Positions 1-64,000 of a stretch of 64,000 bases of DNA are shown one piece after another. This stretch comes from Cobetia amphilecti. GTDB lineage: Bacteria > Pseudomonadota > Gammaproteobacteria > Pseudomonadales > Halomonadaceae. Positions within the stretch are counted from its first letter, which is position 1. Every line of letters begins with the position of its first letter. The notes under the pieces are model-generated. The model searched no databases. It was not told the DNA's origin and saw only the letters and a program-made list of their open reading frames with translations. The position numbers and the translations under genes are program-made. The stretch covers positions 434,001 to 498,000 of the forward strand of contig NZ_CP084115.1 of the NCBI RefSeq assembly GCF_020217465.1, read 5' to 3'.

Positions 1-110
1 AGCTGTTGATCGTCCATGACATCGGCACCGAATCCACCGAGGTGATGACGCTGGAACAGTGGCAGTCCTTCGGTCGCCAGCTGGCGGACGATGAGGAAGA
101 GGGCGACTGA
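1..110 (+). CDS. C-terminal end of an unidentified protein (partial)
   Basis: An open frame enters from the left edge (first full codon at base 3) and ends with TGA at 108-110. The 35 visible residues read as LLIVHDIGTESTEVM and end in an acidic tail, DDEEEGD. Nothing in this tail identifies the family. A strong hairpin terminator lies about 70 bases downstream, so this is probably the last gene of its transcript. Confidence 0.6.
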   Translation, partial: LLIVHDIGTESTEVMTLEQWQSFGRQLADDEEEGD

Positions 111-178
111 GCCCAGCCAGCGGTCATGATGTGTGGAGCATGCCCTGATCCTTACCCTGCCCCTGACCTCGAGGCTGG

Positions 179-219
179 AAACGACAACGCCCCTGGCACA
201 GGCCAGGGGCGTTGTCGTT
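179..219. terminator. Bidirectional intrinsic terminator
   Basis: Near-perfect inverted repeat with a 17-base stem (ACGACAACGCCCCTGGC and its complement) and a 4-base loop, ending in GTTGTCGTT. It sits between the partial gene at the left edge and the convergent transporter gene, so it can serve both. Confidence 0.8.
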
Positions 220-267
220 CATGAAGCGCCAGTTGTTGCGGTTAGTGGCGTCTGGCGATGCGCCGGA

Positions 268-1578
268 TCATGCGAACCACATCGGCACGACCAGGCTCGA
301 GATCAGCAGAATCAAGGCCCCGCCCAGGCGCGAGGAAATCTGCGCGAAGGGCATCAGCTGCATGCGATTGGCCGCCGAGAGTACGGCGACGTCACCCGTG
401 CCGCCCATGTTGGCCATGCACAGGCCAGCGGTGATGGCGGACTCGATGGGATAGAAGCCGACCAGCTTGCCCACCAGGCCCGCACCGAAGGCGGCGCCCG
501 CGACGACACCGAACACGATCACCACGTAGGTGATGGTGATGGCATCGATCACCTGGCCCAGATCGGTATAGGCCACGCCGATGCCGAACAGCAGCGCGAA
601 GGTCCAGTTGCCTGCCACGAACCGGAACCATTGAGCGGCGGCCTGATTGATGTTCTCCGGTACCAGGTTGGCGCACTTGAGCACGGCGACCGCGATGATC
701 ATCAGCGCGTAGGGGTGCAGCGGAATGACCTTGCCGAGAATCTGGCTGGCGACGAAGAAGCTCAGCGCAATCACCATGCCGATGCCCAGCTGGGACAGGT
801 CAGGCGTGCTCTTCTCTTCGCGGACATTGACGCCCGGCATCATCTGGCCGCCACCGGTCAGTGACGGGAAGCGCTTGCCAAGCCCGTTGAGCAGCCCGGC
901 AATGATGATGGCGAAGACATTGCCCAGGGCCAGTGCCGGCACCAGGATCGAGATATAGTAGCTGGCCGGTTGCCCCAGCAGCTGCTCGTAGATCTGGCTC
1001 ATCGGCACGGCGCCGGCGCCCATGCCGCCGCCCATGATGGGCAGGGCGATGACCATGACGGCATCCTTGGGCGAGAAGCCCATGACCCAGCCGACCAGCA
1101 TCGCGAAGAGCGCCGCGAACAGCACCGAGCACAGCAGCGGCAGCGCGAAGCGGGCCCCGACCTTGACCAGTACGCGGGAGTCCATGCCGAGAATGCTGCC
1201 GGTGATCAGCGCCGCGATGTAGAAGTTCAGAAAGCCACCGGCCTTCATGAACTCACTGACATTCGCCGTGACTTCCTGCGGCAGCCAGCCGCTGTAGACC
1301 AGCGCTGCGGCACCGAAGATGGCGAGAATGGCGCCGCCACCCAGATAGCTGTTGATGATCGGCAGGCGGTCGCCCAGAAAGCCCAGCAGCTCCCCGAGAA
1401 TCATCATGACCAGCAGCGCGCCGATCATGCCCGCAGGCAGGGTGTCGGTGGCGATGGCGGCGACAAGAACCAGGAAGGACAGGGCGAAGATCGGCAGCGA
1501 CATGCCGAAGATGCGCGTCTTCTGCCAGGGGGACTCTGCGGCAGGCGTGGCCGTGGCGGTCTGCGAGGAATGTGTCAT
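268..1578 (-). CDS. 2-hydroxycarboxylate transporter (CitS/MaeN family)
   Basis: This 436-residue integral membrane protein belongs to the 2-hydroxycarboxylate transporter (2HCT) family, which takes up citrate or malate, usually with Na+. Two family signatures are visible: a glycine-rich re-entrant loop, PIMGGGMGAGAVPMSQIY, near the middle (about residues 180-200) and a second, CMANMGGTGDVAVLSAA, near residue 390. About eleven hydrophobic segments are present, and the length is typical. It is transcribed divergently from a CitA/DcuS-type sensor kinase and its regulator, which fits control by extracellular di- or tricarboxylate. Substrate (malate, citrate or both) cannot be decided from sequence alone. 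Confidence 0.9.
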   Translation of the reverse strand: MTHSSQTATATPAAESPWQKTRIFGMSLPIFALSFLVLVAAIATDTLPAGMIGALLVMMILGELLGFLGDRLPIINSYLGGGAILAIFGAAALVYSGWLPQEVTANVSEFMKAGGFLNFYIAALITGSILGMDSRVLVKVGARFALPLLCSVLFAALFAMLVGWVMGFSPKDAVMVIALPIMGGGMGAGAVPMSQIYEQLLGQPASYYISILVPALALGNVFAIIIAGLLNGLGKRFPSLTGGGQMMPGVNVREEKSTPDLSQLGIGMVIALSFFVASQILGKVIPLHPYALMIIAVAVLKCANLVPENINQAAAQWFRFVAGNWTFALLFGIGVAYTDLGQVIDAITITYVVIVFGVVAGAAFGAGLVGKLVGFYPIESAITAGLCMANMGGTGDVAVLSAANRMQLMPFAQISSRLGGALILLISSLVVPMWFA

Positions 1579-1770
1579 GCATGCTCCTTGTCCTGCACTC
1601 TGTCGTTGCAGGACCTGTTGTCATGCCCGGACGCGTTGGCGTGGCATCGCGGGATCGTTTGGGACGGGGAAGGGACATCATGTTCGCGCACTGGATGCGC
1701 GTCACAGGGAGCTTACGGTGTGGCTCCCGAGGGCCAAGTTTTGCGAATTAAAGAAAGCCTTTTGAAACTT

Positions 1771-3588
1771 ATGAAAGCGCCGGCTGCCGCTCGCCCATGC
1801 GCCGGGCCGAATGGCCATGCCACCAAGGGGGCACATGGCTTGTCCGGCGTGTTGCGGCATTCTCAACCCGGACTGAGCGCGCTGACCTCATTGCTCGCCG
1901 CCGGCATGGTGATCGTCAGCCTGCTGGTCGCGGCCTGGCTCTTCAGTGCCCAGCTGGAGCGGACCCAGCGCGAGATTCAGGGCCAGCGCATTGCCGCTCT
2001 TGCCCAGCGTATCGCGCGTCTGCCCGAGGTGCGTTCCGCCCTGAGCGAGGCCAGCTCGCCGCAGGCTGCGCCTCCTGTCGCGGACAGCCGCCTGGCGGCA
2101 CGCATCGAGCGACTGCGTCGGGAGAATGCCGTCGACTTCATCGTGGTGATGCGCCCGGATGGCTTGCGGCTCAGTCACCCGGACCCCGCACGCATCGGGC
2201 AGCTCTTCCAGGGTGGCGACGAACAGCGTGCGCTTGCCGGCGCCTCCTACCTCTCCGAATCCCGCGGCACGCTCGGCGAAAGCCTGCGCAGCTTCGTTCC
2301 GGTCATGGCGAATGCGTCCAGGGGCGGTGAGCGCGCCGTCGTCGGTGCGGTGGCCATCGGTATCACGCTGGATTCCCTGGGGCGGCGTCTGGCCGATGAG
2401 AAGCGCCAGCTGCTGCTCGGACTAGGTTTGTTGATGCTGTTCGGCACGCTGGGCGCACTGGGACTTGCGCACTATCTGCGCAGACAGCTCAAGGGACTGG
2501 AGCCGGCGGCCATCGCGCGGCTGGTGGAGGAGCATCAGGCGGTGCTGGCCAGCCTGGAAGAGGGCATCATCGTGGTCGACCCCGAGGGGCGGATTACGCT
2601 GGTGAATGCCGCGGCGCGCGAGTTGCTGGGGGCCTTGCCGACGCTGGGAGAGCGCCTTGATGACTGGTTGCCCGACACCGGCATGCGTGAGTGCCTCGTC
2701 GCGCACCAGCCGGTGAGCGAGCAGGAAGAGACCCGACTGCGCCAGGTGACCCACGGCGGGCGGCGATTGCTGGTGCGTTGCCAGCGGGTGCATGATGGCG
2801 AGCTTCTGATGGGCGGCGTGCTGGTACTGCGCGAGCACGACCGCATGCAGCGCCTCGCCGAGGAGCTGACCGGCGTCCGCCGCCAGGCGGAGTCACTGCG
2901 TGCCGCGCGCCATGAGTTCCGCAACCGGCTGCATGTGCTGTCGGGCCTGACACAGATGCAGGACCTCGCCGGTCTGCGCGATTATCTGGCGTTGCTGGTG
3001 GAGCGGGAGTTGCCGGCGGATGCCGCGGCCGCCGAGCGCATCGTGGACCCTCTGCTGGCAGGCCTCTTGATCGGCAAGCACAGCGAGGCTCGCGAGCGTG
3101 GCATCACGCTGACGGTCGAGTTGGAGATCGAATGCCATCATGGCCGCTGCGCTGAGTGGGGAATGTCACAGGACGATGGCGCTCAGGCCGAGTTTCCGGT
3201 GCTGGAGCGTAGCTTGAGTCATGATCTGGTCAGCGTGATCGGCAATCTGCTCGACAATGCCTTCGAAGCGCTGGAGGAGGTGGGCGCTGACGCTCACGCC
3301 CCGTCTGTGACCCTGGGGTTGATGCTGGAATCACTGGACCCGTCGGCAGAGGCGCAGTTGTCGATCAGCGTGGCGGACAACGGCCCCGGCATGCCGACGG
3401 AGCTGAGGCAGACGGCACGCATGGCGGGGGTGAGCAGTCATGGAGAAGGCCGCGGGCTGGGCCTGTCGCTGGTGCAGGAGATCGTGACCGCGCGCGAGGG
3501 AGAATGGCACCTCTATGCGCCCTCGGGCGGCGGTACCCTGGTCGAGCTGACCCTGCCTTGCCGACTGCTGACTGGCGCGGCGCCCTGA
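1771..3588 (+). CDS. CitA/DcuS-type sensor histidine kinase
   Basis: Membrane sensor kinase of about 605 residues. Order of domains: first membrane helix (about 35-58), periplasmic sensor domain with the CitA/DcuS ligand pattern (RPDGLRLSHPDPARIG, GGDEQRAL and GTLGESLRSFVPV), second helix (about 212-234), cytoplasmic PAS domain, a SpoOB-type dimerisation helix with phospho-acceptor His near 381 (RHEFRNRLHVLSGL), and a HATPase domain with N (LLDNAFEAL), G1 (DNGPGMP) and G2 (GRGLGLSLV) boxes. Such kinases bind citrate, malate or fumarate outside the cell. The partner regulator follows after 65 bases and the likely target, the 2HCT carrier, is divergent. The frame stays open far upstream as antisense; ATG 1771 is chosen because it precedes the first helix, but its ribosome site is weak, so the start is uncertain. 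Confidence 0.88.
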   Translation: MKAPAAARPCAGPNGHATKGAHGLSGVLRHSQPGLSALTSLLAAGMVIVSLLVAAWLFSAQLERTQREIQGQRIAALAQRIARLPEVRSALSEASSPQAAPPVADSRLAARIERLRRENAVDFIVVMRPDGLRLSHPDPARIGQLFQGGDEQRALAGASYLSESRGTLGESLRSFVPVMANASRGGERAVVGAVAIGITLDSLGRRLADEKRQLLLGLGLLMLFGTLGALGLAHYLRRQLKGLEPAAIARLVEEHQAVLASLEEGIIVVDPEGRITLVNAAARELLGALPTLGERLDDWLPDTGMRECLVAHQPVSEQEETRLRQVTHGGRRLLVRCQRVHDGELLMGGVLVLREHDRMQRLAEELTGVRRQAESLRAARHEFRNRLHVLSGLTQMQDLAGLRDYLALLVERELPADAAAAERIVDPLLAGLLIGKHSEARERGITLTVELEIECHHGRCAEWGMSQDDGAQAEFPVLERSLSHDLVSVIGNLLDNAFEALEEVGADAHAPSVTLGLMLESLDPSAEAQLSISVADNGPGMPTELRQTARMAGVSSHGEGRGLGLSLVQEIVTAREGEWHLYAPSGGGTLVELTLPCRLLTGAAP

Positions 3589-3653
3589 TAGGGGGCCGCG
3601 CATCACAGGATGGCGTTGCGGCCGGAATTTGCACAACGAAGGAGCCAGAGCGC

Positions 3654-4391
3654 ATGCGTGTGCTGATAGTCGAAGACGACCCCATGGTCATGCGTCTCAA
3701 TGTCGAATACCTCAGTCGCATCGACGGCATGCGCCTGGTGGCCCAGTGCGAGGATGTCGCGACGGCACTCGACGTGCTGGCGCAGGAAGCGGTGGACCTG
3801 GTGCTGCTGGATGTCTACCTGCGCAGCCGCAGCGGGCTGGAAGTGTTGCGATGGCTGAGGCGCCACGCCGCCCCCGATATCCAGGTGATCCTGATCACCG
3901 CCGCCAGTGAGGCGGACACGGTGCGCAGCGCACATGCGCTCGGGGTGTGCGATTACCTGGTAAAACCCTTCAGCTTCGCCCGTTTTCAGCAGGCGTTGGC
4001 ACTGGCGCGTCGCGGCCGCCAGCAGCTGGAGAGCCTAGAGGGTGAAGTCAGCCAGCAACAACTGGACCAGCTTTTCGGCGTGCAAGGGCTGGTCAGCGGC
4101 GCTGCGGGCGCGGTACCCGAGGGGCGCCTGCCCAAGGGCGTGACGGCGGCATCTCTAGCCCTGGTGGCCAGTGCCATCATGGCGCTGCCGCGTGAGGAAG
4201 GCAGCTTCACCAGTGAGGCGTTGCTGCCTGCCACCGGCATGTCGCGAGTGACCATCCGCAAGTACCTGCGCCATCTCGCGGCCTGCGGCATGCTCAGCGA
4301 GGCCTTCCACTACGGTCAGATCGGCCGGCCATCCTTCACCTATCAGGTCATCGACCGTCAGGCCCTGTCCAGACAGTGCCGTCAGGCCTGA
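3654..4391 (+). CDS. CitB/DcuR-type response regulator
   Basis: Response regulator of 245 residues. The receiver domain occupies about residues 1-120, with the acidic pocket VEDD near the start, phospho-acceptor D53 (LVLLDVYL) and the conserved lysine in VKPFSF. The C-terminal part carries a helix-turn-helix (TGMSRVTIRKYLRHLAACG) typical of the CitB/DcuR branch. It follows the sensor kinase in the same direction, so the two form a pair that probably activates the divergent 2HCT carrier gene. The start at 3654 has a good ribosome site (AAGGAG) upstream. The gene is convergent with mnmC and only 14 bases separate their stops. Confidence 0.88.
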   Translation: MRVLIVEDDPMVMRLNVEYLSRIDGMRLVAQCEDVATALDVLAQEAVDLVLLDVYLRSRSGLEVLRWLRRHAAPDIQVILITAASEADTVRSAHALGVCDYLVKPFSFARFQQALALARRGRQQLESLEGEVSQQQLDQLFGVQGLVSGAAGAVPEGRLPKGVTAASLALVASAIMALPREEGSFTSEALLPATGMSRVTIRKYLRHLAACGMLSEAFHYGQIGRPSFTYQVIDRQALSRQCRQA

Positions 4392-4405
4392 GTGATGCCG
4401 ACCTC

Positions 4406-6754
4406 TCAGCGCCGCTGGACGATATCGCGGATCAGGCGGCGTCCCGGGTGCAGGTGCTCGGCCAGTTCGCGTTCCAGCGGCAGCGGTTCGCCGCACAGTC
4501 GCGAGGCGATCAGCTCAGCGCACAGCGGGGCGGTGGTGAAGCCGCGTGAGCCGTGTGCGGTGGAGAGCCACAGGCCGGGCAGGTGGGCGCCGCTCGACTG
4601 TGGCACGCGCTTTTTCGCATCGAAGGCCATGGCGGCGTAGTCCTCACGCCATTGCGCGGCGTCCGGTGCCGGGCCGGCCAGCGGGCTCTTGTCCGGGCTG
4701 GCGGCGCGCCAGGCGACACGTCCCTGCCAGTCATCGTCTTCCAGCCTGACGCCACGCGCCTGCTCCCAGGCGGCGACGAAGGCGGGCAAGGCACTGCGCA
4801 GTTCAGCGACATTGGCGGCGTGATCCGCCTCGCGGACCGCCTCATCCTCATCGCGTGGGGCGAAGGTCGCGCCGAAGCTGAGGGTCACGCTGCCATCGGC
4901 GTGGCGCTGATAGGGCGAGACATAGCCACCGGCGCACACCACGCTGTCGAGCGCTGGCAGGAGCGCGGCGTGTTCCGCCGCTACCGTGATCTCGCTGACC
5001 TGGCCGCGAATCGGCTGCAGCGGCAGATGCGCGAGCGGCTCGGGCAGGTGAGTCTGCTCCCCCTGCGCGACAATCAGCTGATCGACTTCCATGCTGGTGC
5101 CGTCGCTGGTCTGCAGCTGCCAGCGTGGCGCGCCGTTGCCAGTGGCCCCGCTTTCCTCGGCTTCCAGCGACTGAATGGCCTCGATGCGCGCCTGCAGAAA
5201 GCGGATGCCCGGGGTGGCGGCGAGGTGCTGGCAGAGCGCGCTGGGGCGCACCCAGCCGGCGACCGGATAGAAGAGGCCGTCGAAGGCGATCTCGCTGCCG
5301 GCGATCCGGCTGGCCTCGCTGGCGCTGACCGGCTTGAGCAGCGCCTCGGGCAGCGGGTGATTGTCGAGGAAGCGCTGCTGGCGCTTGCGCTCACGTTCAC
5401 TGGTGGCCAGCTGCAGCACGCCGCTGGCGGACCACAGGGTCTGCTCGGGGTCGAGGCTTGCCAGCCAGCGCCGGCTGTACTGCAGCGCGGCCAGCTGGAA
5501 GCGACTGGCGGGATTGGTCTCGGCGGCCAGCTTGACGTAGAGCGCGCCCTGGCGATTGCCGGAGGCGCGCGCGCCGGGGGCTTCGGCATCGATCAGCGTG
5601 ACCTGCACGCCGCGCCGCGCCAGCGCCTCGGCGCAGCTGGTGCCGGCGATACCGGCGCCGAGTACCGCGACATGCGACTCGCGAGAAATGGGCGCGGGCT
5701 GCGGAGCCTGAGTCCAGGGCTGCTCACGACGCAGCGGATGAAGGGCGCCACGCACCGCGTGCTCCTGCATGGGGGCATGGCCGGATGCGGGTGAGGCATC
5801 AAGCCCCATCAGCTCGGCGCGCGCGGCGGCGGTCGGCTCGTCCAGCTCGCCGCAGATCATCTCGCGCTTCATACCGTGGCCGGGCACCTTGCGCCACACG
5901 AAGCCTGCCGCGCGCAGGCCACGCCGCACGAAGCCCGCGGCGGTGAAGGTGGCGAAGGTCGCCGTGGGGCGCGAGACACCTGCCATGGCCGCGAACAGCT
6001 CGGGTGACCACATCTGCGGATTCTTCGACGGCGAGAAGCCATCGAGGAACCAGGCATCCACGCCACCTTCCAGGCGCGACAGGCGCTCCACCGCATCGCC
6101 GAAGTGCAGGTCCAGGGTGATGCGCTCATCCAGCCACAGGCGGTGCACGCCGAGGACGGCAGCGGGCCATTGAGCGACCAGCGGCTTCGCCAGTGAGGCG
6201 AGGTCCGGCCAGGCGGACAGCGCCCGCTCGAGATCCGCGGCGCGCATCGGGTGCTTTTCCACCGAGATGACATGCAGGCGCGCCTCGGCGGGCGCCGTTG
6301 CCAGAAAGCGCTGGGCGGCGCACAGGATGTTGAGGCCGGTGCCGAAGCCGGTCTCGCCGATCACGAAGGGGCGCGCTCCCCGCCAGTCACGGAAGCGCTC
6401 GCTCAGCCGGTTGCTGTCGAGGAAGACGTGCACGGTCTCGGCGCGGCCATCGTGGATCGAGAAGTACACATCGCCGTAATCGGTGGCCTGTGGTGCGGTG
6501 TCGTCCCACTCGAGCTGCGCCTCCTCCAATGCCGCCAGTGGCGCCAGTGGTACGTCCGGCACCACGCCGGACGCCGTGACAGGCTCGATCGCGCTCGGTG
6601 GCGTCGTGGCAGGTTTGCGGGCCGCGGTGCCCGGCGCTTGCTGCGGCGAAGTCTTTCGGGCTGACGAGGCGGTCTGATTCGAATTTGACTGATCAGGAGC
6701 TGACTGGCCGGGGGCGGGCTGGCGGGGGGAGGAAGGGTGATCGTTCACGGGCAT
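4406..6754 (-). CDS. mnmC: Bifunctional tRNA 5-methylaminomethyl-2-thiouridine synthesis protein MnmC
   Basis: MnmC finishes the mnm5s2U modification at wobble position U34 of certain tRNAs. The C-terminal FAD domain removes the carboxymethyl group and the N-terminal SAM domain methylates the product. The methyltransferase half shows GDVYFSIHDG, the SAM loop IGETGFGTGLN and WFLDGFSPSKNP. The oxidase half starts with a dinucleotide fold (AVLGAGIAGTSCAEALARRG) around residue 365. At 782 residues it is longer than the roughly 670 usual in Enterobacteria, mainly because of a Gln/Ser/Pro-rich N-terminal extension of about 70 residues; a later start is possible because no clear ribosome site marks 6754. 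Confidence 0.92.
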   Translation of the reverse strand: MPVNDHPSSPRQPAPGQSAPDQSNSNQTASSARKTSPQQAPGTAARKPATTPPSAIEPVTASGVVPDVPLAPLAALEEAQLEWDDTAPQATDYGDVYFSIHDGRAETVHVFLDSNRLSERFRDWRGARPFVIGETGFGTGLNILCAAQRFLATAPAEARLHVISVEKHPMRAADLERALSAWPDLASLAKPLVAQWPAAVLGVHRLWLDERITLDLHFGDAVERLSRLEGGVDAWFLDGFSPSKNPQMWSPELFAAMAGVSRPTATFATFTAAGFVRRGLRAAGFVWRKVPGHGMKREMICGELDEPTAAARAELMGLDASPASGHAPMQEHAVRGALHPLRREQPWTQAPQPAPISRESHVAVLGAGIAGTSCAEALARRGVQVTLIDAEAPGARASGNRQGALYVKLAAETNPASRFQLAALQYSRRWLASLDPEQTLWSASGVLQLATSERERKRQQRFLDNHPLPEALLKPVSASEASRIAGSEIAFDGLFYPVAGWVRPSALCQHLAATPGIRFLQARIEAIQSLEAEESGATGNGAPRWQLQTSDGTSMEVDQLIVAQGEQTHLPEPLAHLPLQPIRGQVSEITVAAEHAALLPALDSVVCAGGYVSPYQRHADGSVTLSFGATFAPRDEDEAVREADHAANVAELRSALPAFVAAWEQARGVRLEDDDWQGRVAWRAASPDKSPLAGPAPDAAQWREDYAAMAFDAKKRVPQSSGAHLPGLWLSTAHGSRGFTTAPLCAELIASRLCGEPLPLERELAEHLHPGRRLIRDIVQRR

Positions 6755-6818
6755 TCCTGGCAGGAGGTCGAGCGGGAGAGCAGCACAGCGAGACAGCGGC
6801 AGAGCAAGGCCTGCAACG

Positions 6819-6851
6819 CAGACGACGGACAGCCAGGCTGTCCGTCGTCTG
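6819..6851. repeat. Perfect palindromic hairpin between yciI and mnmC
   Basis: A 15-base arm (CAGACGACGGACAGC) and its exact complement flank a tiny centre. It lies between the end of yciI and the start of mnmC. No T-run follows on either strand, so it may be a processing or partial termination structure rather than a classical terminator. Confidence 0.6.
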
Positions 6852-6889
6852 TGAGAAACCGCCGGTCAGATGACCGGTCGGACGCCGGG

Positions 6890-7189
6890 CTAGGGCAGGG
6901 TCTGCTTGAAGGGCTTCACTTCGGCGCTTTCATAGACACCGGCGATGACGAAGGGATCGGCATCGGCCCACTTCTGGGCGTCTTCGAGGGAATCGAACTC
7001 GGCGATGATGACGCTGCCGCTGAAGCCGGCTTCGCCCGGTGCTTCGCTGTCGATGGCCGGGTTGGGGCCGGCGATGACCAGACGACCGGCGGCGTGCAGC
7101 GCTTCCAGACGTGCCAGATGCGGCGGACGCGCCGCCATGCGCGCTTCGAGGCTACCTTCAACGTCCTGACAGACAATGGAGTAGAGCAT
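6890..7189 (-). CDS. yciI: YciI-family protein
   Basis: Small cytoplasmic protein of 99 residues of the YciI family (E. coli YciI is 98), a ferredoxin-like dimeric fold related to muconolactone isomerases. Visible family features are the N-terminal strand MLYSIVCQD, the conserved [14 protein letters not shown] helix and [17 protein letters not shown] near the end. The biological substrate is not established. The ATG at 7189 shares its A with the TGA stop of yciB (TGATG), so the two are translationally coupled; a GTG one codon upstream is the alternative start. Confidence 0.9.
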
Positions 7190-7770
7190 CACGAATCATC
7201 CTTTTGAGAATTGGTCGAGGAAGCGTTCTCTTCCTGAGGGGCCTGCACCATGTGACGGGACAGGTAGACGCCCTGAACGATGACGAACAGCAGTGTCAGA
7301 CCGAGCATGCCGAACAGCTTGAAATCGACCCAGATGTCTTCCGAGTAGTGGCTGAAGACGTAGATGTTGAGGCCGCCCATGGCGAGGAAGAATACCACCC
7401 AGGCCAGATTGAGGCGGTGCCAGATGGGACGCGGCAGCTGAATCGCCTTTTCCATCATGCGCTCCACCAGCGGCTTGCCACCGAACAGCGGCGACAGCAG
7501 GAAGGCGACGGCGAACAGCCAGTTGACCACGGTGGGCTTCCACTGGATGAAGGAGCTGTTGCCGAACAGCACGGTCGCGCCACCCAGCACGACGACCAGC
7601 GCCAGGGTGACCAGCTGCATCTTCTCGACGCGCTTGTGGCGCCAGTAGATGTACAGCACCTGCGCGAGGGTCGCGGGAATCAACACGGCGGTAGCCATGA
7701 TCATGTCGCCAGTCATCTTGTAGACGGCGAAGAAGATCACGATCGGCAGAAAGTCGAGCAACATCTTCAT
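7189..7770 (-). CDS. yciB: Inner membrane septation protein YciB (IspA/IspZ)
   Basis: Hydrophobic protein of 193 residues with about five membrane helices and the family N-terminus [18 protein letters not shown]. YciB proteins are inner membrane proteins linked to cell envelope synthesis and septation; the biochemical role is unclear. The start at ATG 7770 matches the conserved family N-terminus; the frame extends upstream but that part is low-quality. It is cotranscribed with yciI (one-base overlap) and divergent from rnm, the same neighbourhood seen in many gammaproteobacteria. Confidence 0.93.
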
Positions 7771-8021
7771 GGGTAATGCGCACTCCTGAACACGACGACG
7801 CAGCCGTCGGGAAGGCAAGGGCCTGTGCGAGTGGTATCCTGTCTGACACCAGCGGCGCACCCCTGCCTGCATGTGCTCATTCTGCCGCCATTGCTGCCTG
7901 CTGACAAAGCCCCTGTGTGTCCGGGCGCGCATCGCAGCCAATACTGCCCGACGTCTGGCCCGCTGGATCGCCTGCATCTCAGGCATCGCGTGGCACAGAC
8001 GTTCATCCCGAGAGGTTCCCC

Positions 8022-8999
8022 GTGTCCGACGTTATGTCCGACTCTTCGCCGATTTCCGCATCCCGCAAGCCGATCGAGTTTCGCCCGCTGCCGGAGCGCT
8101 TCGATTCCGATATCGAGGTGCCGGACATCGACCTGCACATGCATTCCACCGCCTCCGACGGCGGCATGGCACCGACAGAGCTGGTGGCGCTGGCCGCGCG
8201 GCGCGGTCTGTCACGCATGTCACTGACCGATCACGACAGCATGGAAGGCATCTTCGAGGCCCAGCAGGCCGCCCGCGCCGAGGGAATCTCGTTGCTGCCC
8301 GGCTGTGAGCTGTCGGTCCGCTGGCGCAACCAGACCATCCACATCGTGGCGTTGATGCCCGAGGGCGCCGGCGATGCGCTGAGTGCCGGTCTCAAGCAGC
8401 AGCACGAGGCGCGTGAACGCCGCAGCCACGAGATCGCCGCGCGCATGGAAAAGCTCGGGCTCGAGAATGCCTTCGAGCGCGCCCGGGAACAGGCCACGCT
8501 GAGTGGCTCAGGCGACCGCCCGCTGTCACGCCCGGATTTCGCCCGCGCGCTGGTCGAGGCCGGGATTGCACGCAACCTGCAGGACGCCTTCAAGCGGCAT
8601 CTGGGCGCGGGCCAGAAAGGCGACGTCAAGGCGCACTGGCCGGAGATGGAAGAGGCGGTGGGCTGGGTGCGTGCCGATGGCGGCATCGCCGTGATGGCGC
8701 ACCCGATGCGCTACAAGCTGACGCGCACCAAGCGTGGCGAGCTGCTGCGTGACTTCATTGCCGCCGGCGGTGAAGGCGCGGAACTGGTCAGCGGCTTCCA
8801 GAATATCGATCGCGCGCGTGACCTGGCGCGTCAGCTCGATGAGCTGGGCCTCTACGCCTCCGTCGGCAGTGACTTCCACTTCCCCGGCGGCCCGCTGGCG
8901 CCCGGCAGCATGAGTCCGCCGCCCCGCACCAAGGTGCCGCCCGTGTGGTGTCACCCGCGCATCGCGCCCTTTTTTGCGGCCGACGCTGCCTCCATGTGA
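8022..8999 (+). CDS. rnm: PHP-domain 5'-3' exoribonuclease RNase AM (YciV)
   Basis: PHP-superfamily metal-dependent phosphoesterase of about 325 residues. The metal-binding motifs are visible: DLHMHSTASDGGM near the N-terminus, LTDHDS about 35 residues later, GCELS, and SVGSDFHFPGG near the C-terminus. In E. coli the orthologue (YciV, RNase AM) trims 5' ends of rRNA precursors and can degrade 3',5'-phosphorylated nucleotides. GTG 8022 has a GAGAGG site six bases upstream; ATG 8034 is the alternative. It is followed by yciO 65 bases later, as in many relatives. Confidence 0.88.
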   Translation: MSDVMSDSSPISASRKPIEFRPLPERFDSDIEVPDIDLHMHSTASDGGMAPTELVALAARRGLSRMSLTDHDSMEGIFEAQQAARAEGISLLPGCELSVRWRNQTIHIVALMPEGAGDALSAGLKQQHEARERRSHEIAARMEKLGLENAFERAREQATLSGSGDRPLSRPDFARALVEAGIARNLQDAFKRHLGAGQKGDVKAHWPEMEEAVGWVRADGGIAVMAHPMRYKLTRTKRGELLRDFIAAGGEGAELVSGFQNIDRARDLARQLDELGLYASVGSDFHFPGGPLAPGSMSPPPRTKVPPVWCHPRIAPFFAADAASM

Positions 9000-9064
9000 T
9001 ATCAAGAGATCACCGTGACGCCAGTCCGCCTGCCGGGCTGGTGCCCAGACGCAAGGAGCACCGC

Positions 9065-9688
9065 ATGGGACAGTTCTTCCAGATTCATCCCGAAAATCCC
9101 CAGAAACGCCTCATCGATCAGGCCGTCACCATCATCCAGCAGGGTGGCGTGATCGCCTATCCGACCGACTCCGGCTACGCGCTTGGTTGTCATCTGGGCG
9201 AGAAGAAGGCCATCGAGCGCATCAAGCGCCTGCGTCAGCTGGACGACAAGCACAACTTTACCCTGGTGTGTTCTGACCTCTCGGAAATCGGCACCTACGC
9301 CAAGGTCGACAACGCCATCTTCCGCCTGCTCAAGAGTCACACGCCGGGCGCCTACACCTTCATCCTGCAGGCGACTTCCGAGGTGCCGCGCCTGCTGCTG
9401 CACCCCAAGCGTCGCTCCATCGGCGTGCGCGTACCGGACCACGCCATCACCCACGCCCTGCTGGAAACCCATCGCGAACCGCTGATGAGCGTGACGCTGA
9501 TTCCGCCGGGTGAGGAGCTGCCGATGACGGACGCCGAAGAGATTCGCGAACGCTTCGGACACGCGCTGGATCTGGTCATCGACGGCGGCGCCTGCAGCTT
9601 CGAGACCACCAGTGTGGTGGACCTGCGCGAGCTGCCGCCGGTGATCGTGCGCGAAGGGCGCGGCGATATCTCGAGCTTCGTCGAGTGA
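9065..9688 (+). CDS. yciO: YciO, Sua5/YrdC-family protein
   Basis: Protein of 207 residues with the YrdC/Sua5 fold (GGVIAYPTDSGYALGCHLGEKKAIERIKRLRQLDDKHNF), ending in a family-typical VVDLRELPPVIVREGRGD. YrdC and Sua5 make threonylcarbamoyl-AMP for tRNA t6A; YciO is a paralogue whose own role is less clear, and the SLDLT-type active-site details should be compared before assigning t6A activity. A good ribosome site (AAGGAG) precedes ATG 9065. A strong hairpin terminator follows. Confidence 0.9.
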   Translation: MGQFFQIHPENPQKRLIDQAVTIIQQGGVIAYPTDSGYALGCHLGEKKAIERIKRLRQLDDKHNFTLVCSDLSEIGTYAKVDNAIFRLLKSHTPGAYTFILQATSEVPRLLLHPKRRSIGVRVPDHAITHALLETHREPLMSVTLIPPGEELPMTDAEEIRERFGHALDLVIDGGACSFETTSVVDLRELPPVIVREGRGDISSFVE

Positions 9689-9734
9689 TCGCGACAGCGT
9701 AGCGCTTCACGGCGCTGACATCGCCTTGCCATAC

Positions 9735-9776
9735 GAAGACGCCCCCGGACCTTGAGGTCGCGGGGGCGTTGTCATT
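9735..9776. terminator. Intrinsic terminator between yciO and the K+ channel gene
   Basis: Stem GACGCCCCCG paired with CGGGGGCGTT, followed by GTCATTTC. It lies between convergent genes and can serve both strands. The tail resembles that of the terminators at 179-219, 56834-56874 and 57886-57923. Confidence 0.8.
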
Positions 9777-9815
9777 TCCGAGGAGTTGTCGTGTGCTGAG
9801 TGATTCTCGGCTTCG

Positions 9816-10853
9816 TCAACTGCGGTCGCGGTCAGGGGAGTCGTCGCCTGGGGAGGCGGTCTCATCCCCCGATGGCGTCTCTGCATCAGCTTCAGATTCG
9901 GACTCCGGCTCTGTCTCAGGCTCCGGTTCCGGCTCGCGCGGGTCGCGGGTGTCCTCGTCCAGCCAGGTGCCGCAGAACTTGCAGTACTTGGCGTTGCGAT
10001 CATGGCCTTCACGACCACAGCCCGGGCAGGCTTCGTCGCTGGTCTGCTGCATGCGCAGGCCGTTGAGGACCTCGGCCGAGAACACCCCGGTGGGCACGGC
10101 GAGAATCGAGTAGCCGAGAATCATCATCAGCGCCGAGATGAACTGCCCCAGCGGCGTGATGGGCGCGATGTCGCCATAACCCACCGTCGTCAGCGTCACC
10201 ACGCCCCAGTAGAGCGCCTTGGGGATGGAGGTGAAGCCGGCCTCGGGCGGCTCGATCAGATAGATCAGAGCGCCGAACACCGTGACGATGCTGAGCACGG
10301 TGATGAAGAACAGCAGGATCTTGCGCCGGCTGCGCGTCATGGCCTCGACCAGCATGCGGCCCTCGCCGACGAAGGCCATCAGGCGCAACACGCGGAACAG
10401 ACGCAGCACGCGCAGTACGCGCACCACCAGCAGGGCCTGGGCGCCCGGTATCAGAAGCGACAGCCAGGTCGGCGCGATCGACAGCAGGTCGAGCACGCCG
10501 TAGAAGCCCTTGGCCCAGGTGCCGGGATGCTTCAGGCAGTAGAGGCGGACGGCATATTCCAGCGTGAAGATGATCGTGAAGCCCCACTCCATGATGCGGA
10601 ACAGCTCGCCGTATTGCGCATTGAGCGAGGGCACGCTGTCGAGCATCACCACGGCGACACTGGCGAAGATCATCAGGATCAGGCCGATATCGAAGGCCTT
10701 GGCCGCCTTGGTATCGGATTCGAAGATCCAGTGGAACAGCCGCGCGCGCAGGCGGCCCGTCGCGGGCTCGTAGTCACTGGGGTGCGAGGATGTCGCTGGG
10801 GGGCTTTGCGGCGTGCTGCCATATTCATTGGCAGGGCCCTGGCGTTCAGGCAT
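9816..10853 (-). CDS. Voltage-gated-type potassium channel with zinc-ribbon tail
   Basis: Ion channel subunit of 345 residues. Six membrane segments are recognisable; S4 carries regularly spaced arginines (VVRVLRVLRLFRVLRL), and the pore loop has the K+ filter TTVGYGDI followed by the S6 helix. The C-terminus then carries a four-cysteine zinc-ribbon (CPGCGREGHDRNAKYCKFCG) and a very acidic Glu/Pro/Ser tail. The ribosome site AAGGA is six bases before ATG 10853. The gene is alone between its convergent and divergent neighbours. Assignment as a K+ channel is firm; gating and physiological role are not known. Confidence 0.9.
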   Translation of the reverse strand: MPERQGPANEYGSTPQSPPATSSHPSDYEPATGRLRARLFHWIFESDTKAAKAFDIGLILMIFASVAVVMLDSVPSLNAQYGELFRIMEWGFTIIFTLEYAVRLYCLKHPGTWAKGFYGVLDLLSIAPTWLSLLIPGAQALLVVRVLRVLRLFRVLRLMAFVGEGRMLVEAMTRSRRKILLFFITVLSIVTVFGALIYLIEPPEAGFTSIPKALYWGVVTLTTVGYGDIAPITPLGQFISALMMILGYSILAVPTGVFSAEVLNGLRMQQTSDEACPGCGREGHDRNAKYCKFCGTWLDEDTRDPREPEPEPETEPESESEADAETPSGDETASPGDDSPDRDRS

Positions 10854-11002
10854 GCAGGCTTCCTTGACGGGCGTGACGACGCCGGATGAATGTCAGGGCG
10901 TATCGGGGATGTCTCAGTATGACCTTCAGTGACTGCCCGGCCGTTGTCCATCAGCCAGTGGTCTAGCGCCTGGTGGTTGGGCAGTCAGTGTCGTTTTGAG
11001 GT

Positions 11003-12013
11003 TCAGCCGCGCAGCGTCGCGAGCAGTGACAGGCTGTGCTGGCCGAAGTCGCGAGTCGCCCAGTCCTGTGAGGCGTCGCCGTCGCTGCTTTCCAGCGCCT
11101 CGACCAGCGCCACCGCGTGGATATGGCCGGGATGCTGGCTGGCGGCCAGCCGTGATGCAAGGGCCGACAGGGCGGCCAGCGCATGCGCGTGCCACTTGAG
11201 GTCGTCTTTCGCCTGACGGTCGGCGTGGGCATCGAGCGCATCGATGGCGGCGGACAGCAGCGCGCCGGGGTCAGCGGTATCCAGCGTCTTCTCATGCCAT
11301 TCGTCATCCCGCAGCGCCGCACCGCGCTTGGCCTTGCTGGCATCTGCCGGGCGCAATGCCAGGCGGCTGGCCAGTGAATCCGCCAGCTGCCAGAGCACGC
11401 CTTCTCTCACCTCGGGGGCGAGTTCTTCGCCGCCGGTCAGCTCGAGCTCGATCTCCTGGATGGCCACTTCGCGACCACTGGCCTTCACCGCGCCCAGGTC
11501 CAGCGCCATCTCGACGCCGACGGTGACCTGCTCGTCGCTCACATTCTCGTCGCTGCGTGTCGCCTTGACGTCGATCTGCCAGGCATGACGCTCGAAATCG
11601 GTGCTGAAGCTGGGCGCGAGTGCACTCAGCAGCTGCTCGCGGGCGCCGTCTTCCAGCGCCTGCAAGGGCGGCAGGTCACGCAGGCCGTCGAGGTCGAGGC
11701 CGGTCTGGCCCTCGGGCAGCTCCCACTCCCATTCGCCGCGTGAATGCAGTCCGCCATGGCTCTCGCCGCTGGTCTTGAGCGTCTGGCGCAGGGCGCCCGT
11801 GCTGTCGGCATCCTCACCGCTCTGGCGCAGACGCAGCGCCATGCGCGCGCGCTCCAGCGCATGCTCGGGGGTGTCGAAGTAGGTGTTGGCCAGCCAGAGC
11901 CGCCTGGGGGCGACCGTTGCCAGTTCTGCAATGCTCGCCAGTGTCTCCAGAATGGCATCGCGATCAATGACGGGTTGAGACAGTGCCAGTTTGAGTTCGA
12001 TTTCCTGCGCCAT
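11003..12013 (-). CDS. CYTH-domain protein (inorganic triphosphatase YgiF-like)
   Basis: CYTH tunnel-fold enzyme of 336 residues. The signature EIELKLAL opens the protein and is followed by TYFDTPEHALERARMALRLRQ and the basic/acidic residues that hold triphosphate and metal. E. coli YgiF of this type hydrolyses inorganic triphosphate and carries a C-terminal CHAD domain. Here the C-terminal 120 residues are helical (LKWHAHALAALSALASRL) but too short and too poor in histidines to be a full CHAD domain. ATG 12013 has the site AGGGAG eight bases upstream. A Pho box on the same strand lies about 210 bases upstream, and a Pit phosphate carrier is the divergent neighbour, so a role in tri- or polyphosphate metabolism is likely. 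Confidence 0.85.
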   Translation of the reverse strand: MAQEIELKLALSQPVIDRDAILETLASIAELATVAPRRLWLANTYFDTPEHALERARMALRLRQSGEDADSTGALRQTLKTSGESHGGLHSRGEWEWELPEGQTGLDLDGLRDLPPLQALEDGAREQLLSALAPSFSTDFERHAWQIDVKATRSDENVSDEQVTVGVEMALDLGAVKASGREVAIQEIELELTGGEELAPEVREGVLWQLADSLASRLALRPADASKAKRGAALRDDEWHEKTLDTADPGALLSAAIDALDAHADRQAKDDLKWHAHALAALSALASRLAASQHPGHIHAVALVEALESSDGDASQDWATRDFGQHSLSLLATLRG

Positions 12014-12220
12014 GATGGGCACTCCCTGTACAGATGAAAGAAGACAGATACTGACGGTTGAGGATGACAGCGGCGCCAGGACCGCAGAGCCTCCGGCAAG
12101 CGTGGTGCATGGTGGTGAAGGCTCGTGTGTCTCATGCTCGCGCCTGGCCCGCGGCAAGGCAAGCTCGGGGAGGGCGGAAGGGCATGCGGGATATCGGCCT
12201 GTCGGCAGAATCACACTTAT

Positions 12221-12249
12221 ATGACAGCATGATGACATTGAAGTGACAG
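12221..12249 (-). promoter_or_regulatory. Pho box (PhoB binding site), three units
   Basis: On the minus strand three 7-mers, CTGTCAC, ATGTCAT and CTGTCAT, occur with exact 11-base periodicity. This is the classic PhoB direct-repeat pattern (consensus CTGTCAT with 4-base AT-rich spacers). Its orientation points to the CYTH gene, whose start is about 208 bases downstream; it may also influence the divergent DUF47-pit transcript starting near 12489. Further isolated TGACA motifs follow toward 12390. Confidence 0.7.
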
Positions 12250-12488
12250 CAATTGCCTGTCGTCACGTCCTTGGTTATATTACGAACAGTGGATAAAGCC
12301 AGCGACCACGGGTCCTGCCGCTACATGACAATCTCTCTTCTGGAATCCTTCGTGTTCCCCCGAACTGCCGCTGTTGTTGCGTAAATGACAACAGCAAGGC
12401 GGTATCATGACGTTACGATGAAAGTTATGTGATCGTCACAAAGGCTTTGCTACACTCCGCGCGTCAATCCTTAACGCCGACGGCCACT

Positions 12489-13169
12489 ATGGTAACGACC
12501 AACCCTTTCTCTTCGATGTTCGGGCGCTCGCCTTTCAAGGCGCTGCACACCCACATCATCAAGACCGACGAGTGCGCCCAGCACTTGCTGACCTTCTTCG
12601 ACGCCTGCGAGCAGGGTGATTGGGAGCAGGCAGCCAGCATTCGCAAGACCATCAGCGGGCTGGAGCGTGAAGCGGACGAGTTGAAGACGCAGCTGCGTCT
12701 CAACCTGCCCAACTCGCTGTTCCTGCCGGTCTCGCGCTCCGACCTTCTCGAGCTGATCCATGTCCAGGATTCCATCGCGAATGTCACCAAGGACATCGCC
12801 GGGATCATGCTGGGTCGTCATATGCAGATACCCACCGCACTGGTGCCCGCCATGCGTGAGTATCTCAAGACTGCGGTCGAATCGGTCTGCCAGGCGCGTC
12901 GTGCGTTGGGTGAACTGGAAGACCTCGTCGAGTCCGGTTTCGGGCGCAACATGAGCGAGCTGGTCGACAAGCTGATCAACGAGCTGCATGAGCTCGAGAA
13001 GCAGTCCGACGAACAGCAGATCGCCATCCGCCAGACCCTGTTCTCGCTGGAAGCCAGTCTCCCGCCCGTCGATGTGATCTTCCTCTACAAGATCATCGAT
13101 TGGGTCGGCGATGTGGCTGACCAAGCGGAAAAGGTCGGTACCCGACTGCAGATCCTGATGGCGCGCTGA
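12489..13169 (+). CDS. DUF47 / TIGR00153 PhoU-like Pit accessory protein
   Basis: All-helical protein of 226 residues, close to the length of the TIGR00153 family (PhoU-like, DUF47). Sequence such as HIIKTDECAQHLLTFFDAC, ADELKTQLRLNLPNSLFLPVSRSDLLELIHVQDSIANVTKDIAG is diagnostic. Members sit immediately upstream of Pit carriers, as here (41 bases), and are thought to regulate low-affinity phosphate uptake. ATG 12489 is the most likely start; an internal ATG at 12516 is possible. Confidence 0.9.
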   Translation: MVTTNPFSSMFGRSPFKALHTHIIKTDECAQHLLTFFDACEQGDWEQAASIRKTISGLEREADELKTQLRLNLPNSLFLPVSRSDLLELIHVQDSIANVTKDIAGIMLGRHMQIPTALVPAMREYLKTAVESVCQARRALGELEDLVESGFGRNMSELVDKLINELHELEKQSDEQQIAIRQTLFSLEASLPPVDVIFLYKIIDWVGDVADQAEKVGTRLQILMAR

Positions 13170-13209
13170 GCGCCATCAGGACGTCCTGCCATCTGTCCAA
13201 GAGTCTTCT

Positions 13210-14493
13210 ATGTCCATCATTGCTCAATACGGCGATGTGCTCGTCATTCTTGCCTGTCTGTTCGGTTTCTTCATGGCATGGGGTGTGGGTGCGAATGACG
13301 TCGCCAATGCCATGGGAACCTCGGTAGGTTCCAAGGCGATCACCATCAAGCAGGCGATCATCATCGCCGTGATCTTCGAATTCCTCGGTGCCTGGCTTGC
13401 CGGTGGTGAGGTGACTGACACCATCCGCAAGGGCATCATCGACCCGTCACTGCTGATCGAGAATCCACAGTTCCTGGTCTACGGCATGCTGGCCTCGCTG
13501 CTGGCCGCCGGTATCTGGCTGCTGATCGCTTCCATGAAGGGCTGGCCGGTCTCGACCACCCACTCCATCGTCGGCGCCATCGTCGGCTTCTCCGCTGCGG
13601 GTCTGGGTGTGGATGCCGTCGAATGGACCAAGGTCGGTCAGATCGCGGCCTCCTGGCTGGTCTCGCCGTTGCTGGCGGGCTCCATCGCCTTCGTGCTGTT
13701 CAAGTCCGTGCAGACGCTGATCTTCGACAACGAAGACCCGTTCGCGGCCGCCAAGCGCTACGTGCCGATGTACATGTTCCTGGTCGGCTTCATCATCTCG
13801 ATGGTGACCATGGTCAAGGGTCTCAAGCATGTCGGCCTGCACCTGAGCTTCGAATCCAGCCTGCTGCTGGCCGTCGTCATCGGCGCCATCGTGATGGGTA
13901 TCGGCGTGCTGATGGAGCGCAAGGTCGCGCGTTCACGCCTCAAGGAGAAGAATCGCGCCACCGGTGACGACTTCGACTTCAGCGGCGTCGAGAAGGTATT
14001 CGGCCTGCTGATGATGTTCACCGCCTGTGCGATGGCCTTCGCCCACGGCTCCAACGACGTGGCCAATGCGGTCGGTCCGCTGGCGGCCATCATCAGCGTC
14101 GTCGACTCTGCCGGTCAGATCGGCGCCAAGGCGAGCATGCCGTGGTGGGTCCTCGTGCTGGGTGGCGGCGGTATCGTCGTCGGCCTGGTCACCTATGGTC
14201 GTCGCGTCATTGCCACTGTCGGCACCGGCATTACCGAGCTGACGCCGTCACGCGGCTTCGCGGCCACGCTGGCCGCCGCCTCGACCGTCGTGCTGGCCTC
14301 CGGCACCGGCCTGCCGATCTCCACCACCCACACCCTCGTCGGTGCGGTGCTGGGGGTGGGCCTGGCACGCGGCATGGCAGCGCTCAACCTGCGTGTCATC
14401 GGCACCATCGTGATGTCCTGGCTGATCACTCTGCCGGCCGGCGCGATCCTGTCGATCCTGTTCTTCTTCATGTTCAAGGGCATGTTCGGCTAA
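13210..14493 (+). CDS. Low-affinity inorganic phosphate transporter, PiT family
   Basis: Membrane protein of 427 residues with the duplicated PiT signature: GVGANDVANAMGTSVGSKAI in the first half and AHGSNDVANAVGPLAAI in the second. Both repeats also show the GxPVSTTHS/GLPISTTHT motif. About eleven membrane helices are present. It imports metal-phosphate complexes with H+ or Na+. It forms an operon with the DUF47 gene and is followed by a strong terminator. The Pho box upstream of the pair suggests at least partial PhoB control. Confidence 0.95.
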   Translation: MSIIAQYGDVLVILACLFGFFMAWGVGANDVANAMGTSVGSKAITIKQAIIIAVIFEFLGAWLAGGEVTDTIRKGIIDPSLLIENPQFLVYGMLASLLAAGIWLLIASMKGWPVSTTHSIVGAIVGFSAAGLGVDAVEWTKVGQIAASWLVSPLLAGSIAFVLFKSVQTLIFDNEDPFAAAKRYVPMYMFLVGFIISMVTMVKGLKHVGLHLSFESSLLLAVVIGAIVMGIGVLMERKVARSRLKEKNRATGDDFDFSGVEKVFGLLMMFTACAMAFAHGSNDVANAVGPLAAIISVVDSAGQIGAKASMPWWVLVLGGGGIVVGLVTYGRRVIATVGTGITELTPSRGFAATLAAASTVVLASGTGLPISTTHTLVGAVLGVGLARGMAALNLRVIGTIVMSWLITLPAGAILSILFFFMFKGMFG

Positions 14494-14528
14494 GCCGACG
14501 CATGATCCAGAGCTGAATTGGTAAAACA

Positions 14529-14558
14529 AGAAAGGCGACCTTCGGGTCGCCTTTCTCG
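14529..14558 (+). terminator. Intrinsic terminator after pit
   Basis: Stem GAAAGGCGACC with a stable TTCG tetraloop and its complement GGTCGCCTTTC, followed by a short T-rich tail. It ends the DUF47-pit transcript and isolates argA. Confidence 0.85.
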
Positions 14559-14624
14559 TGTCTGACACATGGATGTCAGGGGGCACCGCTCGCCGTGCAG
14601 GCTGCGGCGCTGATATGATGATTC

Positions 14625-15986
14625 ATGGGCATGCCTGACATGCCATTTTCCCTCTCTCCTGCCCGGAGCTGGCTCTTGAACACGCGTTTCCCCTTCGCGG
14701 ACTGGTTTCGCAACTCCTCTCCCTATATCAATGCCCATCGCGGCCGCACCTTCGTCATTCTGATCGAGGGCGATGCCCTGTCCTCGTCACGACGAACGCA
14801 GTTGATACAGGATCTGGCGTTGCTGCATACCCTCGGCGTGAAGCTTGTGGTGGTGTTCGGGGTGCGCCCGCAGGTGGCCGAGGCGTTGCAGGCTGCCGGT
14901 ATCGAGGCGGACCGCCATCAGGGCCGTTGGGTGGTGACGCGCGAGATTCTCGGCCATCTGGAGCAGCAGGTCGCCACGCTGCGTCTGCGCCTTGAGGCGA
15001 GTCTATCCCAGGGGCTGCCCAATACGCCGCTGCATGGCGTCGAGCTCTCCGCCGTCTCCGGCAATCTGGTGATGGCCAAGCCGCTGGGTGTGCGTCATGG
15101 CGTCGACTTTCTGCATGGTGGCGAGGTGCGCCGCGTGCGCAGTGAGGCGATCCAGGGGCTGCTCTCGCAGCAGGCCATCGTCGTGCTGCCGCCGCTGGGC
15201 TATTCCAGCACCGGCGAGGTGTTCGATCTGGACGCCGCTGAGGTCGCCGAACATGCCGCCGTGGCGCTGGCCGCTGACAAGCTGATCCTGCTTGGCGAAG
15301 GGGAGGGCCTGTTCGGCGAAGACGGCGAGCTGCTGCGTCAGCTCAATCCGGAGGAAGCCGCGCTGATGGCGCCGCCCCGCGATGACGACAGTGAGCTGTC
15401 GCGCCACCTGGCCGCTGCCTGTGGCGCCGCACGGCGCGGCGTCGGGCGCACTCACCTGTTGAGCTGGCGCGACCGTGACGCCCTGCTGGGCGAGCTGTTC
15501 ACCCGTGACGGCATCGGCACCATGATCACGCGTCAGGGCTATGAGCAGCTGCGCAAGGCGCGCCTCGAGGATGTCGGTGGCCTGCTGGCGCTGCTGGGGC
15601 CGCTGGAGCAGCGTGGCATCCTGGTGGCCCGCTCGCGGGAGCGTCTCGAACACGAGATCGACGACTATGTGGTGCTGGAGCGCGATGGCATGGTCATCGG
15701 GTGTGCGGCACTGCACCTCAGCCGTGACGCCGCCATGGGCGAGCTGGCCTGCGTGGCCGTGCATGATGACTATCGCCGCGGACAGCGCGGCGAGCAGCTG
15801 CTGGCCGAGATCGAGCTGCGCGCGCGTCGCGCCGGCGTCGAGCGTCTGTATGCGCTGACGACCCATACCGTCCACTGGTTCATCGAGCACGGTTTCGTGT
15901 CGGCCGGCCTGCAAGACCTGCCGCCCATGCGTCGCGAGGCCTACAACTCGGCGCGTAACTCCAAGGTATTGCTCAAGTCGCTCTAG
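14625..15986 (+). CDS. argA: Amino-acid N-acetyltransferase (N-acetylglutamate synthase)
   Basis: First enzyme of arginine biosynthesis: transfers acetyl from acetyl-CoA to glutamate. The protein of 453 residues has an N-terminal amino-acid-kinase-like regulatory domain (FRNSSPYINAHRGRTFVILIEGD, VVVFGVRPQVAEALQAAG), usually the arginine feedback site, and a C-terminal GNAT domain (residues about 305-440: GELACVAVHDDYRRGQRGEQLLAEIE). The length suits ArgA. The exact start among the ATGs at 14625, 14631 and 14640 is uncertain. Confidence 0.94.
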   Translation: MGMPDMPFSLSPARSWLLNTRFPFADWFRNSSPYINAHRGRTFVILIEGDALSSSRRTQLIQDLALLHTLGVKLVVVFGVRPQVAEALQAAGIEADRHQGRWVVTREILGHLEQQVATLRLRLEASLSQGLPNTPLHGVELSAVSGNLVMAKPLGVRHGVDFLHGGEVRRVRSEAIQGLLSQQAIVVLPPLGYSSTGEVFDLDAAEVAEHAAVALAADKLILLGEGEGLFGEDGELLRQLNPEEAALMAPPRDDDSELSRHLAAACGAARRGVGRTHLLSWRDRDALLGELFTRDGIGTMITRQGYEQLRKARLEDVGGLLALLGPLEQRGILVARSRERLEHEIDDYVVLERDGMVIGCAALHLSRDAAMGELACVAVHDDYRRGQRGEQLLAEIELRARRAGVERLYALTTHTVHWFIEHGFVSAGLQDLPPMRREAYNSARNSKVLLKSL

Positions 15987-16021
15987 TCACACCTCACTTG
16001 CCTGCCAGTGTGAATCGCCCG

Positions 16022-16073
16022 GAGAACACCCGCTGATGACCCCCTCGATGAGGGCTGATCAGTGGGTGTTCTT
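16022..16073 (+). terminator. Hairpin after argA
   Basis: Long imperfect stem: AGAACACCCGCTGAT pairs with ATCAGTGGGTGTTCTT, with an inner CCCTCGATGAGGG hairpin. It lies 35 bases after argA and is probably its terminator. Confidence 0.65.
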
Positions 16074-16111
16074 GCATAGGTGTCGCAGTTTTCCCTCACC
16101 CCTTGCGGGAT

Positions 16112-16129
16112 TGTCTTGCAAAGGAGACG
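16112..16129 (+). promoter_or_regulatory. Possible GlrR (QseF) enhancer site
   Basis: TGTC-N10-GACG matches the enterobacterial GlrR site TGTC-N10-GACA with one mismatch. It lies about 210 bases upstream of the predicted sigma54 start at about 16329, a usual distance for enhancer-bound activators. Only one copy is seen, so confidence is modest. Confidence 0.35.
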
Positions 16130-16302
16130 TTTCAAGACGTTGATTCAGAAGGGAAAAATAGCATGACCCGTATATGTGTTGGCAAATCGCGACGAATCGG
16201 CCAGTAAAACACGACTCTGTGTGCCGCCCTGGGCAACATTGGCATGCCTGTCGCCGTGATCGTCATTTCAAGTCATTGTTTTGTAATGTGTTTTCGCGTT
16301 TA

Positions 16303-16318
16303 TGGCACGCCTTTGGCA
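16303..16318 (+). promoter_or_regulatory. Sigma54 promoter upstream of the structured RNA
   Basis: TGGCACG-N4-TGGCA has GG at 16304-16305 and GC at 16316-16317, exactly ten bases apart, as sigma54 requires, with one mismatch in the -12 element (TGGC for TTGC). The predicted start is near 16329. The next protein operon encodes a sigma54 activator, GlrR. In E. coli the sRNA gene glmY has the same setting. Confidence 0.6.
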
Positions 16319-16773
16319 ATAGGTACCGTGAGCAAGAGATATGAGGCGCATCACCGGCCCCTTTCTCTGGCCTTCCAGCGATGACGGTACTCACTACCCT
16401 GTGCGCTCCGTGATCGCTGACAGGCCAAGCGTCTGCTCCACGCGATGTGTGACTTCAGGTTGCGATGAGACAGGTACGGCCCCTGGTGGGCATGGACAGT
16501 ATCTTGAGGGCAAGGACGCCCGGGCAAGGATGCCCGAAACCGATGCGGTAGCCGGAGAGATTGGCTGCCGTCATCCCCGAATTGACGATCGAGGCGGGCA
16601 AGTCGGCAAGCCATCCGACTCGATCATCCACATTGCGATGTGTTGCCCCCTGCTTCACATCCGATAGGGAGCGCGGACGCTGTCCGGCGTGAACGTCAAC
16701 TGACCTGGAACGACCACCAGGTGACGTTCTTTTCTCCCGGGACTGACAGGCAGACCACCTGTCAGGCCCGCCA

Positions 16774-16819
16774 ATCACGTAGTGCCTCTGGTCTCCAGGT
16801 ACCAGAGGCACCACGTGAT
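16774..16819. repeat. Long inverted repeat (19-bp stem)
   Basis: ATCACGT then GTGCCTCTGGT, an eight-base loop, then ACCAGAGGCAC and ACGTGAT. Only one A-C mismatch interrupts the stem. It is directly preceded by a perfect 8-bp hairpin at 16743-16765 and followed by the terminator at 16848. It may be part of the small RNA or a separate mobile palindrome. Confidence 0.75.
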
Positions 16820-16847
16820 GACTGACCCTTCAGTTCCCTGCGTACTT

Positions 16848-16876
16848 GGGGCCGGCTATGCCGGCCCTCTTTTTTT
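16848..16876 (+). terminator. Strong intrinsic terminator upstream of glrK
   Basis: GGGCCGGC-TAT-GCCGGCCC followed by TCTTTTTTT. As no protein gene precedes it for 850 bases, its existence is direct evidence that something non-coding is transcribed through this gap. Confidence 0.9.
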
Positions 16877-17039
16877 GTGCGTCTAGCGCTGAATGGGCAA
16901 CAATTTCATGCGAAACGTTGCCAATGGGGCGGTTTGTCTCGTGGCGGCGTATTGATTTGAATAAGAGTCGTATTTATTAACGAACTGGCAACCGCGATGG
17001 ACGCTGGTGAACTCTGGTATTCTAGGAAGACGTGATTCG

Positions 17040-18632
17040 ATGATGACCACCCCTTTCTTGCATAGAGTTCTTTCCATGGCCTCCACAGTGTCACGACGCT
17101 GGCGTCCCCGCTCGCTGCCGCAGCTGGTTCTGATGGCATTTCTGGTGGTGATGCTGCCGATTGCCGTGCTCATGTTTCAAGCAGGGCAGGCGCTGTCGGA
17201 GTTGTCGGAACTGGCGGATGTCAGTGCCCGCCAGGCTGTCGACCAGACCCGCCGCGCCCGCACGCTGACCAATCTCGCCGTCGAGATGGAGCGTAGCGCC
17301 CGCCAGTACGCCGTGCTGGAAAACCCTGATCTGATGAAGATCTACGCCGACAAGGCCAACAGCTTCCGCACCTTGCTGGATGAGCAGGCGCGGCTGTTGG
17401 GCGAGGGCGACCCTCGCGTCAGCGAGTTGAAGGCGACGCTGTCACAGCTCGAGCGCATGCCCGAGATGAGCGTCGACCAGGTCAGTCGCCATCTGGAAGA
17501 CTTCGGGCCCTTCTCGATCCAGGCCAGCGGCCTGCTCAACTCCACGCGTGAACTTGTCGATGCGCGTATCGAAGGCATCCGCGCCCGCGCCTCTCAGGTC
17601 AAGAATCAGCTGTGGTGGCAGACCGCCGCGCTGGTCTCCATCAGTCTGCTGTTGATGCTGTTCTTCACCTGGCTGATCATCCGTCCCATCCGGCAGCTGG
17701 AGCGCCGCATCAATGGCCTGGGTAGCGGCACCGACAGCGAGCGACCCATCGTCATCAAGGGGCCGGCGGAGCTGGTGCAGCTGGGCGAGCGTCTCAACTG
17801 GCTGTCGACGCGTCTGGATGAGCTCGAGGAGCAGAAGCAGCAGTTCCTGCGTCACATGTCGCATGAGCTCAAGACCCCGCTGGCCAGCATCCGTGAAGGC
17901 ACCGGCCTGCTGATCGACGAGGTCGCCGGGCCGCTGAGTCCGCACCAGACCGAGATTCTTGGTCTGCTGGATGACTCCAGCAAGGAATTGCAGAAGCTGA
18001 TCGAGCAACTCCTCGACTACAATCTGCTGCAGCACAATCAGGGCCTCGAACAGAGCCGCTTCGATGTGCATGAAGTGTTCAAGGAAGTGCTGGCGAAACA
18101 TCGCCTGGCACTGGAAAAGAAGGGCATGCGCGTGCATCTTCCGCCTGCCAGCCTCAGTTGGGAGGCGGACAGGCCGCGTACCGGGCGTATTCTCGACAAC
18201 CTGATCTCCAATGCCATCGCCTATGGCGAAGACAGCGGTGACCTGTGGTTGAGAGCCCGCAAGGAGCGTCGCAAGCTGATCATCGAAGTCGCCAACAGCG
18301 GTGAACCCATCGCCGCCCAGGACCGTGACCACCTGTTCAAGCCCTTCTATCAGGGCGCGGTGAAGCGCAAGGGCCCGCTCAAGGGCTCCGGCATCGGTCT
18401 CTCGGTCGCCGCTGACAGCGCCCGCGCCCAATTTGGTCAATTGGCGCTGGTGGATGACCCCAAGGCGGATGTCTGCTTCCGGCTGACATTGCCGACACCG
18501 AGTCGCTCGCTGACGTCAGGGGAAGGCAGCGAGCATGAACCGCAGGCAGACAGGGATGCCGCCGGAGCGGATCAGCAGTCCACACCACATGAAATGGCGT
18601 CATTGAACGCCATCAAGCACGCAAGGAACTGA
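17040..18632 (+). CDS. glrK: Sensor histidine kinase GlrK (QseE)
   Basis: Inner-membrane histidine kinase of about 530 residues. It has a short N-terminal tail, first helix (LVLMAFLVVMLPIAVLMFQAG), a helical periplasmic domain, second helix near residue 205 (LVSISLLLMLFFTWLII), a HAMP segment, the dimerisation motif FLRHMSHELKTPLASI with phospho-His near 275, and a HATPase domain (NLISNAIAYG, GSGIGLSV). The qseG-like lipoprotein and glrR genes follow, which identifies it as GlrK/QseE, an envelope-stress-linked kinase. ATG 17040 has AGGAAG upstream; a GTG at 17007 is an alternative. Confidence 0.9.
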   Translation: MMTTPFLHRVLSMASTVSRRWRPRSLPQLVLMAFLVVMLPIAVLMFQAGQALSELSELADVSARQAVDQTRRARTLTNLAVEMERSARQYAVLENPDLMKIYADKANSFRTLLDEQARLLGEGDPRVSELKATLSQLERMPEMSVDQVSRHLEDFGPFSIQASGLLNSTRELVDARIEGIRARASQVKNQLWWQTAALVSISLLLMLFFTWLIIRPIRQLERRINGLGSGTDSERPIVIKGPAELVQLGERLNWLSTRLDELEEQKQQFLRHMSHELKTPLASIREGTGLLIDEVAGPLSPHQTEILGLLDDSSKELQKLIEQLLDYNLLQHNQGLEQSRFDVHEVFKEVLAKHRLALEKKGMRVHLPPASLSWEADRPRTGRILDNLISNAIAYGEDSGDLWLRARKERRKLIIEVANSGEPIAAQDRDHLFKPFYQGAVKRKGPLKGSGIGLSVAADSARAQFGQLALVDDPKADVCFRLTLPTPSRSLTSGEGSEHEPQADRDAAGADQQSTPHEMASLNAIKHARN

Positions 18633-18636
18633 AGTG

Positions 18637-19203
18637 ATGAAGGGTCAACGACTACTGATGCGCCTGGCTGCAGGCGTGTTGCTCAGTACGCTTAGCGCCT
18701 GTGGCGCCCTGACCAATATCACCATGCCGGGCAGCGAGCCGGAAGTGGTCAGCCCGAGTGTGCGGGAGAGCTGCTATGGCGCCGGCGACCTGCCGGACTT
18801 CACCGGCGAGGACTGCCTGCTGGATGAATGGGTCGCCTTCGCGCTGCAGGCCCAGCGTGGCAACAGCGGCTGGCGTGAAAGCACCCTGTTGCAGCTGGAA
18901 GGCAACCGCCACGACCGTCGTCTCGCGCGTGCCATCGTGCTCAGCTGGGGCGATGAATCGGACTGGGAGCTGGCCTCCGACCTCTACAAGGCGGACCTGC
19001 CCACCGCCCCGAGCCGCCTGCAGCCGCTGCTTCGTCAGTGGCTCAATGGCCTCGAGGAGCGTCGCGGTCTGATCGCCGAGCGTGACAAGAATGACGGTGC
19101 CCGTCGCAAGCTCAGCGCCGAGAACGCCCAGCTGACCAAGAAGCTGGAAGCCTTGACGGCCATCGAAGAATCGATCAATTCGCGCCGCCAGAGCACGCCC
19201 TGA
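18637..19203 (+). CDS. qseG: QseG (YfhG)-like outer membrane lipoprotein
   Basis: Small lipoprotein of 188 residues. The N-terminus is a lipoprotein signal ending in the lipobox LSAC (Cys about 23). The mature part is helical and ends in a coiled-coil (RRKLSAENAQLTKKLEALTAIEES). Its position between glrK and glrR and these features match QseG, which in E. coli interacts with the GlrK sensor at the envelope and tunes its activity. Sequence similarity by eye is limited, so the name rests partly on context. The start overlaps closely with glrK (four bases between stop and ATG); AAGGA precedes it. Confidence 0.8.
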   Translation: MKGQRLLMRLAAGVLLSTLSACGALTNITMPGSEPEVVSPSVRESCYGAGDLPDFTGEDCLLDEWVAFALQAQRGNSGWRESTLLQLEGNRHDRRLARAIVLSWGDESDWELASDLYKADLPTAPSRLQPLLRQWLNGLEERRGLIAERDKNDGARRKLSAENAQLTKKLEALTAIEESINSRRQSTP

Positions 19204-19323
19204 ATCCTCAGCGGCAGACTCTGGCCACGACCCTGTCACTCAATCCCCGCGATTGCATGACGCAAGACTGTGCGGCCCCGACGTCGATGTCCCAGGCCCT
19301 CGGGTGTCGCAAGGAGAGTTAGT

Positions 19324-20691
<1,368 letters not shown>

Positions 20692-20816
20692 GTTTATCGC
20701 GTCCGAAGCCACGCGAAAGGCGTAAGGTCAAAAGCGGCCCACAGCTTCTTGCAAGCCCACGCGCGTAAAGCGTGAGTGCAAAAGCGGCTTGGTGTATCGG
20801 ACGTGAAGCGCTCATG

Positions 20817-20856
20817 AAAAAGCCCCGTTACCTGTTCAGGTAGCGGGGCTTTTTGC
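20817..20856. terminator. Bidirectional terminator between glrR and xseA
   Basis: AAAAAGCCCCG and CGGGGCTTTTT flank an inner TACCTG/CAGGTA stem. A-run and T-run make it functional on both strands for the convergent glrR and xseA. Confidence 0.92.
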
Positions 20857-20891
20857 GTCTTGTTCTCGTCATGCCGAGGCAAGGCAGGGGA

Positions 20892-22259
20892 TCAGGGGCG
20901 CGGCTTGTAGCGGCGTTTGACCTCGACGGCGAGGCGGCCTTCGCCGAGGCGGATCGAGAGCATCTCGCCGGGCTGGGTCTGGTGGGCGGCGCGAATCACC
21001 TTGCTGTCGCCGGGTGCCGGCGTCTGGCTGCCGACACGCTCGACGATGGCGTAGCCACGGTTGAGCACATTGAGCGGGCTGACTGCATTCAGCGCGCGCA
21101 TCGCGCCTTCCAGGCGCTCACGATCAGCGGCCAGGCGACGTGGCAGGGCGTTGTTGAGGCGCGGGGTCAGCATCGCCAGTTGCTGACGATGGCGCTGGAT
21201 ATCGCGCGCGGGGCTGGCCTGCTGCAGGCGGCGGGTCAGCTGATCGGCCTTCTGCTGCTCACTGGTCATGCGCATGCGCACTGCGGTGTGCAGGCGGCGT
21301 TCCAGCTCGCGGGCACGCTGGCGCTGGGTTTCCAGCTCACGCGCCGGATGACGCAGGCGCGAGCGGGCATGATCCAGCCGCTGCGCCGCCTGATCGAGGC
21401 GGGCACGCTGCGCGCGCCACAGGCGCTGCTTGAGGGCGGTCAGTTGCTGCACCTGGGCGCGTTGGTCCGGGTACAGCGCCTCGGCAGCAGCAGAGGGCGT
21501 CGGCGCGCGCAGGTCGGCGGCCAGCTCCGCCAGGGTGGTGTCGGTCTCGTGGCCGATGGCGGCCACCACCGGCAGGCGCGAGTGGAAGATGGCGCGCGCC
21601 AGATGCTGATCATTGAAGGCCCACAGGTCTTCCAGGCTGCCGCCGCCACGCGTGATCAGCAGCGCATCACAGTCGCTGTCGCGATTGGCCATCGCCACCG
21701 CGCGAATCAGCTGCGGCACCGCCTGCGGCCCCTGCACGGCGACCGGCAACACGCTCAGATGCGCCTGCGGCCAGCGCTTGCGCGTCACCGCGATCACGTC
21801 CTGCAGCGCCGCGCCGGTGGCGGAGGTGATCACGCCCAGATGGCGCGGCGGATGGGGCAGGGCGCGCTGATTGGCGAACACGCCCTCGGCCGCCAGTTGC
21901 TCCCTCAGGCGTGCCAGTCGCGCCAGCCACTCCCCCAGCCCCGCCTGCTGCAACGCCTCGACGATCAGCTGATAGTCGCCACGCGCCTCGAACAGCGACA
22001 CCTTGGCGCGCACCCGCACCCGATCGCCATCCCTGGGTTTCTCGCGCAGAAACTGGGCGCGGCTCTTGAACAGCGCACAGCGCACCTGGGCGTTGTCATC
22101 CTTGAGCGTGAAGTAGCAGTGGCCGGAGCGCGGCTGCGAAAAGCCCGAGATCTCCCCCTCGATCCAGAGCTCCCCCAGGCCTCGCTCCAGCAGGCCCTTG
22201 GCCTCGCGGTTGAGCTGGGTCACGCTGATGGCGTTGGCGGCAGACGAGGTTTCGAACAC
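20892..22259 (-). CDS. xseA: Exodeoxyribonuclease VII large subunit
   Basis: XseA with XseB degrades single-stranded DNA to oligonucleotides. The protein of 455 residues has an N-terminal OB-fold (LWIEGEISGFSQPRSGHCYFTLKDDNAQVRCALF), the catalytic core (GVITSATGAALQDVIAV, LITRGGGSLEDLWAFND, PVVAAIGHETDTTLAE) and a coiled-coil C-terminus. GTG 22259 is preferred: AAGGA lies seven bases upstream and the family N-terminus starts there, although the frame is open further upstream. It is divergent from guaB. Confidence 0.94.
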   Translation of the reverse strand: MFETSSAANAISVTQLNREAKGLLERGLGELWIEGEISGFSQPRSGHCYFTLKDDNAQVRCALFKSRAQFLREKPRDGDRVRVRAKVSLFEARGDYQLIVEALQQAGLGEWLARLARLREQLAAEGVFANQRALPHPPRHLGVITSATGAALQDVIAVTRKRWPQAHLSVLPVAVQGPQAVPQLIRAVAMANRDSDCDALLITRGGGSLEDLWAFNDQHLARAIFHSRLPVVAAIGHETDTTLAELAADLRAPTPSAAAEALYPDQRAQVQQLTALKQRLWRAQRARLDQAAQRLDHARSRLRHPARELETQRQRARELERRLHTAVRMRMTSEQQKADQLTRRLQQASPARDIQRHRQQLAMLTPRLNNALPRRLAADRERLEGAMRALNAVSPLNVLNRGYAIVERVGSQTPAPGDSKVIRAAHQTQPGEMLSIRLGEGRLAVEVKRRYKPRP

Positions 22260-24155
<1,896 letters not shown>

Positions 24156-24175
24156 TACATAGCGAAGCGCGACGC

Positions 24176-24210
24176 AAAGCGGGAGCCCAACACGGGTTCC
24201 CGCTTTGCTT
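24176..24210 (+). terminator. Hairpin between guaB and guaA
   Basis: AAAGCGGGAGCCC pairs with GGGTTCCCGCTTT (one mismatch) around a short loop, followed by a weak T-tail. It may terminate or attenuate guaB transcription ahead of guaA, so the two genes may not be equally expressed. Confidence 0.7.
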
Positions 24211-24320
24211 GGGTCGAACGAACTTTCGGTATCGGCTACCCTCGACGCCAGATTGTTTCGGCCCTGCGCTCCCTCGCAGCTCCGAAGCGGGTCTCACGAC
24301 TCCCCAATGAGAGACTGAAG

Positions 24321-25895
24321 ATGCAAGACATCCATTCCCACAAGATCCTGATCCTCGATTTCGGTTCCCAGTACACACAGCTGATCGCGCGTCGCGTGCG
24401 TGAGCTGGGCGTGTTCTCCGAGGTGCGTGCCTTCGACATCACCGAAGAAGAGATCCGCGAGTACAACCCCAACGGCATCATCCTGGCCGGTGGCCCGGAA
24501 TCCGTCACCGAGCTGGACTCGCCGCGTGCGCCTGAGTGCGTGTTCGAGATGGGTCTGCCGGTGTTCGGCATCTGTTACGGCATGCAGACCATGGCCGAGC
24601 AGCTCGGCGGCAAGGTCGAAGGCTCCAACATGCGCGAATTCGGCTATGCCCAGATTCGTGTCGACGGTGAGTCCGCGCTGTTCAAGGACATCAAGGACCA
24701 CCTGGACGACGAAGGCCGCCCGCTGCTCGACGTCTGGATGAGCCACGGTGACAAGGTCGCGCAAGTCCCGGAGACCTTCACCGTCACCGCCTCCACCCCG
24801 AGCTGCCCGATCGCCGCCATGGCGTGGGAAGAGAAGCAGTTCTACGGCGTGCAGTTCCACCCGGAAGTCACCCACACCCTGCAGGGCCAGCGCATCCTCG
24901 AGCACTTCGTGATCGAGATCTGCCAGTCCGAGCGTCTGTGGACTCCGGCCAAGATCATCGAAGACCTCACGGATCGCGTTCGCGCTCAGGTCGGTGACCG
25001 CAAGGTGCTGCTCGGCCTGTCCGGCGGCGTCGACTCCTCCGTGGTCGCGGCGCTGCTGCACAAGGCCATCGGCGACCAGCTGACCTGCGTCTTCGTCGAC
25101 AACGGCCTGCTGCGCAAGAAGGAAGGCGACCAGGTCATGGAAACCTTCTCTCGCCACATGGGCGTGAAGGTCATCCGTGTTGACGCCGAAGACCTCTTCC
25201 TCGGCAAGCTGGCTGGCGTCAGCGACCCGGAAGCCAAGCGCAAGGCCATCGGCAACACCTTCATCGAAGTGTTCGATGCCGAAGCCGCCAAGCTCAAGGA
25301 TGTCGACTTCCTCGCTCAGGGCACCATCTACCCGGACGTGATCGAATCCGCTGCCAGCAAGACCGGCAAGTCTCACGTCATCAAGTCCCACCACAATGTC
25401 GGCGGCCTGCCGGACGACATGAAGATGGAACTGGTCGAGCCGCTGCGCGAGCTGTTCAAGGACGAAGTCCGCAAGGTCGGCCTCGAACTCGGCCTGCCCT
25501 ACGACATGGTCTACCGTCACCCCTTCCCGGGGCCGGGTCTGGGCGTGCGTATCCTCGGTGAAGTGAAGAAGGAATACGCAGATATCCTGCGTGAAGCCGA
25601 CGCCATCTTCATCGAAGAGCTGCACAACTTCGACTGGTACCACAAGACCAGCCAGGCGTTTGCCGTCTTCCTGCCGGTCAAGTCCGTCGGCGTCGTCGGC
25701 GATGGCCGTCGTTACGAGTGGGTCATCGCCATTCGTGCCGTCGAGACCGTCGACTTCATGACTGCCCGCTGGGCGCACCTGCCGTATGAGCTGCTGGAGA
25801 AGGTCTCCAACCGCATCATCAACGAGCTGGAGCACGTCTCGCGCGTCACCTATGACGTCAGCAGCAAGCCGCCGGCCACCATCGAGTGGGAATGA
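24321..25895 (+). CDS. guaA: GMP synthase (glutamine-hydrolysing)
   Basis: GuaA converts XMP to GMP using glutamine and ATP. It has 524 residues. The class I glutamine amidotransferase domain comes first: GICYGMQ with nucleophile C85 and FHPEVTHT with the His and Glu of the triad. The ATP-pyrophosphatase domain follows with the PP-loop [12 protein letters not shown] near 230, and the GMP-synthase C-terminal domain ends in the family tail PPATIEWE. It lies downstream of guaB. Confidence 0.98.
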
Positions 25896-25979
25896 TCGCC
25901 TGACGATCCCCCCTCGCTGAGCTGACGCAGCGTTCTGTCTTGACGGTCTCTTGAGCTGATCGAGACGAGAACGCAGCAA

Positions 25980-26021
25980 GCAAAAAGCCCTTCTGGCCAT
26001 TGGCTGGAAGGGCTTTTTTGT
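25980..26021. terminator. Bidirectional terminator after guaA
   Basis: AAAAAGCCCTTC pairs with GAAGGGCTTTTTT around an inner TGGCCA-type loop. It serves guaA and the convergent gene pair that ends at 26069. Confidence 0.92.
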
Positions 26022-26068
26022 GGGCGCGATTCAGGAAACGCTTACCGCCTTGTTTACTCCAGCTCGGC

Positions 26069-26701
26069 TCACTCCTGCTTGGCTGGCGCCTGCCTGGCCT
26101 TGCGTAGATCGAGCCGGACGCCGTGGGCGGAGTGGAAGAAGCCGAAGTCGGCCAACAGGCGGGTGTCGCCTGCGGGAGTTTGCCATTCGACTTCGGCGCG
26201 GTGATTGCGGACTTCGTGCATCACGGCGTCGTACTTCAGCAGCAGTGAGTCCAGATCGGCTTGCTCGGTCTTCACATTCCATTGAGTGACGACCAGCAGG
26301 TAGTCGCCGAGTTGTGGCTGATAGGTGGAGGTGAGATGCGCCTCGGTGAGCGTCAGCGGTAGCGCGTCGCCATCCTTGGAGAGTGCCAGATGCTGATTGA
26401 GATAGTCGCTGAGTTGATCTGTCAGCGTCTGCGCCAAGGGAGCATCGGGCTTGGCGTCACCCAGCGCTGCCAGTTGTGGCGCTGCGATCAGCAGGTCTTC
26501 ACGCGGGAACTGGAGAGTGAGCTTGAGCGTGTGCTGCGGCTGCTGCTGGAAGATGAGCGTGCTGCCGGGCAGGGCATGGGCGTGAGCCGACTGGATGATG
26601 CCCATGCCGCTGACACCCATGCCGCTGATTCCCGTGGCAATACCGCCGATCATCACCGCGAGCGTGAGCAGCGCCGCGCGCCACGGCGAGCTGCGGGTCA
26701 T
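26069..26701 (-). CDS. Secreted or membrane-anchored protein of unknown function
   Basis: A 210-residue protein with a hydrophobic N-terminal signal (ALLTLAVMIGGIATGISGMGV) and a likely cleavage region near SAHAHA. The mature part has no motif I recognise; it looks like a mixed alpha/beta soluble domain (STLIFQQQPQHTLKLTLQFPREDLL) ending in a basic stretch. Its start overlaps the stop of the DUF3500 gene by ATGA, so the two are one translation unit and probably work together. Confidence 0.75.
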   Translation of the reverse strand: MTRSSPWRAALLTLAVMIGGIATGISGMGVSGMGIIQSAHAHALPGSTLIFQQQPQHTLKLTLQFPREDLLIAAPQLAALGDAKPDAPLAQTLTDQLSDYLNQHLALSKDGDALPLTLTEAHLTSTYQPQLGDYLLVVTQWNVKTEQADLDSLLLKYDAVMHEVRNHRAEVEWQTPAGDTRLLADFGFFHSAHGVRLDLRKARQAPAKQE

Positions 26702-27891
26702 TCGCTCTGGCCGCCGTAGTCGTCGGTGCGGTCACGCCATACCGAGTGCGGATGGTTGCCGACCTTGTCGGTGGACTTGTTGGACTGCAACGAGAATTCG
26801 ATCCACAGCGACGGGCCGTGTATGCGCACATAATCGTTTTCGGCGCTGACCTGCGGCGTGCCGGAGAAGCCGAGATAGGTCTCGGGAAGCTCGGAGGTGT
26901 ACTTCTCCATGTAGGCCGCGGCTTCGGGGGCGGAGATGTCGTCCACATAGGTTTCGATGGCCGTCAGCAGCAGCGCTCGCTGGTCATCATCCAACTCGGA
27001 GACCGGCAGGCCTTCATAGCTTTCGGGGATGGCATCGTCGGCCTGGGGGCCAGCGAGGATATCGCGGTAGGTGCCTGCCAGCGTGGCCTCGGCCTTCTGG
27101 TCATCGGAGAGCGAGCTCAACAGGGTGGCGAAGGCATCGCGCTCCTGGGTCAGCGGCTCGTTCACCCGGCCGTTCATCTCGAAATAGGGGAAGGGTTCTA
27201 CACCACGGAAGGAGGGCGTGGCACCGGCCAGCTTGCCGTCGGTATAGGTGTTGGCGAAGGCCATGTGGTGGCCACCGTAGTACAGCTCCCAGGTGCCGGT
27301 CTCGCCGGGCGTGCCGAGGAAGGCGAACTTGGTGTTGTAGGAGGAGTAACCGGCCTTGTAGTCGGTGCTGACGGTGTTGATGTAGTCATCGGCGTTGAGC
27401 GTCTGGAGCATCTCGTCGAAGCCTTCATCGGGCGCGTGGCCGGTGGCTTCCAGCATGATGGCTTTGACGAGGCCGCGCTGCTTGATGTTCAGCTCGCCCA
27501 GCAGCACGCCGGGGCGTTTCGGGAAGGCGCCAGCGGGCAGATTGCTCCAGTTCTCGGCCTCAGCGAGGGAGTAGTCATGCTGGAGGTTCTGCAGGATGTC
27601 GTCGTCGGAGATATCCGCCTTGAGCAGATCAATCAGGCACAGCATGCGCGCATAACCGGGTGTGTCGCCGCACTCGGCGGCGCTCTCGGGGATGGGCACG
27701 CTCTGCATCTGGGTGCTGGTGTCGCCCATGCGCGCGCGCAGCGCCTCGCTCAGCGCCTGGTCTTCCGCTGACATCGGCGGCGGGCCATCGTGATCGGGCG
27801 GCGGCCCATCGTGCCCTTGCTGTGCGAGGACGGGGAAGGACAGGAGCGCGGCCAGCGCGGCTCCTCCGGTCACTGCGAGACGTCGGGACAT
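26698..27891 (-). CDS. DUF3500-family secreted protein
   Basis: A 397-residue protein with a signal peptide (AALAALLSFPVLAQQ) and then a His/Pro-rich stretch. The body looks like the DUF3500 family: WELYYGGHHMAFANTYTDGKLAGATPSFRGVEPFPYFEMNG and, at the C-terminus, HGPSLWIEFSLQSN with HPHSVWRDRTDDYGG. The clustered histidines hint at metal binding. Function is unknown. It is translationally coupled to the 26069-26701 gene. The family call comes from recognition and should be confirmed by a profile search. Confidence 0.75.
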   Translation of the reverse strand: MSRRLAVTGGAALAALLSFPVLAQQGHDGPPPDHDGPPPMSAEDQALSEALRARMGDTSTQMQSVPIPESAAECGDTPGYARMLCLIDLLKADISDDDILQNLQHDYSLAEAENWSNLPAGAFPKRPGVLLGELNIKQRGLVKAIMLEATGHAPDEGFDEMLQTLNADDYINTVSTDYKAGYSSYNTKFAFLGTPGETGTWELYYGGHHMAFANTYTDGKLAGATPSFRGVEPFPYFEMNGRVNEPLTQERDAFATLLSSLSDDQKAEATLAGTYRDILAGPQADDAIPESYEGLPVSELDDDQRALLLTAIETYVDDISAPEAAAYMEKYTSELPETYLGFSGTPQVSAENDYVRIHGPSLWIEFSLQSNKSTDKVGNHPHSVWRDRTDDYGGQSE

Positions 27892-28033
27892 CGATGGGCC
27901 TATTTTCCGGGGACAGGAGGAAAACCTTAGCCCGCCTGACGTCGAGCAGGAAGCCTTCGCCAGATGATTTCTTTGTGCACATGCGGTGGGCTGTGCGTCG
28001 GCTGGCGACGACAGCCACGGGCCATGTCACGGC

Positions 28034-28924
28034 TCACGCCAGTGTCAGGTCACCGTCGTATTCGAAGCACCTTTCCTCGCCGGTGACGGGGTCAATGAAC
28101 TCGAATCCCTTGGAGAGCAGCTGCAGGGGGCGCGCGTAGTCATCCGGCGAGAGCGGTTGCAGCACGGGGTAGTAGCGGTCATTCAGAATCGGCCAGCCCA
28201 GCGTCTGCATGTGCACGCGTAGCTGGTGGGTTCTGCCGGTGACAGGATGCAGCTCGAACAATGCCTGGCGGTCTGTCTGCTGCACGCAGCGAATCACCGA
28301 GTGGCTGTTGGCCGCGCCGTCGGTGACATGAATGCGGAAGCGTTGCTCGCTCTGCTCGAGACGATTCTTCACCTCCCACTGCTGGCCCACCAGGGACTCA
28401 TCGCTGTGGGTCTCCGCGATGGCCTGATAGGTCTTGTGGATATTCCGCGACTTGAACAGCTGATGATAGAGGGGGCGCGTGTCGGGATTGACGGAGCACA
28501 GCACCAGCCCCGCCGTGACCCTATCCAGGCGATGCACCGCCTGCAGCGCCTCTATCCCGGTGCGCTTGCGCAGTCGCTGCTGCAGGCACTCATTCACGTA
28601 CAGGCCGCCGGGTGTCACCGGCAGAAAATGCGGCTTGTAGGCCACCAGAATGTGCTCATCCTGATAGAGAATCCGCTCCGCGAAGGGGATGCTCGGCTCG
28701 CTTGCCACCTCGCGGTAATAGAACACGCGTAGATGTGGCTGGTAGGGCGACTCTGGCGTAATCCGCGAGCCATCATCGCGATGCACCTTGCCCTCGGCCA
28801 TGCGCTCGCGCCAGCGTGACTCGGCAATCGCCGGAAACTTGAGCAGCAGATACTCCAGCACCGTCGTCACACCGGGATTGACCTGAGGCAGGCTCAGCTT
28901 GGAAGGACGCGCGGAAATGGACAT
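28034..28924 (-). CDS. RluA-family pseudouridine synthase
   Basis: A 296-residue enzyme with the RluA catalytic motif AVHRLDRVTAGLVL (catalytic Asp) and supporting motifs LVAYKPHFLPVTPGG and PVTGRTHQLRVHMQTLGWPILND. An S4-like N-terminal segment (TTVLEYLLLKFPAIAESRWRERMAEGKV) may bind RNA. These enzymes isomerise uridine in rRNA or tRNA; the exact target is not clear. ATG 28924 is preferred to 28969 because the sequence between them is poor and spans a run of ten G, which could also be prone to slippage. Confidence 0.88.
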   Translation of the reverse strand: MSISARPSKLSLPQVNPGVTTVLEYLLLKFPAIAESRWRERMAEGKVHRDDGSRITPESPYQPHLRVFYYREVASEPSIPFAERILYQDEHILVAYKPHFLPVTPGGLYVNECLQQRLRKRTGIEALQAVHRLDRVTAGLVLCSVNPDTRPLYHQLFKSRNIHKTYQAIAETHSDESLVGQQWEVKNRLEQSEQRFRIHVTDGAANSHSVIRCVQQTDRQALFELHPVTGRTHQLRVHMQTLGWPILNDRYYPVLQPLSPDDYARPLQLLSKGFEFIDPVTGEERCFEYDGDLTLA

Positions 28925-29438
28925 GGAAGGCCTGAGGTTGAGGGGGGGGGGGCGGCTTGAGGGAGCCATTGTACAGGGTGAGGTGGGGAGCGAGTGTCAG
29001 TAGAGGATAGGTTATCTGTGTCGCCGATATATGATCGGGTCTTATGACACTGATCAACGTCCAGTCAGTATTTGCGACACGAAATAGGAATCCGGCTGTA
29101 TATCGTTGTCATCAAGAGCTACCATCGCGCATTTACCTACATGATAATTTTAGGCTATTGTCAAGAGAGCTCTGCGTTTGTCTCTGCAGTGGACGCCGAC
29201 TTTGTCGTAGAGCCTTGAGCAGCGACGTTAAGTATTATCTGTGAAATTAGAAGGTTGATTGTGAGTCAAGGGGGAATGAGAGAAGTTGTGTAATATCGTA
29301 ATTTATTAAGTGCTCATAATATTCGTAATCCAGTTGCTTTGTTGTAGGAGCATATTATCTTTATATGAGATCAAAAAATAGCGCCTAGCTAACCTCCTAA
29401 TTCAATTTTCGCCGATTAATGCTAATAAGGGTTGTCTG
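28925..29438. other. Left border of the AT-rich island
   Basis: Base composition falls sharply within this stretch, from the GC-rich core to AT-rich DNA that continues to about 31370. A run of ten G lies near 28940. No convincing gene, tRNA, integrase or direct repeat marks the junction. The last 100 bases before 29439 hold the likely promoter of the ATPase gene. Confidence 0.5.
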
Positions 29439-30683
29439 ATGACAAAATATATTGAAGAAATAGACCTGGTTATCCCTAGTACTGGTAAAGAGGTAAGAAT
29501 TGATCTTAAGGGAAGGAATTTAATCATAACTGGCTCTAATGGGTGTGGCAAGACACAACTGTTAAGCTGTATTTATAAGGAGTTATGGTCTTCTGTTATT
29601 GAGCGTGACAATAAAAATGTTAATGATGTTGAGCGTGATATCAGGAACACGGAATATTATATTGGCACTTTGAATGTTTCGTCTCAAAACTATAAGATTA
29701 CAAAGGAAAACCTAAATAATCTTCGGCTTGCACTTGCTAAAGCACAACGACCGCCTGTTGTTATTAATGGGTTAGATGATTTTGTGTTAAAGGTCGAAAA
29801 ATCTACAGCAATATTATCTAATTTTGGGGCCATGAGGAAGTCAGAAATTGTCAAACCAACATCTATTGTTAGTTTTGATAAGTTGCGCGAACAAGACAGA
29901 AGAACATCTATGGACAGGGAGCTTAAGTCTAGCTCTTCTCTTTTTGAACAGTTTTTAGTATCTAATATGGCTCTCCAAGCTTTCTCGGAATCTCCTAATA
30001 TAAATAATGATGCGGGAGAGGCCAAACGAATTAACAAATGGTTTGTTAAGCTAGAGGAAGATTTGAAAAACCTATTCGAGGATAATTCTCTAAATATAAA
30101 ATTTAAATCAGACACACTTTCTTTCGAAATAAATCAGTCAGGAAAAAAACCTTATACATTACAATCTTTATCATCTGGCTTTTCTTCTATAATGGCTATA
30201 TATGCGGAGTTAATCACAAAGGTTTCACTTTACTCAGTAGATCCTAGTGAGTTAACAGGAGTAGTGCTCATAGATGAAATCGATGCGCATTTACATGTTT
30301 CTTTACAAAAGAAGATACTTTCATTCCTAACAATATCTTTCCCAAAAGTTCAGTTTATTGTTACTACTCATTCACCATTTGTAGTTTCATCAGTCGAAGA
30401 TGCTGTGATCTATGATCTATCATCTAATAAGCAAATAGATGATTTGTCTATGTACTCTTATGAATCTATTTTGGAAGGACTTTTTGATGTGCTACCAGTA
30501 TCTAACAATATGCAAGAAAAGATCAGCTACTTAAACAAGCTCACAAGTAGCAGTTTTATAGATATCGCTAAGATAAAAGATATATTAAGTAGACTCCCTA
30601 AAGACGACGATCTAGATCCAGAGACGTTGTATTACGTTAATTTAGCAAAGGTTGCTATTCGTAAAAGCAAGAAAGAGGTTTAG
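29439..30683 (+). CDS. ptuA: PtuA-like AAA ATPase (Septu-type defence)
   Basis: A 414-residue ATPase of the ABC/SMC-like group used in defence systems. Walker A GSNGCGKT is at 32-39, an ABC signature-like SGFSSIMAIYAELI follows near 250, Walker B VVLIDEIDAHLH is near 278, and the H-switch TTHSPFVV near 308. The coiled part lies between. It is followed four bases later by an HNH nuclease gene, which is the two-gene layout of Septu (PtuA/PtuB). Codon use is AT-rich, unlike all flanking genes, so it was probably acquired by transfer. An AAGGG site precedes ATG 29439. No reverse transcriptase is present, so this is not a retron. Confidence 0.8.
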   Translation: MTKYIEEIDLVIPSTGKEVRIDLKGRNLIITGSNGCGKTQLLSCIYKELWSSVIERDNKNVNDVERDIRNTEYYIGTLNVSSQNYKITKENLNNLRLALAKAQRPPVVINGLDDFVLKVEKSTAILSNFGAMRKSEIVKPTSIVSFDKLREQDRRTSMDRELKSSSSLFEQFLVSNMALQAFSESPNINNDAGEAKRINKWFVKLEEDLKNLFEDNSLNIKFKSDTLSFEINQSGKKPYTLQSLSSGFSSIMAIYAELITKVSLYSVDPSELTGVVLIDEIDAHLHVSLQKKILSFLTISFPKVQFIVTTHSPFVVSSVEDAVIYDLSSNKQIDDLSMYSYESILEGLFDVLPVSNNMQEKISYLNKLTSSSFIDIAKIKDILSRLPKDDDLDPETLYYVNLAKVAIRKSKKEV

Positions 30684-30687
30684 AGCC

Positions 30688-31359
30688 ATGTTTAATACAA
30701 TAAGAACACGAGAAGCGCCCTCGTCTCTATCACGTCGTCAAAAATACAATTCTAAAGATGTATTGGATGAGCTTTGTAAAGTGTTTTTCAAGAAGTGCTA
30801 TATTTGTGAGACTAAAGAACCTTTAGATATTAATGTAGAGCATTTTTCATCTCATAATGGAGATTTGAATAAAAAGTTCGATTGGGAGAATCTATACTTA
30901 TCATGTGCACGGTGCAATAACATAAAACTTCAGGGGTATAATAATCTGCTAGACTGCTGCGATACAAATACCGATGTTTTGAGAGCAATAAAGCACAAGC
31001 CACCTACTACCCCTTATGCAAAAAGATTGGAAATAGAACCACAGCTTGTAGATGAAAGTACTTTGGCGACGGCTGAGTTGTTAAATAAAGTTTATAATAG
31101 TGACCATACCGATACTAAAATGGTTACTGCTGTAGCTTTGCGTAAGGAGGTTTTTAAGCAGTTTAATATATTTCTTGAGTTACAATGTGAGTATTTTGAC
31201 GAAACGAGTCTTGAAGTTGAGAAAGAAAATGCTATAGAAAGAATGAAGCTTTTAATAATGCCTTCCTCTAAATATAGTGCATTCATAAGCTGGTGTATAA
31301 TTGAAGATACAGTGCTTTATCCTATTCTGGAGCCATATATTGGATTAAGTGAGGAGTAA
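30688..31359 (+). CDS. ptuB: PtuB-like HNH endonuclease (Septu-type defence)
   Basis: A 223-residue protein with a zinc-supported HNH fold near the N-terminus: C37 and C40 (CYIC), H52 (VEHF), N68 (ENLYLSC) and C73/C76 (CARCNNIK). Downstream is a helical region with no known motif. It follows the AAA ATPase after four bases with AGAGG as its ribosome site, which is the PtuAB arrangement; the ATPase is thought to regulate the nuclease until phage infection. AT-rich like its partner. Family name rests on the pair and the motif, and a profile search would settle it. Confidence 0.8.
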   Translation: MFNTIRTREAPSSLSRRQKYNSKDVLDELCKVFFKKCYICETKEPLDINVEHFSSHNGDLNKKFDWENLYLSCARCNNIKLQGYNNLLDCCDTNTDVLRAIKHKPPTTPYAKRLEIEPQLVDESTLATAELLNKVYNSDHTDTKMVTAVALRKEVFKQFNIFLELQCEYFDETSLEVEKENAIERMKLLIMPSSKYSAFISWCIIEDTVLYPILEPYIGLSEE

Positions 31360-31384
31360 GGGTTATTAGATGTTAGGTCAAGGT

Positions 31385-31417
31385 AAAGCCCTCCCGGCAT
31401 CGCCGGGAGGGCTTTTA
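31385..31417 (+). terminator. Terminator after the defence pair
   Basis: AAAGCCCTCCCGGC-ATC-GCCGGGAGGGCTTTT. A very stable hairpin with T-tail, GC-rich unlike the two genes before it; it marks the right border of the AT-rich segment. Confidence 0.92.
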
Positions 31418-31481
31418 CATGCGTCTTGCGGACTACGTTCACCGATGGGTTGATCTGCGGGGTTCTACTCAGATCAGACCA

Positions 31482-31796
31482 TTACATCGGGTGTTGCTCT
31501 TCTTCGTAGAGCTCGGCCTTGGCGTCGCGTAGGACATCTTCGCAGGCGCTGTGGTTGGCCAGTTGCAGCATCAGGTTCTGGCTGAGGGCGAAGCCCTTGC
31601 CCAGGCAGGTGTCGACCTCTTCGCGGGTGAGCGCCGGGGTGACATTGCAGTCAATCTTCATCGTACGACTACCGCCATCAAAGCGGTCGGCTAGGGCGCG
31701 CAAGCGCCAGGCAAGCCGTGTTTTCCAGCGGGCGGTGGGGTCGGGGCCTTCCGTCACGTCGAGCGTGCAACGCCATTCAGGTTTGTAGACCTTCAT
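31482..31796 (-). CDS. Conserved-looking small protein of unknown function
   Basis: A 104-residue soluble protein starting MKVYKPEWRCTLDVTEGPD with a basic middle (WKTRLAWRLRALADRFDGGSRTMKIDC) and acidic end. A near-perfect ribosome site, GGAGG, is five bases upstream of ATG 31796, which argues strongly that it is real. Codon use is that of the GC-rich host. No family recognised. Confidence 0.65.
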   Translation of the reverse strand: MKVYKPEWRCTLDVTEGPDPTARWKTRLAWRLRALADRFDGGSRTMKIDCNVTPALTREEVDTCLGKGFALSQNLMLQLANHSACEDVLRDAKAELYEEEQHPM

Positions 31797-31999
31797 GTGA
31801 ACCTCCTCGGCTGGTCGTTTTCAATGATCGATCGTGATGTTCTGCTCCGCGTGCTGTGCTTGATGTCGTGCCTTGTTGCTCGTACCAGAAATGCGTTCCA
31901 GTCGTGCATATGACAGTCGTGCTCGAGGCTCGCGCGTCATCTTGATCGACGACAGGCCGAGCCTCTCTCTCACCATACGAGTTTTGGCGCCGAGATACA

Positions 32000-32503
32000 T
32001 CAGTCTGAGTGTAAACGTTGCTTATCCTGATGTATCTGCAACAGCTGCTCCAGCGCCAGATGCAGCCAGTCGAAAGTATCAAGTGGCCTCACGACCCGCG
32101 CTGGCTCGCCACTTTGTGCAGCGGTGGCGGGGCTGTCAGGCGGAGTGTGCTCACCCAGCAGCTCCGCCAGGCTCTCGATCTGGATGCCTTCGCGTAATGC
32201 GAATGTCTCAAGCTCGCCACTGGCCAGCCAGATCTCCTGAATCACCGTCGGCACCGCACTCATGGCACAGGCGTAGTCGAGAATCTCGCCGCGCTCGCGT
32301 TCTGCTGCAATGCGCGCGGCATGCGCCAGCAGTTGGGCGCTCAAGGCCGGAAAGCGCGCCTTGGCAATGCGTGGCGGCAGGTGAGAGTCGCCAGGCCCGG
32401 GCGCTCGCCAGCGGCGCAGCGCAGGAAGGGGCTGGGTGGAAGAGCCCGGCATTGAAGCGTCTGACGACGGACAAGCAGACGGGGGATCAGTCTTGGAGGC
32501 CAT
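32000..32503 (-). CDS. Hypothetical protein
   Basis: A 167-residue frame with a Pro/Ser-rich N-terminus and a helical core (ALSAQLLAHAARIAAERERGEILDYACAMSAVPTVIQEIW) that ends WLHLALEQLLQIHQDKQRL. A GGAG lies nine bases before ATG 32503. Nothing identifies it. It is supported by host-like composition and a plausible ribosome site only. Confidence 0.45.
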   Translation of the reverse strand: MASKTDPPSACPSSDASMPGSSTQPLPALRRWRAPGPGDSHLPPRIAKARFPALSAQLLAHAARIAAERERGEILDYACAMSAVPTVIQEIWLASGELETFALREGIQIESLAELLGEHTPPDSPATAAQSGEPARVVRPLDTFDWLHLALEQLLQIHQDKQRLHSD

Positions 32504-32592
32504 GTGGATAAACTCCAGCGCGAAGGGCGAACCGGCAGGCCGGTCGAGGGCGAGGGCTAGGGTCCAGGGTCAGGGCGAGGCAGCAAAGGCCA

Positions 32593-32657
32593 TAGCCGCT
32601 GATGAATCAGACAGCGAGGCTGCAAAGACGCTAGCCGCTGATGAATCAGACAGCGAG
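32593..32657 (+). repeat. Tandem repeat, 39-base period
   Basis: The 26-base block beginning TAGCCGCTGATGAATCAG occurs at 32593-32618 and again at 32632-32657, giving a period of 39 bases, a multiple of three. In the plus frame it would encode AADESDSE twice, but that frame lacks other coding support. The surrounding gap 32504-32929 shows nothing else I can name. Confidence 0.75.
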
Positions 32658-32929
32658 AAGGGCAGAGTGTTGGATGGCGGGCGAGTCAGCGTCTCTTGTG
32701 CGGCAGTCACTGCTGCTGTATTGCCCAACAATGGCAGCTCGGGGTCGCTTAAGCGGCCTATGCAGCAGGCGTTTGCGCCAAGGAGTCACGCGGCGGGCTA
32801 GGCTGCCAAGTGATTAATTTTGCGAGAAAAATCATCAATCAATGCAACCAGGCGGCCACTTCGTGCGTACACAGCAGCACGTGCCCGCTGCGTTGCAGCG
32901 CTGGCCCATTCCCCCTGGAGAGAATTGAC

Positions 32930-33364
32930 ATGACGAAGTACGCCGATCGAATCCGCATTTCCCTGCTGCTGCTGCGCCTCGGGGTCTTCCTCGTTATCAC
33001 GATGTGGACACTGGACAAGTTCTTCAATCCTGGCCACGCCGCCGCCATCTTCGAGAAGTTCTATGCCATCGGTGGCATGGGCGAGGGCATCGTCATCGCG
33101 ATTGCCGTCATCGAGATGGTGTTGTTGCTGCTGTTCGTCACCGGCGTGAAGAAGACCCTCACCTACGGTCTGGTGCTGTTGCTGCACGCCGGGTCTACCT
33201 TCTCTGCCTTCAAGCAGTATCTGGACCCGTTCGATCACCTGCTGTTCTTCGCTGCCTGGCCGATGCTGGCCGCCTGTGTCGCGCTGTTCATGCTGCGCGA
33301 GATCGATACCTGCTTCACCCTCGGTGGCAAGCAGGCGCGTCTTGAGGAAGAAGCGGCACGCTAA
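32930..33364 (+). CDS. DoxX-like small integral membrane protein
   Basis: A 144-residue protein with four membrane helices (ISLLLLRLGVFLVITMWTLDKF, IVIAIAVIEMVLLLLFVTG, TYGLVLLLHAGSTFSAF, LFFAAWPMLAACVALFML). The layout and the N-terminal arginine in LLRLG look like the DoxX/SURF4-like families of small quinone- or redox-associated membrane proteins. Function is unknown. GGAGAG precedes ATG 32930, which is better than the upstream start of the open frame. Confidence 0.72.
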   Translation: MTKYADRIRISLLLLRLGVFLVITMWTLDKFFNPGHAAAIFEKFYAIGGMGEGIVIAIAVIEMVLLLLFVTGVKKTLTYGLVLLLHAGSTFSAFKQYLDPFDHLLFFAAWPMLAACVALFMLREIDTCFTLGGKQARLEEEAAR

Positions 33365-33425
33365 GTGACCGTGGTCGAGCTGGCTGCAAGGTTCGGCCAC
33401 TGCCCTTGCTGAGATGACACACAAT

Positions 33426-33460
33426 AGCGCCGCTCGGGACATGCCCGGGCGGCGCTTTTG
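33426..33460. terminator. Terminator after the DoxX-like gene
   Basis: AGCGCCGC-TCGGG-ACATG-CCCGG-GCGGCGCTTTTG. The rest of the gap up to 33706 shows no gene. It could also stop the convergent flavoprotein transcript. Confidence 0.85.
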
Positions 33461-33706
33461 TGTGGGGAGGTATCGCCATCGTGCGTCTTCGTGTGGCCTT
33501 GCTTGCTTGCGCCGGGGAGAGTAGGGGCTCCAGCGTCGTTATGTGTTTTTTCTTGTTATGTTTATCCAAAAGGCAATCATTTGTCTTGTGTGCAGATAGT
33601 AAAGCCCATGATTGTTTCTACTGTGCTCCATAACCGGCATTACGTAATCATCTGATGGCAAGGCCCACAGGCAGCACTGTGCTTGCTCAGGTCACGTCAT
33701 GCCTTG

Positions 33707-35302
33707 CTACGCCATGCGGGATTTCTGATGCAGGCCCAGTGAGTCACTCAGCACCTTGAGGGCGCTGGAGAAGTCCTCGGCTTCGCTCGCCTGTGCGAGG
33801 CTGTCCGCGCTGGCTTTCTCACTGACGACACTGTTTGCGCTGCTCTTGTCGCTGGGCATTCCACTGCCGCTGACGCTTGCCATGCCGCGATCGCTGGCGA
33901 TCACCTGACCGACGGAGTGAGCAGTATCGCTGCCGAGTGCGTCGTCACTGGCGTTGCGCGCGATGATGGCGTGGAGGGCCGGCAGGCTGGCGTGATTGTG
34001 GAACTGCCAGACGCCGTAGATGCGGCCATCAAAGGAGGCTTCACTGCCCAGCGTCGGGTCGACGGCGAGACCGGCGCCCAGCCCGAACATGTAGAGGCCC
34101 GCAAGACGCTGGCCGTGGATGTCGCAGGGGTTGCCGTTGGCATCGGAATCCAGCCCGCCATTCACTTCACGCAGCGTGATGGGCTGATGATGGGCGTCGC
34201 TGATGGTGGGCAGAATCGGCTGATAGCCGTTGCACTGCACCACGATGGGCGCGTCGGCGAGTACTTCGCTGGCCAGTTCCAGGCGTTGGGCACTGCCGGG
34301 ACCGGTCTGCACCAGCTGGATGTCCATCGCGCACTCTTCGATGCGGCCGGTGGCCAGTATTTCCTGACCGATGGCCAGTGCCCGGTAGCGCAGCCCGCCG
34401 GAGCGGTTGATGCGACCGCTGATCGGGCATACATCGCGCTCGGCATCGTAGTGATAGCCTGCGGCGCGCGCTTCTTCGGCATTCTCGAAGAACAGCCGAA
34501 TCGGCGAGCGATGCAGCAGGGTAATCTCCTTGACGCGGGTATTGCGCAGCGCGTCGGCCAGCACGTCGAGCATCGAGAAGGCGCTGTGCGAGCCACCCAC
34601 CACACAGACGCGACCACCACGGCGCAGACGCGGCAACAGCAGGCTGCGCAGCTGTCCCGGCGGCATGCGCAACAGCTCATCGCCGCTGTAGATGCGTGCG
34701 CGCCGCGACGGCGTCAGTCCCTGACGATTGAGGCTCTGGGTCAATCGCTCCGGGCACTGCTGGCCGCCCAGATTGAGCACCAGGTTCTCGGTGCGCAGCC
34801 GCGACGTGCGCTGGGCCACTTCCGGTTCATGCGAGAGGGTCAGAATGCTGGTGCCGTCGAGGTACTGCAGCGTGTCCAGGCTGGTGCCGCACCACATCTC
34901 GACGCCCGGCAGGGCGGTGATGTGCGCCAATACCAGCGCACTGGCGGCTTCCAGCAGCTCGCCGATCTCATCGAGTCGCGGGGAGGAGTAGGGATCGGCG
35001 CGGATTCGCTCCAGGCAGGGTTCGCCTTCGAGCGGGGCCAGCACGTCGGCGAGTGCCGGGTCGCGCAGGCAGTCGAGGAACACATCGCCGACCGAGTTGG
35101 CGGTGATGCGATATTCACCCAGCCGACCAGCGCCAAGCTTGCCGCTGGCGTGGGTACCGCCGGCATCGAGAATCAACAGTCCGTGGCGGGCCAGTGTCGT
35201 GATCTGGCCTGTCTTGAGGGCATTGAACAGAAATCCCATGCCTGCCGGGCCGACACCGGCCACGATACATCCGTAGCCCGTGATTCTTAAGAGGTCCTTC
35301 AT
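33707..35302 (-). CDS. FAD/NAD(P)-binding oxidoreductase of unknown substrate
   Basis: A 531-residue soluble protein with a dinucleotide-binding N-terminus (CIVAGVGPAGMGFLFNAL) and a second Rossmann motif near residue 240 (GRVCVVGGSHSAFSMLDVLADAL), followed by FEN and a C-terminal stretch YMFGLGAGLAVDPTLGSEASFDGRIYGVWQFHNH. This layout recalls the lysine/ornithine N-monooxygenase-like flavoproteins, but the match is loose. The last 70 residues are Ser/Ala-rich and look disordered. ATG 35302 has AGGGAG upstream. It stands alone next to a gene-poor 1.1-kb stretch; context gives no pathway. Confidence 0.75.
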   Translation of the reverse strand: MKDLLRITGYGCIVAGVGPAGMGFLFNALKTGQITTLARHGLLILDAGGTHASGKLGAGRLGEYRITANSVGDVFLDCLRDPALADVLAPLEGEPCLERIRADPYSSPRLDEIGELLEAASALVLAHITALPGVEMWCGTSLDTLQYLDGTSILTLSHEPEVAQRTSRLRTENLVLNLGGQQCPERLTQSLNRQGLTPSRRARIYSGDELLRMPPGQLRSLLLPRLRRGGRVCVVGGSHSAFSMLDVLADALRNTRVKEITLLHRSPIRLFFENAEEARAAGYHYDAERDVCPISGRINRSGGLRYRALAIGQEILATGRIEECAMDIQLVQTGPGSAQRLELASEVLADAPIVVQCNGYQPILPTISDAHHQPITLREVNGGLDSDANGNPCDIHGQRLAGLYMFGLGAGLAVDPTLGSEASFDGRIYGVWQFHNHASLPALHAIIARNASDDALGSDTAHSVGQVIASDRGMASVSGSGMPSDKSSANSVVSEKASADSLAQASEAEDFSSALKVLSDSLGLHQKSRMA

Positions 35303-36409
35303 GTCGTCTTGCTCCCTGGGTCGTAGTGACATCTTGTGGCTGTTTGGGTAGAGAGGTGTGATCCCCTCTTACAGCTGGCGGCTTGAAGACTGCGCCGCTC
35401 TATTGCTGCTCCCCTGTTGTCGGGGCAGCGGTGACCGTGGTGTTTCGGGTGGCAAAGATCGCCTGTCCGTGCGATATCATTTGCTCTTTGATGTGCTATT
35501 ACAGCAACTTGCATGCGCGTTATGCCGTGCATTGCGGCAATGAAGCTGCCGGATTCACGTCAATGCTGTTTCCATGGTGTTGCCGGTTCTGAGTGCCGGT
35601 TCTGAGTGCCGGCGACCTGTGCCTTGCGCCGGGCTTGATGACCGGTTTCATGACCAGCGTGATGACCGGCTTCACACGAGCTGTCAGTACGCTTGCAACG
35701 ATCCAATTCGGGAGACCACCCCGAGATCGAAAACGCCTGTGCGACACAGACAGCATTTCGCTATCTGCAAGTCATTGATATTCATGATATCGGTTCAGAT
35801 GGATCCTTTGGACGCGCAGCGGCACCGCTGCGGTAGCCGAGCAATAGCCGAGCGGTATCCAGCAGCACATCACTGATGAGAGGTGGCATTCCTCATACCC
35901 GGCATGGGGGTGGGCCCATCTCGGTATGCGCCAATCCTGGTGTGTCATTGGCACTGATAGTCTGAGGCAGATAACAAGAACGTCTTGATGATTATCCCGT
36001 CACGAATGTCGGCGCCATTTTCGTGAAGTGCGCTGCAGGAAATGCACGGCGTGAAATATGCAGCGACTCAGCCACCGCCTGATATGGGATTTCGTGACAT
36101 GCCAACTGACCGTTGGCCATTTTGTTTAATTAACGATAATTAATAAATGATATTTGGCGGGAATCGAATCCTGTCGTGACGAAAATCATGCTTTGAGTTG
36201 AGTCACATTCGAGCTGGCTCATACGGTGTGCTGAGAGGTGAGTCTGGCGGGCAAGAGAGGGCGTTGCTCAAAAAGGCTATCTCGCCTGGGGAGCCGGTAT
36301 CAGGTGCTGGCATCCGTGGCAGGCGTTAGTGGCCACGCTCTGCTATGCTCTGCGCCCGCGCGTAAGCCCGTTCGGCTCGTGCCTGTTCATCGATTGAAGG
36401 AATGTCCCC
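35303..36409. other. Gene-poor 1.1-kb stretch
   Basis: No frame here has coding support. Short repeats are visible: GCCGGTTCTGAGT twice in tandem near 35583-35610, and the motif GTCACGA or its complement TCGTGAC near 35999, 36093 and 36173. An AT-rich patch near 36120-36150 (TTAATTAACGATAATTAA) may be promoter or protein-binding DNA. I cannot assign a function. Confidence 0.4.
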
Positions 36410-37810
36410 GTGACTGACGCCACCGCCACCCCTGCCTTTGCCTCTCTGGCGCTGGCGCCCGAGCTGCTCGACAACCTCGCCACGCTCGAATATCACACCA
36501 TGACGCCGATTCAGGCGCAGAGCCTGCCGCCGATGCTGCAAGGCCGCGATGTCATCGCCCAGGGCCAGACCGGCTCCGGCAAGACCGCTGCCTTCGGCCT
36601 GGGGCTGCTGTCACGCCTCAAGGTCTCGCGCTTCCGTGTGCAGTCACTGGTGCTGTGTCCGACGCGTGAGCTGGCCGATCAGGTCGCCGGCGAGATCCGT
36701 CGTCTGGCGCGCGGCCTGCACAACGTCAAGGTGCTGACCCTGTGCGGCGGCGCGCCCTTCGGCCCGCAGCTGGGCTCGCTGGAACACGGCGCGCACATCA
36801 TCGTCGGCACGCCGGGACGCGTGGATGAGCACCTGCGCAAGGGCAGCCTGAGCCTGGTCGAGCTCAATACCCTGGTGCTGGATGAAGCCGACCGCATGCT
36901 CGACATGGGCTTCGCCGAGGTGCTGGATGCCATCGTCGCCGAGACCCCGGAGGAGCGTCAGACGCTGCTGTTCAGCGCGACCTTCGCCGATGGCGTGCGT
37001 CCGATCGCCGAGCGCATGCTGCGTGACCCGGTCAGCATCGAGGTGGCCTCCACCCACGATGACAGCAGCATCCGTCAGCTGTTTCACCGTGTCGCCGATG
37101 ACGAGGCGCGCTTCGAGGCGCTGCGTATCCTGCTGCTCAAGTACCGCCCGGAGTCCAGCGTGGTGTTCTGCAACACCAAGCGTCAGGCGCAGGAAGTCAG
37201 CGACGCGCTCAATGAGCACGGCTTCAGCGCCATGGCGCTGCACGGTGATCTCGAACAGCGCGAGCGTGACCAGACACTGGTGATGTTCGCCAACAAGAGC
37301 ACCTCGATTCTGGTGGCCACTGACGTCGCGGCGCGCGGGCTGGATATCGAAGCGCTGGACGCGGTGTTCAACTACGAGATCGCGCGTGATCTCGACGCTC
37401 ACGTGCACCGTGTCGGGCGTACCGGCCGCGCCGGCAGCTCCGGCATCGCCTGCACGCTGTACACCGAGAAGGAAGACTATCGCCTGACCAAGCTGGGCGA
37501 ATTCCTCGAGCAGACGCTGGAAGCCGAGCCGCTGCCCTCGAAAAGCATGCTGACGCGTGAGCCGTTCCATGCGCGCATGGCGACGCTGCAGATCGACGGC
37601 GGCAAGAAGGACAAGCTGCGCCCCGGTGATATCCTCGGCGCGCTGACCGGTGACGGCGGCCTGGAAGGCAGCAAGATCGGCAAGATCAAGGTACTGGCGC
37701 GGACCACCTTCCTCGCCGTGGAGCGTGATGTCGCCAAGTCGGCACTCACCCAGCTGATGAATGGCAAGCTCAAGGGGCGCTCCTTCCGCGCGCGTCGTCT
37801 CAAGAGCTGA
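36410..37810 (+). CDS. dbpA: ATP-dependent RNA helicase DbpA
   Basis: DEAD-box helicase of 466 residues that acts in 50S ribosome assembly by binding hairpin 92 of 23S rRNA. Motifs: Q-motif (YHTMTPIQAQSLP), I (AQGQTGSGKT), Ia (PTRELADQ), II (DEAD), III (SAT), and VI (HRVGRTGRAG). The C-terminal 75 residues (KDKLRPGDILGALTGDGGLEGSKIGKIKVLARTTF) are the DbpA RNA-binding domain that separates it from other DEAD helicases. GTG 36410 has AAGGA eight bases upstream. Confidence 0.95.
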   Translation: MTDATATPAFASLALAPELLDNLATLEYHTMTPIQAQSLPPMLQGRDVIAQGQTGSGKTAAFGLGLLSRLKVSRFRVQSLVLCPTRELADQVAGEIRRLARGLHNVKVLTLCGGAPFGPQLGSLEHGAHIIVGTPGRVDEHLRKGSLSLVELNTLVLDEADRMLDMGFAEVLDAIVAETPEERQTLLFSATFADGVRPIAERMLRDPVSIEVASTHDDSSIRQLFHRVADDEARFEALRILLLKYRPESSVVFCNTKRQAQEVSDALNEHGFSAMALHGDLEQRERDQTLVMFANKSTSILVATDVAARGLDIEALDAVFNYEIARDLDAHVHRVGRTGRAGSSGIACTLYTEKEDYRLTKLGEFLEQTLEAEPLPSKSMLTREPFHARMATLQIDGGKKDKLRPGDILGALTGDGGLEGSKIGKIKVLARTTFLAVERDVAKSALTQLMNGKLKGRSFRARRLKS

Positions 37811-37911
37811 GGCGGGCGGCGTCGGTGACGCGCCTGACCGGTATCGGCGACATGTCTGAGAGGGGCTGAACCAGGCTTTTCATCTGCCATGCGACCTTGA
37901 TATCACCCCAA

Positions 37912-37948
37912 GCGATGCCCGCCACCACGGCGGGCATCGTGCTTTTTG
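37912..37948 (+). terminator. Terminator after dbpA
   Basis: CGATGCCCGCC-ACCA-CGGCGGGCATCG followed by TGCTTTTTG. Confidence 0.85.
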
Positions 37949-38039
37949 AGCAGCAGATTGACGCTCGCAGCCGCTGCGGGCGGTGGCTAAGCTTGAGGTA
38001 ACGTCCCTGGCCATCAGGGCGCTGATTCGGTACCTCGTG

Positions 38040-38612
38040 ATGACTGCCAACGCCGTCGATAATCTTCGCATTCGTGAAGAACGTCTCATTGATCATGAGC
38101 GCATCTACCGCATTCATGAATCCGTCTTTGCCGGCCATCGTGAAGCGCGCCTGGGTGACAGATTGCGTCGAGGCAATCTGGCGCAGATCTCGCTGGTGGC
38201 CGAGCGTGTCACCGACCCGGAGACCGGCCGCCACCTCAGCGAAGGCGAGGGCGGCCTGCTGGGGCATGTGATGGTGTCGCGGGTGGAGCTTTCCGGCTAC
38301 CCGGACCGCGTGCTGATGGCGTTGGCGCCGCTGGCGGTGCTGCCCCAGCATCAGCGTCACGGCATCGGCAAGCGGCTGGTGATCTCGGCGGTCAAGCGCT
38401 GCCGGCTGCTGGGGGCGGGGGCCGTGGTGGCGGCAGGCCATGCGGATTTCTATACCCACCTGGGCTTTCATCCGGCGGGTCATTACGGGCTCTACTGCCA
38501 TCATGACGACGTGCCGGGTTCCTTCGTCGCCTTCGAGCTGCTGCCGGACTATCTGGAGGGGCTGGGCGGTGAAGTGCAGTTTCCCGATACCTTCTCTGAG
38601 CTGGGTATCTGA
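38040..38612 (+). CDS. GNAT-family N-acetyltransferase (YhbS-like)
   Basis: A 190-residue acyltransferase. The acetyl-CoA-binding strand/helix is clear: LAPLAVLPQHQRHGIGKRLVISAVKRCRLLGAGAVVAAGH, followed by FYTHLGFHPAG. This matches the YhbS-like branch of GNAT proteins. The substrate is unknown. No good ribosome site precedes ATG 38040 (or GTG 38037), so the start is uncertain. Confidence 0.82.
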   Translation: MTANAVDNLRIREERLIDHERIYRIHESVFAGHREARLGDRLRRGNLAQISLVAERVTDPETGRHLSEGEGGLLGHVMVSRVELSGYPDRVLMALAPLAVLPQHQRHGIGKRLVISAVKRCRLLGAGAVVAAGHADFYTHLGFHPAGHYGLYCHHDDVPGSFVAFELLPDYLEGLGGEVQFPDTFSELGI

Positions 38613-38775
38613 GCAGCCTTGAGCGGTTGGTTTTGATCAGCAACAGGCAACTCGGCGTTGCGTGACCCTTGAAACGGCAAGGCTCCAGCTCCATGTCATG
38701 GGTAACACCACGTGGCAGCCTGAGTGTGATGGCAGCTGTCGCGTCATTCCGACCGATGATTCAAGGAGAGACATC

Positions 38776-38943
38776 ATGAAGCTCAAGACTCTGGGTAGTT
38801 CGCTGATGATTGCCATGCTCGGTCTCGGTGGCCTGTCGCTCGCCGGTTGCGAGGACGAAGGCCCGATGGAGAAGGCCGGTGAGAAGATGGACAACGCCGT
38901 CGAGGAAGCCGGTGATAGCGTCGAGAACGCCACCGATAGCTGA
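38776..38943 (+). CDS. Entericidin-like small lipoprotein
   Basis: A 55-residue lipoprotein: MKLKTLGSSLMIAMLGLGG then the lipobox LAGC (Cys 27). The mature part is a short acidic amphipathic helix (EKAGEKMDNAVEEAGDSVENATDS) like entericidin. A strong ribosome site, AAGGAGAG, precedes ATG 38776; the longer frame is not needed. A terminator follows. Role in the envelope is not known. Confidence 0.82.
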   Translation: MKLKTLGSSLMIAMLGLGGLSLAGCEDEGPMEKAGEKMDNAVEEAGDSVENATDS

Positions 38944-38999
38944 GGCTCGGATGCCAGCGCCGCGATGAGTCGCCGCTGACCTGAGCTGTCGCCAGACAC

Positions 39000-39038
39000 A
39001 AGAAGGCCCCGCCTCCCATGAGGCGGGGCCTTCTTGTG
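39000..39038. terminator. Terminator between the small lipoprotein and nasA
   Basis: AAGAAGGCCCCGCCTC-CCAT-GAGGCGGGGCCTTCTTG: perfect 16-base stem usable from both sides by the convergent genes. Confidence 0.92.
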
Positions 39039-39064
39039 TCTGGCTCGGGGAGAAAGCAATCCGC

Positions 39065-40423
39065 TTATGCCGAGGCGGGCTGCTGCTCGCTCTGCTGCTT
39101 GCGGTCCGCGACGGCGGCGTCGTAGGCGCGGCTTTCCTCGGCCTCGGTGGCGGCGCTGAAGCGCACCAGCAGTGCGAACAGCGAGATCACGATCACGCCC
39201 ATGCCCAGGTACATCAGGCCTTCCTGGTAGGTCAGCTCCTCACTGCGGAACAGGAAGCCCGCGGCGACCGCGCCTGCGTTGCCGCCCGCGCCGACGATAC
39301 CGGCGACCGCGCCGAGTGCCTTGCGATTGACGAAGGGCACGATACCGAAGGTCGCGCCTTCCGCCATCTGCACGAAGAGGCTGAAGACCAGCATGATGCC
39401 GATGGCGACCGCGAGGGTTTCCATCTGGGCGAAGCCGACCAGCGCCACGCCTTCACACAGCAGCGCGATGAACAGCCAGCGCACGCGGCCCTTGAGGCCG
39501 GACTGGCGGGCGAACAGGTCGGAGAACACGCCGCCCAGGGTGCGGGCGAACAGGTTCATCAGGCCGAACAGCCCCGCGATGAGACCGGCGGTGGCGAGGT
39601 CGAGATCGAAGTGATCGAAGAAGTAGATGGCGGCGACGTTGTTGATGGTCAGCTCGACCCCGAAACAGGCGCCATAGACGAGGAAGAGGGCCCAGACGCG
39701 AATGTCGCGTGCCGCCGCGCCGAAGGTGGCGCGCATGCTGTATTCCTTCTCGGCCTTGGGCAGCTCACCACGCTCACGCAGCTCGCTGAAGTTGCCGTCC
39801 GGTGCATCCTGGGTGAAGAAGTAGTAGGCGATACCGGTCAGGAACAGCACGATGCCCGGCACGACCATCGCCAGACGCCAGCCCAGGGTCTGCTCGACGC
39901 CCAGCATCAGCAGGCCGGCCATCACCAGCGGCATCAGCATCTGGGTGGTGCCGCCGCCCAGGTTGCCCCAGCCCGCGGTGGTGGCGTTGGCGGTGCCGAC
40001 CACGTTGGGGCCGAACATCACGGAGGTGTGGTACTGGGTGATGACGAAGGAAGCGCCGATGGCACCGATGGCCAGACGGGCCAGAAAGAAGGATTCGAAG
40101 CTGTCGGCGAAGCCGATGCACATCACCGGCAGCGAGCCGAGGCACAAGAGCCAGGTGTAGGCCTTGCGTGGCCCGATGCGATCACACAGCACGCCGATGG
40201 CGAGGCGCACGATCACCGTGATGGCGACGGAGGCGATGATGGTGTTGCCGATCTGGGTCTTGGTCAGGCCGAGGTCGTCACGTACCACGGCCATCAGCGG
40301 CGCGATGCCGAACCAGCCGAAGAAGCAGACGTGGAAGGCGAACCACGACATGTGGAAAGCGCGCATTTGCGGGGTGTTGAAGCTGAACAGCCGGATGCGG
40401 CTGGCCTTGTTGCGGATATCCAT
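39065..40423 (-). CDS. nasA: Nitrate/nitrite MFS transporter (NarK/NasA)
   Basis: Twelve-helix major facilitator protein of 452 residues. Nitrate-porter signatures are visible: GWGNLGGGTTQMLMPLV in helix 5 and GAGGNAGAVAAGFLF in helix 11, with the conserved arginines ahead of them. It imports nitrate for assimilation. The divergent neighbours nasT and nasS are nitrate-responsive antitermination proteins, and a sigma54 promoter lies about 220 bases upstream, leaving a long leader on the mRNA. AGGAG precedes ATG 40423. Assimilatory reductase genes are not in the window. Confidence 0.93.
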   Translation of the reverse strand: MDIRNKASRIRLFSFNTPQMRAFHMSWFAFHVCFFGWFGIAPLMAVVRDDLGLTKTQIGNTIIASVAITVIVRLAIGVLCDRIGPRKAYTWLLCLGSLPVMCIGFADSFESFFLARLAIGAIGASFVITQYHTSVMFGPNVVGTANATTAGWGNLGGGTTQMLMPLVMAGLLMLGVEQTLGWRLAMVVPGIVLFLTGIAYYFFTQDAPDGNFSELRERGELPKAEKEYSMRATFGAAARDIRVWALFLVYGACFGVELTINNVAAIYFFDHFDLDLATAGLIAGLFGLMNLFARTLGGVFSDLFARQSGLKGRVRWLFIALLCEGVALVGFAQMETLAVAIGIMLVFSLFVQMAEGATFGIVPFVNRKALGAVAGIVGAGGNAGAVAAGFLFRSEELTYQEGLMYLGMGVIVISLFALLVRFSAATEAEESRAYDAAVADRKQQSEQQPASA

Positions 40424-40651
40424 GAGTGGGCTCCTGATTCAGCGTCGGTGCCGGGCACGAAGTCAGGTGTGCTCGGCGAGTGGTCGAACGGCTGTGAATG
40501 AACGACAGCAAGGGCGCCTCGTCATTGAGGGGCCTGGTTCGACGCACTCGTACTCCGAAGAGCCTGGTCCACGTCATGGATAGCGATGGCAGCAGTCGGT
40601 GATGCCATGGTTGCCGGCAGCAGAGCGTCTGTGCGGCAAGTGACAGGAACA

Positions 40652-40669
40652 AAGCAAGTAGCGCGCCAG
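40652..40669 (-). promoter_or_regulatory. Sigma54 promoter for nasA
   Basis: Minus strand TGGCGCG-N4-TTGCT, with GG (40667-40666) and GC (40655-40654) exactly ten bases apart; one mismatch from the consensus. Predicted start about 40642, giving a 5' leader near 220 nt before nasA, long enough for the two-hairpin leader bound by NasT in relatives. I could not fold a clear terminator in it by eye. Confidence 0.6.
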
Positions 40670-40915
40670 TTGCGGGGGTGTGGGCGGGACAAGTCCCAGA
40701 AGATCAATGGCTTGGCGAGGACAATAGGTTGGCACGTGCAGGCGGTGTCTAGGGCTGGGTGCGCGCTGGCGGTGCGTCAGCAAGGCGCGAGGTACCAGTC
40801 TGGCGCACGAAGATGGCGCTGGGAGGGTCGGCAAGGCGCATGCCTCATTGCAGTGCAGCGACGCTTTCGGCTCGGCCGCTCTGAAGGCCTTTAACCGCAG
40901 GGTTGCACCAGATTG

Positions 40916-40931
40916 CGGCACGAATCCTGCT
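40916..40931 (+). promoter_or_regulatory. Sigma54 promoter for nasT-nasS
   Basis: CGGCACG-N4-CTGCT with GG at 40917-40918 and GC at 40929-40930, ten bases between. Predicted start about 40942, 33 bases before the nasT ATG. A TGCACC half-site resembling NtrC-binding sequence (GCACC) lies just upstream. Confidence 0.55.
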
Positions 40932-40974
40932 TGGGTGTACGGCAAGTCTCATGCCCGACCCAAGGAAACCTGAC

Positions 40975-41550
40975 ATGCCCGTGACCGTGCTGATCGTCGA
41001 TGTCCGCAGTGAGCGCTCCGCCGCGCTGGAGCAGGCGCTATTGAGCGCCGGCTTCGAGGTGGCGCTGCGCGTTGACGAGCACGAGGACCTGCACGCGCTG
41101 GTCGAGCAGCATCAGCCCGATGCGGTGATCATCGACGCCGACCTGCCCAGCCGCGACACCCTGGAGCATCTCGGCCAGCTGGGGCGACGCTATCCCAAGC
41201 CGATGATCATGCTGGCCAGTGAAGATGCCCCGGACCTCGTGCGTGAGGCGGCAGGCGCCGGTGTCTCGGCCTATGTGGTGGACCACGTTATACCAGCGAT
41301 GGTGCGCAGCATGGTCGAGGTCGCCATCACCAGCTTCGAGGCGCACCGTGCGCTCAAGGGGGAGCTCAACCGTACCCAGACCACATTGGTGCAGCGGCGC
41401 AGCGTCGATCGCGCCAAGGCCGTGGTGATGGAGACGCGCGGGCTCAGTGAAGATGCCGCCTACCAATACCTGCGCAAGACCGCCATGAACCGGCGCCTGG
41501 CCCTGCATGAGCTGGCCGATGAGCTGCTCAAGGCCGCGCGTCGGCGCTGA
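40975..41550 (+). CDS. nasT: Nitrate-responsive antitermination protein NasT (ANTAR)
   Basis: A 191-residue receiver-plus-ANTAR protein. The receiver part begins VTVLIVDVRSERSAALEQAL with the acidic residue in AVIIDADLP; the ANTAR domain ends the protein (LVQRRSVDRAKAVVMETRGLSEDAAYQYLRKTAMNRRLALHELADELL). NasT binds leader RNA hairpins and prevents termination upstream of nitrate assimilation genes when nitrate releases it from NasS. nasS follows after 50 bases. AAGGA precedes ATG 40975. Confidence 0.93.
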   Translation: MPVTVLIVDVRSERSAALEQALLSAGFEVALRVDEHEDLHALVEQHQPDAVIIDADLPSRDTLEHLGQLGRRYPKPMIMLASEDAPDLVREAAGAGVSAYVVDHVIPAMVRSMVEVAITSFEAHRALKGELNRTQTTLVQRRSVDRAKAVVMETRGLSEDAAYQYLRKTAMNRRLALHELADELLKAARRR

Positions 41551-41600
41551 GCCGGTCGCCGTACTGTCCTTCTCTCTCGATCGTTCAAGAGGTGTGCGTG

Positions 41601-42809
41601 ATGCCCACAGATGTACCCCTGAATGGCCATCAGCTGACGCTGGGCCTGATGCCACTCAATGATGCCGCGCCCTTCGTGGTCGCTGAGCAGTTGGGGCTTT
41701 TCCGCGAGGAAGGGCTGGCGGTGACACTCAAGTGGCAACCTTCGTGGGCGGCGTTGCGTGATGACCTGCAGACCGGCGTGTTGCAGGGCGCGCAGATGTT
41801 GGCGCTGATGCCGCTGACCTCCACCCTGGGCCTGGATGGCCGCGCCACGCCGGTGATCAGTGCCATGACGCTCAATCTGGGCGGCAACTCCATCACGCTG
41901 TCGCGCGCGCTGATGGCCGCCCTCGGCGAGGACGGCCACGACCTCTCCAGTCCGTTGCAGGTCGCGAAGGCGCTGGCGGCGCATATGCGCGAGCGCAAGC
42001 AGCGCGGTGAGCCGCTGCTCAAGCTGGCCAGCGTGCATCCGTTCTCTTCGCATCGCTATCTGTTGCGCTACTGGCTGGCGGCGGGCGGCATCAATCCGGA
42101 CCGCGACGTCGAGATGCGCGCCGTGGCACCGCCGCTGATGGCCGCGCAGCTGGCCAGCGGTGCGCTGGACGGCTTCTGTGTCGGAGAGCCCTGGAACAGC
42201 CTGGCAGCGGCGCAGGGGATGGGGCAGGTGGTGGCGGGCAGTCACGATATCTGGCGCTTCGGGCAGGAAAAGGTGCTGGGCGTGCGCGAGGACTGGGCGG
42301 AGCAGCATCCGCTGGCGCATCAGGCGCTGATTCGCGCGCTGCTCAATGCCTGCGCCTGGCTGGATCGCCCCGGCAATCGGGCCAGAGCCGCCGAGTGGCT
42401 GCATGACGAGGGCATGCCGGAGGTGCCGATGAGCGTGGTGACGCGCGGACTGGAAGATGTCGATGTCGAGCAGTCGGTGGACGACTTCCAGCAGCACAAT
42501 CCCGGCTGGACCATCTTCCATCGCTACGCGGCCAACTTCCCGTGGCGTTCCCAGACGCGCTGGTATGCCGCCCAGATGCAGCGCTGGGGGCATCTCGAGG
42601 GCATCAGCGACAATGATCTCGAAGCGACCTTGGCGCGCTGTGTGCGTCCGGACCTCTACCGCACGGCGGCCCGCAAGCTGGGCATGGTGGTACCGGTGGC
42701 GGATGAGCGCAGTGAAGGCACGCATCCGGCGCCCTGGTGGCTGAGCGGTGAGGCGGGCCAGGTGCCGATGCCGGCGGATGGCTTCATCGATGGTGCGGTC
42801 TTCGAGTGA
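41601..42809 (+). CDS. nasS: Nitrate sensor NasS (NrtA-like, cytoplasmic)
   Basis: A 402-residue protein of the NrtA/CmpA nitrate-binding group (LTLGLMPLNDAAPFVVAEQLGLFREEGLAVTLKWQPSWAALRDDLQTGVLQGAQML, FCVGEPWNS). It has no signal peptide, unlike periplasmic NrtA, so it is the cytoplasmic sensor NasS that holds NasT in the absence of nitrate. AGAGG precedes ATG 41601. The order nasT-nasS and the divergent nasA support the name. Confidence 0.9.
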   Translation: MPTDVPLNGHQLTLGLMPLNDAAPFVVAEQLGLFREEGLAVTLKWQPSWAALRDDLQTGVLQGAQMLALMPLTSTLGLDGRATPVISAMTLNLGGNSITLSRALMAALGEDGHDLSSPLQVAKALAAHMRERKQRGEPLLKLASVHPFSSHRYLLRYWLAAGGINPDRDVEMRAVAPPLMAAQLASGALDGFCVGEPWNSLAAAQGMGQVVAGSHDIWRFGQEKVLGVREDWAEQHPLAHQALIRALLNACAWLDRPGNRARAAEWLHDEGMPEVPMSVVTRGLEDVDVEQSVDDFQQHNPGWTIFHRYAANFPWRSQTRWYAAQMQRWGHLEGISDNDLEATLARCVRPDLYRTAARKLGMVVPVADERSEGTHPAPWWLSGEAGQVPMPADGFIDGAVFE

Positions 42810-42923
42810 TGTCGCGGGCGCGGTCCTTGCCGATCCGCGCTGGCGCGGGATTGCACAGCACTTGTAGATAAGTCGCCATCTCCTTTGCCGGATGACAGGG
42901 CAAACCTGACGGCTCAGACATGT

Positions 42924-42959
42924 TGGCAGTGCGGTTGTGATATTCTCATCGCACTGCCA
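42924..42959. promoter_or_regulatory. Palindromic operator upstream of the TetR gene
   Basis: Perfect inverted repeat of TGGCAGTGCG and CGCACTGCCA separated by 16 bases, ending 20 bases before the TetR start. The position suits an autoregulatory operator, though the 16-base spacer is long for one TetR dimer. Confidence 0.55.
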
Positions 42960-42979
42960 GCACCGCGTCAGGGGATCGC

Positions 42980-43600
42980 ATGACCACTCGCAAGTCTCAG
43001 ATTCGCAAGGATAATGTCGGCCGCATCCTGCTCGCCGCCGAAAAGATCTTCGCTCTCAAGGGCTATGTCGGCGCCAGCATGGTCGATATTGCCGCCGAGG
43101 TAGAGCTGCCCAAGTCCAATCTGCATTACTACTTCAGCACCAAGGAAGCGCTGTATCGCGCGGTGCTCGATGGCCTGCTGGCGCTGTGGAAGGAAGATGC
43201 GCTGTGCTTCGAGGCCTACGACGACCCGCAGCTGGTGCTCTCCACCTACATTCGCGCCAAGATGATGCACTCGCGCCAGCGCCCCTATGGCTCCAAGGTG
43301 TGGGCCAGCGAGATCATGCAGGGTGCGCCGGTGCTGGGCGAAGAGCTGACGGTGTGGCTCGACGAGTGGGCCGAGATGAAGAAGTCACGTCTGCGCCAGT
43401 GGATCGGCGAGGGCCGCATCGACAACGTCGATGCCTCCGCCTACCTGTACATGATCTGGGCCAGCACTCAGCATTACGCCGACTTCGATCACCAGATCGC
43501 GGTGCTCAATCAGGGCAAGGCGCTGAGTGATCGGGAATTCGAGCAGGCGGTGCAGAACGTGACGCGGGTGCTGCTGAAGGGCGTCGGTTTGTCCGCCTGA
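42980..43600 (+). CDS. TetR-family regulator (RutR-like)
   Basis: A 206-residue repressor. The TetR helix-turn-helix is at about 15-60 (RILLAAEKIFALKGYVGASMVDIAAEVELPKSNLHYYFSTKEALYRAVL), and the C-terminal ligand domain (YGSKVWASEIMQGAPVLGEEL, QHYADFDHQIAVL) resembles RutR/YcdC, the uracil-responsive regulator of pyrimidine use. It lies next to and convergent with the pyrimidine degradation genes, so uracil or thymine is a likely ligand. AGGGG lies five bases before ATG 42980. Confidence 0.85.
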   Translation: MTTRKSQIRKDNVGRILLAAEKIFALKGYVGASMVDIAAEVELPKSNLHYYFSTKEALYRAVLDGLLALWKEDALCFEAYDDPQLVLSTYIRAKMMHSRQRPYGSKVWASEIMQGAPVLGEELTVWLDEWAEMKKSRLRQWIGEGRIDNVDASAYLYMIWASTQHYADFDHQIAVLNQGKALSDREFEQAVQNVTRVLLKGVGLSA

Positions 43601-43677
43601 GTCAGCAGTTGACTCCATGATTTCATTGTCCTTAAGCTAATCATGGTCATCGTTGATTGGTCATCAAGACAATGAAG

Positions 43678-43713
43678 AAGGGGCTGCCATTGCTGGCAGC
43701 CCCTTTTTTTGGT
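43678..43713. terminator. Terminator between the TetR gene and preA
   Basis: AAGGGGCTGCC-ATTGCT-GGCAGCCCCTT followed by a run of T. It lies between two convergent genes and can serve both. Confidence 0.92.
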
Positions 43714-43761
43714 TCCCATCTATTGCTACCTGCGCCCCGGGATCAGAGGAGCACCAGACGA

Positions 43762-45126
43762 TCAGGCCGCGCGATGCGGATTGCGTGGGTCCTCCATCCA
43801 GTTCATGTACGGCTTGCCGGTGTCCTGCACTTCCATGGTGATGCAGTCCTCGACCGGGCAGGTGATCTCGCACAGGTTGCAGCCCACGCAGTCGGCGTCC
43901 TTTACCTCATAGCGGGCGGTGCCGTTGTCCTTGGCCAGATGCATGATGGCCTGGTGCGAGGTGTCCTCGCAGGCGATATAGCAGCGTCCGCAGCCGATGC
44001 ACTTGTCCTGGTCGATGCGGGCGATCACCTGATAGTTCATGTCCAGCTGCTTCCAGTCGGTGGTGTTGGGCACCGCCGCGCGGGAGAACTCGTCGATACG
44101 CTGATAGCCCTTGCTGTCCATCCAGCGCCCCAGGCCATCCTTCATCTCCTCGACGATACGGAAGCCGTGCAGCATCGCCGCCGTGCACACCTGCACGCTG
44201 CCCGCGCCGAGGGCGATGAATTCCGCGGCATCTTCCCAGTTGGAGATGCCGCCGATGCCGGAGATCGGCAGGTTGGCGGTTTCCGGCGTGCGCGCTATCT
44301 CGGCCACCATGTTCAGCGCGATGGGTTTCACGGCGCTGCCGCAATAGCCACCGTGGGTGCTGCGGTCGCCGACGATGGGATGCGCGACCATGCGGTCGAG
44401 ATCCAGGTGGGTGATGGAGTTGATGGTGTTGATCAGCGAGACGGCATCGGCGCCACCACGCCAGGCGGCCTTGGCCGGTTCGCGCACGTCGGTGATGTTG
44501 GGGGTCAGTTTGACGATCACCGGCAGCGAGCTGTAGGTCTTGCACCAGCGCGTGACCTGCTCGACATACTCCGGCACCTGGCCCACCGCCGCGCCCATGC
44601 CGCGTTCCGGCATGCCGTGGGGGCAGCCGAAGTTGAGTTCGATGCCGTCACAGCCGGTGGCCTCGACCTGCGGCAGGATGGTCTTCCAGGCCTCTTCCTC
44701 ACACGGCACCATCAGCGAGACGATCAGCGCGCGGTCCGGCCAGTCCTTCTTGACCTGGGTGATCTCGCGCAGGTTGATCTCCAGCGAGCGGTCGGTGATC
44801 AGCTCGATGTTGTTGAAGCCGCTGACCTCGCCATTCGGGCCATAGTGCGCCGAGTAGCGGGAGGAGACGTTCACCGCGGCCGGGTCTTCGCCGAGGGTCT
44901 TCCAGACCACGCCTCCCCAGCCGGCCTCGAAGGCGCGTACCACGTTGTAGGCCTTGTCGGTGGGCGGGGCGCTGGCCAGCCAGAAGGGGTTGGGGGCACG
45001 GATGCCGGCGAAGTTGACCGACAGATCGGCCTTGTAGCTGGCGACGTGATCGCCACTTGCTTCAGCACTTGATCCAGCACCTGCCGGGCGCGCGTTATCG
45101 TCATTGAGCGGGGTATGAATGGTCAT
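43762..45126 (-). CDS. preA: NAD-dependent dihydropyrimidine dehydrogenase subunit PreA
   Basis: PreA reduces uracil and thymine to their 5,6-dihydro forms with PreT. Of 454 residues, the first 330 form the FMN barrel related to dihydroorotate dehydrogenase (PNPFWLASAPPTDKAYNVVRAFEAGWGGVVWKT, GIELNFGCPHGMPERGMGAAVGQ, GIGGISNWEDAAEFIALGAGSVQVCTA). The C-terminus carries two 4Fe-4S motifs (CIGCGRCYIAC and CVGCNLCEITC). The ATG at 45126 overlaps the preT stop (TGATG), so the two are coupled. It is the last gene of the minus-strand catabolic group. Confidence 0.95.
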   Translation of the reverse strand: MTIHTPLNDDNARPAGAGSSAEASGDHVASYKADLSVNFAGIRAPNPFWLASAPPTDKAYNVVRAFEAGWGGVVWKTLGEDPAAVNVSSRYSAHYGPNGEVSGFNNIELITDRSLEINLREITQVKKDWPDRALIVSLMVPCEEEAWKTILPQVEATGCDGIELNFGCPHGMPERGMGAAVGQVPEYVEQVTRWCKTYSSLPVIVKLTPNITDVREPAKAAWRGGADAVSLINTINSITHLDLDRMVAHPIVGDRSTHGGYCGSAVKPIALNMVAEIARTPETANLPISGIGGISNWEDAAEFIALGAGSVQVCTAAMLHGFRIVEEMKDGLGRWMDSKGYQRIDEFSRAAVPNTTDWKQLDMNYQVIARIDQDKCIGCGRCYIACEDTSHQAIMHLAKDNGTARYEVKDADCVGCNLCEITCPVEDCITMEVQDTGKPYMNWMEDPRNPHRAA

Positions 45127-46526
45127 CAGGCGGCCTCCACCTTGAGCATCAGATCGTGATGGATGGCCTCGGCGGCCAGCTTGCCGTGGGCGACGGCTTG
45201 AACGGTGAGGTCCTGCCCGCGGGCGATGCAGTCACCGCCGGCATAGACGCCGGGCAGACTGGTGCGCAGCATCTCGTCCACCTCTATCTTGGCCCCCTCG
45301 CGGACCAGCCCTGCGGCATGCGCATCGCTCAGGCTCGCGTCATCGAAGCCCTGGCCGATGGCGGTGAAGACCCCGTCGCAGGCCAGCGTGAAGGTCTCGC
45401 CGGTATCGACGAGGCGGCCATCCTCGACCCGCGTGCGCGCGAACTGCATCGCGCTGAGCGCGGCGTCATCACCTTCTTCGCTTCTACCACTATCGTTTGC
45501 CACATCGAGCGCCAGCGGGCGCGCCCAGGTGTGGATCATCACGCCATTGGCGCGCGCGATTTCCTGCTCGTGATGGGTAGCGGACATCTGCTCTTCGCCA
45601 CGCCGGTAGACCAGGTCCACCGTCTGCGCGCCGAGGCGCCTGGCCTGCACCGCGATATCGATGGCGGTGTTGCCGGCGCCGATCACCACGGCGTGTCTGG
45701 GCACCGCGAGGGCGTTCAGTTCGCCACTCTGACGCAGCACCTTGATGAAGTCGGTGGCCGCCATCAGGCCGCTGGCATCCTCGCCGGTCAGGCCGAGGGC
45801 ATGGCTGGTGCCAAGGCCGAGGCCCAGGAAGACGCTATCGAATTCGCGTGTCAGGGAGGCCAGCGCCAGGTTGTCGCCGAGGCGCTGGCCGTGGCGGATC
45901 TCGATGCCGCCGATCTCGAGCAGGAATTCGACCTCGCGGGCGGCGAAGTCATCGGTCAGCTTGTAGCGGGCGATGCCGTATTCGTTGAGGCCGCCGGCCT
46001 TTTCCTCGGCCTCGAAGATCACCACGTCGTGGCCGAAACGCGCCAGGCGATGGGCGCAGGAAAGCCCGGCAGGCCCGGCGCCGACCACCGCGATACGCCG
46101 ACCGGTGCTGGCGCCACGCGTGAACGGATGGGCTTCGAACTGGGCGTTGTCCAGCGCATGGCGTTGCAGCAGGCCGATCAGCACCGGCTGGCACTCATCG
46201 CCCTGATTGCGCACGCAGGACTGCTCGCAGAGGATCTCGGTGGGGCAGACGCGGGCGCAGCTGCCACCGAGGATATTGGCATCGAGAATCTCGCTGGCGG
46301 CGCCTTCGAGATTGTCATCGTGGATACGGCGAATGAAGGTCGGGATGTCGATGCTGGTCGGGCAGGCCTTGATGCAGGGGGCATCGTAGCAGTACAGACA
46401 GCGCGAGCTCTCGATGAAGGCCTGGCGCTTGCTGAGCGCCGGATGCAGGTCTGTGAAACGCGCACTCAGCGCCTCTTCCGCGAGCCCGCTCGGGGCCCAG
46501 TGGGAAGGAGTGGAGGATGTGGTCAC
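45126..46526 (-). CDS. preT: NAD-dependent dihydropyrimidine dehydrogenase subunit PreT
   Basis: A 466-residue subunit that passes electrons from NADH to PreA. The N-terminus holds cysteines for two Fe-S clusters (CLYCYDAPCIKACPTSIDIP, GGSCARVCPTEILCEQSCVR). An FAD site (VVGAGPAGLSCAHRLARFG) and an NAD(P)H site (VIGAGNTAIDIAVQARRLGA) follow, as in the GltD-like family. GTG 46526 has AGGAG eight bases upstream. It is coupled to preA and preceded by the dihydropyrimidinase gene. Confidence 0.95.
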   Translation of the reverse strand: MTTSSTPSHWAPSGLAEEALSARFTDLHPALSKRQAFIESSRCLYCYDAPCIKACPTSIDIPTFIRRIHDDNLEGAASEILDANILGGSCARVCPTEILCEQSCVRNQGDECQPVLIGLLQRHALDNAQFEAHPFTRGASTGRRIAVVGAGPAGLSCAHRLARFGHDVVIFEAEEKAGGLNEYGIARYKLTDDFAAREVEFLLEIGGIEIRHGQRLGDNLALASLTREFDSVFLGLGLGTSHALGLTGEDASGLMAATDFIKVLRQSGELNALAVPRHAVVIGAGNTAIDIAVQARRLGAQTVDLVYRRGEEQMSATHHEQEIARANGVMIHTWARPLALDVANDSGRSEEGDDAALSAMQFARTRVEDGRLVDTGETFTLACDGVFTAIGQGFDDASLSDAHAAGLVREGAKIEVDEMLRTSLPGVYAGGDCIARGQDLTVQAVAHGKLAAEAIHHDLMLKVEAA

Positions 46527-46721
46527 GGTGTGGCTCCTGCCCGCGCTCAGGCGCGGGGTCGTTGTTGTTGGTCTTGCAGGCGAGTCGGGTTGCGCTTCTT
46601 GACTGGCAGCGGCTTGTTTAGCAGTGCTAAGGGACTGGCAGCGCGTCAGGTGCGCCGCCAGGCCGCCGTTCAGTCGTGTCGTACTTGTCTCAGTTGTCTC
46701 AGGTGGGCCGTTCGCCGACCG

Positions 46722-48209
<1,488 letters not shown>

Positions 48210-48248
48210 TCAGGTCGTCTTGTTGTTGTCGTGCGGGTCGTCAGTCCG

Positions 48249-49151
48249 TCATTCGCCGTCGGTGAGGCGGGTATAGGCATCCGGGCGACGGTCGCGGAAG
48301 AACTGCCAGTTGTTGCGCACCTCGCGCACCATCGCCATGTCGAGGTCGTGGATCAGCAGCTCATCCTCGGTGGCGCTGGCCTGGGCTTCGATCTGGCCGC
48401 GTGGATTCACGAAGTAGGAGGAGCCGTAGAACTCGCCGATATCCCAGGGCTGTTCATGGCCGACGCGGTTGATGGCGGCGATGTAGCAGCCATTGGCGGC
48501 GGCGGAGGCGGGTTGCTCCAGCTCCCACAGGTATTGGGAGAGGCCCGCGACGGTGGCGGAGGGATTGAAGATGATCTCGGCGCCGTTGAGCGCCAGTGCG
48601 CGCCAGCCTTCCGGGAAGTGGCGGTCGTAGCAGATGTAGACGCCGATGCGCCCGTAGGCGGTGTCGAAGACCGGCCAGTCTGACTTGCCCGGCTTGAAGA
48701 AGAATTTCTCCCAGAAGCCCGCCACCTGCGGGATGTGAGTCTTGTGATACTTGCCCAGATAGCTGCCGTCGGCATCGATGACGGCGGCGGTGTTGTAGTA
48801 CACCCCCGGCTGCACTTCCTCGTAGATGGGCACGATGATCACCATCTGATGCTTCTTCGCGTACTGCTGCATCAGGGTGACGGTGGGGCCGTCGGGCACG
48901 CGCTCGGCGGCGGCATACCACTTGGCATCCTGGCTCGGGCAGAAATAGGGCTGATTGAAGACTTCCTGGAAGCACAGGATCTTGACGCCTGCCTCACCGG
49001 CCTGGTCGATCAGCGGCAGGTGGGCCTCGTTCATGGCATCACGGATCTGCGCGGGCTCGAGGTCGGTGGAGACGTTGAGTCCCATCTGGATGACGGCGCA
49101 GCGCAGCTTGCCGGCATCCTCGGTATAGGAGATGCGGGAATCGTTCGACAT
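48249..49151 (-). CDS. Beta-ureidopropionase / N-carbamoyl-amino-acid amidohydrolase (nitrilase type)
   Basis: A 300-residue carbon-nitrogen hydrolase. The Glu-Lys-Cys triad is visible: CFQEVFNQPYFC, LGKYHKTHIP and GVYICYDRHFPE. It hydrolyses N-carbamoyl-beta-alanine or related carbamoyl amino acids, the third step of reductive pyrimidine breakdown. ATG 49151 has AGGA just upstream. It begins the minus-strand group that continues to hydA, preT and preA, and is divergent from the NCS1 transporter. Confidence 0.92.
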   Translation of the reverse strand: MSNDSRISYTEDAGKLRCAVIQMGLNVSTDLEPAQIRDAMNEAHLPLIDQAGEAGVKILCFQEVFNQPYFCPSQDAKWYAAAERVPDGPTVTLMQQYAKKHQMVIIVPIYEEVQPGVYYNTAAVIDADGSYLGKYHKTHIPQVAGFWEKFFFKPGKSDWPVFDTAYGRIGVYICYDRHFPEGWRALALNGAEIIFNPSATVAGLSQYLWELEQPASAAANGCYIAAINRVGHEQPWDIGEFYGSSYFVNPRGQIEAQASATEDELLIHDLDMAMVREVRNNWQFFRDRRPDAYTRLTDGE

Positions 49152-49990
49152 GTCTTCCTCATCGGGCGCTTGGCGCCGGTTGTTGTTGTCTTCAATGAGT
49201 GCTGGTGGGCTGAGCGGGTGAGCAGGGATAGCGCGAAATGGCCCCAGGAAAAACACGCCGCCTGCCTGGCAAGTCTGCATGCCGCTGGCAGGCGTCATGG
49301 GTCAGGAAAGGTCCGATTTAAATCCTGTCTCACCAGTCAGCTTAATGAACATTAGACAGTGTTCCCGCGTTCGGCAAGATGAAGTGTCAAATAAAGTCTT
49401 GTGGATTTATCTTGTTGTTATCAAAGAGTTTTTATTCAATAAAAGGCCATATTTCACCATTGTGGTGCCTGGAGAATCAGCGTGGTTCACGCGATTTTCA
49501 AAGGAAAAGACGATGCACAACAGTGGCTTGTGATCGTTTGCGTGGGCATTGCGCAAGACCGCCTTGCACCAGCTTGGAACCTGACCATACTGACAGTTGG
49601 CGCGAACACGGCTTGTCGCCACCTGACAGGCGTCATGAATGAAAATACGCGCCATTGCATCTCAAGTTGTCTTGCAAGACAGGTTTGATTTGTCGGCAAT
49701 AATCCGGCCGGCGGCATGCGATTTGCCACAGGGTTTTCCACACGAACTGCGCAAGGTGTTTCTTCTACACGGCCTGCCACAGATTCGTCTGCCGCAGAAT
49801 CTTCTGAATCAGAATCTTCTGCATGCAGTGCCGAATGAAGTGTGCCTGATGATGTGTGCCGAACGGGGAGGAGCGAAGAGGAGTCAGGAAAGCGACGGAG
49901 AAGGTAAGGAAGACAGGAAACGACAAGTGACACAAGGCAAGCGCAGTGCATCACCCTCAACAATAACAACAGCTGAACAGGTGAGGACTC
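49152..49990. other. Divergent control region, pyrimidine locus
   Basis: This 839-base gap between the ureidopropionase and transporter genes encodes no credible protein. An AT-rich patch lies at about 49380-49470. A GAACA/TGTTC inverted repeat is at about 49348-49365. A sigma54-type element is at 49712-49728, and a long leader could precede the transporter. Confidence 0.45.
49712..49728 (+). promoter_or_regulatory. Possible sigma54 promoter upstream of the NCS1 transporter
   Basis: CGGCATG-N4-TTGCC with GG at 49713-49714 and GC at 49725-49726, ten bases apart. The match is weaker than those at nasA and nasT and the distance to the gene (about 250 bases) is long, so this is tentative. Confidence 0.35.
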
Positions 49991-51517
49991 ATGGCCCCGA
50001 CACAGACGCGCTCGCACATGGTGCGCAGCAATGAGGAAATGATCGAGCTGGTGGTGGCACAGGATGTCGCCCGCAGCCCGCGTTACAACGAGGATATCGC
50101 GCCGACCAGGAGTGCCGAACGCACCTGGTCGCGCTGGAACATCGCCGCACTGTGGGTCGGCATGTCGATCTGCGTGCCGACCTACACCCTGGGTGGCGTC
50201 CTGACCGCCTACTTCGGCCTGAGCGTCGGCGAGGCGCTGTTCACGATTCTGGTCGCCAACCTGGTGGTGCTGATTCCGCTGACCCTCAACGCCTTCCCCG
50301 GCACGCGCTTCGGGATCCCCTTCCCGGTGGTGCTGCGCTCCTCCTTCGGCATCATCGGCTCCAACGTGCCATGCATGATTCGCGCGGTGGTCGCCTGTGG
50401 CTGGTTCGGTATCCAGACGATGTTCGGCGGGCTGGCCATCCACCTGCTGCTGTCGAGCCTCTCGGCCGACTGGAAGGCGCTGGGCGGGGTGGGCGAGGTC
50501 ATCGGCTTCTTCGTGTTCTGGGCGCTCAACCTGTTCGTGGTGATTCGCGGCGCGGAATCCATCAAGTGGCTGGAGACGCTGTCCGCGCCCTTGCTGCTGG
50601 CGGTGGGGGTCGGCCTGATGGTGTGGGCGCTGCCGCATACCTCGATCAGCGAGCTGTTGGCCCAGCCGCCGAATCGTCCCGAAGGCGATGGCGTGGCCAG
50701 CTACTTCATGGCGGGCCTGACCGCGATGGTCGGCTTCTGGGCGACGCTGTCGCTGAACATTCCTGACTTCAGTCGTTACGCGAAGAGCCAGAAGGACCAG
50801 ATCGTCGGTCAGATCATTGGCCTGCCGCTGACGATGTTCTTCTTCGCGGCGCTCGGCGTGGTGCTGACCGCGGCGTCCAGCTCGCTGGTAGGCGAGACCA
50901 TCTCCGACCCGGTCAACCTGATCGGTCGTATCGACAGCCCCGGCTGGGTCGCCATCGCCATGGTGCTGATCATCATCGCGACGCTCTCCACCAATACCGC
51001 GGCCAACATCGTCTCGCCGACCAATGACTTCCAGAACATCGCGCCGAAGTTGATCAACCAGACGCGCGGCGTGCTGCTGACCGGGCTGGTCGGGGTGCTG
51101 CTGATGGGCTTCGAGCTGATCAAGAAGATGGGCTGGATCGTCTCGGACGTCAGTCTCGAGAGCCTCTATTCCAACTGGTTGCTGGGCTATTCGAGTCTGC
51201 TGGGGCCGATCGCGGGGATCATGATCGTCGACTACTTCGTGATCCGTCGTCAGTCCTTTGATCTGCCGGCACTCTATCTGGATGGCAGCACCTATCCGGC
51301 CTTCAATCCGGCGGGCTTCATCGCCTTCTTCGTGCCGGTGGGACTGACGGTGATCAGCTTCTCGCAGCCCGGACTTTCCTGGTTCTACGACTACGGCTGG
51401 TTCACCGGCTCGCTGCTGGGGGCGCTGGTCTACTTCGTGGCCAGCAAGTTGCTGGTCAAGGCACCGCCGGTGCATCTGCCGGAGGCAGTACCGGGCAGCG
51501 GGGCGCAGCGCGCCTGA
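49991..51517 (+). CDS. NCS1-family transporter (uracil/hydantoin/allantoin type)
   Basis: Twelve-helix permease of 508 residues. Family signatures: NEDIAPTRSAERTWSRWNIAALWVGMSICVPTYTLGG, GTRFGIPFPVVLRSSFGIIGSNVP, ACGWFGIQTMFGG, and SLNIPDFSRYAKSQKDQIVGQIIGLPLTM. NCS1 carriers import nucleobases, hydantoins or allantoin with Na+ or H+. Its place beside the reductive pyrimidine genes suggests uracil, thymine, dihydrouracil or hydantoin as substrate. Confidence 0.93.
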   Translation: MAPTQTRSHMVRSNEEMIELVVAQDVARSPRYNEDIAPTRSAERTWSRWNIAALWVGMSICVPTYTLGGVLTAYFGLSVGEALFTILVANLVVLIPLTLNAFPGTRFGIPFPVVLRSSFGIIGSNVPCMIRAVVACGWFGIQTMFGGLAIHLLLSSLSADWKALGGVGEVIGFFVFWALNLFVVIRGAESIKWLETLSAPLLLAVGVGLMVWALPHTSISELLAQPPNRPEGDGVASYFMAGLTAMVGFWATLSLNIPDFSRYAKSQKDQIVGQIIGLPLTMFFFAALGVVLTAASSSLVGETISDPVNLIGRIDSPGWVAIAMVLIIIATLSTNTAANIVSPTNDFQNIAPKLINQTRGVLLTGLVGVLLMGFELIKKMGWIVSDVSLESLYSNWLLGYSSLLGPIAGIMIVDYFVIRRQSFDLPALYLDGSTYPAFNPAGFIAFFVPVGLTVISFSQPGLSWFYDYGWFTGSLLGALVYFVASKLLVKAPPVHLPEAVPGSGAQRA

Positions 51518-51543
51518 CGCCGCTTATGAGCATGGTGAGTGCA

Positions 51544-51578
51544 ATGACAGACGGGCTGCCGATTGGCAGCCCGTCTGT
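51544..51578. terminator. Terminator between the transporter and the LysR gene
   Basis: ACAGACGGGCTGCC-GATT-GGCAGCCCGTCTGT, a perfect stem followed by CGTTCG. It serves both convergent genes. Confidence 0.85.
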
Positions 51579-51654
51579 CGTTCGTCGGCTTATCAACTCA
51601 TCCGCTCATCAACTTATTCGTTCATCAATTCGGCAGCTCATCCGCGGCGGCGCG

Positions 51655-52548
51655 TCATGCGTCAAGGCCGGGGGTGCCATCTTCGAAGCGCTCGACCATG
51701 AAGTCGACGAACTGGCGCACCTTGGGCGAGAGGTGGCGGTGGCGGGGATAGACGATCCACACCCCGGTATCGCGCACCTGGTACTCATCCAGCACCGAGA
51801 TCAGCTTGCCGCTGGCCAGATGGGGCGCGACGTAATAGTCGGGAATCTGGGCAAGGCCGAGGCCCTTGAGCGTGGCGTCCAACAGCGCCGGGCCGGAGTT
51901 GGCCTGCCAGCTGCCGGTGATACGCACCTCACGGCGCTGACCCTCGACCTCGAACAGCCACTCGCGCTTGGAACCGGCCAGACAGCGATGACTGGAGAGC
52001 TCGGCCAGGGTGTGCGGGCGCGGTGCCTGCTGGAAGTAGTCGTGCGAGGCGACGACGAATTCGCGGCGATCCACCAGCCGCCTTGCGATCAGCGAGGAGT
52101 CCTTGAGCACGCCCATGCGGATGGCGACGTCGAAGCCCTCGTCGATCAGTTCCACCGGACGGTTGGTGAAGTGCATCTGCACTTCCAGTTGCGGGTGCAG
52201 CAGCTGGAAGTCGTTGACCAGCGGCGCGACGTAGCGCTCGCCGAAGGTGGTGGCGCTGGTCAGCTTGAGCACGCCGCTGGGGCGGGCGTGGAAGTCGCCG
52301 ATGGCCTGTTCGGCGGCGCGGAAGCCATCGAAGAGGTGATGGCAGTGCTCGAAATACACCTGTCCGGCATCGGTGAGACGCGTCTGACGGGTGGTGCGGT
52401 AGAGCAATTGGGTATCGAGCTGGGCTTCCAGCTGGCTGATCAGACGACTGACATGTGAGCTGGACACCCCGAGATGACGGGCAGCACCGGAAAATGAGCC
52501 GATTCTGACGACTTCCACGAAGGCTTCGATACGGTCCCAGCGCTGCAT
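51655..52548 (-). CDS. LysR-family transcriptional regulator
   Basis: A 297-residue regulator with the N-terminal helix-turn-helix (WDRIEAFVEVVRIGSFSGAARHLGVSSSHVSRLISQLEAQL) and effector domain (SGVLKLTSATTFGERYVAPLVNDFQLLHPQLEVQMHFTNR). It belongs to the large CrgA/YafC-like subgroup; the effector is unknown. It is divergent from adhC and may regulate it. ATG 52548 has AGGAG six bases upstream. Confidence 0.92.
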   Translation of the reverse strand: MQRWDRIEAFVEVVRIGSFSGAARHLGVSSSHVSRLISQLEAQLDTQLLYRTTRQTRLTDAGQVYFEHCHHLFDGFRAAEQAIGDFHARPSGVLKLTSATTFGERYVAPLVNDFQLLHPQLEVQMHFTNRPVELIDEGFDVAIRMGVLKDSSLIARRLVDRREFVVASHDYFQQAPRPHTLAELSSHRCLAGSKREWLFEVEGQRREVRITGSWQANSGPALLDATLKGLGLAQIPDYYVAPHLASGKLISVLDEYQVRDTGVWIVYPRHRHLSPKVRQFVDFMVERFEDGTPGLDA

Positions 52549-52825
52549 GCTGGCTCCTCTTTCATTGTTGTTGAGTGGCAATAATCATCTGAGTGCCAAC
52601 GGCTTAATCCCACCCGCATGACTGCGTAGACTGTGCTCCATGCCAAGCCCGCAAGGATGAACCGCAAGGACAAGCCCAGTGCCTGTCGCGTGGGGAGTCC
52701 CTCGGGCGACTCATCCATGCAACCTGTCAGGTGCGGCTACCTTTCAGGGTGGCCTCCGTGGTGATCATCACCACACCAGGGGGCATGAGATTGGCAGCCA
52801 GTTTACCGCTATTGATGCTCACTAG

Positions 52826-53944
<1,119 letters not shown>

Positions 53945-54008
53945 TCCGGGGCTGAACTGCCGCCGGGCAACACGGAAACACCTGTTGCCCGGTGAGGTCT
54001 GGAACGCG

Positions 54009-54037
54009 AAACGGCGTCGGCTTGCCGACGCCGTTTT
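54009..54037 (+). terminator. Hairpin between adhC and fghA
   Basis: AAACGGCGTCGGC-TT-GCCGACGCCGTTTT is terminator-like. Just before it a second hairpin pairs CCGGGCAACA (53963-53972) with TGTTGCCCGG (53983-53992). Together they may attenuate read-through to fghA. Confidence 0.65.
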
Positions 54038-54065
54038 CATGGGCGATATCACAAGGGAGAGCATG

Positions 54066-54929
54066 ATGACCGCGACCGAACAACTCGAGCTGGTCAGCGC
54101 CAACAAGGTGCATGGCGGCTGGCTCAAGCGTTACCGTCACCGCAGCGGCAGCCTGGATTGCGACATGGTGTTCGCCATCTATCTGCCGCCCCAGGCCGAA
54201 CAGGGCCCGGTGCCGATGCTGTGGTGGCTGTCGGGGCTGACCTGCACCGACGAGAACTTCATGCAGAAGGCCGGCGCGCAGAAGAAGGCGGCGGAACTGG
54301 GCATCGCCCTGATCTGCCCGGACACCAGTCCGCGCGGCGTCAATCTGGACGGCGAAGACGACAGCTACGACTTCGGCAGTGGCGCAGGCTTCTACGTCAA
54401 TGCCACCCGCGAGCCGTGGGCGCGTCATTACCGCATGTATGACTACGTCACTGAGGAGCTGCCGGCGCTCGTCAAGCGTCACTTCCCGGTGGACGGCGAG
54501 CGCGAATCGATCTCCGGTCACTCCATGGGCGGCCACGGCGCGCTGATCTGCGCGCTGAAGAATCCGGGCCGCTATCGTTCGGTCTCGGCCTTCGCGCCGA
54601 TCGTCAATCCTATGGCCTGCCCGTGGGGCGAGAAAGCCTTCAGCGGCTATCTCGGCGATGACCGCGCCCAGTGGGCGCAGTGGGACACCTGCGAGCTGGT
54701 CAAGCAGGCGAGCAAGAGCGGCACCGAGCGTCAGGAGCTGTTCGTCGAGCAGGGCGAGAGTGATCAGTTCCTCGAGGAGCAGCTCAAGCCGGAGCGCCTG
54801 GAGGCGGTCTGCGCCGAGCTGGATCACCCGTTGGTCCTGCGTCGTCAGCCCGGCTACGACCACAGCTACTTCTTCATGGCCAGCTTCATCGATGAGCATC
54901 TTGCCTACCATGCGAAACACCTCCTTTGA
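54066..54929 (+). CDS. fghA: S-formylglutathione hydrolase
   Basis: A 287-residue esterase-D type alpha/beta hydrolase (FrmB/FghA) that releases formate and glutathione. Nucleophile elbow GHSMGGHGA, oxyanion region MLWWLSGLTCTDENFMQKAG, and the catalytic His in PGYDHSYFFM. ATG 54066 is preferred over 54063 because of spacing to AGGGAG. It follows adhC in the same direction, with two hairpins in the gap. Formaldehyde generated by the nearby dimethylglycine demethylase system could be its source of substrate. Confidence 0.95.
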   Translation: MTATEQLELVSANKVHGGWLKRYRHRSGSLDCDMVFAIYLPPQAEQGPVPMLWWLSGLTCTDENFMQKAGAQKKAAELGIALICPDTSPRGVNLDGEDDSYDFGSGAGFYVNATREPWARHYRMYDYVTEELPALVKRHFPVDGERESISGHSMGGHGALICALKNPGRYRSVSAFAPIVNPMACPWGEKAFSGYLGDDRAQWAQWDTCELVKQASKSGTERQELFVEQGESDQFLEEQLKPERLEAVCAELDHPLVLRRQPGYDHSYFFMASFIDEHLAYHAKHLL

Positions 54930-54988
54930 GGTGTGAGTGTGGTCGCCGGTAGAAATGAAAAGGCACGCGAAACACCTGCTTTGAGGTG
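54912..54988 (+). repeat. Two copies of a 22-base hairpin element
   Basis: A 22-base unit starting GCGAAACACCT occurs at 54912-54933 and at 54967-54988 with one mismatch (CTCC vs CTGC). Each contains a small hairpin, CACCTC-CTTT-GAGGTG in the first copy. The first copy covers the last codons and stop of fghA, so the second looks like a duplication of the gene's 3' end. Confidence 0.7.
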
Positions 54989-55065
54989 AGCCTCAGGCGT
55001 TGAGGTATGAAAGCGCCAGTCGCAGCTGATCGCTCGCCGAGCAGAGACACTGCGTGAAAGACAGA

Positions 55066-55114
55066 AACGACAGTCCCGCTATCGATTGATGGATAGCGGG
55101 ACTGTCGTTTTTTC
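55066..55114. terminator. Strong intrinsic terminator after fghA
   Basis: GACAGTCCCGCTATC pairs perfectly with GATAGCGGGACTGTC, followed by GTTTTTT. Confidence 0.93.
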
Positions 55115-55557
55115 GTCATGAGAAGCAGAGTTTTTCAGAACCTTCAGGCATGAAAGCCCGTTTTGGTGGCGTTTGCTTATGCTGCGTCAGTGGTAGCCAA
55201 CTCAGGCGTTATTCTGTGCCGTACGGCAACGATGATTTGCTGCACAGCGGCGATAAAGTCACTGCGCCAGGCAGGCGCGATGGTTTACTGTCGAGAGGTG
55301 GACAACGCACGACGTCCAGGCAGTGAATCACGACATCCCTGACGCTATCGGAATTGCAGAGGTCGCTTATTGACCTCCCCCTGATGGGACCGATCGCCGA
55401 TGTTGTCGCTGCTGGAGCTGACCCCCCAAGGTTCGCTCCCTGCTGAGACCCAATAACGATAATACTGCGGACCCCCGCCGGCCTCATCAGGCCACGGGAG
55501 AGGGCACCACGAGGCCCCGGTCTGCCACTCAAGCAGATATAGAGAAGGACTCCCCTC
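55115..55557. other. Intergenic region upstream of gbdR
   Basis: About 440 bases without a credible gene; frames on both strands lack ribosome sites and have odd composition. It should contain the gbdR promoter. GAAGGA sits just before the gbdR ATG. I see no riboswitch I can name. Confidence 0.4.
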
Positions 55558-56799
55558 ATGGCATTGACCAGTGGCCGTTTCGCCCGCCCGTACGAAGCTC
55601 ACTCATCCGCTGCAGGAATGGCCGGCGAGACGCGCCAGCCGCAGACCATCGGCTTCCTGCTGCTCGACAGCTTCACGCTCATCTCGCTGGCCTCGGCGGT
55701 GGAACCGCTGCGCATGGCCAATCAGCTGGCCGGACGCGAGCTGTACCGCTGGTATACCGTGACGCTGGAAGGCGCCCCCGTGCGCGCCAGCGATGGCCTG
55801 CAGGTCACGCCCGATACCTCCACCGAGGCCTGCCCGCCGCTGGATATCGTCATCGTGTGCGGTGGAGTCGGCATTCAGCGCTCCGTGCATCGCCCGCATG
55901 TCAGCTGGCTGCAGGCCCAGGCACGTGCCGGCCGCAAGCTGGGTGCCGTCTGCACCGGCAGCTGGGCGCTGGCCCAGGCAGGGCTGCTCGAAGGCCATGA
56001 GACCAGCATCCACTGGGAGTGCCTGGCCGCGATGCAGGAAGCCTTCCCGCGCGTGCCGCTGACCACACGACTGTTCTCCATCGATCAGGACCGCGCCACG
56101 GCCTCCGGCGGTACCGCGCCGATGGACATGATGCTGACCATGATCGGTCGCGAGCATGGCCGCGAGCTGGCGGCGGGCATCTCCGAGATGTTCATCTGTG
56201 ATCGCGTACGTGGCGAGCAGGACCAGCAGCGCGTGCCGCTCAAGCATGTGCTGGGCACCACCCAGCCCAAGCTTCTGGAAATCGTCGCGCTGATGGAGGC
56301 CAATCTGGAAGAGCCCATCGGCCTGGACGAGCTGGCGCACTATGTCGATGTCTCGCGCCGTCAGCTGGAGCGGCTGTTCCAGCGGTATCTGCACTGTTCG
56401 CCGTCGCGCTACTACCTCAAGCTGCGCCTGACCCGCGCGCGTCAGCTGCTCAAGCAGACGGCGCTGTCGATCATCGAGGTGGCCTCGGCCTGTGGCTTCG
56501 TGTCCACGCCGCACTTCTCCAAGTGCTACCGCGAGTACTTCGGCATGCCGCCGCGTGATGAGCGCATCGGTGGCGAGCGCAGTGTCAGCGTGCTGGAGGT
56601 GCCGTGTCGCGCCGATGGCGACCATCAGCTGACCGGAGTCGCCAGTCTGGAAGGGCTGCTGCACCAGTCGATCGGTCAGAGCATGGTCGGCAATGCGCCC
56701 CTGCAACCGGCCAGCGAGTCCCCCGTCTCCTCGGCGATTCTGGCACTGGCCAATGCGCGCGGTGAGCCGACCTACGCCAGCGTGCGCCTGCAGGGCTGA
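55558..56799 (+). CDS. gbdR: GlxA-family AraC-type regulator (GbdR-like)
   Basis: A 413-residue regulator with an N-terminal DJ-1/PfpI-like ligand domain (TIGFLLLDSFTLISLASAVEPLRMANQLAGRELYRWYTVT, GAVCTGSWALAQAGLL) and a C-terminal AraC DNA-binding domain (IGLDELAHYVDVSRRQLERLFQRYLHCSPSRYYLKLRL, ASACGFVSTPHFSKCYREYFGMPPRDERI). GbdR of Pseudomonas senses glycine betaine and dimethylglycine and activates the dgc genes; the genes downstream here are exactly that set, so I assign it as GbdR. An extra C-terminal tail of about 60 residues is present. Confidence 0.85.
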   Translation: MALTSGRFARPYEAHSSAAGMAGETRQPQTIGFLLLDSFTLISLASAVEPLRMANQLAGRELYRWYTVTLEGAPVRASDGLQVTPDTSTEACPPLDIVIVCGGVGIQRSVHRPHVSWLQAQARAGRKLGAVCTGSWALAQAGLLEGHETSIHWECLAAMQEAFPRVPLTTRLFSIDQDRATASGGTAPMDMMLTMIGREHGRELAAGISEMFICDRVRGEQDQQRVPLKHVLGTTQPKLLEIVALMEANLEEPIGLDELAHYVDVSRRQLERLFQRYLHCSPSRYYLKLRLTRARQLLKQTALSIIEVASACGFVSTPHFSKCYREYFGMPPRDERIGGERSVSVLEVPCRADGDHQLTGVASLEGLLHQSIGQSMVGNAPLQPASESPVSSAILALANARGEPTYASVRLQG

Positions 56800-56833
56800 C
56801 GCCTGCCGACTGACAGCAGCTTCCCGCAACATC

Positions 56834-56874
56834 CAACGCCTCTGCCGCTCCGGCAGGGGCGTTGTCGTTTTCAC
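56834..56874 (+). terminator. Terminator after gbdR
   Basis: AACGCCTCTGCCG-CTC-CGGCAGGGGCGTT (one mismatch) followed by GTCGTTTTC. Confidence 0.85.
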
Positions 56875-56990
56875 AGGAGCCACTGGCACGCTCTGGTACA
56901 CTCGAAGGCACCAGGAAGCAGTAGCTGACACGACAATGGCTCGGTGGCGGAATGACGCGCCACGACACGCACGACAGGGGACGGCAAGGG

Positions 56991-57854
56991 ATGGCACGAG
57001 GACAGCAACGCAGGCAGGAAGGCACGGAGCGTGTGGCGGGTGCTCGGCGCGGGGCGACACGCCGCCCGGCGCCGCGTGCCGGCATGCGCCCGATGGAGCG
57101 TCTGCGCTGGCTGGCGGTGTGGGCATTCAAGGTCGTCGCCTGCTGGATGGTGGCCTGCATCGGCCTGGTGGTATTGCTGCGCTTCGTGCCGCTGCCGGTG
57201 TCGATGGTGATGCTCGAGAAGTGGGGCTATGGCCTGGTCACCGGCGAGCCGATGGCGCTGCAGCATGACTGGGTGCCGATGGAGCAGATTTCCAACAATG
57301 CCCGTCTGGCGGTGATCGCCTCGGAAGACCAGAAATTCCCCGATCACTACGGCTTCGATGTCGATCAGATCGTCAAGGCCATCGATGCGCGGCTGGCCGG
57401 TGAGCGTCTGCGCGGCGCCAGTACCATCAGCCAGCAGACCGCCAAGAATGTCTTCCTGTGGAACGGGCGCAGCTGGGTGCGCAAGGGGCTGGAGGTCTGG
57501 TTCACCATCCTGATCGAAGTGATCTGGCCCAAGGAGCGCATTCTCGAGGTCTATCTGAATGTCGCCGAATGGGGGCCGGGGGTCTTCGGCGTCGAGGCCG
57601 CGGCCGAGCATCACTTCAATACCGATGCCGCCAGCCTTTCCGCCTACCAGGCCAGTCTGCTGGCGGCGGTATTGCCCAACCCGATCCGCTTCAATGCCGG
57701 CAAGCCCTCGGCCTATATCCAGCGCCGCGCCAGCTGGACGCGCCGTCAGATGAACAATCTCGGCATGGGCTACTTGAAGCGTCTGGAGCAGCCGCGTGGC
57801 TGGCTGAGCTGGGACCTGCTGCCTTCGCTCAAGGAGCTGTCCCCCGCGCATTGA
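56991..57854 (+). CDS. mtgA: Monofunctional peptidoglycan glycosyltransferase
   Basis: MtgA polymerises lipid II into glycan strands (GT51). Of 287 residues, an N-terminal basic segment rich in Arg/Gly is followed by one membrane anchor (FKVVACWMVACIGLVVLLRF) and the GT51 domain: ASEDQKFPDHYGFD (catalytic Glu), RGASTISQQTAKNVFLW and ERILEVYLNVAEWGPGVFGVEAAA. It is longer than the E. coli protein (242) because of the N-terminal extension; a start at 57084 is the alternative. It is an unrelated insertion between gbdR and the genes GbdR is expected to control, and has its own flanking terminators. Confidence 0.94.
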   Translation: MARGQQRRQEGTERVAGARRGATRRPAPRAGMRPMERLRWLAVWAFKVVACWMVACIGLVVLLRFVPLPVSMVMLEKWGYGLVTGEPMALQHDWVPMEQISNNARLAVIASEDQKFPDHYGFDVDQIVKAIDARLAGERLRGASTISQQTAKNVFLWNGRSWVRKGLEVWFTILIEVIWPKERILEVYLNVAEWGPGVFGVEAAAEHHFNTDAASLSAYQASLLAAVLPNPIRFNAGKPSAYIQRRASWTRRQMNNLGMGYLKRLEQPRGWLSWDLLPSLKELSPAH

Positions 57855-57885
57855 CCGGCCTGACGGTACACCATCGGCTGTCCCA

Positions 57886-57923
57886 CGACGCCCCGGCTCT
57901 CTCGAGTCGGGGCGTCGTCGTTT
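57886..57923 (+). terminator. Terminator after mtgA
   Basis: ACGACGCCCCG pairs with CGGGGCGTCGT around GCTCTCTCGAGT, followed by CGTTTC. Confidence 0.85.
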
Positions 57924-58102
57924 CAGAAACGACAGCCCTGACGCGATTCGATAGCCACGGGTCGCATCTGGCGTCAGAGGGGAAAGAGGGCAGGACTATG
58001 CTGGCACAGCCTGCTGGAGATCGTGTTCCGGCAGGCCCTGTCCGCCGGGTACGGGCAGTGACCTGACTTCCAGAGCCGCCTGCCCAGCGCCGGAGCGACA
58101 TG

Positions 58103-59113
58103 ATGTCCGAATTCTCCTCCTCCTTCGGTGGGTCCGATGCGGCCCGCGCCCTGCACGATGACAGCATCGTCATCGATGGTCTGGTGATCGCCAAGTGGCA
58201 GCGCGAGCTGTTCGAGGACATGCGCAAGGGCGGTCTGACCGCTGCCAACTGCACTGTCTCGGTCTGGGAAGGCTTCCAGGCGACCGTCAACAACATCGTC
58301 AAGAGCAACCAGCTGATCGCCGAGAGCAGTGATCTGGTCTGCGTGGCGCGCACGGCCGCCGACATCCGCGCCGCCAAGGCCGCCGGCAAGACCGGCATCA
58401 TCTACGGCTTCCAGAATGCCAACGCCTATGAAGACCAGATCGGCTATGTCGATGTCTTCAAGCAGCTCGGCGTGGGCATCGTGCAGATGTGCTACAACAC
58501 CCAGAATCTGGTCGGCACCGGCTGCTACGAGCGCGACGGCGGCCTGTCCGGCTTCGGCCGCGAGATGGTCGCCGAGATGAACCGCGTCGGCGTGATGTGT
58601 GATCTCTCCCACGTCGGCTCGAAGACCTCCGAGGAAGTCATCCTCGAATCCAAGGTACCTGTCTGCTATTCCCACTGCGCGCCGGCCGGTCTCAAGGACC
58701 ACCCGCGCAACAAGTCCGATGCCGAGCTGCGCTTCATCGCCGAACACGGCGGTTTCGTCGGCGTCACCATGTTCACCCCCTTCCTCAAGGCCGGCGTCAA
58801 CGCCACCGTCGACGACTACGTCGAGGCCATCGAATACGTGATGAACCTGGTCGGCGAGGATGCCATCGGCATCGGCACCGATTTCACCCAGGGCCACGGC
58901 CAGGACTTCTTCGAGTGGCTGACCCACGACAAGGGCTACGCCCGTCGTCTCACCAACTTCGGCAAGATCGTCAATCCGGAAGGCATCCGCACCATCGGTG
59001 AGTTCCCCAATCTGACCGAGGCGCTGCTGCGTCGCGGCATGAGCGAGCATCAGGTGCGCAAGATCATGGGCGAGAACTGGCTGCGCACGCTGGAAAATGT
59101 CTGGGGCGGCTGA
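58103..59113 (+). CDS. Membrane-dipeptidase-like (peptidase M19) protein, PA5396-type
   Basis: A 336-residue amidohydrolase-fold protein of the M19 family. Clear M19 segments: CYERDGGLSGFGREMVAEMNRVGVMCDLSHVG and VCYSHCAPAGLKDHPRNKSDAELRFIAEHGGFVGV, and GIGTDFTQGHG. The usual N-terminal HxD metal motif is replaced: the strand reads SIVIDGLVIAKW. It occupies the same place as PA5396 in the Pseudomonas betaine regulon, ahead of the DUF5943 gene and dgcAB. Substrate unknown; despite the name it may not be a dipeptidase. ATG 58103 is chosen on spacing to GGAG. Confidence 0.88.
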   Translation: MSEFSSSFGGSDAARALHDDSIVIDGLVIAKWQRELFEDMRKGGLTAANCTVSVWEGFQATVNNIVKSNQLIAESSDLVCVARTAADIRAAKAAGKTGIIYGFQNANAYEDQIGYVDVFKQLGVGIVQMCYNTQNLVGTGCYERDGGLSGFGREMVAEMNRVGVMCDLSHVGSKTSEEVILESKVPVCYSHCAPAGLKDHPRNKSDAELRFIAEHGGFVGVTMFTPFLKAGVNATVDDYVEAIEYVMNLVGEDAIGIGTDFTQGHGQDFFEWLTHDKGYARRLTNFGKIVNPEGIRTIGEFPNLTEALLRRGMSEHQVRKIMGENWLRTLENVWGG

Positions 59114-59134
59114 GTCTGGCTGCCTGTGCCTTTT

Positions 59135-59176
59135 CTTGATCGCTCTTACTTGATCTCTCTTTCCTGATCTCTCTTT
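59135..59176 (+). repeat. Three tandem 14-base pyrimidine-rich repeats
   Basis: Units CTTGATCGCTCTTA, CTTGATCTCTCTTT and CCTGATCTCTCTTT follow each other without gaps in the spacer between the M19-like gene and the DUF5943 gene. They lie 37 bases before the next start codon and could bind a regulator or alter RNA stability. Confidence 0.85.
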
Positions 59177-59212
59177 TGCAATTCCCTCAAGCCCCCTTTG
59201 GAGGACACCGAC

Positions 59213-59749
59213 ATGAGCAAGATGGCCCCTGAACTGCCGATCGAAGTGGATAGCGAGACTGGCGTCTGGACGTCCGATGCGCTGCCGATGCTGTACGTGC
59301 CGCGCCACTTCTTCATCAACAACCATGTCGCGGTGGAAGAGGCGCTGGGCGTGGAGAAATACGCCGAGATTCTCTATCACGCCGGCTACAAGAGCGCCTG
59401 GCACTGGTGCGAGAAGGAAGCCGAGCTGCATGGCCTGGTCGGCGTGGAAGTCTTCGAGCACTACATGAAGCGTCTGTCGCAGCGCGGCTGGGGCCTGTTC
59501 ATCACCGAGGAGATCGATCTGGAGCGCGGTACCTGCAAGGTGCGCCTGGAACACTCCTGCTTCGTCTATCAGCAGGGCAAGACAGGTACCAAGCTCGAGT
59601 ACATGTTCACCGGCTGGTTCGCCGGCGCGATGGACCAGATTCTGGCTGCGCGTGGCAGCGAGCTGCGCACCGTCGCCGTCCAGACCCAGAGCGGCGGTGA
59701 GGAAGGCTGTGACGTGGGGTATTTCGAGGTCGCTCCCGGAACAGTGTGA
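59213..59749 (+). CDS. DUF5943 / V4R-like protein (PA5397-type)
   Basis: A 178-residue soluble protein: MLYVPRHFFINNHVAVEEALGVEKYAEILYHAGYKSAWHWCEKEAELHGLVGVEVFEHYMKRLSQRGWGLF. The pattern resembles 4-vinyl-reductase (V4R)-like small-molecule-binding domains and the DUF5943 proteins located beside dgcA in Pseudomonas (PA5397). GGAGGA precedes ATG 59213, which is better than the earlier in-frame ATG. Its precise role in betaine or dimethylglycine use is not known. Confidence 0.82.
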   Translation: MSKMAPELPIEVDSETGVWTSDALPMLYVPRHFFINNHVAVEEALGVEKYAEILYHAGYKSAWHWCEKEAELHGLVGVEVFEHYMKRLSQRGWGLFITEEIDLERGTCKVRLEHSCFVYQQGKTGTKLEYMFTGWFAGAMDQILAARGSELRTVAVQTQSGGEEGCDVGYFEVAPGTV

Positions 59750-60027
59750 CGTTTTCGGATCCGCCACTCTCTATTCCATGGCTCGGGCCAAGGCCAAGGC
59801 CCAGGCCCGGCCCAGGCAAAAGGCAACAGCACAAGCCGGCTGCCCGATCATCTCTCTGTCACGACACTCACCACCCACAACAACGACAACGCAACGCCTG
59901 AGCGCCGCCTTTCCTGACATGCAAGACGCCTGACGCCGACCCCGCCGCCACCAGCAACGACTCGTGGCGGCGGGCAGGCCAGGCCAGCGTGACAAGGCGG
60001 CGTTCTCCCCGGCGAGGAGCTCTCACC

Positions 60028-62106
60028 ATGGCATTCGACGCACTCTTCCAGCCGATCGAGATCGGCAAGCTGACCATCCGCAACCGCGTCGTCAGTACCG
60101 CCCACGCCGAGGTGTATGCCACCGATGGCGGCATGACCACCGAGCGCTACGTGCGCTACTACGAAGAGAAGGCCAAGGGCGGGTGTGGCCTGTGCATCTG
60201 TGGTGGCTCCTCGGTGGTCTCCATCGACAGCCCGCAGGGCTGGTGGAGCTCCGTCAATCTGTCGACCGACCGCATCATTCCGCATTTCCAGAATCTGGCC
60301 GATGCCGTGCACAAGCATGGCGGCAAGATCATGATCCAGATTACCCACATGGGCCGTCGCTCGCGCTGGGACGGCTTCGACTGGACCTCGCTGATGTCAC
60401 CGTCCGGCATCCGCGAGCCGGTACACCGCTCCACCTGCAAGACCATCGAGGTGGAGGAGATCCAGCGCATCATCGCCGATTTCGCCCAGGCGGCGCGGCG
60501 TGCCAAGGAAGGCGGCCTGGACGGCGTCGAGCTGTCCGCCGTGCACCAGCACCTGATCGACCAGTTCTGGAGCCCGCGCGTCAACAAGCGCACCGATGAG
60601 TGGGGCGGCAGCTTCGAGGGCCGCATGAAGTTCGGCCTCGAGGTGCTCAAGGCGGTGCGCGCCGAGGTCGGCGACGACTTCGTGGTCGGCATGCGCATCT
60701 GTGGCGATGAATTCCATCCCGATGGCCTGTCCCACGACGACATGAAGCAGATCGCGGCCTATTACGATGCCACCGGTCTGCTCGACTTCTTCGGCGTGAT
60801 CGGCTCCGGCTGTGATACCCACAACAGCCTCGCCAACGTCATTCCCAACATGTCCTACCCGCCGGAACCCTTCCTGCACCTGGCGTCCGGCATCAAGGAA
60901 GTCGTCTCGATTCCGGTGATCCACGCCCAGAACATCAAGGACCCCAACCAGGCCGAGCGCATTCTGGAAGGCGGCTATGTCGACATGGTCGGCATGACCC
61001 GCGCCCACATCGCCGACCCGCACATCATCGCCAAGATCAAGATGGGCCAGCTCGACCAGATCAAGCAGTGCGTCGGCGCCAACTACTGCATCGACCGCCA
61101 GTATCAGGGCCTCGACGTGCTGTGCATCCAGAATGCCGCCACCTCGCGCGAATACATGGGCCTGCCGCATCAGATCGAGAAGACCAGCGGCCCGGTGCGC
61201 AAGGTCGTCATCGTCGGCGGCGGTCCGGCCGGCATGGAGGCAGCCCGCGTGTGCGCCGAACGCGGCCACGACGTGACGCTGTTCGAGGCCCGTGACGAGC
61301 TGGGCGGCCAGATCACCATCGCGGCCAAGGCGCCGCAGCGGGATCAGATCGCCGGTATCACGCGCTGGTATCAGCTGGAGCTTGCGCGCCTGAAGGTTGA
61401 CCTGCGCCTCGGCACCCGAGCCGATGAGGCCACCATCCGTGACCTGCGCGGCGATGTGGTGATCCTCGCGGTGGGCGGTCGTCCGTTCATGGACCAGTTC
61501 GCGTCCTGGGGCTACGACGAAGACCCGGCCAAGAGCCTGATCGTCTCCTCATGGGACGTGCTGGACGGGCGCGTCGCGCCGGGCAGCAACGTGCTGATCT
61601 ACGACAGCATCTGCGAGTTCTCCGGGGTCTCGGTGGCCGACTATCTGGCCGACAAGGGCGCCAGGGTCGAGATCGTCACCGACGACATCAAGCCGGGTGC
61701 GGCGGTCGGCGGCACCACCTTCCCGACCTACTACCGCAGCCTGTATGCCAAGGAAGTCGTGATGACCTCCGACATGGTGCTGCATGAGGTCTACCGCGAA
61801 GGCGAGGGCCTGGTGGCGGTGCTCGAGAACGAATACACCGGCACGCTGGAAGAGCGCGTCGTCGATCAGATCGTGGTCGAGAACGGCGTACGCCCGGATG
61901 AGGCGCTCTACTACGCCTTCAAGGACGGCTCGCTCAACAAGGGCCAGATCGACGTCGAGTCGCTCTACGCCATCAAGCCGCAGCCGTGCCTGAGCCAGGC
62001 CACCGAAGGCAATGATTACCTGCTGTTCCGCCTCGGTGACTGCAACGCACCGCGCAACACCCACGCCGCCATCTATGACGCCCTGCGTCTGTGCAAGGAC
62101 TTCTGA
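60028..62106 (+). CDS. dgcA: Dimethylglycine demethylation protein DgcA
   Basis: A 692-residue flavoenzyme of the old-yellow-enzyme/trimethylamine-dehydrogenase group that, with DgcB, demethylates dimethylglycine to sarcosine. The N-terminal FMN barrel (LFQPIEIGKLTIRNRVVSTAHAEVYATDGGMTTERYVRYYEEKAKGGCGL, HMGRRSRWDG, GVELSAVHQHLIDQFWSPRVNKRTDEWGG) is followed by a 4Fe-4S cysteine group near 345-370 (CVGANYCIDRQYQGLDVLCIQN) and an ADP-binding domain (VVIVGGGPAGMEAARVCAERGHDVTLFEA). GAGGAG precedes ATG 60028. Confidence 0.94.
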   Translation: MAFDALFQPIEIGKLTIRNRVVSTAHAEVYATDGGMTTERYVRYYEEKAKGGCGLCICGGSSVVSIDSPQGWWSSVNLSTDRIIPHFQNLADAVHKHGGKIMIQITHMGRRSRWDGFDWTSLMSPSGIREPVHRSTCKTIEVEEIQRIIADFAQAARRAKEGGLDGVELSAVHQHLIDQFWSPRVNKRTDEWGGSFEGRMKFGLEVLKAVRAEVGDDFVVGMRICGDEFHPDGLSHDDMKQIAAYYDATGLLDFFGVIGSGCDTHNSLANVIPNMSYPPEPFLHLASGIKEVVSIPVIHAQNIKDPNQAERILEGGYVDMVGMTRAHIADPHIIAKIKMGQLDQIKQCVGANYCIDRQYQGLDVLCIQNAATSREYMGLPHQIEKTSGPVRKVVIVGGGPAGMEAARVCAERGHDVTLFEARDELGGQITIAAKAPQRDQIAGITRWYQLELARLKVDLRLGTRADEATIRDLRGDVVILAVGGRPFMDQFASWGYDEDPAKSLIVSSWDVLDGRVAPGSNVLIYDSICEFSGVSVADYLADKGARVEIVTDDIKPGAAVGGTTFPTYYRSLYAKEVVMTSDMVLHEVYREGEGLVAVLENEYTGTLEERVVDQIVVENGVRPDEALYYAFKDGSLNKGQIDVESLYAIKPQPCLSQATEGNDYLLFRLGDCNAPRNTHAAIYDALRLCKDF

Positions 62107-62194
62107 TGACGTGATCTGCCGAGCCGGCTGCTCCTGTGCGCCGGCTCGGCAGTCGTCCGGTCGACAGCGGGCTTGAAGAAAGAGGGTGAGCAGC

Positions 62195-64000
62195 ATGAAT
62201 GACACGATCTTGTCGGTATTGATCTTCACCGCGCTGGCGCTGGCTGCCCTCGGCGCGGTCAAACGTATTGGTCTGTGGCGCCAGGGGCGGGCGGACGCCA
62301 CGTCCATGAGTGTGGGAGAGCTGATCGCGAGCCTTGCCAAGGTACCGCGCCGCTACGGGGTGGACCTGCACCACGTGGTCGCGCGGGACCGCTACATGGC
62401 CAACACCCACGTCGCCACCGGGGGTGGTTTCGTGGCCGCGGCGCTGCTGATGGTGGTGGTCTACGGCTTCGGCATCGACTCCGCCTGGCTGGGCGTCTTG
62501 CTGCTGCTGGCCAGTGGCGCGATGTTCGGTGGCGCGCTGTTCGTGCGTCGTCGTCGCCTCGACCCGCCGGCGCGCCTGTCGCGTGGCCCGTGGATGCGTC
62601 TGCCCAAGAGCCTGCTGGTGTTCTCCGCAAGCCTGTTCGTGATGAGTCTGTCACTGGTGCTGCCGGAAGGCGTCGGCGGCATGATCTCCGGCGGTATCCT
62701 TGGGCTGGTGCTGGTAGCGGGCATCGCCTGGGGACTGCTCGAGATGATCGTCGGCATGACCGGCGGCGGCTCGCGCATCACCGGGCCGACGAAACATGCC
62801 TTCGCCGGCGCGCTGCATCTGGCCTTCCATCGGCGTCCGGCACGTTTCAGCACCCGTGACAGTGCCGGCATCCGCGACAGCGCACTGCTGCCGCTGGACC
62901 TGACCAACCCCGAGGCACCGCTGGGCGTCGGCAAGCCGTCCGACTTCAACTGGCGTCAGCTGCTGGGCTTCGATGCCTGCGTGCAATGCGGGCGCTGTGA
63001 AGCGGTGTGCCCGGCGTTCGCGGCCGGTCAGCCGCTCAATCCCAAGAAACTGATTCAGGACATGGTGGTGGGCATGGCCGGTGGCAGCGATGCCGCCTAC
63101 GCCGGTTCGCCCTATCCGGGCGATGAGCCCAGGCGCGCGCCCGGCCAGCATGGCGGCGGCCCGCAGCAGACCATCGTCGGGGCCTCTCCGCATGCTCGCC
63201 CGGCAGCTCAGGCCGTTGACTCTGATAGCCAGACCGTTGCCTCTGGGCCGATCCAGATGAAGGCGGCACCGGGTGCTGCGGGTGAGGCGACAGATGGCGA
63301 CAAGCTGATCCACGAATTCAAGGTACTGGTCGAGCCGGAAACCCTGTGGGCCTGCACCACCTGTCGTGCCTGCGTCGAGGAGTGCCCGATGATGATCGAG
63401 CACGTCGATGCCATCGTCGACATGCGCCGTCACATGACGCTGGAGCAGGGCGCGACACCGGGCAAGGGTGTCGAGGTGCTCGACAACCTGATCGCCACCG
63501 ACAATCCGGGCGGCTTCGCGCTCGAAGCGCGTCTGCATTGGGCGGCGGACCTCGACCTGCCGCGCATCGCCGAGCTGCAGGCCGCCCGCGAGGCAGCGCG
63601 TGATCCGCGTCCGGTGGAAGCGCTGCTGTGGCTGGGCGATGGCGCCTTCGACATGCGCAATCAGCGCACGCTGCGCGCCTTCGTGCAGGTGCTGCGCGCC
63701 GCCAGGGTGGATTTCGCCATCCTCGGTGCGGAAGAACGTGACAGTGGCGACGTGGCGCGCCGCCTGGGGGATGAGGCGACCTTCCAGTCGCTGGCCACCC
63801 GCAATATCGCCACCCTGTCGAAGTATCGCTTCGCGCGCATCATCACCTGCGATCCGCACAGTTTCCATGTGCTGGGGCGCGAATATGCCGCCTTCGGTGG
63901 CGACTACCTCGTCAACCACCACACCAGCTACATGAACGAGCTGCTGGCGGCCGGTCGCCTGAGCCTTGATGCCACCAGACTGGCGACGCTCGGCGCGGTC
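62195..64000 (+). CDS. dgcB: Dimethylglycine demethylation protein DgcB (partial)
   Basis: Electron-transfer partner of DgcA; 602 codons are visible and the frame is still open at the right edge. The N-terminal part has several membrane helices. The first ferredoxin motif, CVQCGRCEAVCPAF, is at about 270 and the second, CTTCRACVEECPMMIE, at about 390. Between them is an unusual Ala/Gly/Pro/Ser-rich insertion of about 60 residues. C-terminal heterodisulfide-reductase-like (CCG) segments have begun. A weak site (AGGGTGAG) precedes ATG 62195. Downstream electron-transfer flavoprotein genes would be expected. Confidence 0.9.
   Translation, partial: MNDTILSVLIFTALALAALGAVKRIGLWRQGRADATSMSVGELIASLAKVPRRYGVDLHHVVARDRYMANTHVATGGGFVAAALLMVVVYGFGIDSAWLGVLLLLASGAMFGGALFVRRRRLDPPARLSRGPWMRLPKSLLVFSASLFVMSLSLVLPEGVGGMISGGILGLVLVAGIAWGLLEMIVGMTGGGSRITGPTKHAFAGALHLAFHRRPARFSTRDSAGIRDSALLPLDLTNPEAPLGVGKPSDFNWRQLLGFDACVQCGRCEAVCPAFAAGQPLNPKKLIQDMVVGMAGGSDAAYAGSPYPGDEPRRAPGQHGGGPQQTIVGASPHARPAAQAVDSDSQTVASGPIQMKAAPGAAGEATDGDKLIHEFKVLVEPETLWACTTCRACVEECPMMIEHVDAIVDMRRHMTLEQGATPGKGVEVLDNLIATDNPGGFALEARLHWAADLDLPRIAELQAAREAARDPRPVEALLWLGDGAFDMRNQRTLRAFVQVLRAARVDFAILGAEERDSGDVARRLGDEATFQSLATRNIATLSKYRFARIITCDPHSFHVLGREYAAFGGDYLVNHHTSYMNELLAAGRLSLDATRLATLGAV

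Follow-up and report, generated by a model that had tools for sequence, protein, structure and literature searches.

A probable family of GlrR- and sigma54-activated, CsrA-binding and likely dual-function small RNAs at the glmY position of Halomonadaceae

Among small RNAs that act on global RNA-binding proteins, CsrB/CsrC and RsmY/RsmZ are controlled by GacA/UvrY, and CrcZ of Pseudomonas is transcribed by CbrB and sigma54 and sequesters Hfq/Crc. The RNA known to be produced under the sigma54 activator GlrR (QseF) is GlmY, and we know of no CsrA-binding small RNA that GlrR controls. The motif recognized by CsrA/RsmE is reported to be an ANGGAN hexaloop, and a CsrA dimer bridges sites 10-63 nt apart (PMC7652899); McaS, with four GGA and two CsrA bound, is reported to sequester CsrA and also to be a stronger repressor of csgD when CsrA is present (PMC10729762). 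In E. coli, GlrR/QseF is reported to bind three TGTN12ACA sites upstream of glmY, with IHF helping, and its consensus is also written TGTCN10GACA (PMC6075780, PMC8745638). The counterpart at this position in the Halomonadaceae carries the signature of the Csr system, without detectable likeness to GlmY. Conservation, covariation, enrichment of operators and motifs, and paralogous copies were all observed directly, and from the sequences we consider it probable that this RNA belongs to a GlrR-sigma54-activated, CsrA-binding and probably dual-function family. Among the literature matches listed there is no published description of the Halomonadaceae gap RNA, nor is there one in Rfam, and no literature joining Halomonas with glmY was found.

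The window, the whole 64,000-nucleotide stretch analysed here, comes from a Cobetia genome consisting of a single 4.16-Mb contig; in it the gap between argA and glrK is followed by genes for a glrK-type sensor kinase (17040-18632, plus strand; Pfam HAMP, HisKA and HATPase_c), a qseG-type lipoprotein (18634-19203, plus strand) and GlrR (19324-20691, plus strand). The first two are named by synteny, the second also by a lipobox-like start recognized by eye; of the 25 NCBIfam matches listed for the kinase, not one reaches its cut-off, and the lipoprotein has no family match in NCBIfam or Pfam. The sigma54 activator that the original prediction had placed in this operon scores 808.9 bits to NF011695 (GlrR; NCBIfam equivalog cut-off 763). 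Directly 3' of argA lies a strong hairpin, GAACACCC...GGGTGTTC (16024-16071), that has no long T-run. For comparison, the region upstream of glrR was collected from 80 further genomes, argA and glrK were located in each, and two congener loci (L005 and L006) were put in reverse orientation before gap analysis. Eighty of 84 non-congener loci were taken in (G069 counted), those of G073, G078, G088 and G097 being left out; the locus counts also leave out L001, a duplicate of the window, and L094, which entered no scan. Of 86 distinct Halomonadaceae loci, 85 have an argA-glrK gap of 700-1265 bp, the exception being L094, with a 58-bp gap in a genome whose GlrR is 55% identical, and a search across 38 genomes found two blocks conserved beyond Cobetia.

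No protein gene is evident in the gap, as had been stated from the window alone. Three open reading frames of 87-119 aa gave no Pfam family above cut-off, and they are not conserved beyond near relatives: the plus-strand frame is interrupted by stops in all five congeners compared, the minus-strand frame 16455-16814 is free of stops in the nearest two (L002 and L003) with 2-11 in the other three, and the minus-strand frame 16351-16614 is free of stops in L002 with 1-14 in the other four. A one-base length difference in the conserved segment, between Cobetia and most other genera, also speaks against a conserved reading frame. A structured RNA is placed at 16330-16876 on the plus strand (~547 nt), with a predicted start ~12 nt past the -12 element, on the basis of its fold and the family alignments A2 and A3; folded as 16330-16878, it has a z of -8.15 against 100 dinucleotide shuffles. 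From the predicted start to the T-run, the RNAs of 84 loci are 207-567 nt long (median 450). A plasmid search gave no match.

The RNA is preceded by a sigma54 -24/-12 promoter, TGGCACGCCTTTGGCA (16303-16318, plus strand), that has the exact GG-N10-GC spacing originally noted and agrees with 11 of 12 consensus positions. A best match of at least 9 of 12 positions is found in 84 of 85 gaps, vs 10.7 of 85 in shuffled gaps; the one gap under that level is L093, at 8 of 12. Further upstream are three GlrR-type activator sites on the plus strand, TGTCGCAGTTTTCCCTCA (16081-16098; 6 of 8 letters to TGTCN10GACA), TGTCTTGCAAAGGAGACG (16112-16129; 7 of 8) and TGTTGGCAAATCGCGACG (16177-16194; 6 of 8). GlrR-type sites in the family favour certain positions, including about -222, -190 and -125, and the window is occupied at all three: position -222 of the first site and positions -124 to -126 of the third recur in relatives, and -190/-191, those of the second, are the commonest in the family. 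Scanning the 85 promoter regions from 300 to 30 bp upstream of the sigma54 boxes yielded 31 perfect TGTCN10GACA sites, where 50 sets of dinucleotide shuffles averaged 0.1 (sd 0.3); when one mismatch among the eight letters was allowed, the count was 114 vs 4.3 in shuffles. With the spacer altered to 5-9 or 11-15, the same regions held 0-4 perfect sites. An IHF-like site on the minus strand (16269-16281) agrees at 12 of 13 letters, counted by eye, with WATCAANNNNTTR, which we take to be the IHF consensus; the exact consensus occurs in only 20 of 85 relatives, vs 0.3 in shuffles. The sigma54 box and structured RNA sequence of the original prediction are confirmed, and the start of the feature is moved upstream so as to include the activator sites (16081-16194) and the IHF-like site.

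A sigma54 box and upstream TGTCN10GACA sites are what marks a GlrR-activated gene, and both are found here. The control by GlrR that had been suspected from the neighbouring operon is supported by sites that fit the published E. coli consensus and by a GlrR that passes its equivalog cut-off; the enrichment of operator sites over shuffles speaks most strongly for GlrR as the driver of the RNA, and, judged by sequence, GlrR very probably switches it on. Compared by hand, the 3' module pattern described below is missing where a genus has no close GlrR (g3, g5, g10, g16, g17, g18 and g37), the exception being two 1-mismatch matches in G060. In the mechanism we envisage, an envelope signal would act through GlrK and QseG on GlrR, and phosphorylated GlrR, bound at the TGTCN10GACA sites and assisted by IHF, would cause sigma54-RNA polymerase to transcribe the gap RNA, a promoter logic that would equal the one published for enterobacterial glmY.

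The likeness to GlmY extends to the position before glrK/qseE-qseG-glrR/qseF, to the sigma54 promoter and, as predicted for Halomonadaceae and described for E. coli, to three TGTN12ACA-type activator sites with help from IHF, whereas the Halomonadaceae RNA differs in its length (a median of 450 nt), its A-N-GGA sites and its lack of a covariance match. With E values up to 10 allowed for the window gap, and up to 1 for the gaps of five relatives (L061, L069, L089, L118 and L131), the Rfam GlmY/GlmZ models (that of GlmY presumably being RF00128) match nothing, in agreement with the earlier remark that no GlmY-like sequence is visible. Of the features of the GlmY/GlmZ class, the locus thus has the sigma54 promoter and QseF/GlrR sites beside qseEGF/glrKGR and lacks the Rfam match. 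A strongly diverged GlmY, acting on glmS as a decoy for RapZ, would explain why the neighbours glrK-qseG-glrR and the layout of sigma54 box, activator sites and IHF site are the same as those reported for glmY (PMC6075780), but it is an improbable reading given the empty covariance searches of these six gaps, and given that neither the 3' module nor the conserved block paired with 18 glmS leaders better than shuffles did (best 1.7 sd). As a separate observation on glmS, G000 encodes at C1:2743702-2745642 (L257) a second full-length GlmS paralogue of 648 aa beside the usual one; a second GlmS is present in both Cobetia genomes searched (G000 and G002), and none above cut-off was found in the other 14 genera searched.

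In the family alignment, an IHF-like stretch rich in AT comes first and the sigma54 box next; then follow what look like a hairpin at the 5' end and a long stem (with no pair count behind them), the GCUCCACGCGAUGUGUGACUUAGGUUGCGAUGAGAC segment, the A-N-GGA sites, variable stems, and finally the 3' module and terminator. On the plus strand of the window, the conserved segment GCUCCACGCGAUGUGUGACUUCAGGUUGCGAUGAGAC (16435-16471) is followed by A-N-GGA site 1, AUGGAC (16492-16497), beside a covarying stem, and by two 14-nt hairpins with ANGGAN hexaloops, GGGC-AAGGAC-GCCC (16508-16521) and GGGC-AAGGAT-GCCC (16522-16535; loop AAGGAU). These are the tandem AAGGA hairpins of the original prediction, and a partition-function fold leaves their GGA unpaired at 0.92 and 0.99. 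Its mention of more GGA-bearing stems holds in part: the ATGGA at 16492-16496 is conserved in the family, yet predicted mostly paired (0.22 unpaired), and a fourth A-N-GGA, at ~16666, is predicted paired (0.04 unpaired).

That the loops are of CsrA type is upheld by their conservation. Counted as ANGGAN hexaloops on at least three pairs, 164 hairpins occur in 86 RNAs (84 loci and the second copies of L072 and L104) vs 5.07 (sd 2.26, max 10) in 100 shuffle sets, and permuted motifs of the same composition give at most 9, save two contained in AAGGA; L137 is absent from the count because its promoter call falls too near the 3' module, its 13-mer being present. Two such hairpins are found in 77 RNAs, three in 2, one in 4 and none in 3. 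Tandem loops 13-20 nt apart, usually 14 nt, are present in 76 of 84 loci, and in 72 of those 76 a third A-N-GGA precedes the first loop by 20-23 nt. Eight loci of g15 (L090-L093 and L133-L136) have no tandem pair, seven of them retaining one or two ANGGAN hairpins; L088 and L130, also of g15, do carry it. Alignment A2 leaves out eight loci without the tandem pair, and identical segments were entered once. Of 72 distinct rows, 69-72 retain the letters A, G, G and A at any one of the three sites, while the second and sixth letters of A-N-GGA-N vary; the loss of hairpin loops among relatives that would have told against the original prediction was thus not seen. Three rows (L089, L131 and L132) fail in the first hairpin through misregistration, each having its own hairpins. 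Both sides have changed in 11 of 16 chosen pairs, amounting to 60 such cells, where shuffles give 17.6 and slid controls no more than 17. Because the structure was drawn from one of the sequences and the rows are related, these changes count for more than the percentage of paired cells. Accessibility varies among the 13 RNAs folded: the GGA is more than 0.9 unpaired in 10 for hairpin 1 (lowest 0.12, in L111), in only 5 for hairpin 2 (0.03 in L075) and in 2 for the upstream site. The RNAs contain a mean of 3.7 A-N-GGA vs 1.8 in shuffles, of which only three sites are conserved.

Among the hairpins, the second loop letter is A in 106, U in 46, C in 10 and G in 2. The AAGGA loops could in principle mimic Shine-Dalgarno sequences, given the likeness of AAGGA to a ribosome-binding site, or pair as kissing loops with the UUCCCU that the RNA itself carries within its 3' segment; this we regard as very improbable, as the variation of the second letter produces AUGGA and ACGGA, which are poor Shine-Dalgarno sequences, and pairing with UCCCU needs at that letter a G, the rarest there. 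The csrA gene is present in all 24 genomes searched, as a single copy in the window genome, and residues L4 and R44 are kept in all six CsrA proteins read. The RNAs have ANGGAN hexaloops conserved above chance and two sites within the 10-63 nt reported for bridging by CsrA, and from this very specific conserved signature we infer that the three-site RNA binds CsrA. To speak of a sponge would go a step further, since only three sites are conserved per RNA, the capacity for titration is small, and full titration of CsrA by so few sites is uncertain.

Similar to CsrB/CsrC and RsmY/RsmZ, the Halomonadaceae RNA has ANGGAN loops on GC-rich stems, an intrinsic terminator and paralogous copies; it differs in having two tandem loops and one further site where those RNAs have many loops, and in its predicted control by sigma54 and GlrR. 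Rfam finds no family at gathering score over the whole window, and matches above gathering were absent for RF00018 (CsrB) in 24 genomes and for the RsmY/RsmZ models RF00166 and RF00195 in 15 each, so that the covariance search first suggested gave no GlmY/GlmZ match and placed the RNA in none of these Csr/Rsm families. Two matches on the 3' end and terminator, to AniS (30.8 bits, gathering 50) and sbrA (31, gathering 45), fall below threshold and were rejected. With McaS and GadY, which act by base pairing and bind CsrA as well, the RNA shares the combination of few GGA sites and a separate conserved segment, under a different promoter, and their Rfam models have no match in the window or the five relatives scanned. 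It also resembles CrcZ, in that a two-component sigma54 activator would drive an RNA predicted to bind a global RNA-binding protein, while protein, motif, gene neighbours and sequence are all different. Elsewhere in the family, L229 (G009:C22:86717-86846, minus strand) has 9 GGA in 130 nt, a terminator and 39 bits to RF00166 (cut-off 44), and is likely a canonical Rsm/CsrB-type sponge in a genus without a close glrR and without the GlrR-linked RNA. Two further Rsm-like RNAs under the Rfam cut-off, L231 (G008:C11:664722-664880, plus strand) and L234 (G006:C29:197772-197876, plus strand; ACAAGGAUGU in a stem-loop, by eye), suggest that some genera with the GlrR RNA may also hold a separate classical Rsm RNA.

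The most conserved element of the RNA, which the original prediction missed together with the paralogues, is a 3' module, CCCUUCAGUUCCCUGCGUA (16826-16844, plus strand), that contains the invariant 13-mer AGUUCCCUGCGUA (16832-16844) and precedes the intrinsic terminator (16848-16876, plus strand; stem 16848-16868, then C and seven T), a strong terminator just as first described. Both are aligned in A1, whose rows were picked by a looser GTTCC-type pattern, L107 and L114 being left out because another T-run was picked. The exact 13-mer (AGTTCCCTGCGTA) stands before the terminator in 85 of 85 gaps, and looks like a base-pairing or processing module. Allowing at most one mismatch, TTCAGTTCCCTGCGTA is found in 86 of 122 family genomes; among five GlrR genomes without such a match (G017, G050, G063, G073 and G083), four, when examined, had the exact 13-mer with different letters before it. 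Just 5' of the module, 16774-16819 form a near-perfect inverted repeat, ATCACGTAGTGCCTCTGGT...ACCAGAGGCACCACGTGAT, which gave a self-match both in the window genome and in the two nearest congeners.

Several genomes hold extra copies of the RNA, with different bodies but a common 3' module and, for the most part, the promoter and hairpins; several of these paralogues have their own sigma54 box and A-N-GGA hairpins on a different stem sequence, and GlrR-type sites were read at several, without a shuffle control. Fourteen paralogues carry 18 ANGGAN hexaloop hairpins vs 0.29 in shuffles. These are 14 of 20 further places, L199 being left out as the main locus of G134, L202, L206 and L218 as having no convincing sigma54 box, L210 for its variant 3' module and L216 because the script did not recognize its promoter. 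The whole of block A is kept in L207, L208, L210 and L211 (92-99 bits), the 3' motif of L210 being shorter by one base. L200 and L203 (~105 nt) retain only the 3' module, and in genus g8 the gaps of L072 and L104 contain at ~930-1170 a second sigma54 RNA in tandem, ~210 nt long, that also has this 3' module; none of these four copies has an ANGGAN hexaloop hairpin. As most copies were found via the 3' module, copies lacking it would be missed. L202, L206 and L218 (the last with the variant TTCAATTCCCTGCGTA) have the module, a hairpin and a T-run, and possibly represent RNAs with other promoters or derived from 3'UTRs.

Short and hairpin-bearing paralogues indicate that the family has two separable parts, and retention of the 3' module in copies without hairpins means that CsrA binding cannot be the sole function. 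The copies at other places, which retain the module and mostly the promoter too, also make it very doubtful that the RNA has no gene of its own and belongs to the glrKGR operon as its long 5' leader. Co-transcription of glmY and qseEGF is reported for Proteus mirabilis (PMC8745638), but here a strong terminator ends the RNA with 163 bp left before the ATG of glrK, read-through being possible. A more serious contender, which we hold to be possible though somewhat short of probable, is a base-pairing small RNA centred on the invariant 3' segment, whose A-N-GGA hairpins serve only to bring in CsrA for stabilising or chaperoning, or else have a structural role. It would explain why AGUUCCCUGCGUA is present in every gap and persists in the hairpin-less copies, and a remodelling of McaS action by CsrA has been published (PMC10729762). 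However, the perfect complement CGCAGGGAACTG is not, by eye, clearly above a backward control in 122 genomes, and most of the matches listed are the genes of this RNA; accessibility of the 3' segment is predicted to be only partial (0.26-0.60 in 13 RNAs); and the A-N-GGA letters are kept as strongly as the best-conserved parts of the body.

Taken together, an invariant 3' module and paralogues point to an RNA with two functions and not to a pure sponge, and by analogy with McaS, our favoured model, the gap RNA most likely combines uptake of CsrA with an action of the 3' module on mRNAs. In such a dual-function RNA, the A-N-GGA sites would capture CsrA during envelope stress sensed by GlrR, and the 3' module would act on mRNAs, possibly with CsrA as a partner, as is reported for McaS. 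On a larger scale, we tentatively suggest that in the Halomonadaceae GlrK-QseG-GlrR may have been rewired from GlmY-RapZ-GlmS to the Csr system, with a multigene set of dual-function CsrA-binding RNAs, whose 13-nt 3' module works on mRNAs, and with envelope stress directly setting CsrA activity. If this is true, a conserved sensor has kept its promoter while the RNA behind it changed, the Csr system has a sigma54 input that links two control circuits normally separate, and the role of the glmY position outside Enterobacteria can be tested in culturable halophiles (Cobetia, Halomonas and Chromohalobacter).

The distribution of the RNA was traced in a named set of 80 GlrR loci, partly overlapping the first locus set. 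The 3' module is present in 77, accompanied by a sigma54 box in 76 and by at least two strict hairpins in 66 of these; the loci without the 13-mer are L344, L366 and L370, the last two of which hold little upstream DNA. The family is supplied with two covariance models, R1 and R2. Matches to R1 above 60 bits occur in family members only: in the order sample (244 genomes, 10 of them from the family) 7 genomes have one, and in the class sample (274 genomes) 2 do. All others are at most 34.5 bits, and those outside the family, which reach at most 33.5 bits, were taken as chance, many covering only terminator positions 36-62. R2, the hairpin block, exceeds 90 bits in five family genomes of the order sample and fails on G019 and G052, family genomes that have the RNA, and its one non-family match, at 21.7 bits, was likewise attributed to chance. 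Strong matches to R1 and R2 are confined to the Halomonadaceae in the samples searched.
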